Positions 1 to 34,069 of a stretch of DNA of 34,069 nt are shown here, in pieces. Under the pieces are notes generated by a model that made no database searches, was not told where the DNA came from, and saw nothing but the letters and a program-made list of their open reading frames with translations. Where the stretch lies: positions 1 through 34,069 of IMG/VR virus record IMGVR_UViG_3300037558_000760, one strand, 5' to 3'. Origin of the DNA: a virus. Every line of letters starts with the position of its first letter. Position 1 is the first letter of the stretch. Position numbers and translations under genes: made by a program.

Positions 1-1887
1 AATATTTGCTTTATTATCTTCAGGACTGATTTTGATTTTTTTTGCTTCGTATCTAGCTAATTTTTCTTTATATCTTGGTCTTGCGTCTTGGATTATAGAT
101 TGTATAGCTTCTTCCTTAGAGGAATATTGTTTTGACCATTTCGTTAATGGAAACCCAAAATTTACAGGTTCATTATTGTCATCTAAGATGTTTTCCACCC
201 GATACCCTAACTCCCCAATCCATTTATTCTCGGCAATTTGTATAAGCTTTATATTAGCTTTAGGATCGCCTATAATATTCTCTGGCTTTACATCAGTTTG
301 AATATTATACCCACCACCTTTACTTGGTTCAGGAAAAGTTTGCCCAGCTTCGGTTGGAGACTGTGGAGAGGTTTTTTCAACCGTAGGCTGGGCAGAGTTG
401 TCACCAGCTTTGAATAAAGTGTCGTTATTCTGGGGAATATTGAGCGAGGGAGAGTTATCAATATTGCCAACTGGTGAGGAAGAAAACATACTTACGTTTG
501 GTGAAGCAGCGGAGTAATTGCTACCATCTAAATCTTTAATCGCAGTCATCTGTGCTATTCGATCATCAATAAAATCGCTTCTAGCCTGTTTGGTTTGTTT
601 TTCTTGCTTCGCTTGGGCATTAGCACCAGCAACAGCAGCTGTTATTTCTACTGGTCCGAGAATTAACTCAAGCAAACCTTCAAGCATTACTTCGCCCTTA
701 TTAACTCCTTCGGGTCGATTGCCAAATCTCTCTTGCGTTTTTTGAGCAACATATTCTCCAGCTGCCCCGAACCCACCTTGTTGAACAACTTCACCTACGG
801 AAGCTATTGCTTTGCTCGTAACACCTTTTGGTGCCATTTGTAGAAGCTTGCCAGCAAACCCCATAGATAACGCATCAAAGACTGCAATCGGAATAGCGTA
901 TTGATTAGCTTTTCCTCGAAATTCATCCCAAAAATCTTGATCTTGCAATACTAACATAACTGCTTCGTCGTTATTAATATCTATTCCAGTTTTTTGTAAT
1001 TCTTCTAACATTGAAGAAGCAAATGTAGTGGAATAAGTCATTAATCCAGCACCAGCAGCACCAGCAATAGGTTGACCAGCCAATGCTCCAAAAGTAAAAA
1101 CTCCTAAAGAAGCTGCTGACCGAGGTAAACTTTCTCCAAAAACGTATATTGATGCTCTTGGCTCTTGAACAATATTTACTAATGCTTCTGTCCAGGTTTC
1201 GGATTTCATTATTCGTTCTAAACCAGCATTTACTTCTGGGGGTCTTGCTGGTGTAATTCTATTATATTCAGCTATGTTTTTTGCAGCCGATCGGACATCA
1301 CCACCAACAAAAGTAGATAAAAGAGATAAACCTTTCTTTGCTTCAATCGTTCCTCTGGATAACGCATTTGACGCAGCTTTAAAATTGTTGGCATCTCTAG
1401 CTCTTTGGTTGTATTCAACTCTGGATATTTCGCTTGTCATATTTTTAAAGGCAGAACCAAAAGCTCTTTGTTTTGGAGTAAAATAAAATTTACCATTTCT
1501 ATTAGTAAGACCAGAAGTTTGTGGATTAATATTTGGAACTAAGGATTGCTGCTCCGTCATGTCAACATTTGGCAACCCTCCAAACCCCAAAGATCTTAAA
1601 TCAGCCCATGTTTCTAGTTCCGGAACTTTAAATTGCGGGGGAACAAAACGATCTGCTTCTGGTGGTGTCCCCAGCGTGGAAACAGGAGGGATCATTGGGC
1701 TAACCGCCTCGCTAGACACACTGGGAGGAAACGTCTGGCTGTTGCCAGCTGGGAACGAGGGAGAACCATCTGTGGACTGGTTTATTTGTTCATTGTTGGA
1801 CGGTAAATGCTGAAACAAGCCTTTTAATTTAGGTTTTGGAAGCTCCTCATCTATTGAGCGAAAGTTATCTGAAGTAAATAACCCCAT
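1..1887 (-). CDS. Large virion/ejected protein, N-terminal 629 aa (partial)
   Basis: An uninterrupted reading frame starts at the ATG at 1887 and is still open at the left edge, so the gene is truncated by the window. It begins 4 bp after the stop of the preceding gene. The first 90 residues are rich in Pro, Ser and Asn and look disordered. A Gly/Ala-rich hydrophobic stretch lies near residues 250-285 and a second near 400-420. After a second disordered Pro/Ser linker comes a mixed alpha/beta segment (about residues 545-629) containing IAENKWIGELGYRVENI. Size, position at the end of the virion operon and the Gly/Ala segments fit the very large internal proteins that podoviruses eject with DNA (T7 gp15/gp16-like role or polyvalent proteins). 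No catalytic domain is visible in this part. The role is inferred from context. Confidence 0.75.
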   Translation of the reverse strand, partial: MGLFTSDNFRSIDEELPKPKLKGLFQHLPSNNEQINQSTDGSPSFPAGNSQTFPPSVSSEAVSPMIPPVSTLGTPPEADRFVPPQFKVPELETWADLRSLGFGGLPNVDMTEQQSLVPNINPQTSGLTNRNGKFYFTPKQRAFGSAFKNMTSEISRVEYNQRARDANNFKAASNALSRGTIEAKKGLSLLSTFVGGDVRSAAKNIAEYNRITPARPPEVNAGLERIMKSETWTEALVNIVQEPRASIYVFGESLPRSAASLGVFTFGALAGQPIAGAAGAGLMTYSTTFASSMLEELQKTGIDINNDEAVMLVLQDQDFWDEFRGKANQYAIPIAVFDALSMGFAGKLLQMAPKGVTSKAIASVGEVVQQGGFGAAGEYVAQKTQERFGNRPEGVNKGEVMLEGLLELILGPVEITAAVAGANAQAKQEKQTKQARSDFIDDRIAQMTAIKDLDGSNYSAASPNVSMFSSSPVGNIDNSPSLNIPQNNDTLFKAGDNSAQPTVEKTSPQSPTEAGQTFPEPSKGGGYNIQTDVKPENIIGDPKANIKLIQIAENKWIGELGYRVENILDDNNEPVNFGFPLTKWSKQYSSKEEAIQSIIQDARPRYKEKLARYEAKKIKISPEDNKANI

Positions 1888-1891
1888 TATT

Positions 1892-3529
1892 CTATAGACC
1901 TAACATATTAGCAATTTTACTTGCTTGTTTGTATGTATAATTAACTTCTACAAAACTACTTATAATATAATCTCGATCAACAGTTACTTCTATTTGCTCC
2001 CCATTTGATCCAGTTTCTAAAACTGTGCCATCAGCTATTTTATTTCTTGCAAACTCATACATATAAGCTGGTATGCCAAAATCAAAACCTTCACGGCTCA
2101 TAACAACATCGCCCCTTAAATATGGTCGTAATGCGTCTTGAGCAGCTAACCTACCACTTTTCCCATTTTGATTTCCTAAATCTATAGTTGCTTTTGTTAC
2201 GATTTCATTGCGAAGAAAGTTCATAACTCCTTCTGGAACTTGATTAAATGCTCGTTTGTATGTTGGGCTTTCCGTATTAAGTCTGCTATCTATAACCGAT
2301 AACATTAAATTATCATCAGCCGTAGAAATATTATTTCTATCTCCGCCAGAACTTGATGCGTTGTCTTTACTATCCGTACCTCTAACTAAAGCCGTAGTAG
2401 CAGTACCGCCTGTTTGCTCTCCAGTTGGGAATGTCCATTTTTTAGTTTGCTCATCAAATGTAGCACCTATTTCTATAGCAACAGCACTTGGTACATACAC
2501 ATCTTTTTTACCTATAGTTAAAATAGCATCATCACCTTCGTCTTTCATGCCATCCATAACGAAATATCCATCTGCGTTTGCTGTTAAATTAAGTTTTGCT
2601 CCTGTTGTTGGATCAACTACAACTCTTTGATTTTTATTAACTGAAACCGTTATTGTTCTATTATCAAACTCGTATCGTTTGGTTGCCTCAATTCCTTCTG
2701 CCTGTGCGATGTCGGCAATATGCTGTTGATCTACTTTATATCGAGCCGTTGCATCTGCAAGTTCAGCTTCCATTTCAGCTATTTCTTCCTTACTTGTAGC
2801 ATTTGCTGCTGCTATTTTTGCTTCCGATATTCTCTTTTTTGCTTCAATAAAAATGTCAGTATTGTGTTTAGCAGTGTCCATTTTTATCGCTGCTGCCAGT
2901 TCTAGGTCTGCCAATTCAAGTTTGTTTGTTGCTTCAATATTGGCTTTTGATATGTCAGTCGCATTGTTTTGAGTTAATTCTGTATTTGCAAAACCTTCAT
3001 CGTAATATTTACCTGGATTATTACCGCTTAAAGCAAATCCTTGTCGCATTTTAGCTGGATCACCGCTTGTTATTAAACTTTCAACTAATCTTGATTTGCG
3101 TTCATCTCTTACGTTTCCATCAAGAGTTGCAGTTGAATTTGCTAAGTCATTTGCACCAGTAGCAAGTAATATATCTGCCATTACATTTGGTCGAACAAAT
3201 CCAGTTGAACCACCTGGAACAACACTACCGCCTAATTGTGGATTTGTACTTGGAAACAGCTGTTTCATTTTCCGCTGTTGGTTATAAATACTATCCCCAT
3301 AAAGTTCAGCATTTTCGTTAAACTTTTCTGCTTTCATTGCTTCTGCATTTCTACCTCTAGCCAATGCTTCATTTGCTAAAGCTGCTTGCAAACTATTTTC
3401 TGCCTGTGCTTTTCTTGCCGTCCCTAAAGCTATATCCGCATCATTGGACGCACTGCCGAGCAGGGCATTTGATAAATTACCAAAGGCTTGTTGGAGAAAA
3501 GGATCGAATTGATATGGATTAGTCGCCAT
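1892..3529 (-). CDS. Putative internal virion protein, 545 aa
   Basis: The protein starts MATNPYQFDPFLQQAFGNL. It has a long Ala/Lys/Glu-rich coiled-coil region (about residues 35-95 and 190-280), a beta-rich middle (about 285-365), a Ser/Gly/Asp linker near 380-400 and a globular C-terminus ending KIANMLGL. There is no signal peptide or membrane helix. It lies between two other presumed internal virion genes, 12 bp downstream of one and 4 bp upstream of the giant partial gene, with an AAGG ribosome site. Family identity is not recognised. Assignment as an internal/ejected virion protein rests on its place after the nozzle and GNAT genes and on its coiled-coil, alanine-rich composition. Confidence 0.7.
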   Translation of the reverse strand: MATNPYQFDPFLQQAFGNLSNALLGSASNDADIALGTARKAQAENSLQAALANEALARGRNAEAMKAEKFNENAELYGDSIYNQQRKMKQLFPSTNPQLGGSVVPGGSTGFVRPNVMADILLATGANDLANSTATLDGNVRDERKSRLVESLITSGDPAKMRQGFALSGNNPGKYYDEGFANTELTQNNATDISKANIEATNKLELADLELAAAIKMDTAKHNTDIFIEAKKRISEAKIAAANATSKEEIAEMEAELADATARYKVDQQHIADIAQAEGIEATKRYEFDNRTITVSVNKNQRVVVDPTTGAKLNLTANADGYFVMDGMKDEGDDAILTIGKKDVYVPSAVAIEIGATFDEQTKKWTFPTGEQTGGTATTALVRGTDSKDNASSSGGDRNNISTADDNLMLSVIDSRLNTESPTYKRAFNQVPEGVMNFLRNEIVTKATIDLGNQNGKSGRLAAQDALRPYLRGDVVMSREGFDFGIPAYMYEFARNKIADGTVLETGSNGEQIEVTVDRDYIISSFVEVNYTYKQASKIANMLGL

Positions 3530-3541
3530 GTTGCACCTTAC

Positions 3542-4135
3542 TTATTTTGGTTTCATCATTCCGTACCCAACGGCTGTTTGACCGCCTAGCTGCAAAGCTT
3601 GGGCAAGTGGGTTATATGCTTTTGCATTTGCAGCATTAAGTTCTGATCCGAGAACGTTGGCTGAACCCTGCATAAAAGCTCCCTGTGTTTGAGTATCCAT
3701 TGCCGAACTAGACAATGCTGGAGTTAAAGTTGAACTGAGATAATCTGAAAATGAATTAAGTTTAGCCAGCTTTGCTCTCTGACTTGCAGCTTTGGCAGCA
3801 GCGTTAGCCTGTTCAGTCATCACCGCATTAGCAATGATCGAGGGAACACCGCCTTGTGTCGGCACTTTCATTGGCATAGCTCTTGACTTCATTGCTGCGT
3901 AGCGATCCCCTAGAGCTTGTGTTGTACCCATTGTCCCAGCATCAAAGTTACCTCTGCCAAACATACCTGTTGCTGCTTCTTGGCTTTCCCTAGCAGCACC
4001 CTCGAACCCTTTTTGCCGTTCACGTTCATCGCCAAGATATGCTGATCTTGATTGCTGGGCTTTTTGTGCTGATCGGTTTTGCATACCGATGCCAGCAAGT
4101 TGAGCAGCCCCACCTAATAAAATTGGATTACACAT
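3542..4135 (-). CDS. Internal virion protein, gp14-like, 197 aa
   Basis: A small alanine- and glutamine-rich helical protein starting MCNPILLGGAAQLAGIGMQN. The short hydrophobic N-terminus begins with Met-Cys and is followed by a charged coiled coil. This is the usual look of the T7 gp14-type internal core protein that inserts in the outer membrane during DNA ejection. Its ATG overlaps the TAA stop of the upstream gene (TAATG), so translation is probably coupled. The C-terminal half is Ala/Gln/Ser rich and ends in a Gly-rich tail. The call follows from composition, gene order and the N-terminal pattern. No sequence motif proves it. Confidence 0.6.
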   Translation of the reverse strand: MCNPILLGGAAQLAGIGMQNRSAQKAQQSRSAYLGDERERQKGFEGAARESQEAATGMFGRGNFDAGTMGTTQALGDRYAAMKSRAMPMKVPTQGGVPSIIANAVMTEQANAAAKAASQRAKLAKLNSFSDYLSSTLTPALSSSAMDTQTQGAFMQGSANVLGSELNAANAKAYNPLAQALQLGGQTAVGYGMMKPK

Positions 4136-5502
4136 TATGCTATCATCCTTACGCTAGACCCAAATGGGGATTTCATTGTTGAAGTTTTTGTTGCTTCCTC
4201 GAACGGATCACGACCACCAGATTTTATGGCATCGGCAGCTGATATGGTTGAACCAGAACCTTCATAGCCTGGAGAGGCTGCTACGGCTTGAACATTGTTT
4301 TCACTTTCGTCAAAAGCCGTTGATAAATCATCTTCACCAAAATATTGATCGAAACCCTCAAACGCATTTATGTCGTCAAAATCAGCTTCGTTTGGGGTGA
4401 CTGAACTGTATTCGTTAAAAGGAGTAATGACATCAAACGAGTTAATAGCTTGCGTCTGATTTATATAATCTTCTGGGCTTGATCCATCCACGGCTAACGC
4501 ATTTAAACCGCTTAAAGTGCTGTCGTAAGTTCCTCCAAGTTGACCTTGAATACCACTTGTAAAAGCATTTGCTAATGTATTAATTGTTTCATCTTTTGCT
4601 CCATAAGCGTCATTAACTTTACCTAATCTTGCGTCAACATCGGTTTGATCGAGCAACCCTTGAGCCTTAATATTATTCCAAATACTTGCTTTTGCAGCTT
4701 CGTACTCGCTATCGTAATCTCCAGTTGCCAAACCAGTATAAGCATCGTTTAAATTCGTAATATAGCTGTCACCAAATTCTGCATATCTGTCAGACAATGA
4801 GCCTTGTTTTCTCGACAAAGCTGCATCTCTTTCGGCTATTGCTTCTAGCAATCCGTCCACTACTGATGGAACGCTTGCACCACCATTATCAGGAGGAGGG
4901 TCAACTATAACAGGTGGGTCAACTATAACAGGTGGATCTGTAACGCCATCATTATCTACATCTTCTGGGTTAACATCAGAATACACAACTCCACCAGTTT
5001 CCGTGTTATCGTTGTTCATTCCTGTTGCATCTTCAACTATTACTGCACCATCATTACTACCAGCCATACTTTCATCAAATTCAGCGTATGGGTAAAAGTT
5101 ATTTTCCTCTTGAAATTCTTCCCCAGTAATCGTGCCAACATACCCATTTGGAGGAAGAGTGCTTACCCCGATTGGATCACCAGTAACAGAATTTCCAGCT
5201 GGCAAATCTGAAGTACCTAATCCACCGCTGCCATCCCAAGACCATGTTGGGAATAGGTTATTCCAAAAATCAGCAATATCAAATTCAGCTATTTCCTCAA
5301 ATATTGATTTGTCATCTTGTTCATCATCTATGAAAGGGTTATTCGCACCTTCTTCTTGCAATTCTCCGAGGGTTTTACCACCGTCGTTGTTATTCCCACC
5401 ATTGATAGGTTTAGTATTAGTATTGTTATTAGTCCAACTATATGGGTTTGGGTCTGATACATTAACTGAGCCTACAAACCCACTGAGATCATCATAAGCC
5501 AT
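4135..5502 (-). CDS. Acidic internal virion protein with disordered N-half, 455 aa
   Basis: The N-terminal half (about residues 1-215) is very acidic and Asn/Gly/Pro-rich, with a duplicated PPVIVD unit near residues 190-202. It looks disordered. From about residue 218 the protein becomes helical (SVVDGLLEAIAERDAALSRK) and a segment of about 50 residues aligns without gaps to the 203-aa protein encoded just upstream, sharing L-x-D-x-YT-x-x-A, GL and R-x-GK positions. The C-terminus is again acidic and low complexity, ending KSPFGSSVRMIA. It sits directly between two internal virion genes with a TAATG junction downstream. I infer an internal or ejected virion protein that arose by duplication and acquired a long disordered arm. 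The exact role is unknown. Confidence 0.65.
   Translation of the reverse strand: MAYDDLSGFVGSVNVSDPNPYSWTNNNTNTKPINGGNNNDGGKTLGELQEEGANNPFIDDEQDDKSIFEEIAEFDIADFWNNLFPTWSWDGSGGLGTSDLPAGNSVTGDPIGVSTLPPNGYVGTITGEEFQEENNFYPYAEFDESMAGSNDGAVIVEDATGMNNDNTETGGVVYSDVNPEDVDNDGVTDPPVIVDPPVIVDPPPDNGGASVPSVVDGLLEAIAERDAALSRKQGSLSDRYAEFGDSYITNLNDAYTGLATGDYDSEYEAAKASIWNNIKAQGLLDQTDVDARLGKVNDAYGAKDETINTLANAFTSGIQGQLGGTYDSTLSGLNALAVDGSSPEDYINQTQAINSFDVITPFNEYSSVTPNEADFDDINAFEGFDQYFGEDDLSTAFDESENNVQAVAASPGYEGSGSTISAADAIKSGGRDPFEEATKTSTMKSPFGSSVRMIA
4899..4934. repeat. Perfect 18-bp tandem duplication inside the 455-aa gene
   Basis: The unit GGTCAACTATAACAGGTG occurs twice head to tail (4899-4916 and 4917-4934). 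The copy length is a multiple of three, so the duplication adds one in-frame PPVIVD unit to the disordered arm of the protein. The exact identity suggests a recent slippage event. Confidence 0.85.
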
Positions 5503-6114
5503 TTACTTAACTATCCTACTTGCATCATTAATTCTAAATAATGAAGATAATGGTTGTGCTTGTCCTCTCCTCGAAAGATCAGCATAAGTGGATAATCCAG
5601 CCGTTGCATTTGCAAAAGCATTTGCCAAAGGATCATAAGTTGGGAGTTGGGAGTTTAAAGCTGCTGCATTTATTGCAGACTGACTAGCTAATGCTGGGTT
5701 TGCTAAACTTAAATTTTGCGTAAGAAGATTATCTTTCGCACTGTTAATATTCCCCATTGCTGAAGTTTCATAACCCCTAGCTTTATCAGCAATAGAAGTT
5801 AATTGGTTATCGTAGCTTTCTTTTAGCTTTCCATACCGCTGTGCAGCTTCACTACTGTTCTGCAACCCTTTAGATGCTAATGCTAATCTTAATTCTTTCA
5901 TTCCTTGAGAGAACTGATCGTCAAGTTGTGGCATGGCATAGTTGGTATAGTTGTCGCCTAGACCTTTATAAAAATTATCATCAAACTGAGAAAATGTTCC
6001 TTCAATATTTTCTGCCCCAGACGTTATTCGGGCTTGCCGTTCAAGCTCCTCGGCTCTTTGCCTTTCGGCTTCTGCTGCTGCCATTCTTGCAGCCTTATTT
6101 GCTCCAAAACACAT
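5503..6114 (-). CDS. Internal virion protein starting MCFGANKAARMAAA, 203 aa
   Basis: The ATG at 6114 is chosen over an in-frame start 18 codons upstream. It forms a TAATG overlap with the preceding stop, has GAGG eight bases upstream, and gives the Met-Cys-Phe N-terminus typical of podoviral internal virion proteins. Residues 8-25 are a basic Ala/Glu/Arg helix. The core (about residues 35-130) is predicted helical and includes the segment shared with the 455-aa neighbour (LGDNYTNYA through YGKLKESY). The C-terminal third is Ala/Leu/Asn rich. Together with its neighbours it probably forms the internal core or ejection complex. The function is inferred from synteny and composition. Confidence 0.7.
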   Translation of the reverse strand: MCFGANKAARMAAAEAERQRAEELERQARITSGAENIEGTFSQFDDNFYKGLGDNYTNYAMPQLDDQFSQGMKELRLALASKGLQNSSEAAQRYGKLKESYDNQLTSIADKARGYETSAMGNINSAKDNLLTQNLSLANPALASQSAINAAALNSQLPTYDPLANAFANATAGLSTYADLSRRGQAQPLSSLFRINDASRIVK

Positions 6115-6626
6115 TAGTGAACCTCCAAACTCGTTTGAAACGGAACTGAGTAAGAACCTCTTACCCAAGCAAAATTTATAAAGTCTTCTTCGTTTTTACC
6201 GTATTTTCTAATGACACTTTCTTTTCTCATTCCACAAAACTCTAACCATCTATGTATCTCGTCGTATCCATCTATTGAATGGCACTCTACTCTATGAGCT
6301 TTGGCTCGATCTAATGCTGGTATGATATCATAACAAACCAGTTTTGTCAGCGAAAGTCCGATCTGTTTTATTTTGTCCGTCGCAAATAACCCCATACTCC
6401 AAACACCAGGACGAATTGGAACGTAGTTTAAAATAGCAATTGGTTCGCCATTGTCTGAACAGCAAGCCAAGCAGTTTCCACTTGCCGACCACGTTCTACC
6501 AATTTCGGTTGCTAATGTTTCTCTTGTGTCACAAAAGCTAACAGCTGATATTTCTAAAAAGTCACGTTCACGCATATTTAATGCAGTGAAATATATATCA
6601 GGGAAAGTAGCGTCACGGTAAATCAA
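6114..6626 (-). CDS. GNAT-fold protein, probable internal virion acetyltransferase-like (T7 gp13 position), 170 aa
   Basis: I place the start at the TTG at 6626, not at upstream in-frame codons. It overlaps the nozzle stop as TTGA, and an AAGGAGG site lies nine bases upstream. This gives an N-terminus MIYRDATFPDI, a usual beginning for phage GNAT proteins. The middle has beta strands (GEPIAILNYVPI, GVWSMGLFATD), and the end carries HRVECHSIDGYDEIHRWLEF followed by CGMRKESVIRKYGKN, the late part of a GNAT fold. The acetyl-CoA pyrophosphate loop (Q/RxxGxG/A) is not evident. It is placed between nozzle and internal virion genes, as is T7 gp13, which is a known acetyltransferase-fold internal protein. 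A structural rather than enzymatic role is likely. Confidence 0.7.
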   Translation of the reverse strand: MIYRDATFPDIYFTALNMRERDFLEISAVSFCDTRETLATEIGRTWSASGNCLACCSDNGEPIAILNYVPIRPGVWSMGLFATDKIKQIGLSLTKLVCYDIIPALDRAKAHRVECHSIDGYDEIHRWLEFCGMRKESVIRKYGKNEEDFINFAWVRGSYSVPFQTSLEVH

Positions 6627-8710
6627 CTTGCTTCGCCTCCTTCGTAATGTATAACAATCGTACCTATTTTTGCTGAACCAGACGTTGAACAAACAAGTTT
6701 TGGTGCAATATGAGTTGAATAACCCACCATACTAACTCGACCTAAACCATAAGTAGAACGTGATATTGTTGCGATTTCTTCCGTAGTTGTCAGATCTGTT
6801 GGGTCAGTTGCAGAACTGACAATCCATTCATTTTCACACGTTACATCAATCCCAACAAAATCTTTGCCTGTGGCTGGCGTTCCAGCGTCTAAAAACGGCA
6901 GTTGAATAGTAACAGTAGAGTTATCATAAGTATTAAAAGCTGTTCCACCAAAACTATAGATTGTATTACCAGAACGGCATAAGACCTGTTTGCCGTCATA
7001 CGCCCAGTTATCTATTGCAAATCCAGGTTCATAAACGCTCCATGCTGAAACTGAACTATTTGGAAAATAACTAAACACATATACTTTTTCTCCAATTGCA
7101 ATCATGTATCGCCCATCTTTAGGCTCTAAAATGGCTACGGCTCGTTTTGCTGTTTCAAAATCGGCTCTTATTTCTGGAGTAACAATGTCATCAATCGGAT
7201 TGCCAATATCAGAAGCGTATGCAGCATTAGAACTGTCTCTGGCTTTAAGGCTTCGTATGCCACTTTCAGCCAAATAAAATACATCATTCTCGCCAAACTC
7301 AACTACAGATTTAGGTGCGAAAGTTCCGGTATTGTTTAGAACTTGCATCTGAGCATTTAAAGATGCGTTTGCGTCAAGAAACCATATCTGAATTGCCTGT
7401 TCTGCAAAGATAGCAACATTGTCATAGTAACTGGCTACTGCTCTCAAATCTTCTGATCCAATAGCATTGTTAGAGAGGTTAATAAATCCAGCCCCAGTGT
7501 TAGCATCTGTCCATTCGGTCGGATCATTTGTTCCACTAAAATGAAGCAAACTATCCATAAGCGAATACATTTTTGATTTAACTGGGCGAACAAACTTTCC
7601 AGGTGTGTATCCGTTTACAGTTGAACTATCCGCACCTCCATTAAGAGAAGTCGCACTGGTAGGATCAAAAACTGTAGTAACATTGCCTGTCTTTGTCACA
7701 ACAACGGCTTTGGTATTAAAACTTGCACCGCTGGCTTTTGATATAATATTTACATACTCACCTACTGCTGTTGCCTCATATTCTGGGGAGCTTCTAAAAG
7801 TATTAATTTCTGCTTCTAATAAACTTGCTGTGTAAGCATGGCTGGTTTGCCATTTAACTTGGTTTTGGATGATAGAAACACCATCAACTGTAATGTTTGT
7901 AATAGCGTTATCAAGACCACCAGAAAAGGCAGTTAATGAACCAATATTTGCTGTACCTTCAACCGCACCTGATACTGCATAACCGTTTGAGCCAACGCCA
8001 ACTGTTACTGCGGTAATTGTAACCACCGCCCCAGATGCAGCAGCCGTATAGTTAGGTACGCTTGTGTACCCATTTATATTATTTGCTATCGCTGTAGCTG
8101 TTGTAGAATTATTTCCTGTGTGAGCAACTGTAGTGCCGTTAACTTGAACATTATTGACATAAATTGCCCGAATTGAATCTGAGCTAAATGAAGACCCAGC
8201 TGTAACGGCAAATGAACCAGTGGCAGATGTCCCACCTAATGTCCCACCAGTAATTTTTATTGTGGCTCTCGCACGACCATCAAACCAATCGGTAATTCTT
8301 TGCATAACATTACTGGTGTCTTCGTAATAATGATATATACGACCATCAGCAAATTGAGCAATTGCATAAACTCGACCGTTATAAAAAGTTACGTCAAGGA
8401 CACTTGTTAAAGCCGTTCCGCTTGGGTGGACTAACTGCTTGTAGTTAATATTGCTCGGAGTACCAGAAGGAAACGTGACTGATCCAGCTGCAACCGACCC
8501 AAAGACATATATTTGACCACCAGCAGCTGCTAGTCCAGTAGTGTTCGAGGGGAGGGTAGCTAAACTAACAAACGCTGGTCGCTTTTCAATTTCACCGCCC
8601 CTAGTTATGTGGGCATTAGTAAGTTGAACGAGAGTACCTGGAACAGATGTAAGATCCATCCTTCGCTTGTCCAAACCACCTCGAAAATCTGATATATACA
8701 CATAAGGCAT
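6623..8710 (-). CDS. Tail nozzle protein (tail tubular protein B-like), 695 aa
   Basis: A beta-rich protein starting MPYVYISDFRGGLDKRRMDL, followed by a TNAHITRGGEIEKRPAF segment. This 'FxGGxD.RR...GTLxxLxNAxITRGGEIEKRPAF' pattern is typical of podoviral nozzle or stabilisation proteins that form the distal tail tube. Repeated beta-propeller-like motifs with Gly-x-Ile-Tyr/Val-Phe follow (GGQIYVFGS, NGRVYAIAQF, GRMIAIGEKVYVFSY). A Thr/Val/Gly-rich insertion (about residues 145-350) looks like a repeated Ig-like or stalk domain. It lies 1 bp from the tail tube adaptor gene and overlaps the GNAT gene. The length is close to T7 gp12 (about 800 aa). The assignment combines motif pattern and gene order. 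Confidence 0.8.
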   Translation of the reverse strand: MPYVYISDFRGGLDKRRMDLTSVPGTLVQLTNAHITRGGEIEKRPAFVSLATLPSNTTGLAAAGGQIYVFGSVAAGSVTFPSGTPSNINYKQLVHPSGTALTSVLDVTFYNGRVYAIAQFADGRIYHYYEDTSNVMQRITDWFDGRARATIKITGGTLGGTSATGSFAVTAGSSFSSDSIRAIYVNNVQVNGTTVAHTGNNSTTATAIANNINGYTSVPNYTAAASGAVVTITAVTVGVGSNGYAVSGAVEGTANIGSLTAFSGGLDNAITNITVDGVSIIQNQVKWQTSHAYTASLLEAEINTFRSSPEYEATAVGEYVNIISKASGASFNTKAVVVTKTGNVTTVFDPTSATSLNGGADSSTVNGYTPGKFVRPVKSKMYSLMDSLLHFSGTNDPTEWTDANTGAGFINLSNNAIGSEDLRAVASYYDNVAIFAEQAIQIWFLDANASLNAQMQVLNNTGTFAPKSVVEFGENDVFYLAESGIRSLKARDSSNAAYASDIGNPIDDIVTPEIRADFETAKRAVAILEPKDGRYMIAIGEKVYVFSYFPNSSVSAWSVYEPGFAIDNWAYDGKQVLCRSGNTIYSFGGTAFNTYDNSTVTIQLPFLDAGTPATGKDFVGIDVTCENEWIVSSATDPTDLTTTEEIATISRSTYGLGRVSMVGYSTHIAPKLVCSTSGSAKIGTIVIHYEGGEAS
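6636..6642 (-). promoter_or_regulatory. Ribosome binding site deciding the TTG start of the GNAT gene
   Basis: On the minus strand AAGGAGG ends nine bases before TTG at 6626. It lies inside the nozzle coding sequence. The alternative upstream starts have no comparable site. Confidence 0.7.
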
Positions 8711-8711
8711 A

Positions 8712-9422
8712 TCAGCTGGTCGTTGCTATCATTGGTGGTTGCTTTGGTCGATATAAGTCTGGTGGTTCTCCCGATGAAATTACAAAAGTTTCAGTTTTGG
8801 CTAATCTTGCCTTTAATCGAGCATAATGAGCTTGGGCTTGTGCAAGCTTTGCTTGTGCGTCTGGCTGTCTTTGCCGTACTAAAATATCGTAGGCTGCATA
8901 TAAAACAATCAACTGATCGTCTAAATCTGCCGTGTCACTTTCAGCAATAAGGCTGCTTAGATTTTTAATACCATGCAACCGTATCATTCCCTGCTTTGTT
9001 GTATCCGTAGAATTAACACTTGGAATAGGATGTATTTCAATTTGGTTATTTTCATAACTATCATAACGCTCAACTGGATAGCTGGTTATGCCTCGATCAC
9101 TGTCATATGAATTATATTGGGCTGCACCAATCCCATAATGGAGTTTACTCCAAGTATCGCCATGCTTAAACTCCGCACGTTCAATACGCTCAAATACCAT
9201 ATCGTTTGGCAAATCATAATACCGTTGATTTGCTGATATGCTTAAATCTCTAGTAACTCTTAAAAACGACCATGAGTAATCATCCCACAGTCGCCTTTGT
9301 GTGCGTTGAATACGATCAACAAGAACATCCCTTGTTTGCTTTCCTAAACTTGGTTGTAAACTATGACCAACTTCAGACCGCAAGTCGTTAATTAACGTGC
9401 CAAGTGATGTTCCTCTAGCCAT
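8712..9422 (-). CDS. Tail tube / head-tail adaptor protein (tail tubular protein A-like), 236 aa
   Basis: The sequence MARGTSLGTLINDLRSEVG followed by an Arg/Gln helix and RLWDDYSWSFLRV then RYYDLPNDM is the usual start of gp11-type adaptor proteins, which form the dodecameric ring below the portal. A helical C-terminal section with DQLIVLYAAYDILVRQ and an Ala/Gln-rich helix follows, ending with a Pro-rich tail. It sits upstream of the nozzle gene with a single base between them and downstream of the 50-aa gene. It matches the family in size (about 200-240 aa) and in synteny. Confidence 0.8.
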   Translation of the reverse strand: MARGTSLGTLINDLRSEVGHSLQPSLGKQTRDVLVDRIQRTQRRLWDDYSWSFLRVTRDLSISANQRYYDLPNDMVFERIERAEFKHGDTWSKLHYGIGAAQYNSYDSDRGITSYPVERYDSYENNQIEIHPIPSVNSTDTTKQGMIRLHGIKNLSSLIAESDTADLDDQLIVLYAAYDILVRQRQPDAQAKLAQAQAHYARLKARLAKTETFVISSGEPPDLYRPKQPPMIATTS

Positions 9423-9431
9423 ATCATTTCC

Positions 9432-9584
9432 TTATTTCTTTTTTGCTGTTTTAGCAGCTTGCTTAAAATTATTAGCTGTTGGAGAACCTTTAGTTCCAGG
9501 TTTCCGCATCGTTTCTCCGCTACCCCTACTTATTCTGTCACGTTTACTATGAATATTGGCATAGAGTCCCTTTTTAGCAGTCAT
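9432..9584 (-). CDS. Small basic phage protein (DUF6321-like), 50 aa
   Basis: The frame reads MTAKKGLYANIHSKRDRISR, then GSGETMRKPGTKGSPTANNF, and ends in KQAAKTAKKK. An AGGAGA ribosome site is six bases upstream. The GLYANIH-x-KR...MRKPG-x-KG-x-PTA pattern recurs in many phage structural operons near the adaptor gene. I associate it with DUF6321, whose function is not known to me. It is rich in Lys/Arg and could contact DNA or a capsid protein. The small size makes it easy to miss, but the pattern, the ribosome site and the lack of other coding here support it. Confidence 0.8.
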   Translation of the reverse strand: MTAKKGLYANIHSKRDRISRGSGETMRKPGTKGSPTANNFKQAAKTAKKK

Positions 9585-9596
9585 ATTAATTCTCCT

Positions 9597-9641
9597 TTAA
9601 TACCCTGTACCGCCCTTTTTTGAGCCTTTTTTCTTACCCAT
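9597..9641 (-). CDS. Candidate microprotein MGKKKGSKKGGTGY (14 aa)
   Basis: A 14-codon frame with its own AGGAGA site six bases before ATG. It overlaps the last eight bases of the upstream 142-aa gene and ends in the ribosome site of the 50-aa gene. It is Lys/Gly-rich. The strong, correctly spaced ribosome site and the exact fit between two genes argue that it is translated. An alternative is that ribosomes terminating here only reinitiate to couple the flanking genes. Confidence 0.45.
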   Translation of the reverse strand: MGKKKGSKKGGTGY

Positions 9642-10062
9642 TTGTGTTCTCCTCATAAGCTTCATTTACATTTGGTGTGGAAGGGTCATCCGCTTTGTAA
9701 TGACCAGACGCAGTTCTAGCTCTTTTTGGAGCAGATTTCTTTGCAACTTTTTTAACTGGTGCTTTTACAGTTTCACCGTGAGCCATCAATTCATCAACTA
9801 TTCGAGCTTCAACTAGCGTTTGTGGTAAAGCCCCATGACCACCAAAAATCTTTACAACATCTTCATCTGTAAAAAATGCACCTAAACGATCTCGCTCGGC
9901 TAGGTCGTCTATTTCTTCTTCACCTGTTAAGCTGATATTTGTAACGGCTGCATCGCCATGCTTGTATCGGTACACGACAAGCTCTGCCAAAGTTACATTG
10001 TGCTTTAAAATTGTTGATCTGATGTCGCCACCCAAAGCGATTTCACAAGATACGATCTGCAT
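9634..10062 (-). CDS. Small head-region protein of unknown function, 142 aa
   Basis: It starts MQIVSCEIALGGDIRSTIL, with AGGAGG five bases before the ATG. Residues 1-90 form a compact alpha/beta region (TLAELVVYRYKHGDAAVTNI, FFTDEDVVKIFG). Residues 95-142 are a Lys/Ala-rich then acidic tail that looks disordered. Proteins with the IV..E.ALGGD....V.....T.AE....R..HG...V..I pattern recur between capsid and tail-tube genes of short-tailed phages. I cannot name the function. Head completion, decoration or connector are all possible. It follows the capsid terminator, so it is probably expressed below capsid level. Confidence 0.7.
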   Translation of the reverse strand: MQIVSCEIALGGDIRSTILKHNVTLAELVVYRYKHGDAAVTNISLTGEEEIDDLAERDRLGAFFTDEDVVKIFGGHGALPQTLVEARIVDELMAHGETVKAPVKKVAKKSAPKRARTASGHYKADDPSTPNVNEAYEENTNG

Positions 10063-10074
10063 ATATTCCTCCTA

Positions 10075-10110
10075 TAAAAATTAATAAGAGGGCAACAGTT
10101 GTCGCCCTCT
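10075..10110 (-). terminator. Rho-independent terminator after the major capsid gene
   Basis: On the minus strand AGAGGGCGAC and GTTGCCCTCT pair over ten base pairs (one G-U) around a four-base AACT loop, followed by a U-rich run (TATTAATTTTT). It lies between the capsid stop and the next gene, so it probably attenuates rather than fully stops transcription, leaving capsid mRNA most abundant. Confidence 0.75.
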
Positions 10111-10121
10111 CAATGTTCATG

Positions 10122-11168
10122 TTAAGCGATTTCATAAACACCGTGGCAGTTCAGCTGCGTCGCTGCTAAAACTGCTGTAGTGGTCATGGCACGATACATA
10201 ACGTATTGTGTTGCTGGTCGTGCTGGGGCGTGTTTCTTCATCTTTTCGCCATCCATGTAATACATACATAATTTTGAAGTATCTAAGATGTAGCAACGCT
10301 TATCTGGATTTTTACCAGAGACAGTTAAATCATCTAGGGCAGGGTCGTATTTGAAAGTTAACCCATTGTAGTTGATTTCGCCCATTGCGATATTTTGAGC
10401 CCCAGAAAATCCAGTTTGAGAATAAGAACCGTTTCTTCTTAATTCGTCAGCAAGACGATCTAAGAAAGCTGATCCACAAACTGCAATATTTGGCTTACCA
10501 CCAAATCGTTTCAATTGACGCATTTCAGTGTGAAGTAAGTCAATTAATTGTGTTCCAGTAGCTGTATTTGCAATAGCTACATTTGATCTTGATCTCCACC
10601 AAGCATTTGTAGAATTTGACAAACCACCAACTGTACCAGAAGTAGGGGCATCTTTAATTAAAGCTTGAAGCCCAGCGATTGCTTTTGCATCTCCAGTACC
10701 ATCACCATATAGCAACGTATTCATGCCTCTGGAGTAGCCTTCCATCATATCACCAAGCTTATCTTCAAGAAGATTAACTAGAGCGTGTTGGTCACGCTTT
10801 GAGTGATTTGAAGTCGCTGAAGATGTGGTGCTATCATTGACTGAAATACCATCATGCTTCAATTCAGTCATTGTGACTGAGATGCCTGTATGATGTTCAC
10901 GCCAAGTATATGCACATCTCAAGATGTTAGCTGGGTTTGCATAACTCACTGTATCGTTATGAGTATATCCAGCAACAGAACTTGTGTAAGTTCCCTTGAC
11001 TGCTATGCTGACATCCCCTTTACCACCTGGAAAGGTTTTGCTTGCTTTATCCATTGCTGAAAGCAACGGTTTGTCTTCAAGAGACTGTTCATACGCTTGC
11101 CCCTTGTTAATGTAGTAATCCAACGCTGCGTTTGCAATGTTGGTTAGTTCTGCTGATGAGAAAGCCAT
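10122..11168 (-). CDS. Major capsid protein, HK97-fold candidate, 348 aa
   Basis: It starts MAFSSAELTNIANAALDYYI with an AGGAG ribosome site. The length suits a phage coat protein. A Gly-rich loop region (FPGGKGDVSIAVKG) near residues 45-60 could be the extended loop. A long helix (HALVNLLEDKLGDMMEGYSR) matches a spine helix. The A-domain-like segment holds FGGKPNIAVCGSAFLDRLAD, a pattern often seen in capsid proteins. It lies directly behind an acidic scaffold gene and is followed by a terminator, the normal arrangement for highly expressed coat protein. No delta domain or maturation protease is visible. Confidence 0.85.
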   Translation of the reverse strand: MAFSSAELTNIANAALDYYINKGQAYEQSLEDKPLLSAMDKASKTFPGGKGDVSIAVKGTYTSSVAGYTHNDTVSYANPANILRCAYTWREHHTGISVTMTELKHDGISVNDSTTSSATSNHSKRDQHALVNLLEDKLGDMMEGYSRGMNTLLYGDGTGDAKAIAGLQALIKDAPTSGTVGGLSNSTNAWWRSRSNVAIANTATGTQLIDLLHTEMRQLKRFGGKPNIAVCGSAFLDRLADELRRNGSYSQTGFSGAQNIAMGEINYNGLTFKYDPALDDLTVSGKNPDKRCYILDTSKLCMYYMDGEKMKKHAPARPATQYVMYRAMTTTAVLAATQLNCHGVYEIA

Positions 11169-11180
11169 TCTAAACTCCTA

Positions 11181-12152
11181 TTATGCTTTCCTTAATGCTT
11201 GATCCACAGCTTCCATTAAGCTTTGTGGCTCTGACATAGGACTTCCACTTAATTTCTGACCAGTTGGAGTATTCATCGGCTTTTTAATTGGAGTTAACAT
11301 TTTAAATCGCTCATTTATTTCCGCATAAGCTTCATTCATAACTTGAACTGCTTGTTCCGGTGTTTTGGGCGATCCTTTTTCTCGAACTAAAACCGATACT
11401 CTATCTGATAACATTTCAGCTTTGAGGTTATAATCGGGGTCTTGTTGCTTTGTTTTCTGTTCCCAGCTAGTCGCAGCATTAGCTATAAAATTAGCGTATT
11501 GCTGTTGCTGTTGCTGCTGTTGAGCGTTATTAAGTTGCTTTACACGATTTTCATTGTGGTTAGCTTTAGCTCTTAATTGAGCCAATTCACTCGCAGCATC
11601 TTCATCCATGTAACCGTCATTAACTTTGGACTGAATATCGTCTGGTATAACTTTACCAGAAAGTTGAGCGACACTTTCATAAATGGGTTTTAACTCATTA
11701 TAAGCCTGTAAAGGATTATTTTTGAGCATTGCCATAATTCGGAAACCTTGAGCAGCTTCGTCGGGAGTTAAACTATTCTCCTTCATAAACTTCTGAATGT
11801 TTCGCTGTTGTGTTGCGTCTTCTTTAAATTCGTTCCGTTCTTTGATTAATTGTTGAAAACGTGGATGTTTGTTAAATGGAACATCATCTTCAGTTTCAAT
11901 TGGGGTATCATCTGAAGTTTCTGCAATTTCTCCGTTTACTTCCTCTGTTGCTTGCGATGCAACCTCTGTCTCTTCGGGTTCTTTTACTGGCTCAAGAGCA
12001 TCTTGAACTACAGATAAAAGAGTTTCCTCCGTTTCAGTCTCGCTTTCAACGCTTGACGATTGCGTTTCTTGCTGATTTGTCTCAACAACTTCGTCCGATG
12101 TGGTAGCAGTGCTAGGGGACGAATCTAGCACTTCAGTCGTTTCTTCGACCAT
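11181..12152 (-). CDS. Capsid scaffold protein, 323 aa
   Basis: The N-terminal 95 residues are strongly acidic and rich in Glu, Thr, Ser and Val. A charged helical region follows (PRFQQLIKERNEFKEDATQQ), then a long coiled coil with an eight-glutamine run (about residues 208-215). The C-terminus is basic and ends VDQALRKA. Highly acidic, coiled-coil, Gln-rich proteins just upstream of the coat gene are the usual scaffolding proteins of podoviruses, which nucleate the procapsid and bind coat through a basic C-terminal helix. A sigma70-like promoter lies about 35 bp upstream of the start, and a GAAAGGA site precedes the ATG. Confidence 0.8.
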   Translation of the reverse strand: MVEETTEVLDSSPSTATTSDEVVETNQQETQSSSVESETETEETLLSVVQDALEPVKEPEETEVASQATEEVNGEIAETSDDTPIETEDDVPFNKHPRFQQLIKERNEFKEDATQQRNIQKFMKENSLTPDEAAQGFRIMAMLKNNPLQAYNELKPIYESVAQLSGKVIPDDIQSKVNDGYMDEDAASELAQLRAKANHNENRVKQLNNAQQQQQQQQYANFIANAATSWEQKTKQQDPDYNLKAEMLSDRVSVLVREKGSPKTPEQAVQVMNEAYAEINERFKMLTPIKKPMNTPTGQKLSGSPMSEPQSLMEAVDQALRKA

Positions 12153-12184
12153 AAGTAACGTCCTTTCAATAATTCAATGTTGAT

Positions 12185-12213
12185 AGTTTACTACTGTTTG
12201 TCGTTACTATCAA
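12185..12213 (-). promoter_or_regulatory. Sigma70-like promoter for scaffold and capsid genes
   Basis: On the minus strand TTGATA (12213-12208), a 17-bp spacer and TAAACT (12190-12185) lie in the portal-scaffold gap. A perfect 10-bp inverted repeat, TGTTGATAGT/ACTATCAACA, frames both boxes (12178-12215). The block 12195-12215 recurs exactly at 17582-17602, and the -35 part recurs at 22685-22690. Confidence 0.7.
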
Positions 12214-12227
12214 CAAAACCCACAAAA

Positions 12228-14285
12228 TTAATTTCCTCCCATTGGGGGAAGTGCTGTTTGACTTGTTTGCCCAACTTGCGGTTGGTTGTTTGAACCTCCC
12301 ATTGGACTTCCTTGCAATGCTGGGTCGCCAGTGCCAGGTGCGTTTTGCTGGTTCATTGCTACAATACTTGGGATAGCGTCAACAATCGCACCAGCAACAT
12401 CAAGTTTATCATCAAGCCTTTTAATAAGTTCTTTCGCAAGCCAGCTTGGGCTAATTCCTGGTATCTGCAATAAGAAAGGCATTATGCGTTCAATGTTCGC
12501 AAGTTCGGCTGCTCTGTTTGGTTTTCCTGTCGATCCAGCTTCGATCTCTAAGAATACTTCTTCCATGATTTGATCTCTAGTCATCTGTGGGAAAACAGCA
12601 CCGACACCAACAATCTTTTTAACTTCTTCAATTGACATTTCTTGAAGCATTATTTGTCCAGCTGCTCTAGCTATGTCGGACATAAAGCTATCAAGTTCGT
12701 CAACATTAGCACCCAAACTCGACATTCTGGCACTTTCAGCAATACTGGTTTCAGTGGCTGTTGCTTTTGATACTCCACCAAACTGAGCCTCTTGAGCCCC
12801 TACAACTAGCTGCATATCGTCAAATATACTTCTAACTTCATATAAGTTTGGATCAATTCCAATTTGACCTATGGGTTGAATAACATCATTAACCTTTTGA
12901 CCAGCAGCTAAAGCTTGAAGCTCGATCACCGCATTAGCTGGATGCGTTGATAGCTTTTCTTTATCTTCATCCTCAAGAACACCAGCTGGAGCAGCATATT
13001 TTGGTCGATTGGCTCGTCTATGCTCTCTCAATCCCTGCCTTGCTCGATTATACTCATGCTGCATAGGAAGAAGAAGCTTAACGTCTGAGGGTGGGTACAG
13101 TTTGTCTTTGTGTTCAACTTCATTAAAGACTAAGGCTTGAATTGGGAAAAAACTTTCTACATTTACATCTGGAGACATCGGCTCACGCAAGAAATCTTCA
13201 TACCCATCAGCTATGCAATACTGCAATCCAGTTCGCTTATCATAGACTTCACATACTTGAACTAAACCTTGTCGAACACCATCAGTATCATCAAAACTTG
13301 TGGTTTTAGAGTAGGGATCAGTCATATCAATTAACCGACCTTGCACATCATATGATTTAAAGTTTTCACCCAAATCAAGCTGATATATTTCTTCGACCTC
13401 TTCTGGAGTTAAAAACATTTCATGGGCTATCCAGTTTGCTCCGACAAAACCTCTTAGCTGCCGACACATTGGATCAACAATAACACTATCACATTCTGGA
13501 AAATCAAAAACCAATCCTTCCCGAATAACAACCATTGGTTCTTCCATAAGTGCTTTCATTGAAAGCATTAGCTCCTCAATTTTTGGATCATCTTGCTCAA
13601 TCGTTCCTTCAGCAGCTTCTTTTGCAACTCTCGATATAAAATCAACTTGACTTTGAACATCTGCAATCTTGCTAGATACTTCTGGCGATCTATCCATATC
13701 TCTTTGAAAACCGACTTTAACATATCCAACTCCTGTCGTTACAACTCTGCGAACCAAAGCTTTCATCTGAGATTTAAAAGATGGTTGCTGTTCATTCATA
13801 TAATAATCAAATAATTGCTCCAAAGTTAACGCAACTTTATCCAGCATTTTTCTGTGGTTTTGCCCTTTTGTGTAATCTTCAATAATCATAGAAGCGGAAG
13901 GAGGAATAGGCATACCGCTTTGAGCAGCCATCATGCTTGCATCGTAAGCCATCTTTAATGATTTTTCGTCACCATCCCAAACTTCATAATTCATTCGCTC
14001 TCTGCGTTTGGCTAATGCCTTTGGGTTTTTAGCATATAAAGATGCTGTTCTTTGCTGAACATGACGTTGAAGAATATTCGCAACATATTGGCTGTCTGTC
14101 CATTCGCTATCGTCATACCCATTCATAGCTGCGTCCATGTCTTTTTTCATTTGCTTGTAAGAAGCTTCGTGAAAACCTTTTGCAGCATCAACTCTGTTTT
14201 GAATTTCCGTAACAAGTTTTTTCCGTCGCTCTGGAGTTTCTGCTTTTTCTTCTGAAACTACCTCAACAGCCATAAAATCTTCCAT
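12228..14285 (-). CDS. Portal protein, 685 aa
   Basis: The protein follows the large terminase by one base and precedes the scaffold, the standard place for the portal, which forms the DNA-entry dodecamer. Features typical of podoviral portals are the helical N-terminus (EIQNRVDAAKGFHEASYKQM), a central wing or stem region including FDFPECDSVIVDPMCRQLRG, the clip/crown part with long helices, and the segment AQFGGVSKATATETSIAE near residue 510. Such GxxxATATE motifs recur in portals of this type. The C-terminus is Gly/Pro/Gln-rich and disordered. At 685 aa it is longer than T7 gp8 (about 535 aa) and nearer P22-type size. Confidence 0.85.
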   Translation of the reverse strand: MEDFMAVEVVSEEKAETPERRKKLVTEIQNRVDAAKGFHEASYKQMKKDMDAAMNGYDDSEWTDSQYVANILQRHVQQRTASLYAKNPKALAKRRERMNYEVWDGDEKSLKMAYDASMMAAQSGMPIPPSASMIIEDYTKGQNHRKMLDKVALTLEQLFDYYMNEQQPSFKSQMKALVRRVVTTGVGYVKVGFQRDMDRSPEVSSKIADVQSQVDFISRVAKEAAEGTIEQDDPKIEELMLSMKALMEEPMVVIREGLVFDFPECDSVIVDPMCRQLRGFVGANWIAHEMFLTPEEVEEIYQLDLGENFKSYDVQGRLIDMTDPYSKTTSFDDTDGVRQGLVQVCEVYDKRTGLQYCIADGYEDFLREPMSPDVNVESFFPIQALVFNEVEHKDKLYPPSDVKLLLPMQHEYNRARQGLREHRRANRPKYAAPAGVLEDEDKEKLSTHPANAVIELQALAAGQKVNDVIQPIGQIGIDPNLYEVRSIFDDMQLVVGAQEAQFGGVSKATATETSIAESARMSSLGANVDELDSFMSDIARAAGQIMLQEMSIEEVKKIVGVGAVFPQMTRDQIMEEVFLEIEAGSTGKPNRAAELANIERIMPFLLQIPGISPSWLAKELIKRLDDKLDVAGAIVDAIPSIVAMNQQNAPGTGDPALQGSPMGGSNNQPQVGQTSQTALPPMGGN

Positions 14286-14286
14286 T

Positions 14287-15870
14287 TTAGAAACCTTCCG
14301 TTAATCGTAAAATTCGTTCTTGTTTGTATTCTTGTTTCGATGCGTATTTAACCCAACCGAATGTTCCTACTTCTGGAATTGCTTCTTCTTTCCGTGTGAA
14401 CCCACCTGGAGTTGCAAACCGATCTAGCCCCATTCCAATCCAAGCCAAGGTATCGACAAAATCATCGTTACGACCGTTTGGGAATTTAAGCAGTTCATCA
14501 ACTGCAATTTGTGTCCAAGGGCTAATCTTTGGAAACTTAACTTTTTTCATTGCCATGCGACCAAGAATACTTTGGCTTCTTTGAACCTTATTTGCTACTG
14601 GAGTAACTTCTTCGATCTTACAATATACTCGTTCTTCGCTCATTCTCTTTCTAAGAAATGGTCGAATTGACTTACTAATGTGACCCTTTTCAGCCCACCA
14701 AATCAACGGCTTGTGTTGTTTTATTAACTTTAACATAGCATCTATAACTTTATCTACTGGTCGTTTTTCGAGCCAGCAATCCAATACATAAATATCGTCA
14801 TTGCTATCGACACCAACAATAAGCAAACACGTTGCATCATTTCTCGTTTTATCTGTTCCAACCGCATGATCAGACGCAGCATATATCCTTAAATTTGTTG
14901 GTAAGTTTTTCCGGTCATAATAGAGGATATTTTCTCTTTGGAATAAGTCACCATCTTCTGCCGTGGGTCGTTGTTGGTACAATGCTGAAAAGCCTCTAGG
15001 ATCTAGTCGCCTTTGTGCTTCCATAAACTCTTTATCAAATCGTTCTTCCCATAATATCTCGCCACGCTTTCGTCCAAGCGGATCATCGTCTTCTGCAAAA
15101 GCTGGTAAATTAATAATCTTCCACTTTTCTGCCTCTTGCTCATTAAAATGTGGGTTCATAGGATCAGTTAATCTTCCTATTAAATCATCCTCATGCCAGC
15201 GTGTTTGTACAATAACAATACCAGCAGAAGAGGTCATTAATCGTGTCATTAAGACTTGTGTAAACCATGTCCATAATTGCTCTCGCAGGGCAGGGGATTG
15301 AGCTTCCAACGCATCCTTAATAGGGTCATCTAATATCACTACGTCACCACCTCGACCTGTTATTGATCCGCCTCGACCAACAAACACTTGCATCCCACCA
15401 CTTTCAGTTTGTATTCGGCTTTTACTTGCTCCACCTTTTCTAAATTGAAAACGAGGAAACACTTGCATATACTGAGGTGTTTCCATGATCGAGCGACAAT
15501 CCGCACCAAAATCTTGTGCAAAGTCCTCATTATAAGTCGCAAAGATAATATTCTTATAGGGATCACGACCAGCTAACCAAGGAATAAACCGCCTGGATAT
15601 TAATTCTGATTTACCATGTCGAGGAGGCATACACACGATCAAACGAGGAATATGACCTTTCTCAACTTTCTCTAATACCTTCGCCAATGCTCGATGATGT
15701 TTTGCATCCTTAAACAAACTTAACTTTAGGTCTTCGGGATCTTCGGGATCAGGCATAGTAAACTTAACAAACTGTAAAAAGTTATCTCGACACTCAATAG
15801 CCATCTTCTGCCGTTTTGCAGCTGCAATACGCCTATCAAGTTCAGAAGTATCTTTTGGATTAGTCAGCAA
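14287..15870 (-). CDS. terL: Terminase large subunit (packaging ATPase-nuclease), 527 aa
   Basis: The ATPase half has Walker A PPRHGKSE (residues 82-89), Walker B VVILDDP (177-183), and a coupling-motif region IVIVQTRWHEDD (218-229). The C-terminal RNase H-like nuclease shows candidate acidic residues at D334 (AASDHAVG), E394 (WAEKG) and D469-D473 (DDFVD). It cuts and pumps concatemeric DNA through the portal. The start is a TTG that overlaps the lysozyme stop by 11 bases, with AAAGG about ten bases upstream. The next ATG is codon 23 and has no good ribosome site, so the TTG is preferred but not certain. Unusually, the small subunit gene is over 7 kb away. Confidence 0.92.
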   Translation of the reverse strand: MLTNPKDTSELDRRIAAAKRQKMAIECRDNFLQFVKFTMPDPEDPEDLKLSLFKDAKHHRALAKVLEKVEKGHIPRLIVCMPPRHGKSELISRRFIPWLAGRDPYKNIIFATYNEDFAQDFGADCRSIMETPQYMQVFPRFQFRKGGASKSRIQTESGGMQVFVGRGGSITGRGGDVVILDDPIKDALEAQSPALREQLWTWFTQVLMTRLMTSSAGIVIVQTRWHEDDLIGRLTDPMNPHFNEQEAEKWKIINLPAFAEDDDPLGRKRGEILWEERFDKEFMEAQRRLDPRGFSALYQQRPTAEDGDLFQRENILYYDRKNLPTNLRIYAASDHAVGTDKTRNDATCLLIVGVDSNDDIYVLDCWLEKRPVDKVIDAMLKLIKQHKPLIWWAEKGHISKSIRPFLRKRMSEERVYCKIEEVTPVANKVQRSQSILGRMAMKKVKFPKISPWTQIAVDELLKFPNGRNDDFVDTLAWIGMGLDRFATPGGFTRKEEAIPEVGTFGWVKYASKQEYKQERILRLTEGF

Positions 15871-16309
15871 CAGCTTTCATCCTTTCAATTAGACGGTTTG
15901 CCCGATTTGGGGTCTGTCTTCTCCATTTGCTTTGATACATTTGATTTCCAGCTTCAACCCATTTACGCTCGGCTATTGCCTTTCTAAGTAAAAAGAAACG
16001 GCTTAATTTTGGTTTACCTAATTGGAAAAGCATATTGCATAAGATTTTCTGCACTTCGGTCGGCAAGCTTTCATATGTTGGGAAAACATCGCCAACTTCA
16101 TCAATGACAATCTTAATATCGTTATTAAATAAACTTTTACATTGAGCTTCCGTTATTGTTGTACCTATCGGCTGACGATACAAATCTTCATCTGGTAAAA
16201 CTAAATGCCCAATTCCTATTGTAAGCTTATCTTCGCTGCACTTATAACTTTGCAGCTTCTTACCTTCATCAGCCGTTATCTCGTCCATTAACTCATTTAT
16301 AAAACTCAT
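15860..16309 (-). CDS. T4-type endolysin (GH24 lysozyme), 149 aa, with Cys in place of the catalytic Asp
   Basis: It hydrolyses the peptidoglycan glycan backbone. The N-terminal motif is DEGKKLQSYKCSEDKLTIGI followed by GH, matching the GH24 pattern E-(8)-D/C-(5)-T. The triad here is E15, C24 and T30, where T4 lysozyme has Glu11, Asp20 and Thr26. The C-terminal lobe contains KILCNMLFQLG and a basic end with RRQTPNRANRLIERM, typical of the family. There is no signal peptide or SAR domain, so export must rely on a holin. Its ATG overlaps the holin stop by four bases. The terminase starts inside its 3' end. Confidence 0.9.
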   Translation of the reverse strand: MSFINELMDEITADEGKKLQSYKCSEDKLTIGIGHLVLPDEDLYRQPIGTTITEAQCKSLFNNDIKIVIDEVGDVFPTYESLPTEVQKILCNMLFQLGKPKLSRFFLLRKAIAERKWVEAGNQMYQSKWRRQTPNRANRLIERMKAVAD

Positions 16310-16689
16310 TTGGTTAATCCTTTATACTTCTCAAAACTTCGCAATGAACTTAACCCCAACATTCCTGTCAAAATTGTAAAAAGTGCATCCATTTCAAATG
16401 TTGGCAAAGGAGGAACATTCCAGCCTCCGCAAGCAATTATAAAGTAGGCAATTTGCAAACCGATAAAATGCCAAAAAAGAGCAATACCACAGATATAACC
16501 AATAAGAGGACGCCAACTAGAAGCAAACCAGTTGCCAGATCGGGCTTCTTCACGATTGATGTCCATTTGACCTTTTTGCAAGCCAATAAGAGATTGCTCA
16601 ATTTTTGCATTAAGTTCATTACGTTTATCCTTATCTTCAACAAATTCGCCAGCTACAGATGCTACCGCTGATACAATGTCTTTAATCAC
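16306..16689 (-). CDS. Holin of the three-TM (GTA_holin_3TM-like) type, 127 aa
   Basis: An amphipathic N-terminal coiled-coil half (DKDKRNELNAKIEQSLIGLQ) is followed by GNWFASSWRPLIGYICGIAL. The SWRP-x-x-GY-x-C motif leads into the first membrane helix, with two or three hydrophobic segments in residues 60-118 and the end LSSLRSFEKYKG. This matches the 3TM holin family found in phages and gene-transfer agents of alphaproteobacteria (PF11351, as I recall it). It overlaps the lysozyme start (ATGA) and the 67-aa membrane gene by four bases each. Its role is to open the inner membrane for the SAR-less lysozyme. Confidence 0.8.
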   Translation of the reverse strand: MIKDIVSAVASVAGEFVEDKDKRNELNAKIEQSLIGLQKGQMDINREEARSGNWFASSWRPLIGYICGIALFWHFIGLQIAYFIIACGGWNVPPLPTFEMDALFTILTGMLGLSSLRSFEKYKGLTK

Positions 16690-16889
16690 GGTTGACCTCT
16701 TCCAGATATATAACCACCAATAACCCCAATTGTGCCAGTTATGCTCATTTCAAGAAGACCAATAACGGCTGGATCTACATTGGCTTCAGCCCCGATAGCA
16801 GCAATAAACTCGCCCACAACAATTAGGGCAAGCAGTCCAATTAAGCCTAATACTAAGATCATTACGGATAAATCTCGCATTTTATTCAT
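16686..16889 (-). CDS. Small two-TM membrane protein, holin-like, 67 aa
   Basis: Two hydrophobic segments, LSVMILVLGLIGLLALIVVG and a weaker Ile/Gly-rich helix near residues 43-62, are separated by a short acidic turn (GAEANVDPAVIG). It ends in SGRGQP. It overlaps the 3TM holin gene by four bases and lies one base after the 66-aa gene. Its size and topology fit a holin, antiholin or lysis accessory protein. I do not recognise a specific family. Confidence 0.7.
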   Translation of the reverse strand: MNKMRDLSVMILVLGLIGLLALIVVGEFIAAIGAEANVDPAVIGLLEMSITGTIGVIGGYISGRGQP

Positions 16890-16890
16890 T

Positions 16891-17091
16891 CTATTCCTTC
16901 CTTTCAGAATTTAGAAAAACTGCGAACGCTCCTGTAAGTGAGCCTGTCATTATTGACGGCAGGGCAGCCTGTTCTAAACTGGGTGAATTTAAACCAATAA
17001 ACCATTCAATCACACGAAAAGTCATAATAATAAGGGATAACATTACTAGCCTTGGTATAATTTTCCATTTGTCTAAATTTTCTGGTGTCAT
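16891..17091 (-). CDS. Small membrane protein, holin-like, 66 aa
   Basis: It starts MTPENLDKWKIIPRLVMLSL. One membrane segment covers about residues 14-34 and a second about 46-60 (MTGSLTGAFAVFL), with a charged tail NSERKE. The W-K-x-x-PR-L...RV-x-EWF...TGAF pattern is one I associate with small membrane proteins of lysis cassettes in marine phages. Its ATG overlaps the upstream stop by four bases. A second holin or antiholin role is inferred. Confidence 0.7.
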   Translation of the reverse strand: MTPENLDKWKIIPRLVMLSLIIMTFRVIEWFIGLNSPSLEQAALPSIMTGSLTGAFAVFLNSERKE

Positions 17092-17564
17092 AGCAAACCT
17101 CGTAAAAATGCTGTCCCATAAATCAAACCGATTGCACCACCGCCAAGAACTAAAACAGCTAAAGTTATTCCGACGTACATTTCTATTTGCTTCTTCTTAA
17201 TTCCAGCTTGCTTCAACGCTTCCGCTTTTCTTGCTCTAATTCGTGCTTGCTCAGAACAAAAAGTTTCCCAAGTACCAGGACGACCATAAATCATCATTGC
17301 AGACCGTAATTCTGCAAAGACTTCTCGGTGTTTCATTTTAGCCTGTGTTATCGCCATTGCTTCTTGATCCGTACTTGTTAATTTCCCAAGATAACCTTTG
17401 TGTCCTTTTGTCTCGGCTACTTGTATTTGAGCGTCCAAATCTCCCAGCTTTCCAGCTAGAGGAATAAGAGCGTTTATGTCCTTCCCTGCTTTGATTGCAG
17501 TTGATATAGCACCACCTACCTTTGCTACTGCTCCAGCCAGAGCCATTATTTCTATTACCGCCAT
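17088..17564 (-). CDS. Lysis-cassette coiled-coil protein with C-terminal TM helix, 158 aa
   Basis: Residues 1-40 are Ala/Gly/Ile-rich. The middle is a helical region with KMKHREVFAELRSAMMIYGR and a charged helix (RIRARKAEALKQAGIKKKQI). Residues 128-152 are a strong membrane helix ending FLRGLL. Similar proteins with 'E..A...A...R....EL....IY.G..GTW' occur beside lysis or tail genes in marine phages, with no role known to me. It opens the run of four-base overlaps that continues to the lysozyme. A 21-bp sequence shared with the capsid promoter ends about 17 bp upstream. A membrane-anchored lysis or spanin-like role is possible but unproven. Confidence 0.7.
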   Translation of the reverse strand: MAVIEIMALAGAVAKVGGAISTAIKAGKDINALIPLAGKLGDLDAQIQVAETKGHKGYLGKLTSTDQEAMAITQAKMKHREVFAELRSAMMIYGRPGTWETFCSEQARIRARKAEALKQAGIKKKQIEMYVGITLAVLVLGGGAIGLIYGTAFLRGLL

Positions 17565-17581
17565 CAGTTATTCTCGCACGT

Positions 17582-17602
17582 TGTTTGTCGTTACTATCAA
17601 CA
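17582..17602 (-). repeat. 21-bp exact copy of the capsid-promoter block upstream of the lysis cassette
   Basis: These 21 bp are identical to 12195-12215 and include the TTGATA -35 box, but 17 bp further on is GCGAGA and not a -10 box. It lies between two lysis-cassette genes, about 17 bp upstream of the 158-aa start. It could be a binding site, a degenerate promoter or a recombination scar. Confidence 0.8.
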
Positions 17603-17638
17603 GTCACTTCATGCCCAATGATGACTATTCTCCTTTCA

Positions 17639-17803
17639 TTACATTTGCCAGATCATTCCAGCCATTCCAACTATAAGTGTACCAGCGACACCTATTAATA
17701 ATGCTTCAATCTTTCTTAATCGTAAAAACAATTCCTTAAAACGTTCATCCGATACAGCTTTATGAACATCTAACTCTGCTTTTATATCAACTAGCTTGGT
17801 CAA
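17639..17803 (-). CDS. XhlA-like small coiled-coil/TM protein, 54 aa
   Basis: The frame from TTG at 17803 encodes a charged amphipathic helix (DERFKELFLRLRKIEALLIG) running directly into a membrane segment, VAGTLIVGMAGMIW, near the C-terminus. Haemolysin XhlA-type and related phage lysis proteins have the same plan: an N-terminal coiled coil and one C-terminal TM helix. It overlaps the upstream DUF6447-like gene by 17 bases. The ribosome site is weak (AGAAG), so coupling is likely. The TTG start is a best guess because there is no in-frame ATG near the 5' end. Its position at the head of the membrane-protein cluster supports a lysis role. Confidence 0.6.
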   Translation of the reverse strand: MTKLVDIKAELDVHKAVSDERFKELFLRLRKIEALLIGVAGTLIVGMAGMIWQM

Positions 17804-18011
17804 CTTTAACTTCTTCTACAGATTTAATTAAAGCGTTAGTGTAAGCCTCCATCGAAACTTGTACGATATTTAACTCAGACTTAATCTGTGCAACTTTAGA
17901 TTGACACAGTCTAATTTGATTAATAACGCTTTTTTGCTCATCAGAAAAACTATTTAAATCGTGTTCTGTACCGTTTATTGAAACCACATTTGTGTTTTTT
18001 CTCTTAGACAT
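17787..18011 (-). CDS. DUF6447-like small coiled-coil protein, 74 aa
   Basis: The beginning is basic (MSKRKNTN), followed by VVSINGTEHDLNSFSDEQKS and a long helix with regular hydrophobic spacing (IRLCQSKVAQIKSELNIVQV) ending in an Ala/Tyr-rich helix and acidic tail. The I-NG-x-x-(Y/H)-D-x-x-x-(L/F)-S-(D/E) beginning plus a single helix is the DUF6447 pattern, common in tailed phages next to tail-fibre genes, with no known function. It probably forms a coiled-coil oligomer, possibly a chaperone or tail-associated factor. Confidence 0.7.
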   Translation of the reverse strand: MSKRKNTNVVSINGTEHDLNSFSDEQKSVINQIRLCQSKVAQIKSELNIVQVSMEAYTNALIKSVEEVKVDQAS

Positions 18012-18024
18012 AAAATTTCCTTAA

Positions 18025-18882
18025 TTATGATATTGAAAAAGATCCTGCATTGCTTACAGAAAAAGATGCAGAGCTTGCGTCTACTGTCAATTTGTTTGTT
18101 GATGAGTTATAGCCAATAATTGCAGAGTAATTACTTACTAAACCTGCCCCTATAGTATCAGCACTGGCACTAGAAGGAGCAGTGTAAGAACTTTGCACAG
18201 ATCCATTTATGGTTGGTGTTATAACCGTTGCAGGAGATCCCTGTTGAACTGGGCTTGCTCGTTGAGGTTTAATCTTATTAGCATCACCACAACCAGAGCT
18301 ATACCAAGTAATACCAATATAATTTCGAGCAGTATTTGCATTATCATTATAAGTACAAACATACCTTGATCCAAGAGTCAGGGTAATCGGCTGTGCCGTT
18401 GTGTAATTTAACCAAATACTTTGCGAGAAGAATGTATGGGCAGAGTGATAATCCCAATCATTATTCCAATCACTATTACCTTCCAAACCACTTCTTAAAC
18501 TTTGTACCACACCATAACTACTAGCATCACAATAGTTACACCAGCTTCCACTATTCGGATTAGCTCCTGAAACACTAAAACTAAAGGCAGATCTACCATG
18601 CATACCATCTGTAACAGTACAGGAGGTAGAATTATTATTCCATTGGTTATCAATCAGAAAGGTAATTTTAGCAACCTGACTAGCTGCTGCTGTTCCTCCC
18701 AACGTATAGCTTAGATAAGAGCTTGCTCCATAGTATTCAGAAAATGCGTTTGATGCCCCTGAAGCTTTGTCAATCATTGACCGAACATCAGCATCATTCA
18801 TGCCTACTGTTGTGCCACTTGATCCCCCTGCTTCAACGTGTATTTGGTTTTCGGTAATTGTTCCGCTTGTTTGTAAAACCAT
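18025..18882 (-). CDS. Virion/tail surface protein of the cyanophage-like 'MVLQTSGTIT' type, 285 aa
   Basis: The N-terminus MVLQTSGTITENQIHVEAGG followed by SSGTTVGMNDADVRSMI is a recognisable conserved head found in tail-associated structural proteins of T4-like cyanophages and other marine phages. Next comes KASGASNAFSEYYGASS. The rest is beta-rich and full of Ser, Thr, Asn, Gly and aromatics, with several cysteines (WCNYCDASS, GSRYVCTY, SSGCGD), like an exposed receptor-binding or decoration domain. It lies just downstream of the tail-fibre and 55-aa genes (TAATG overlap), so it may attach to or adapt the fibre. Confidence 0.7.
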   Translation of the reverse strand: MVLQTSGTITENQIHVEAGGSSGTTVGMNDADVRSMIDKASGASNAFSEYYGASSYLSYTLGGTAAASQVAKITFLIDNQWNNNSTSCTVTDGMHGRSAFSFSVSGANPNSGSWCNYCDASSYGVVQSLRSGLEGNSDWNNDWDYHSAHTFFSQSIWLNYTTAQPITLTLGSRYVCTYNDNANTARNYIGITWYSSGCGDANKIKPQRASPVQQGSPATVITPTINGSVQSSYTAPSSASADTIGAGLVSNYSAIIGYNSSTNKLTVDASSASFSVSNAGSFSIS

Positions 18883-19049
18883 TAATCATCTCCATCTATT
18901 TTGGGAACAGGCAAAGGTTGATTGCTAGGAAGTTCAGGAAAAGTCTCTGCTTGTGGTGGTTTTAAGAAATTTGATTTATCTCTTTGCAGTTCAGTATAAG
19001 GCAAAGAAGGTTGGTTTTCGGGCGGTACTGGTGGATTATAATTAACCAT
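18882..19049 (-). CDS. Proline-rich small protein, 55 aa
   Basis: The ATG at 19049 is preceded by GAGG and lies one base after the tail-fibre stop. The gene ends in a TAATG overlap with the 285-aa gene. The product begins MVNYNPPVPPENQPSLPYTE and ends PLPVPKIDGDD. About one residue in four is proline, and no fold is expected. The tight fit between neighbours and the start context argue that it is real. Its role is unknown. A tail-fibre or virion linker is plausible from position only. Confidence 0.65.
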   Translation of the reverse strand: MVNYNPPVPPENQPSLPYTELQRDKSNFLKPPQAETFPELPSNQPLPVPKIDGDD

Positions 19050-19050
19050 T

Positions 19051-22000
19051 TTATAACCTCGCTTCTAAAGCTGTTACTTTTTCTGAAAGCTCTTTTATAG
19101 CTTCAATTAAATATCCAGTAATGTTTGCATAAGCGACAGACTTATATCCATCCTCATCTGTCATAACAAGTTCAGGTGCTACCTCTTCTAGTTCTTGAGC
19201 AATTACTCCTGAACCTTGTATATACTTAGAATATTTAGGGTCTTCGCTTGTTTTTTTCTTAAAATAAACCCCACGCATATTTTCTACTTTATCAAGGGCA
19301 AGAGGTATGGTTCGTATATCATCTTTAAGTCTGACATCAGAATACGCTGTGACGTTGCCAGTTGCCGTACAATTTCCAGAAGCATCTATGGTAAAAGTAC
19401 TTGCTGCTCCATTGTAACTTCTAAAGTAATGATTATTTGCATCGTAGTAGTTTGAACCACTTCCAAAGTAAGCTGCTGCGTTTGCGTTTGTTGCCCCATA
19501 AATTATGGTATAAGCACCTGATCCGTCTTGGTTCATCGCTAAGTCGTTATTAATTCGCACACCAGAGTTAAATGAGGCAGACGCTGCTACAACGAGAGCA
19601 GAGAGGTTAGAAGTACTACTAGAATTTAAATAATAAGTAGTACTGTTATTCATATACAGGTTGCCATTGAGACTCTTTCTTAAATCCCAAGACGACCAAT
19701 TACCATTTAAAAACCCATACTCTGATGCACTAACAGAACCGTATAGCTGCCAAGCCCATGCGTTTGAACTATTATAACCAGTAATTCCTACATCATTTGT
19801 GCTTCCATGTCCTTTTACTTTTAAGTTTTGGTCACGTTCTTCTGAAAGTGTTGGAGCAGTTGTTCCCAATTTTACACTTGTCACAGTAATATCTGATGGG
19901 AGCGAGTAGTTGTTTGCACTTGCTGCTATGCCGTCAAGCTTTGTACCATCTACAGACAAGTCTCTACCATCGACCGTTTGAGTGCCAGAGAACGTAATGT
20001 TTCCGGTAAAATTCGCTCCTCCAAGATTTGCTTTAAGAGCGAGACTTGTGTTTACGTCAGAGGTATTTGCCTTTGTCCCAATCGCTGTTGCTGTAGTCGC
20101 AGCAAAATTAGCGTCATCACCAAGTGCTGCTGCAAGTTCGTTCAATGTATTTAACGTGGTAGGGGCTGAGTCGGCTAAGGCTGCAACGGCTGCGTCTGCA
20201 TAAGCAGTCGTGGCTATTTGTCCGTTGCTTGTAAGTGCAGAAGCCGTTGGAGCAAGAGGGATACCTGTGAAGGTTGGAGCGTCGAGAGGAGCTTTTAGGT
20301 TAAGGGCTGTTGTTGTGGTTGCATTGACTGCATAATACGCTCCATGCTGTCCGTCGAGGAGATCTGCGTCTAAGCCAGAGGCTGCTCCGTCTACGGTCTT
20401 TACGGCTGTAAGTATTTCGGCTGCTGTCTGATCGGCTGTGGCACTAGTCTCAATCGTGTCCAGTTTAGTTCCGTCCACAGATAGATCTCGTCCGTCCACT
20501 GTCTGAGTACCAGCAAAAGTAAGATTTCCTGTTAAAGCTCCACCAGTTAAGGGAAGAAACCCTGACCCTGCTGTTACACCTTGTTCCCAAGCAGAGCCTG
20601 TATAAACCTTTAAAATTCCTGTATCAGTTCTAAAGAATAAATCCCCTGCTGATAAATTAGTAGAGGGATCTGACGTACCACTAGAATAAACAGCAGCAAA
20701 CGCTCCAATTCCAGAAAGGTTGGCAGCTACTGTATTCACATTAGAAATCGAACCACTTACACTATTTATGTTTGATGAGTTTGTATTTACTGCGTTAATA
20801 TTAGTCGAGTTAGAGTTTACGGCTGATACAGCAGAAGCTATTGCATTAACCCCTGAGACTGCTGCTTGTATTCCACTTACGGTTGTTACTGCTGATGAAA
20901 TATTATCAACTGCACTTACAGCAGAAGCTATTACGTTTACTCCTGATACTGCTGCTGCAATAGTGTTTACACCAGTAATCGCTGCACTAATCCCTGCAAG
21001 GGTACTCATATTTGTTACATTATTTTGAGTACCAAGAACATCCATATCATTTACCACATCTGCTGTGCCAAGAGTAGTAAGTTGGGAAGTCTTTGCTGCC
21101 AAGCTATTAACATCTGATATGCTTGTGGCTACTGTATTCACATTAGAAATCGAGCCACTAACAAGACCCACATTAGTATTAGCTGTGGCTACCGTATTAA
21201 TATTTGTAGCGTTTGTATTGACCGCACTCACAGCTGCCGAAATTGTATTTACACCAGATATTGCTCCTGAGATTGTATTTAAATTTCCAATCTCGGTATT
21301 TAATCCAGCTAACGTGGTAATCTGAGTGGCTTTACTCGCAACCGTGGCAATGTTATTTGTCGGACTAATCTGACCAGCAACAGTTGTAATTGCTGCATCT
21401 ACTGCCGATACAGCGTTGATATTTGTCGAATTTGTATTGACCGCACTTACAGCTGAAGAAATCGTGTTTACACCAGAAATATCCGTCCGTATTCCATAAA
21501 GAGCAGCTATCTCCGTATTCAATCCAGCTAATGTCGTAATTTCACTCGCCTTGCCAGCAACCGTCGCAACATTATTCGTAGGACTAATCTGCCCAGCAAC
21601 CGTATTTATATTTGCTATTCCACCAGCAACAGTCGTTACATTCGCACTCGTTGCCCAATACTTTGAACTAAACTCTGAACCATTTACTGTGCCACCAGTG
21701 TATTGAGCCCAATCTTTTGCAGAACCAGTTGATCCTCTAATTTGAGTACCAATAGCATATTCCTTAGATGAATAATCCGTTCCATCTACCGTACTCGCTG
21801 TTTCAATTGCCCACTCTTTCGCAGCCCCTTTACTTGCCGTATCCGTAACACCAGTGCCACCAATCGCCCAGGCTTTCGACGAATAATCTGTGCTTTCAAC
21901 AATGCCAGTTGTCTTCCTAGCCCAGTTATCCGCTTCATCCGCAAACCCACTGGCGTTTGTAGCACTTGCAGCAGCAGCGTTTTGTGCAGCTTGAGCAACA

Positions 22001-22632
22001 AGTGAACCACCCCAAATAATAACATTCTCATTTCCAGCTTGGGCTGGAGTACTGGGGGCAGCAACAAAAGTTAATGTCGTGCCGGAAATCGTGTAATCAT
22101 CGGTCGGGTTTTTTAATGCACCATTTACAAACACCAAAACATCCGTCGTCGATGAATAACTAAAACTTAATGTAAATGCAGTCTGACTTCCAGTACCCTC
22201 AAACTTATCAACCGCATAACTCGTTGTATTAATCGCACCATTTGCCAGCAATATCCATTTCGTTGCCGTGTCCGTTGCAAATGCAGATGAACTTGTATGA
22301 GCCACGGTCGCTAAATAAGTCGCTGAATTAAAATTAACCAAGTCACCAACAGCATAAGATACCCCAGTAGCCCAGTTCCCTCTATTTGTATATCCAGACA
22401 ACCCAATCAACGCTAACGCATTTGTATCAAACGCATCCTTGTGAACACTCGCATTGGCAAGCAACCCATCGTCACGCTGTATCAAACCAATATTTGCAAC
22501 TAAAGCATCAAGTGTTAATTTTGCCTTATTTAACTCACCGTCAACTTGAACGCCTGGTAATGGGTCGCTTGGATTTGTCGTAGCAAAATCAGTAAAATTA
22601 TACTGCCGAGTGTAATTGGGGGGTTGAGCCAT
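19051..22632 (-). CDS. Tail fibre with repeat stalk and S74-type self-cleaving chaperone, 1193 aa
   Basis: The N-terminus (MAQPPNYTRQYNFTDFATTN, about residues 1-210) looks like a virion-binding head, and includes YTNRGNWATGVSYAVGDLV, a short carbohydrate-type module. Residues 330-660 are a long repeat stalk of units like IS-x-VNTIAAAVS-x-VNTNSTNIN. Two modules sharing GTQTVDGRDLSVDGTKLD follow. The end is a Peptidase_S74 domain: SDVRLKDDI begins at S1098, followed by GSGVIAQELEEVAPEL and a final coiled coil. In that family autocleavage occurs just before the Ser of the Ser-Asp dyad after trimer folding. It mediates host recognition. A strong promoter lies about 30 bp upstream. Confidence 0.9.
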   Translation of the reverse strand: MAQPPNYTRQYNFTDFATTNPSDPLPGVQVDGELNKAKLTLDALVANIGLIQRDDGLLANASVHKDAFDTNALALIGLSGYTNRGNWATGVSYAVGDLVNFNSATYLATVAHTSSSAFATDTATKWILLANGAINTTSYAVDKFEGTGSQTAFTLSFSYSSTTDVLVFVNGALKNPTDDYTISGTTLTFVAAPSTPAQAGNENVIIWGGSLVAQAAQNAAAASATNASGFADEADNWARKTTGIVESTDYSSKAWAIGGTGVTDTASKGAAKEWAIETASTVDGTDYSSKEYAIGTQIRGSTGSAKDWAQYTGGTVNGSEFSSKYWATSANVTTVAGGIANINTVAGQISPTNNVATVAGKASEITTLAGLNTEIAALYGIRTDISGVNTISSAVSAVNTNSTNINAVSAVDAAITTVAGQISPTNNIATVASKATQITTLAGLNTEIGNLNTISGAISGVNTISAAVSAVNTNATNINTVATANTNVGLVSGSISNVNTVATSISDVNSLAAKTSQLTTLGTADVVNDMDVLGTQNNVTNMSTLAGISAAITGVNTIAAAVSGVNVIASAVSAVDNISSAVTTVSGIQAAVSGVNAIASAVSAVNSNSTNINAVNTNSSNINSVSGSISNVNTVAANLSGIGAFAAVYSSGTSDPSTNLSAGDLFFRTDTGILKVYTGSAWEQGVTAGSGFLPLTGGALTGNLTFAGTQTVDGRDLSVDGTKLDTIETSATADQTAAEILTAVKTVDGAASGLDADLLDGQHGAYYAVNATTTTALNLKAPLDAPTFTGIPLAPTASALTSNGQIATTAYADAAVAALADSAPTTLNTLNELAAALGDDANFAATTATAIGTKANTSDVNTSLALKANLGGANFTGNITFSGTQTVDGRDLSVDGTKLDGIAASANNYSLPSDITVTSVKLGTTAPTLSEERDQNLKVKGHGSTNDVGITGYNSSNAWAWQLYGSVSASEYGFLNGNWSSWDLRKSLNGNLYMNNSTTYYLNSSSTSNLSALVVAASASFNSGVRINNDLAMNQDGSGAYTIIYGATNANAAAYFGSGSNYYDANNHYFRSYNGAASTFTIDASGNCTATGNVTAYSDVRLKDDIRTIPLALDKVENMRGVYFKKKTSEDPKYSKYIQGSGVIAQELEEVAPELVMTDEDGYKSVAYANITGYLIEAIKELSEKVTALEARL
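20700..21650 (-). repeat. Degenerate tandem repeats in tail-fibre stalk
   Basis: Short units encoding VNTI/VNTNSTNIN/AVSGVN-type motifs repeat across about 950 bp. Longer duplicated blocks encode TVAGQISPTNN and ITTLAGLNTEI twice. The units are similar in DNA as well as in protein, so the stalk has probably grown or shrunk by recombination. Confidence 0.75.
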
Positions 22633-22661
22633 TGTTTACTCCAGCTAGATTTGTTTGCTGA

Positions 22662-22690
22662 AGTATATCGCAATAAAGGAATACTATCAA
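22662..22690 (-). promoter_or_regulatory. Strong sigma70-like promoter for the tail-fibre gene
   Basis: On the minus strand TTGATA (22690-22685), a 17-bp spacer and TATACT (22667-22662) lie 30 bp before the ATG at 22632. The 14 bases around the -35 (22682-22695) also occur at the scaffold promoter (12205-12218). Confidence 0.75.
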
Positions 22691-22734
22691 CAAAAGTGGT
22701 TGAAATATAATTCCGCATGAAATAAAAGAAATAT

Positions 22735-22772
22735 GGGGATACGTAGAAGTAATAAAAACTTGGCGTGTCCCC
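22735..22772. other. Inverted repeat upstream of the lone plus-strand gene
   Basis: GGGGATACG (22735-22743) can pair with CGTGTCCCC (22764-22772) with one G-U on the plus strand, around a 20-base AT-rich loop. There is no T-run after it. It lies between the tail-fibre promoter and the plus-strand 59-aa gene and could be a leader structure or operator. Confidence 0.35.
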
Positions 22773-22795
22773 AAACCTAAAATGGGAATTGGCAT

Positions 22796-22975
22796 ATGGT
22801 CGCATGGATTAAACCTCCAGTTACAAACTACTACGTTGAATACCGAGGGACATCGTTTAACGATAGCGGTGTAAATACCATAAATAGATCAATTTACTTA
22901 AATGCTACAAGCGAACTAAACGTAAAAGAAATATTATCCGACTACAAAGTCATGCTGATAGAGCCAAGTAGCTAA
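22796..22975 (+). CDS. Lone plus-strand small protein in the late region, 59 aa
   Basis: An open frame starts MVAWIKPPVTNYYVEYRGTS and ends SDYKVMLIEPSS. An in-frame TAA shortly before the ATG fixes the 5' limit. The composition is normal for a folded small protein, with beta-like alternation (YYVEYRG, RSIYLNATSEL). No good ribosome site is seen. It points opposite to both neighbours, so it needs its own plus-strand transcript. No family is recognised. It is the only coding sequence I find between the fibre and small terminase genes. Confidence 0.5.
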   Translation: MVAWIKPPVTNYYVEYRGTSFNDSGVNTINRSIYLNATSELNVKEILSDYKVMLIEPSS

Positions 22976-23049
22976 AACCAAAAATTTCAAAAATACACAA
23001 AATTTATATGGACTGCCGTAATAACAAAGCCAGGGTTTTGCGGACATGG

Positions 23050-23105
23050 GCAGGGGGGCGGTCGAGGTCGGGCGGTCGAGGCAGGGCTGATGGTGCAACT
23101 TGCAC
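23050..23105. other. GC-rich direct-repeat patch next to the small terminase (candidate packaging site)
   Basis: GGGCGGTCGAGG occurs at 23056-23067 and 23070-23081, a 14-bp period, preceded by a run of six G. A perfect short palindrome, GTGCAA-C-TTGCAC (23093-23105), follows. This patch stands out in AT-rich surroundings and adjoins the 3' end of the small terminase gene. Recognition sites for small terminase commonly lie in or beside that gene. The remainder of 22976-23125 holds no gene that I can see. Confidence 0.45.
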
Positions 23106-23125
23106 TACTCAATCACCTTATTCTA

Positions 23126-23572
23126 TTAGCTATTGCTCGTTTCTGGTGGTGTAACGTCCTTCAGCTTTTCGTTTTCCCAGCGATCAATCATTGATCCTAG
23201 TTCTTCGGCTGTCATCTCGCTCATACTTTTGCCAGCCATTGCCCTCTCATTGACCTTCACCAGATCACCAGCAAGTTCGAGGCTTGTTCTAACTGCACTG
23301 ACCTTCGCCCCAGATGGTGCGTCAGGATCAAGCATGACATCTTTGAGGGTTTGGACAGCCAAACTGGCAAGCTCAGAGCCGTAGAGCGTTTGTCTCGCTC
23401 GCTGCATACTAGCTAAAATATTCGGTTGCTGAAGTAGACGGTATGCATCTTGGCGAGGCGAACTATAGCCAGCCAACCTAGCAGCTTCGGTTCTATTCAT
23501 ACCTTTGTGTACTATGTAATCAATAAAATCACGCTGCTTGTCGGTCATGCTCGATCTAACGGCTATATTCAT
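23126..23572 (-). CDS. terS: Terminase small subunit (DNA recognition), 148 aa
   Basis: Residues 9-50, starting MTDKQRDFIDYIVHKGMNRT and running on to EAARLAGYSSPRQDAYRLLQ, match the Terminase_2 family's helix-turn-helix: T-x-KQ-x-x-F, N-x-TEAA-x-x-AGYS, then LLQQPNI. The central part is helical (oligomerisation), and the acidic C-terminus (ELGSMIDRWENEKLKDV) probably contacts the large subunit. It binds the packaging site and feeds DNA to TerL. Its gene lies over 7 kb from terL, with the fibre and lysis genes between. Transcription starts in the divergent gap at 23573-23712. The ribosome site (GGTGA) is weak. Confidence 0.85.
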   Translation of the reverse strand: MNIAVRSSMTDKQRDFIDYIVHKGMNRTEAARLAGYSSPRQDAYRLLQQPNILASMQRARQTLYGSELASLAVQTLKDVMLDPDAPSGAKVSAVRTSLELAGDLVKVNERAMAGKSMSEMTAEELGSMIDRWENEKLKDVTPPETSNS

Positions 23573-23603
23573 ATTATCACCAGGCTTTTTATTGTCATTT
23601 ATC

Positions 23604-23675
23604 CGTTTGTCGGCTTTTGTCCGTATTTGTTGACTATGCTAACGGATTTTGCTAACAATTGTAACACGGACATAA
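23604..23675 (+). promoter_or_regulatory. Divergent early promoter/operator region
   Basis: TTGACT (23630-23635), a 17-bp spacer and TAACAA (23653-23658) form a modest sigma70-like promoter towards the plus-strand early genes. Three TTTGTY motifs at 23606, 23616 and 23626 are spaced exactly 10 bp and run into the -35. GCTAAC occurs twice 13 bp apart, ACAATTGT is palindromic, and TGTCCGT/ACGGACA form a distant inverted repeat. These look like operator elements for one or two regulators. Confidence 0.5.
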
Positions 23676-23712
23676 TGGACGTTTAAATGGCACATATAAG
23701 GAAGCAAAACAA

Positions 23713-23871
23713 ATGACAAAGTACTACCAACCAAAATTAACAGATGCCCAACATAGTTTTGTATTGTTGGCAATGACTGCCTATTACCCTGACATTGAAG
23801 ACAACCCAAAAGCGGAGAAAATGTGGCTCAAAACATGGGACAAGCTTCAAAGTTCAGGAGAAATAAAATGA
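23713..23871 (+). CDS. Small early protein, 52 aa
   Basis: First gene of the plus-strand cluster. It starts with an AAGGAAGC ribosome site and ATG, giving MTKYYQPKLTDAQHSFVLLA and ending DKLQSSGEIK. The predicted fold is two helices (QHSFVLLAMTAYY and KAEKMWLKTWDKL). No family is recognised. It overlaps the next start as ATGA. Being first after the early promoter, it is probably among the earliest proteins made. Confidence 0.7.
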   Translation: MTKYYQPKLTDAQHSFVLLAMTAYYPDIEDNPKAEKMWLKTWDKLQSSGEIK

Positions 23872-24089
23872 ATACATTTAACCAAGCGATCAAAGATACA
23901 GGCATTCAAATATCAGACAGCCGAATTGAAAATATAGCCAAAGCGGTCAACGACCTACACAAAGCTATTTGTTATTTAGATGTAGGAAATCGAAAAATTA
24001 TGTACCAACATTTTCCAGAATTAATAGCAGCTGCCAAAACTTTTGGAGAAAATGACTTCGGCAGCAACTCAGATTTTGAGGTGAAGTAA
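23868..24089 (+). CDS. Early helical protein of unknown function, 73 aa
   Basis: The ATG at 23868 has AGGAG six bases upstream and an ATGA overlap with the previous stop. An upstream in-frame start at 23823 lacks both. The product starts MNTFNQAIKDTGIQISDSRI, is mostly helical, and ends acidic (GENDFGSNSDFEVK). No motif is recognised. Its stop overlaps the next ATG (TAATG), so the cluster is translationally coupled. Confidence 0.7.
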   Translation: MNTFNQAIKDTGIQISDSRIENIAKAVNDLHKAICYLDVGNRKIMYQHFPELIAAAKTFGENDFGSNSDFEVK

Positions 24090-24325
24090 TGTATCAAGTT
24101 AGTTATACAACCCGACACGCTACAGGCGAACCTAATCAAATCTGGGCTGAAGGTATTTACTTACAAGATCATTTTGAAATCTGGGAAACGCTTGGAGAAG
24201 CTAAAGACGTTTTAAAAGCTATTTTTAATGACGATAAACTTTGGTTAAAAGTTCATTGCTGGAACATCTCGAAAGTTATTGAAGGAAGCGAACCACAATG
24301 GCTGGAGGATTGCGACGATGAATAG
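24089..24325 (+). CDS. Small acidic early protein, 78 aa
   Basis: It begins MYQVSYTTRHATGEPNQIWA and ends EPQWLEDCDDE. It has alternating beta and helical segments (LGEAKDVLKAIFNDDKLWLK). The overall charge is negative and the size small, like many host-takeover proteins, but no family is recognised. It is coupled by overlap at both ends. Confidence 0.65.
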   Translation: MYQVSYTTRHATGEPNQIWAEGIYLQDHFEIWETLGEAKDVLKAIFNDDKLWLKVHCWNISKVIEGSEPQWLEDCDDE

Positions 24326-24425
24326 ATTTAATTTGCGAGACTTGTTGATAGATGCAGTCGGCAGCATCTTACTGTTCGGAAACTTATATATAGGTTACTG
24401 CCTACTAGTTTTGGTTTTTGGTTAG
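24318..24425 (+). CDS. Tiny single-TM protein, 35 aa
   Basis: The frame starts inside the last codons of the upstream gene (ATG at 24318, upstream TAG at 24323) and encodes MNRFNLRDLLIDAVGSILLF followed by GNLYIGYCLLVLVFG. A short polar, positively charged N-terminus precedes one hydrophobic helix, as in inner-membrane microproteins. GGAGG lies about ten bases upstream. A large hairpin begins immediately after its stop. Function is unknown. Membrane insertion is inferred from hydrophobicity. Confidence 0.6.
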   Translation: MNRFNLRDLLIDAVGSILLFGNLYIGYCLLVLVFG

Positions 24426-24475
24426 TTATTAGCCCTTACGAGTTCCGGTGTTTTGGAACTTGCTAGGGCTGATAA
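24426..24475 (+). ncRNA. Three-tier RNA hairpin in early mRNA leader (first copy)
   Basis: Starting right after the 35-aa stop, TTATT/GATAA, AGCCCT/AGGGCT and CGAGTTCC/GGAACTTG nest into one long stem (19 pairs, two G-U plus one at the join) with a 2x2 internal loop and an 8-base loop. No U-run follows, so it is unlikely to be a simple terminator. It precedes a leader shared with the copy at 25198-25248. Confidence 0.65.
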
Positions 24476-24509
24476 TTTCGTCAGCAAGGCAAACAAAGGA
24501 AGCAAAACA

Positions 24510-24950
24510 ATGACACAACCAAGCTGCAAAGATTTAATTCATATAAAATTCAACGAGATATTGGCTAGTTATATTGTGGCTGATCGATACTTTACAGAAC
24601 ACTACAACGATTTAGAAACAAGAGAGGATAACCGACCAGATGTCATATGCCCAACCTACGAAAGCTTTTACGATTACGTCGGGCAAACTGCTTTATCGTG
24701 GGATTATGTGAAACCAAACACCTTTACAGATCAAGAGGAAGGCTATTGGAGGCTTCAACTTTCATACGGTGGACCTAGCGACGAATTTAGAGTTTTCACA
24801 TACCCAGACGATGAAACAAAAATTCATAAAGTTTTTTATCATTACATGGATTGGTTTGATGGAGCAAAAATTGAAGTTCCAGACATAGGTAAAAACGAAC
24901 CAATATTTAAAGCTTTGGACGATTTTATTCATCTTAGCGTTTTTGCATAA
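24510..24950 (+). CDS. Early protein of unknown function, 146 aa
   Basis: The ATG at 24510 follows AAAGGAAGC by seven bases. An in-frame start further 5' would run through the hairpin and is rejected. The protein is acidic and rich in aromatics (YESFYDYVGQTALSWDYVKP, EGYWRLQLSYGGPSDEFRVF), with a helical end (DDFIHLSVFA). An alpha/beta fold is likely. I do not recognise a family. It may be a host-takeover factor, judged only from its place. Confidence 0.7.
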   Translation: MTQPSCKDLIHIKFNEILASYIVADRYFTEHYNDLETREDNRPDVICPTYESFYDYVGQTALSWDYVKPNTFTDQEEGYWRLQLSYGGPSDEFRVFTYPDDETKIHKVFYHYMDWFDGAKIEVPDIGKNEPIFKALDDFIHLSVFA

Positions 24951-24973
24951 TTTATCAAAGAGGGAGCAACAGC

Positions 24974-25201
24974 ATGAGAGGATATGCAAAAAAACACATT
25001 ATTTACCGTCACATTAACAATATTTCACTTAACGGTAAAGAATACGTTTTAGATGACAATAATGAGCCTATGAGATTTTCGTCGCCAGACGATGCAATCA
25101 AGTTTTTACATAAAAACGGAATTGCTGAAAACGTGAACGATAAAAACGATTTGTTCGATAACTACGGTTTTGGAATAGAGCTTGAAGAGAAAGAGAATTA
25201 A
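24974..25201 (+). CDS. Small early protein, 75 aa
   Basis: It begins MRGYAKKHIIYRHINNISLN, basic at the start and acidic at the end (GIELEEKEN). A beta hairpin (NGKEYVLDDNNEPMRFSS) followed by a helix (DDAIKFLHKNG) is suggested. A GAGGGAGC ribosome site lies eight bases before the ATG. Its stop codon is part of the stem of the second large hairpin. No family is recognised. Confidence 0.65.
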   Translation: MRGYAKKHIIYRHINNISLNGKEYVLDDNNEPMRFSSPDDAIKFLHKNGIAENVNDKNDLFDNYGFGIELEEKEN

Positions 25202-25248
25202 CAGCCTTAGAGCCTGACCTTAATCGGTCGGGCTTAATAGGCTGTTAA
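25198..25248 (+). ncRNA. Three-tier RNA hairpin in early mRNA leader (second copy)
   Basis: TTAACAGCCT (25198-25207) pairs perfectly with AGGCTGTTAA (25239-25248). Inside, AGCCTGACC (25211-25219) pairs with GGTCGGGCT (25226-25234) with one G-U, around a TTAATC loop. The outer stem includes the TAA stop of the preceding gene. The downstream leader AATT..GACAGC....AACAAAGGAAGCA parallels the one after 24475. Confidence 0.7.
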
Positions 25249-25278
25249 TTCTGACAGCGTTTAACAAAGGAAGCACAA

Positions 25279-25629
25279 ATGAATGTTTTGGCAAACTTTC
25301 ACAAAAAAGAAAACAATATAAAAATTAGTAACAATCACGACCTAGCAACGTGGTGCGTCGATCGATACGAGCAATTGCTAGGGTTGCCTGATACGCTCGA
25401 TCCAGAAGGCGAGGGCGGTCGATTACCTCTCATAATCACAATGCTTGCATCAGATGGCTGCAACGGAAATCTACCGATACGCTGGACAATGCTTTTAAAA
25501 TCAATGAACAGCGACTTTTACGCTGACATGAGTGGCATCTTTGACAACTTTAACCCGAACACAGGAAAACTCGAAAACGGCTTTGAGCCTCAATTTTGCG
25601 TGCTTCCTATGCATCGGAGGACAGCATGA
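25279..25629 (+). CDS. Early protein of unknown function, 116 aa
   Basis: It starts MNVLANFHKKENNIKISNNH, followed by DLATWCVDRYEQLLGLPDTL and a central SDGCNGNLPIRWTMLLKSMN. The ATG follows AAAGGAAGCACAA. A helix-rich core with a Cys-Asn-Gly turn is suggested. It has a faint resemblance in layout to small phage proteins of the DUF7673 type (helix, WW/N-C-G, then L.D.W), which I do not trust enough to name. It overlaps the next gene by four bases. Confidence 0.65.
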   Translation: MNVLANFHKKENNIKISNNHDLATWCVDRYEQLLGLPDTLDPEGEGGRLPLIITMLASDGCNGNLPIRWTMLLKSMNSDFYADMSGIFDNFNPNTGKLENGFEPQFCVLPMHRRTA

Positions 25630-25805
25630 AAAGGATTGAATGTTTAGTATGTGAAAATGGTCAAGTCGATTTGAGAAATATTGGATCAGCTGAGATTGTT
25701 TTTACAATTAGCTGCCCAGACTGCAACGGAACAGGCTTTTTAACTGAACCCAACGCAATTAAGCAAGCAAGCAAACAAGAAAGTTTTAAGAGGTTTTTAG
25801 AATGA
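25626..25805 (+). CDS. Zinc-ribbon protein with DnaJ-like CxxCxGxG motif, 59 aa
   Basis: The ATG at 25626 overlaps the upstream stop (ATGA) and has GGAGG seven bases before it. An in-frame upstream start lacks a site. The motifs CLVC (residues 7-10) and CPDCNGTGFL form a pair of knuckles like the zinc repeats of DnaJ and many small phage proteins. The rest is a basic Lys/Gln/Ser helix. It probably binds one zinc ion. Its partner is unknown. Confidence 0.7.
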   Translation: MKRIECLVCENGQVDLRNIGSAEIVFTISCPDCNGTGFLTEPNAIKQASKQESFKRFLE

Positions 25806-26020
25806 CAAAGTTCAACTGCGACGGCTGCGGAAAATCTCTTACAGTTCGTGACCTTGTAGCAGTCGGGAGCAGTAAATTTTACTGCTCTTGCTGCCTAACA
25901 GATTTAGTATTCAACCCAAGCGAGGAACTTACAAAAGACGGTGTGCAAACCGTTATGTTTCCAAAAATTAAACCAGCTGAAAAAGTTGTTGAAGCTGATA
26001 GACAGGGGAGTTTATTCTAA
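25802..26020 (+). CDS. Zinc-ribbon protein, 72 aa
   Basis: FNCDGCGKSLTVRDLVAVGS with KFYCSCCLTDLVF gives a CxxC...CxxC ribbon in the first 32 residues, followed by an acidic and then Lys-rich tail ending DRQGSLF. It overlaps the preceding zinc-ribbon gene by four bases and the methyltransferase-like gene by one base (TAATG). The end Q-x-x-L-F resembles a sliding-clamp-binding peptide (Q-x-x-L/M-F), but it is only a five-residue match. Confidence 0.7.
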   Translation: MTKFNCDGCGKSLTVRDLVAVGSSKFYCSCCLTDLVFNPSEELTKDGVQTVMFPKIKPAEKVVEADRQGSLF

Positions 26021-26667
26021 TGAAAATTTTAATAGGTTGCGAAACTTCTGGGACTGTCAGAAATGCTTTTCTGGAACAAGGTCACGATGTTTGGTCATGC
26101 GATATATTGCCAGCCGATGACATTACAAATCGGCATATTCAAGACGATGTTTTGAATGTGCTTAAAATGGACAAGTGGGATATGTTAATGGTTTCCCATC
26201 CTCCCTGCACTCGGCTTTGTAATTCTGGAGTAAGGTGGTTGCATAAAGCACCACCGAACCGAACTCTCGATGAAATGTGGAGAGAACTTGAAGAAGGTGC
26301 GGAACTATTTAGCAAGTTGTTAAATGCTAATGTTCCGCTAATCGCTGTTGAAAATCCTGTGATGCATAAACACGCAAAAGAACGAATTGATGGATATTTT
26401 GAGTTTTCTCAATCTGTCCAGCCGTGGCAATTCGGCAATGATCCAAATGGCGAGGACAATGTAAAAAAGCGAACTTGCTTATGGCTCAAAGGATTACCCA
26501 AACTGATCCCTACAGGATCTTTAGACGGATCAAATGCTAGAGCCGACATCCACAACGCACCACCGAGTAAAGACCGTTGGAAGCTGCGTAGTAAGTTTTT
26601 TAACGGCATAGCAACGGCAATGGCAAAGCAATGGTCAGAGCCACAATATCAATATCAATTAATTTGA
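26020..26667 (+). CDS. Compact C5-cytosine methyltransferase-like protein, 215 aa
   Basis: The start has a SAM-binding motif (ILIGCETSGTVRNAFLEQGH) and an acidic residue after strand 2 (D28 in SCDILP). SHPPCTRLCNSG contains the PPC catalytic-loop motif IV (residues 61-63), and ENP at 111-113 matches motif VI. These define cytosine C5 methyltransferases. The protein is much shorter than typical family members (about 300-400 aa). There is no evident target-recognition domain or QxRxR motif, although KRTCLWLKGLPKL resembles motif VIII/X surroundings. It may modify phage DNA against restriction or catalyse a related base modification. Confidence 0.7.
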   Translation: MKILIGCETSGTVRNAFLEQGHDVWSCDILPADDITNRHIQDDVLNVLKMDKWDMLMVSHPPCTRLCNSGVRWLHKAPPNRTLDEMWRELEEGAELFSKLLNANVPLIAVENPVMHKHAKERIDGYFEFSQSVQPWQFGNDPNGEDNVKKRTCLWLKGLPKLIPTGSLDGSNARADIHNAPPSKDRWKLRSKFFNGIATAMAKQWSEPQYQYQLI

Positions 26668-26682
26668 AGAAAGGATAAGCAA

Positions 26683-26970
26683 ATGTTTTATATTCAATTA
26701 AGAATGGCTGGTGATTGTGAGGATGACGTTTTATGTTTTAAAAATGATTTCACACCAGAGATCGCAAAAAAGGCAATCATAGAATACTTTTCGCTCAAAA
26801 CCATTTTGCCTGATAGTTTTCCAAATAACATTAATGATTGGTTTGTCAAAGGTCAGACTATTGAAGCTTGTGACGGTTCTGGCATTAATGAATATTATTT
26901 TACGATCAATAAGATTTATTGGCACGACGACCCTAGCACTGAATTTAAGGAGGAATACAAATGGGAGTAA
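26683..26970 (+). CDS. Early protein of unknown function, 95 aa
   Basis: It starts MFYIQLRMAGDCEDDVLCFK with an AAAGGA ribosome site. It is acidic, with a helix (FTPEIAKKAIIEYFSLKTIL) between beta-like segments and an end EFKEEYKWE. No motif is recognised. Its last ten bases overlap the next gene. Confidence 0.65.
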   Translation: MFYIQLRMAGDCEDDVLCFKNDFTPEIAKKAIIEYFSLKTILPDSFPNNINDWFVKGQTIEACDGSGINEYYFTINKIYWHDDPSTEFKEEYKWE

Positions 26971-27128
26971 AAGTTTATTTAGAAAGCCCAACAGGGTCTT
27001 GGGCAATTGAAATCGCATACTTTGAAAATGAAGACGACTACGATGTTTGCTATGAGGCTTTGGAAGCCAAAGCTGCAATTGACGGTCATATCATCACAGA
27101 GAGCGTGTCTGCGTTTGAAGACGAATGA
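26961..27128 (+). CDS. Small acidic early protein, 55 aa
   Basis: The ATG at 26961 is preceded by AAGGAGG at seven bases. The frame encodes MGVKVYLESPTGSWAIEIAY, a highly acidic middle (FENEDDYDVCYEALEAKAAI) and ends ESVSAFEDE. It overlaps both neighbours (ten bases upstream, ATGA downstream). DNA-mimic or inhibitor roles are common for such acidic phage proteins but are not shown here. Confidence 0.65.
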   Translation: MGVKVYLESPTGSWAIEIAYFENEDDYDVCYEALEAKAAIDGHIITESVSAFEDE

Positions 27129-27193
27129 GCCCAGCACTTGAAATGGCTGGGCTTGTCATAATCTTTGCTATCTTTTTAGCATTAATCAACTAA
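27125..27193 (+). CDS. Candidate membrane microprotein, 22 aa
   Basis: The ATG at 27125 overlaps the preceding TGA (ATGA). The frame encodes MSPALEMAGLVIIFAIFLAL and IN: a short polar start and one hydrophobic helix long enough to span a membrane. It ends eight bases before the terminator. Its 5' half contains an 8-bp hairpin (AGCCCAGC/GCTGGGCT, 27128-27153). Coupling and hydrophobic pattern favour a real gene, but it is too short to be sure. Confidence 0.45.
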   Translation: MSPALEMAGLVIIFAIFLALIN

Positions 27194-27517
27194 TCAAATG
27201 TCCCCAGCCTCATTCGCTGGGGATTTTTTTGTACTCATTTCCCCTCCTAATGCTGAATACCCTACCTTATCTGTCCAGCTGTCTTGGCTTTCAATCTTAT
27301 TGGCTAGTCTGCATGACTTCACCCAATCCATCATGAGAGCGACATGACTAGCCGTTATGTTTCCATTTTTCTCGATTGCCATCTTTGCAATGATTGTCCA
27401 GCCAACAGCAATATTATTATGATTGATATAGGCATCGCCATAATCGCTGGCTCGATCCCCATTTATTAATTCTTTGGCTTCATCAATAAAGCTATCCCTA
27501 GAACGGTATTTCGTCAT
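27194..27517 (-). CDS. DUF6378-like phage protein, 107 aa
   Basis: The start at 27517 (MTKYRSRDSFIDEAKELING) is chosen because GGGGAGG lies about eight bases upstream. A start five codons earlier has none. The pattern DRASDYGDAY, ALMMDWVKSCRLANKIES then DSWTDKVGYSALGGE corresponds to the DUF6378 family (DR-x-x-DYG, VALMM...K.AR, DSW.D.AGYAALG), small phage proteins of unknown biochemistry. The last residues (SPANEAG) are encoded by the terminator stem of the opposing operon. It overlaps the upstream gene by 20 bases. Confidence 0.75.
   Translation of the reverse strand: MTKYRSRDSFIDEAKELINGDRASDYGDAYINHNNIAVGWTIIAKMAIEKNGNITASHVALMMDWVKSCRLANKIESQDSWTDKVGYSALGGEMSTKKSPANEAGDI
27201..27230 (+). 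terminator. Rho-independent terminator of the plus-strand early cluster
   Basis: TCCCCAGC (27201-27208) pairs with GCTGGGGA (27216-27223) around a seven-base loop, followed by seven T (27224-27230). It ends plus-strand transcription at the convergent junction and lies inside the 3' end of the opposite-strand gene. Confidence 0.9.
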
Positions 27518-28109
27518 CGAGAACCTCCCCATTATCCGTTATGTTTCCAATTTTTTTAATTTCAGCACCAGGAAACTTTTGTTTTATTTCCAGCGATATT
27601 TTGTTTTGCTTGTGCCAAGCTGTAACGACCCTACAGACCTCATTCCAACTCATCACTACGTCTGCATCATCAACTTTCTTTGCATCCCCTGTATCCCTCA
27701 CAAATGCCCATTTCTGACCATCTTCATCGGTGTGATACCAAGCTCGATCCAAATCGGGCTCATGACCCAGCTTGATAGCTTTGCTCTGCAATACCTTCCA
27801 CCCCAATGCCAAGTTGCTGCATTTCAAAATCATGTTTTCTTCATCATCCTCATTGCAAGCAATCTGATAGGATTGATAGGCTCTCTCAAATTTGGCAGCA
27901 GTTTCCGGATCAACTAATTTCGGCAATTTATTAAATCCCCATTTAGCTTCCATTTCGTGTTGCACCTCAAGCATCGATTGTTGAGCAGCAATAATCGCTC
28001 GACTTCGATAGTCCGACCACATTGCTGTAAGTTTCCAATCCACCTTTTCCTGAGTAAAGGTTTTTCTCTTCTGCATATTCTTTTTAGCAGCTGTTGAAAT
28101 TTGTTTCAT
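27498..28109 (-). CDS. Protein with SSB-like acidic C-terminal tip (DDEIPF), 203 aa
   Basis: A basic N-terminus (AAKKNMQKRKTFTQEKVDWK) is followed by a helical domain (residues 25-110) and a mixed domain containing WYHTDEDGQKWAFVRDTGDA. The end is GEVLDDEIPF. The last residues match the conserved acidic tip of bacterial SSB (DDDIPF), which docks replication and repair enzymes. No OB fold is obvious, so it may instead use the tip to recruit or compete for host SSB partners. It is transcribed from the region holding the iteron array. The ribosome site is weak. Confidence 0.65.
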   Translation of the reverse strand: MKQISTAAKKNMQKRKTFTQEKVDWKLTAMWSDYRSRAIIAAQQSMLEVQHEMEAKWGFNKLPKLVDPETAAKFERAYQSYQIACNEDDEENMILKCSNLALGWKVLQSKAIKLGHEPDLDRAWYHTDEDGQKWAFVRDTGDAKKVDDADVVMSWNEVCRVVTAWHKQNKISLEIKQKFPGAEIKKIGNITDNGEVLDDEIPF

Positions 28110-28158
28110 TTTATTTTCTGCCCTTCGATTTCGTTACCTTCTTCCACTCCGCACGTTA

Positions 28159-28456
28159 GTGGCGGAAGTGGCGGAAGTAACGTAAGGGGGTATGGGGGGG
28201 TTACTTCCGCCATATTTTTTCGCTCACTTCCGCCAAAAGGGGGTTCACTTCCGCCTCACTTCCGCCAATTTGCTCATTTTTGCTCCATTTTTAGCCCAAA
28301 TATTGCTCACTTCCGCCAAAACAGCCTTCATTTCCGCCTCACTTCCGCCTAGTATTTTCATTTCCGCCCACTTCCGCCAATGTTTTCAATGACTTAATTT
28401 TTTGCAATATTAAATGGCGGAAGTAAGGCGGATTTGCGGAAGTGATCATTTCCGCC
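28159..28456. other. Iteron array, candidate origin of replication
   Basis: This 336-bp gap (28110-28445) has no convincing gene. ACTTCCGCC occurs at 28203, 28226, 28247, 28258, 28309, 28341 and 28370, with ATTTCCGCC at 28330, 28360 and 28448. The inverse GGCGGAAGT is at 28161, 28170 and 28416, with variants at 28427 and 28435. Spacings between direct copies are 23, 21, 11, 51, 21, 11, 19 and 10 bp, close to multiples of a helical turn. AT-rich tracts (28212-28220, 28395-28414) lie among them. The primase-helicase gene is 410 bp away. Iterons bound by an initiator are the usual mark of a theta origin. Confidence 0.65.
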
Positions 28457-28670
28457 TGATTTTTCCTATAATATCTGGTCGTTTCATAGGTGGTGGGTTA
28501 AGGTCATTCAAGCTTCCATATGACAAATTTCTTGGATCATTATAGCGAATTATCATGCTGCATTTGTTATCCGTTGCAGCCGTAGAATTGTAGTTTTTGT
28601 AGAACGCATTACACACAGCCTCGTCGCTAAACTCCATGAAAATTGTTGCTATAAAAACTATTTCTTTCAT
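28446..28670 (-). CDS. Small protein of unknown function, 74 aa
   Basis: It starts MKEIVFIATIFMEFSDEAVC and ends in a basic segment (PPPMKRPDIIGKIRRK). The first strand-helix (IVFIATIFMEFSDEA) resembles a small alpha/beta fold. It overlaps the upstream gene by four bases (ATGA), supporting translation. Its last codons contain the first iteron-like ATTTCCGCC. No family is recognised. Confidence 0.6.
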   Translation of the reverse strand: MKEIVFIATIFMEFSDEAVCNAFYKNYNSTAATDNKCSMIIRYNDPRNLSYGSLNDLNPPPMKRPDIIGKIRRK

Positions 28671-28873
28671 CTGATTACACCTGTTTGCCGACGAGAATTA
28701 AATCGGCAGCTAAGTTGTAGCTCCTCTTCGACCAGCCGAAATAATTCTTTAAGCAGCTTATCCTTTTTAATTAGCTGATTTAAATTCTGGCATCGTTTGT
28801 ACTCAATCATAGCTTCTTGCACTTGTTTATATTTCTGGGGGATTGTTGCTCGGATCATTTGCAGTTCAGTCAT
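28667..28873 (-). CDS. Small helical protein, 68 aa
   Basis: It starts MTELQMIRATIPQKYKQVQE, almost entirely helical and charged (LIKKDKLLKELFRLVEEELQ), with a basic end. GGAGG eight bases upstream and an overlap of eight bases with the primase-helicase stop indicate coupled expression. A coiled-coil accessory to the replication proteins is plausible from place and shape only. Confidence 0.65.
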   Translation of the reverse strand: MTELQMIRATIPQKYKQVQEAMIEYKRCQNLNQLIKKDKLLKELFRLVEEELQLSCRFNSRRQTGVIR

Positions 28874-30989
28874 TGTATGTGCCTCCTGGTATTTGGATTA
28901 CTTTAAATCCTTTTTTCTTTGTTTTTTTATCGTGGATTTCATCACTAATCATATTGTTGTTGAGCCAAGCGTTAATGTAAGACTTGACGGTTTTAATAGG
29001 GAGTTCCAATTCGCTTTTCATATAGCTTTGCAGCGATCGTTTGGAGTTTGCTCCAAGTGCAAACGGCTGGTCGCTATCCCAGCGTGTTTGTATTTCTCGA
29101 AAAATTTCTTGCGTCTGTGGTATCGTTAGTCGTGTCCCAGCCTCTAAAATTTCGCTGACCTCAACGCTACGGTCAATTAGAAGCCCATTTTCGGCTCGAA
29201 TAAACGTCCGAACTGCCTTATCTGCGTTGTCATTAACTTTAACCACACCGCCACACACGGCATTTCCGACACCGATTTCAAAGTCCAGTTTGTCCGATAA
29301 TGTCATTTGATCGGCTTCGTTCAGTTCCCATAATGAATACGTCCAACGGCTGCCATCAACCAATGCCGTTGTCCCTCGAATTGCTTCTCTCGCTTGGCTG
29401 CTTTTACGAATAGAAAAGCTTCCGTCTTTCCGCATATGGTGGGCGATTAAGATATTGCAGTTTGCAGCGACTGCCAGTTCTGACATCATTGACCACCAGT
29501 ATTGCCCTGCTGCTGGATCAGAATTAAGATCAGCCATTGCAAAGGCTTGAAGCGGATCAATGATAACCAACTTGAGATCGTCAAATTCGAGAAGTTGTTT
29601 TCGTATTTCTAAATATTGCTCGGTGATAGAATACTGACCCATTACGTTTTGAATGAGCCCGACTGCACCGCCAGCGTCAGGCATAGGCACGACGAATAGG
29701 TTTCCCTTGGCTCGATCTCTTAATGTTTGATCTGCAATGCTGGCAATGCGTCTGTGAACGCTTTCTTTGCTGTCCTCTGCACCGAACATAACGACCTTGC
29801 CATAGCTGCTAATATCACCGCCTAATGCTCTTTCAGAATGGATGCCAAGTTCGCCCCCAGCGACCTTTAAAGCGAGGTCTAGGAGGATGTAGGACTTGCC
29901 CATACCGCCCATGCTTGCAATTAGTCCTGGAATACGCTTGGGGAGGATATTTTCGATTAACCACTCTTGGTCTGGTGCTTCTCCAGCGTAGTTCTCCATT
30001 CCCCAATCAGTTATATTAAGGCGACCACCAGCTTCAGTTGGCAAGCTGAGAGGCTGGCGGTCTAACGTCGTGCTGGGAAGCAACTCAGCAGACGTATTCG
30101 GTACAACCCCATCAAGAACTTTAAGCTCATTGCGAGATTGCTTTTTTAAATTGTAACTAATCTTTTGTCTTAGTAATTGCTCCCCTCGACCATCATCGTC
30201 GAGTGTTTTGCCACGCACACGAACTTTTCGCTGGTAAGTTTCCCATACTTCATTAAATAATCCTTGTTCGTCAAATACTTTTCCGCTGCTTATCCAAGCT
30301 GTCCGAATTGCTCCTATCACCAGCTTTGTCATATATCCCTCTCGACCATCGAGGATCGAGCCAAACTTATCAACCTCCAAGCCGTTGCCCATTGGAGTGC
30401 CGTTGACGTATGTAAACTTACTTCGATCAACGAGAACGGATAACCAATGTGGGCTTTGCTCGATTGCAAACCCACCTTCATCAATTTTATAATGCCTACC
30501 GCACTCATGGATGCTGGGTGCTACAACGACAAATCCTCCCTCTCCTCGAACATCAACTCCTGATCCTAAAACATTTGTTCCAGAATGAACTTCCATGCTG
30601 TCGGGTGCTTTAAAGAAATAATGATTTCCTCCGCTTCCAGATATTGCTTTTAATGTTTCGGGCAGATCATCGTACTCAAGACATAAATCATCTAAACTAT
30701 CCTGACCGTCTTTGCCTTCTCCGACATCGACATCAACTGCATAGCGGTTGCCAGATATTTTTCCTGTTACGACTCCAATATTGTAGCCTTTGTATTGACC
30801 AGTAAACCATTCTTTAATTTGCTTGCTATCTGCCTTTTTCTTTTGGTACTGCGTCCAATCCAAGGCTGGGTGTTTGCCCATAGACTTACACTCCTTGCCT
30901 TTAAAACAGGAACACGCACCATTTTTTATTGTATGTACTGGGACGACCGAAAATCCCATATCTGCCCAATATTTTGCCCATTCTTCCAT
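28866..30989 (-). CDS. Primase-polymerase fused to RepA-like hexameric helicase, 707 aa
   Basis: The N-terminal Prim-Pol domain (about 1-190) has a Cys-rich loop C26/C28/C34 then GKHP, the metal-binding pair D86/D88 (AVDVDV), SGSGGNHYFF with H123, and D146 in GVDVRG followed by GGFVVVAPSIH. A helical linker (200-330) leads to the RepA/AAA_25 ATPase with Walker A GGMGKS (361-366), AEDS at 404-407, Walker B LVIIDPL (474-480) and the histidine-rich ILIAHHMRKDG. The C-terminus (about 620-707) looks like a winged helix (VKSYINAWLNNNMISDEIHD). It primes and unwinds DNA, as in bifunctional phage and plasmid replicases. It ends 410 bp from the iteron array. Confidence 0.92.
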   Translation of the reverse strand: MEEWAKYWADMGFSVVPVHTIKNGACSCFKGKECKSMGKHPALDWTQYQKKKADSKQIKEWFTGQYKGYNIGVVTGKISGNRYAVDVDVGEGKDGQDSLDDLCLEYDDLPETLKAISGSGGNHYFFKAPDSMEVHSGTNVLGSGVDVRGEGGFVVVAPSIHECGRHYKIDEGGFAIEQSPHWLSVLVDRSKFTYVNGTPMGNGLEVDKFGSILDGREGYMTKLVIGAIRTAWISSGKVFDEQGLFNEVWETYQRKVRVRGKTLDDDGRGEQLLRQKISYNLKKQSRNELKVLDGVVPNTSAELLPSTTLDRQPLSLPTEAGGRLNITDWGMENYAGEAPDQEWLIENILPKRIPGLIASMGGMGKSYILLDLALKVAGGELGIHSERALGGDISSYGKVVMFGAEDSKESVHRRIASIADQTLRDRAKGNLFVVPMPDAGGAVGLIQNVMGQYSITEQYLEIRKQLLEFDDLKLVIIDPLQAFAMADLNSDPAAGQYWWSMMSELAVAANCNILIAHHMRKDGSFSIRKSSQAREAIRGTTALVDGSRWTYSLWELNEADQMTLSDKLDFEIGVGNAVCGGVVKVNDNADKAVRTFIRAENGLLIDRSVEVSEILEAGTRLTIPQTQEIFREIQTRWDSDQPFALGANSKRSLQSYMKSELELPIKTVKSYINAWLNNNMISDEIHDKKTKKKGFKVIQIPGGTYND

Positions 30990-31003
30990 TTTGCTTCCTT
31001 GCC

Positions 31004-31032
31004 AAAAAAAGTGGTGGGCATTTCACCCACCA
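31004..31032 (-). terminator. Intra-operon terminator before the primase-helicase gene
   Basis: On the minus strand TGGTGGG (31032-31026) and CCCACCA (31018-31012) form a 7-bp stem with a seven-base loop, followed by C and seven T. It lies in the 58-bp gap between two genes of the same direction, so it probably lowers expression of the primase-helicase relative to the upstream gene. Confidence 0.75.
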
Positions 31033-31047
31033 AGTTTGCCCAATTTT

Positions 31048-31698
31048 TTAAACTTCACTTACGTCAAACGTGTCCTCAATATTTGCAACCGCTGCCTTTG
31101 GTGGTGGTGGTGGTGCGATTGTTGAAGCCTCCTCCGTTATGTCACTATCAACACCTTCGACAAACTTATCCCCTCGATCGACCCATTGTTTGATTGTGAA
31201 TTGCGGAACAGCGGAAGACCGACCGCTTGTGAACTTTTCAGATTTTGCTCGACTTATTTCGATTACAGGCACTTTGCCTTTTCCATGTTCCTTTTCAGTT
31301 TCTGCATTAAGCTTTTGTAAAAACTGCTTAACACCGTAAGTGTCCTTGCGAAAACTACAAAGCTTTGTAGCTTCCCCAAATAGCTTAGACGACCACATTA
31401 AAACACGATAAGCCTCCTTGTGATCTGGGCTTGGTTTTGCTGGCGGTTTGCCATTCCAAACTTGCCAATCACAATTCCAACCAGTTTCACCTTGTGACCA
31501 AAGCAACCATCCTTGTTGAATATTCTCAATGTCAATCGCCACTGTAAATGTATCTGGCAATTCAATTTTCTTATCAACACTAGAATTAGTTTCCGCATTG
31601 TATAATTCGTTCTGAACTGACCATCGCTCGGACTTACCACTGAAATCTATGTAGGGTGTGTAACTCTCGTTACTTTCTTCTTGTATGTATAAAGCCAT
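31048..31698 (-). CDS. Probable ssDNA-binding protein, 216 aa
   Basis: The N-terminal half contains beta strands and aromatics (FTVAIDIENIQQGWLLWSQG, NCDWQVWNGKPP), the middle is basic (KLCSFRKDTYGVKQFLQKLN), and the C-terminus is a Pro/Ala linker with an acidic tail (EDTFDVSEV). A basic, aromatic core plus a disordered acidic tail is the plan of T7 gp2.5-type SSBs. It lies between a RecB-like nuclease/unknown gene and the primase-helicase, and a terminator below would raise its relative expression. No conserved SSB motif was identified, so the function is inferred. Confidence 0.55.
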   Translation of the reverse strand: MALYIQEESNESYTPYIDFSGKSERWSVQNELYNAETNSSVDKKIELPDTFTVAIDIENIQQGWLLWSQGETGWNCDWQVWNGKPPAKPSPDHKEAYRVLMWSSKLFGEATKLCSFRKDTYGVKQFLQKLNAETEKEHGKGKVPVIEISRAKSEKFTSGRSSAVPQFTIKQWVDRGDKFVEGVDSDITEEASTIAPPPPPKAAVANIEDTFDVSEV

Positions 31699-32041
31699 TC
31701 TTTGCTTCCTTCTGTTTGGGTCTAAATTCCGCTATCCCCTTGACGGTTTCGAGATCTCTCTCGGTATATTGTGAAAGCAGCCATTTAAAAAAACGATCTC
31801 TCACAAAATGCTTAGTGTAACCAGCCGACAAGCAAACCATTTCAAAATCTCTTGTGCCCAGCATAACCCATATGATTGCTGTCTTTGCCCAGTTACGTTT
31901 ATATCTTTCATCACTCTTTAAAAGGAGTGCATCCTTAATCACTTGCTCTAGTACCGCACACCACAGCCGTTTGTCAGGTGTACATCCTCCCCCCTCTGTC
32001 TCGATTGCTCCAAAATCAAGCTCGTTGTTATTTACTACCAT
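31670..32041 (-). CDS. Small phage protein of unknown function, 123 aa
   Basis: The core reads DKRLWCAVLEQVIKDALLLK, then YKRNWAKTAIIWVM and RDFEMVCLSAGYTKHFVRDR. Similar helical proteins with WxxVLxQAIxD and FxxVCxxAGxxxxxVR occur in replication regions of many phages, with no known activity. The second half resembles a helix-turn-helix, so DNA binding is possible. It overlaps the nuclease gene by 14 bases and the SSB-like gene by 29 bases. Confidence 0.65.
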   Translation of the reverse strand: MVVNNNELDFGAIETEGGGCTPDKRLWCAVLEQVIKDALLLKSDERYKRNWAKTAIIWVMLGTRDFEMVCLSAGYTKHFVRDRFFKWLLSQYTERDLETVKGIAEFRPKQKEAKNGFIHTRRK

Positions 32042-32882
32042 AATATTTATGACTTAATTCCTCATCGCCAGACCAATAAAAACTGTCTGGGTTATGTACA
32101 CAGGCTTGCAATAGTTTTTCTTTATTAGGCGACAATGAAAGATAACTTTCCATCTGAGCCATCGTTGATTTCATCTTCCCTATATAATAGTCAGGATCGT
32201 CCATCGTGAGCCAAATAAAATCGTCTTTTTGTCTGGTTAAACAATATAAAAACCGAACCTCATGTTCCTTACCTGTCATTTTCTCCATTGCCACTTTATA
32301 TAATGCAGCTTGAATACCGTGGCTGGTTGACCATTTTGACGGTGCTTTGCTTGTCGTTTTTAAATCAACAATGAGTGGAATATCTCGATCTGCAAAGTAA
32401 TAATCTAAGTACCCAATGACCGGAATAACCTGGTGCTTTTCTTTACCAAATCGAACAGGCACTTCCACCTTATGTTGGTCTTTAAAATGTTCTGGCACAT
32501 CCGCATCTTGAACAACTGGGGTAGGGATACCAAATGGCTCTAACTCTTCTAACCCTCGCTTAAACATCTTCTCCAGCAGCGGTAAATACTTGTTCAGCTT
32601 TTCACCTCGATCATCAAAGAATGTGCTTTCATGTATCATTTTATTTTGTGCTTCTTCGTGAGCCTTTTCTGGATCAGCACCTTTATATTTCACTAAATTA
32701 ATACCATGCTCTACACTCGTTCCAAGTAATGCTGCCCAACCAAACGAAAAACGCTCTTTGAATAGATAGCTTACAATCCACGCATCAAATGCTTCTCTAC
32801 CTTTGTTTATGCTGCTCGGTGACATATGATAAATACCATGAATATTAAATCCGTTCTCTCCGATGTTGCTTGCCGATGTCAT
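32028..32882 (-). CDS. RecB/Cas4-like PD-(D/E)XK exonuclease, 284 aa
   Basis: Motifs in order are MSPSSINKGREAFDAWIVSY near residues 20-39, GTSVEHG with H59, IGYLDYYF with D160, IVDLKTTSK with D173 and K175, and QAALYKVA with Q191 and Y195. This is the H...GxxD...DxK...QxxxY arrangement of RecB-family nucleases (PDDEXK_1). Such phage enzymes degrade or resect double-stranded DNA ends in recombination and host DNA breakdown. The first ATG overlaps the resolvase stop by four bases. No iron-sulfur cysteines like those of Cas4/AddB are visible. Confidence 0.85.
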   Translation of the reverse strand: MTSASNIGENGFNIHGIYHMSPSSINKGREAFDAWIVSYLFKERFSFGWAALLGTSVEHGINLVKYKGADPEKAHEEAQNKMIHESTFFDDRGEKLNKYLPLLEKMFKRGLEELEPFGIPTPVVQDADVPEHFKDQHKVEVPVRFGKEKHQVIPVIGYLDYYFADRDIPLIVDLKTTSKAPSKWSTSHGIQAALYKVAMEKMTGKEHEVRFLYCLTRQKDDFIWLTMDDPDYYIGKMKSTMAQMESYLSLSPNKEKLLQACVHNPDSFYWSGDEELSHKYYGSK

Positions 32883-33349
32883 AAATCAACACTCCTTCCA
32901 TACAAAAAACCATACATACAGATTAAAGCTGCATCCGATCGACCATCATCTTTTTTTCTTGCAAACGACTGACTAAACGCTGGGAATACATCCATTGCCC
33001 TTTGCCGACTCGCATCTTTACCGCTGGGTACTTTCATCTTACCCATCCAACTTTGAGGAGTAACGAGTTCTATTTTCATCTTTAGACCTCCAGCAACACC
33101 TCTAATAATTCCATAGCTCGTTCCAAAATTAAACATCGAGCTTACACCTTGACCTGGACGAGCCGAAACTCTCTCTAGGTATATCGTACTGTCTGAAAAT
33201 TGCGAGAGAATATCAGCCACTAATTGTGGTGATACCTCACGCTTTTTTCTGACCTCCAAAACTGGCATATCGAATATATCAATATGCCCAGCTTCGGGAT
33301 CAAGATGTACTATCGCACCACTTAAACCTGGATCAATACCTATTATCAT
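32879..33349 (-). CDS. ruvC: RuvC-like Holliday junction resolvase, 156 aa
   Basis: The N-terminus MIIGIDPGLSGAIVHLDPEA carries the RNase H-fold Asp (D6). YLERVSARPGQGVSSMFNFG provides the second acid (E59) and the RPGQG-x-x-S-x-x-FxFG motif of RuvC-type resolvases. RKKDDGRSDAALIC supplies the C-terminal acids D134/D135/D139. The length (156 aa) is near RuvC (about 170). It probably removes branches before packaging. It overlaps the exonuclease gene by four bases. Confidence 0.9.
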   Translation of the reverse strand: MIIGIDPGLSGAIVHLDPEAGHIDIFDMPVLEVRKKREVSPQLVADILSQFSDSTIYLERVSARPGQGVSSMFNFGTSYGIIRGVAGGLKMKIELVTPQSWMGKMKVPSGKDASRQRAMDVFPAFSQSFARKKDDGRSDAALICMYGFLYGRSVDL

Positions 33350-33675
33350 TGTTGTTTAGCCATATCAAACGGCAATTGCTCTGGCATCTTAGAAATCATT
33401 TCTTTCCAATCGATACTACGCAAAGAAGGGTTGATTTCAAAAAGACAATGCCAACAATGGTCTGTTAATTTTGAGTTATGATCTCGCCTGATTATATCCC
33501 AGATAAATTCTCTTGATTTGTAATACTTGTATGACCATTCCCATACGTGCGTATTTACATTTTTTAATTTACACTGAGATCTTTTACGTTCTGCAAGGCA
33601 CACTGCTCTAGCCTCATTTACTTCTTCATAAAGTTCTTGAATGGCTGGGCTTATTATAAATTCTAATGTACCCAT
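33346..33675 (-). CDS. Phage protein of unknown function, 109 aa
   Basis: I chose the ATG at 33675 (MGTLEFIISPAIQELYEEVN). It has AAAGG close by and overlaps the upstream stop by 13 bases. A longer in-frame TTG start at 33726 lacks a site. The sequence is helical and basic, with Trp/Tyr-rich WEWSYKYYKSREFIWDIIRR and a possible metal site DHCWHC. The end QLPFDMAKQQ overlaps the resolvase start by four bases. No family is recognised. Confidence 0.6.
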   Translation of the reverse strand: MGTLEFIISPAIQELYEEVNEARAVCLAERKRSQCKLKNVNTHVWEWSYKYYKSREFIWDIIRRDHNSKLTDHCWHCLFEINPSLRSIDWKEMISKMPEQLPFDMAKQQ

Positions 33676-33899
33676 ACCTTTGTACCACTCACATCTTGGG
33701 GTGGAGCGTTTTGAGGATTTGACCAAGAAGACTTTGGTTTACTCATGTACATTCCACAACTTTTAATTGCTTTTTTTAACGTGCTGTATCGTATTAACAA
33801 GTTTGTATTAACCAACTTGTTTGACGGTATTCCAAACTTTCCGTTGACCGACTTGGTTGTAGAACCACTTGTTCGTGGTTTTTTATAAATTTGTTTCAT
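33663..33899 (-). CDS. Small basic protein of unknown function, 78 aa
   Basis: The second in-frame ATG (33899) is chosen because AAAGGAGG ends six bases before it. The first ATG touches that site. The product starts MKQIYKKPRTSGSTTKSVNG, is rich in Lys, Ser and Asn, and ends DVSGTKVWVH. DNA or RNA binding is suggested by charge only. It overlaps the upstream truncated gene by 17 bases and the next gene by 13 bases. Confidence 0.6.
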   Translation of the reverse strand: MKQIYKKPRTSGSTTKSVNGKFGIPSNKLVNTNLLIRYSTLKKAIKSCGMYMSKPKSSWSNPQNAPPQDVSGTKVWVH

Positions 33900-34069
33900 T
33901 CCCATCCTCCTTTGGGGTTATGATTGAAATATAATCATAAAGGTCAAATGGATGATTTTGTTGCTTGGCTATAATGGCTAGACGACAAAGGTGTAGCAGT
34001 GGAAGTGAATTTCTTCTCATCCATTTATCTACACCAATAAAGGTTATAATTTCATCCTCAGAGAATTTA
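33883..34069 (-). CDS. C-terminal 61 residues of an unknown early protein (partial)
   Basis: An open frame runs in from the right edge to TAA at 33885-33883. Visible residues include EDEIITFIGVDKWMRRNSLP, then a Leu/Ile/Ala helix (LHLCRLAIIAKQQNHPFDLY) and end TPKEDGNETNL. The start lies outside the window. The same small alpha pattern is seen in many phage accessory proteins. No family is recognised. It overlaps the next gene by 17 bases, consistent with a coupled operon. Confidence 0.6.
   Translation of the reverse strand, partial: KFSEDEIITFIGVDKWMRRNSLPLLHLCRLAIIAKQQNHPFDLYDYISIITPKEDGNETNL

Follow-up and report, generated by a model that had tools for sequence, protein, structure and literature searches.

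Organization of the Replicase Region

The stretch of DNA analyzed here, hereafter the window, is an IMG/VR virus record of 34,069 bases, taken whole. Two genes on its - strand, one encoding a 707-aa replicase (28866-30989) and the other a conserved protein that we call p203 (27498-28109), lie across from each other on either side of an array of short repeats, or iterons (28161-28456, both strands). The replicase consists of a Prim-Pol domain (PF09250), a RepA-type AAA_25 helicase domain and a predicted C-terminal winged helix; the helicase domain is homologous to RSF1010 RepA (1g8y, E = 5e-13, residues 331-604). A gene for a DNA polymerase was not recognized among those genes of the window that were examined. 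An AlphaFold model of the last 150 residues of the replicase, made with 32 sequences, ends in a winged helix with block-mean pLDDT of 87-95. This predicted domain covers approximately residues 622-698 (28896-29126, - strand) and is our candidate for the iteron-binding domain, given the model, its PDB matches and the association with iteron type described below. The best PDB matches were mostly winged-helix domains with Z scores of 6-8, values that show a shared arrangement but no particular relative. Pfam and the model together place this winged helix in one protein with a primase and a helicase, as in initiators resembling P4 alpha.

p203 ends in an acidic tail with a motif of the DD-x-I-P-F type (DDEIPF), as SSB does, and such a tip was present in 28/34 p203 members vs. 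1/2290 control ORFs. Homologues of p203 were found in 179 of 418 fetched loci. p203 had no Pfam family above cut-off and no shared PHROG. Considered against the OB-fold single-strand binding body of SSB, the modelled p203 has a well-predicted body with a helical and a small alpha/beta part, from which nothing stood out against the PDB beyond helical-bundle look-alikes; its close structural relatives are phage proteins only, uncharacterized or unnamed, apart from one labelled as a terminase small subunit. An assignment of p203 to LamB was rejected, the match being under Pfam's cut-off and restricted to one member. A 216-aa protein, considered as a counterpart of the single-stranded DNA-binding protein of the CRP phages discussed below, was set aside for lack of any similarity. 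Elsewhere in the window, an adaptor protein matches the SU10 family and a capsid protein matches SU10_MCP only below cut-off (8712-9422 and 10122-11168), while a 1193-aa tail protein (19051-22632) carries an S74 chaperone domain at its C-terminus and matches CBM_5_12 weakly.

Anatomy of the Iteron Array

The 9-mer AYTTCCGCC, whose unit on the replicase strand is GGCGGAAGT, has 13 exact sites within 296 bp (28161-28456) and none in the rest of the window; 0.38 sites are expected in the window, and 13 were reached in 0/100 shuffles. A comparable density elsewhere had been named in the original prediction as evidence against an origin. Ten exact sites lie on the + strand (seven ACTTCCGCC and three ATTTCCGCC) and three are inverse copies on the - strand, in agreement with the predicted counts of at least ten direct and three exact inverse copies; a variant, ACTTCCGCA, lies beside them at 28435. 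The predicted layout, with inverse copies flanking the direct ones, holds for the main + block, except that one + copy, at 28448, falls outside the inverse copies. The array occupies the interval from the p203 start (28109, - strand) to the stop of a 74-aa ORF (28446-28670, likewise on the - strand), and its last + copy (28448-28456) is the only one to touch that ORF, at its 3′ end. Such confinement of short direct repeats to one small non-coding interval is expected of an iteron origin.

Read along the replicase strand, the array begins with outer copies in both orientations (28416-28456), followed by an A+T-rich stretch containing a TTAAGTCATTGAAAACATTG box, a block of nine iterons and a C-rich box. 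The A+T-rich stretch (28379-28415) is 37 bp long with 84% A+T and, by its composition, is a candidate melting region. The TTAAGTCATTGAAAACATTG box (28378-28397, - strand) differs at one position from the IHF consensus YAANNNNTTGATW and may be an IHF binding site; its TAAGTNNTTGA core recurs in 13/65 independent arrays of differing iteron type vs. 0/672 control windows. The nine direct iterons of the central block (28203-28378, - strand) read GGCGGAAGT or GGCGGAAAT on the replicase strand. The C-rich box AACCCCCCCATACCCCCTTACGTT (28179-28202, - strand) lies between converging iterons, is conserved in the clade of the window, and might serve in priming or melting. Other lineages have a short CCCC...GGGG palindrome at the corresponding end of their arrays. 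A switch of GC skew near 28.3 kb had been suggested as a check, but no such turn appears; skew in the window tracks gene strand.

The spacings between direct copies (23, 21, 11, 51, 21, 11, 19, and 10) are exactly those first reported, and the suggestion that they follow the helix turn was borne out: the concentration of phase of the nine main + copies at 10.2-10.8 bp was matched by 0.9% of random placements. Among 32 non-redundant CGGAAGT arrays, spacings between adjacent same-strand copies had a period of 10.6 bp with a phase of approximately 0 (R = 0.62, n = 141; R = 0.48 for spacings of at least 13 bp only), with nominal probabilities that are too small because the 32 arrays share ancestry. 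Repeats separated by whole helical turns are a further property of iteron origins. We make no claim of phasing for other iteron families, in which the signal was dominated by nearest neighbors.

Conservation of the Array in Relatives

A search with the replicase protein returned ten contigs of 52-55% identity, all of which were examined. In the sequence read, CGGAAGT arrays lie between the replicase and p203 genes in 8/10; L016 also has an array, and L018 cannot show one because its contig ends inside the replicase gene. The bases preceding CGGAAGT vary by clade (GG, TA, or TG). Dense clusters were present in at least approximately 50 loci, most of them from a DNA-only scan of IMG/VR but with the protein-fetched loci and the window counted in, and a replicase homologue was found in at least 39 of them and a p203 homologue in at least 34; those with neither include coding repeats and fragments. 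Among the matches listed for contigs fetched by DNA pattern alone, most have a replicase and/or p203 homologue beside the array. When the unit of iteron, C-rich box and converging iteron was used as the query, 56 viral contigs were found, all adjoining replicase and/or p203. The array is thus linked to the replicase gene and conserved in relatives that carry a replicase homologue, as is expected of an iteron origin; a lack of such conservation had been named in the original prediction as evidence against it. Matches of the first pattern scan with other repeats and no replicase (e.g., L031, L041, L061, and L108) were judged unrelated, and the single match of the box-pattern scan in bacterial genomes, two motifs only in Streptomyces, was judged to be chance. 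At the DNA level, positions 27-34 kb of the window had no match among named phages. In three close relatives, all from a single lineage (L223, L224, and L229), CGAAAGT replaces CGGAAGT, a difference of one base, and the predicted recognition helix is changed.

The array of the window is not unique; many others occur across a large family of phages. Three protein-only scans with narrow queries yielded 220 replicase loci, in which arrays were sought by a de novo repeat search requiring at least five copies of one 7-mer in the 1.2 kb behind the replicase gene. Arrays were present in 152/220, with dozens of different 7-mer sequences, vs. 15/220 loci in which the highest-scoring of all control windows had at least five copies, a comparison that is conservative because more control windows were scanned. 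The remaining 68/220 had no array at this threshold. Many of the 220 loci are closely related, and they collapse to 65 independent combinations of lineage and iteron. Among named phages, the iteron behind the replicase is ACTACAAA in Roseobacter phages CRP-823 and CRP-811, TGTATAAA in Roseobacter phages CRP-831 and CRP-821, GGCGGAGAT in Rhizobium phage RHph_N65, GTTCCCA in RHph_Y3_1, CGGTACA in Idiomarinaceae phage 1N2-2, and GGCGGAAGT in EBPR siphovirus 5. In Wolbachia phage WO, no array was found in the 200 bp read.

Which Protein Reads the Iterons

The four cultured CRP phages offer a direct comparison. Each of their two iteron types is paired without exception with its own allele of the replicase C-terminus: over the last 141 residues, identity is 99% between phages that share an iteron type and 74-76% between phages that do not, while the helicase core is 94-99% identical throughout. 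CRP-823 and CRP-821 have 98% identity in the first 260 residues and in the helicase, and differ in C-terminus and iteron. At the DNA level, the divergent segment in these phages starts at approximately codon 614 and includes the array, and the sequences become identical again in the next gene. No grouping by iteron type is seen among their p203-like proteins.

Across the family, the partial correlation between iteron similarity and C-terminal identity, given the helicase, was 0.42 (0/300 label permutations). With both helicase and p203 taken into account, the value for the C-terminus was 0.44 and that for p203 itself was 0.06. A within-cluster permutation over all pairs had little power and was replaced by another, in which labels were permuted within helicase clusters and the C-terminus value was reached in 0/2000 and the p203 value in 49/2000. 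p203 serves as a control for linkage only where it directly adjoins the array. Physical linkage explains part of the association of the C-terminus with iteron type, because in many lineages the array lies directly 3′ of the replicase stop codon. In the clade of the window itself the array lies further from the replicase and the comparison of iteron and C-terminus is uninformative; the CRP C-terminus has no confident alignment to that of the window replicase. When the association was computed residue by residue along the C-terminus, it was confounded by clade, and this result was not used. Taken across lineages, the comparisons point to an iteron type that follows the replicase C-terminus and not the helicase core, and p203 only marginally, with linkage as a partial alternative.

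The original prediction had looked for the initiator among the small neighboring proteins. The 68-aa and 74-aa ORFs were rejected in this role, being hardly conserved (0 and 8 weak homologues, respectively, in 418 fetched loci). More generally, it is conceivable but unlikely that the array is an origin whose iterons are read by p203 or another phage or host protein, with the replicase recruited secondarily in the manner of RSF1010. Homologues of p203 do flank the array in most loci, the helicase part is RepA-like, and p203 reached a marginal association within helicase clusters; against this stand the joint model, in which iteron type follows the C-terminus and not p203, the unsorted p203-like proteins of the CRP phages, and the poor conservation of the two smaller ORFs. 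The evidence favors the replicase C-terminus.

A Proposed Origin of Replication

The array is very probably the replication origin of the phage, and we consider it probable that the phage's own replicase binds the iterons via its C-terminal winged helix. The prediction of an origin is supported by the conservation of the array and of its position, by helical phasing, and by the association with the replicase. Against this model as a whole stand the missing switch of GC skew, the 68/220 loci without an array at the threshold used, and the partial alternative of linkage. From these features we infer a sequence of events in which the replicase, an AEP Prim-Pol fused to a ring helicase of the RSF1010 RepA type, would be the probable initiator. 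Its winged helix would bind the phased GGCGGAAGT iterons, bringing several replicase molecules together along a single face of the helix. Melting of the A+T-rich stretch would follow, perhaps aided by a bend at the IHF-like site, after which the helicase ring would load and the Prim-Pol domain would prime. p203 may recruit host replication proteins via its SSB-like tip.

Repeated operators occur in phages, and the array could instead consist of operators that control p203 and the genes behind it by autoregulation. We regard this as very unlikely in place of an origin, although operator and origin roles do not exclude each other. The array is directly upstream of p203, on the p203 strand; however, promoters of the sigma-70 type, the only type looked for, were not found in 27900-28700, an origin is the better fit for a set of eight to thirteen phased sites that includes an A+T-rich stretch, and it is the replicase that varies together with the repeats. 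Repeats also occur at packaging (pac) and partition sites, but such a function is the least probable of all, since the annotation of one structural relative of p203 as a terminase small subunit has to be set against a separate terminase small subunit gene (23126-23572) approximately 5 kb away, a large subunit gene (14287-15870) approximately 13 kb away, and a cross-lineage association that is with the replicase.

Relation to Known Replication Systems

If the array is an origin read by the replicase, parts of the arrangement have counterparts elsewhere. The window helicase domain is related to RepA of RSF1010, where helicase (RepA), primase (RepB′) and iteron binder (RepC) are separate proteins, whereas primase, helicase and proposed binder are here contained in one. 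The P4 alpha helicase belongs to SF3, and P4 repeats form two sites, ori and crr; in the window, an AEP Prim-Pol is joined to a RepA-type helicase and one array was found. P4 alpha, whose primase is of the bacterial Toprim type, binds origin repeats through its winged-helix domain, then unwinds and primes (PMC4234260). The same division of labor, with a single primase-helicase that binds short origin repeats by a winged helix, unwinds and primes, is only proposed here, and the window replicase (Prim-Pol PF09250 with AAA_25/RepA) would work likewise without being a member of the Toprim-bearing alpha family. SaPI Rep (PMC7581432) and PICI origins (PMC6092414) also match the proposed mechanism. 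Those systems differ in using DUF927 or D5-type helicases and in belonging to satellites or islands rather than phages; Pfam gives AAA_25 for the window replicase, and its primase is a fused Prim-Pol. For SaPI Rep and PICI systems, origin specificity is set by the C-terminal domain; here, iteron type is associated with the replicase C-terminus, with linkage as a partial alternative. ORF904 of pRN1 likewise combines Prim-Pol, helicase and C-terminal winged helix, and the origin follows its gene, but the helicase is of SF3 and the origin is a stem-loop without iterons (PMC4234260).

The domain order of primase, RepA-type helicase and winged helix has been described before for AEP primases associated with mobile genetic elements, in a main text that does not mention iterons (PMC5862659). 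The main text of the CRP phage report mentions no iterons, repeats, or replication origin (PMC12629253). In the titles and abstracts of the open-access literature, we found no description of such arrays for this type of replicase.

Implications for Prim-Pol/RepA Phages

Most lytic phages lack a known origin. If our reading is correct, those of many Prim-Pol/RepA phages would be readable from sequence, as a repeated 7- to 9-mer behind the replicase gene. Recognition of the start site is now open to testing because the replicase tail and the adjoining repeats change together across the family, and cultured Roseobacter phages supply natural pairs of C-terminal allele and iteron on which protein-DNA specificity can be tested directly. 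The diversity of iterons would likewise provide data for a winged-helix recognition code, for which the joint change of iteron and recognition helix in L223, L224, and L229 is a lead. We suggest, tentatively, that in Prim-Pol/RepA phages winged helix and array might form one exchangeable cassette with dozens of specificities, and that p203 might be a new adaptor to the host replisome via its SSB-like tip. On our reading, p203 would also offer a new entry point for studying how these phages connect to the replication machinery of the host.
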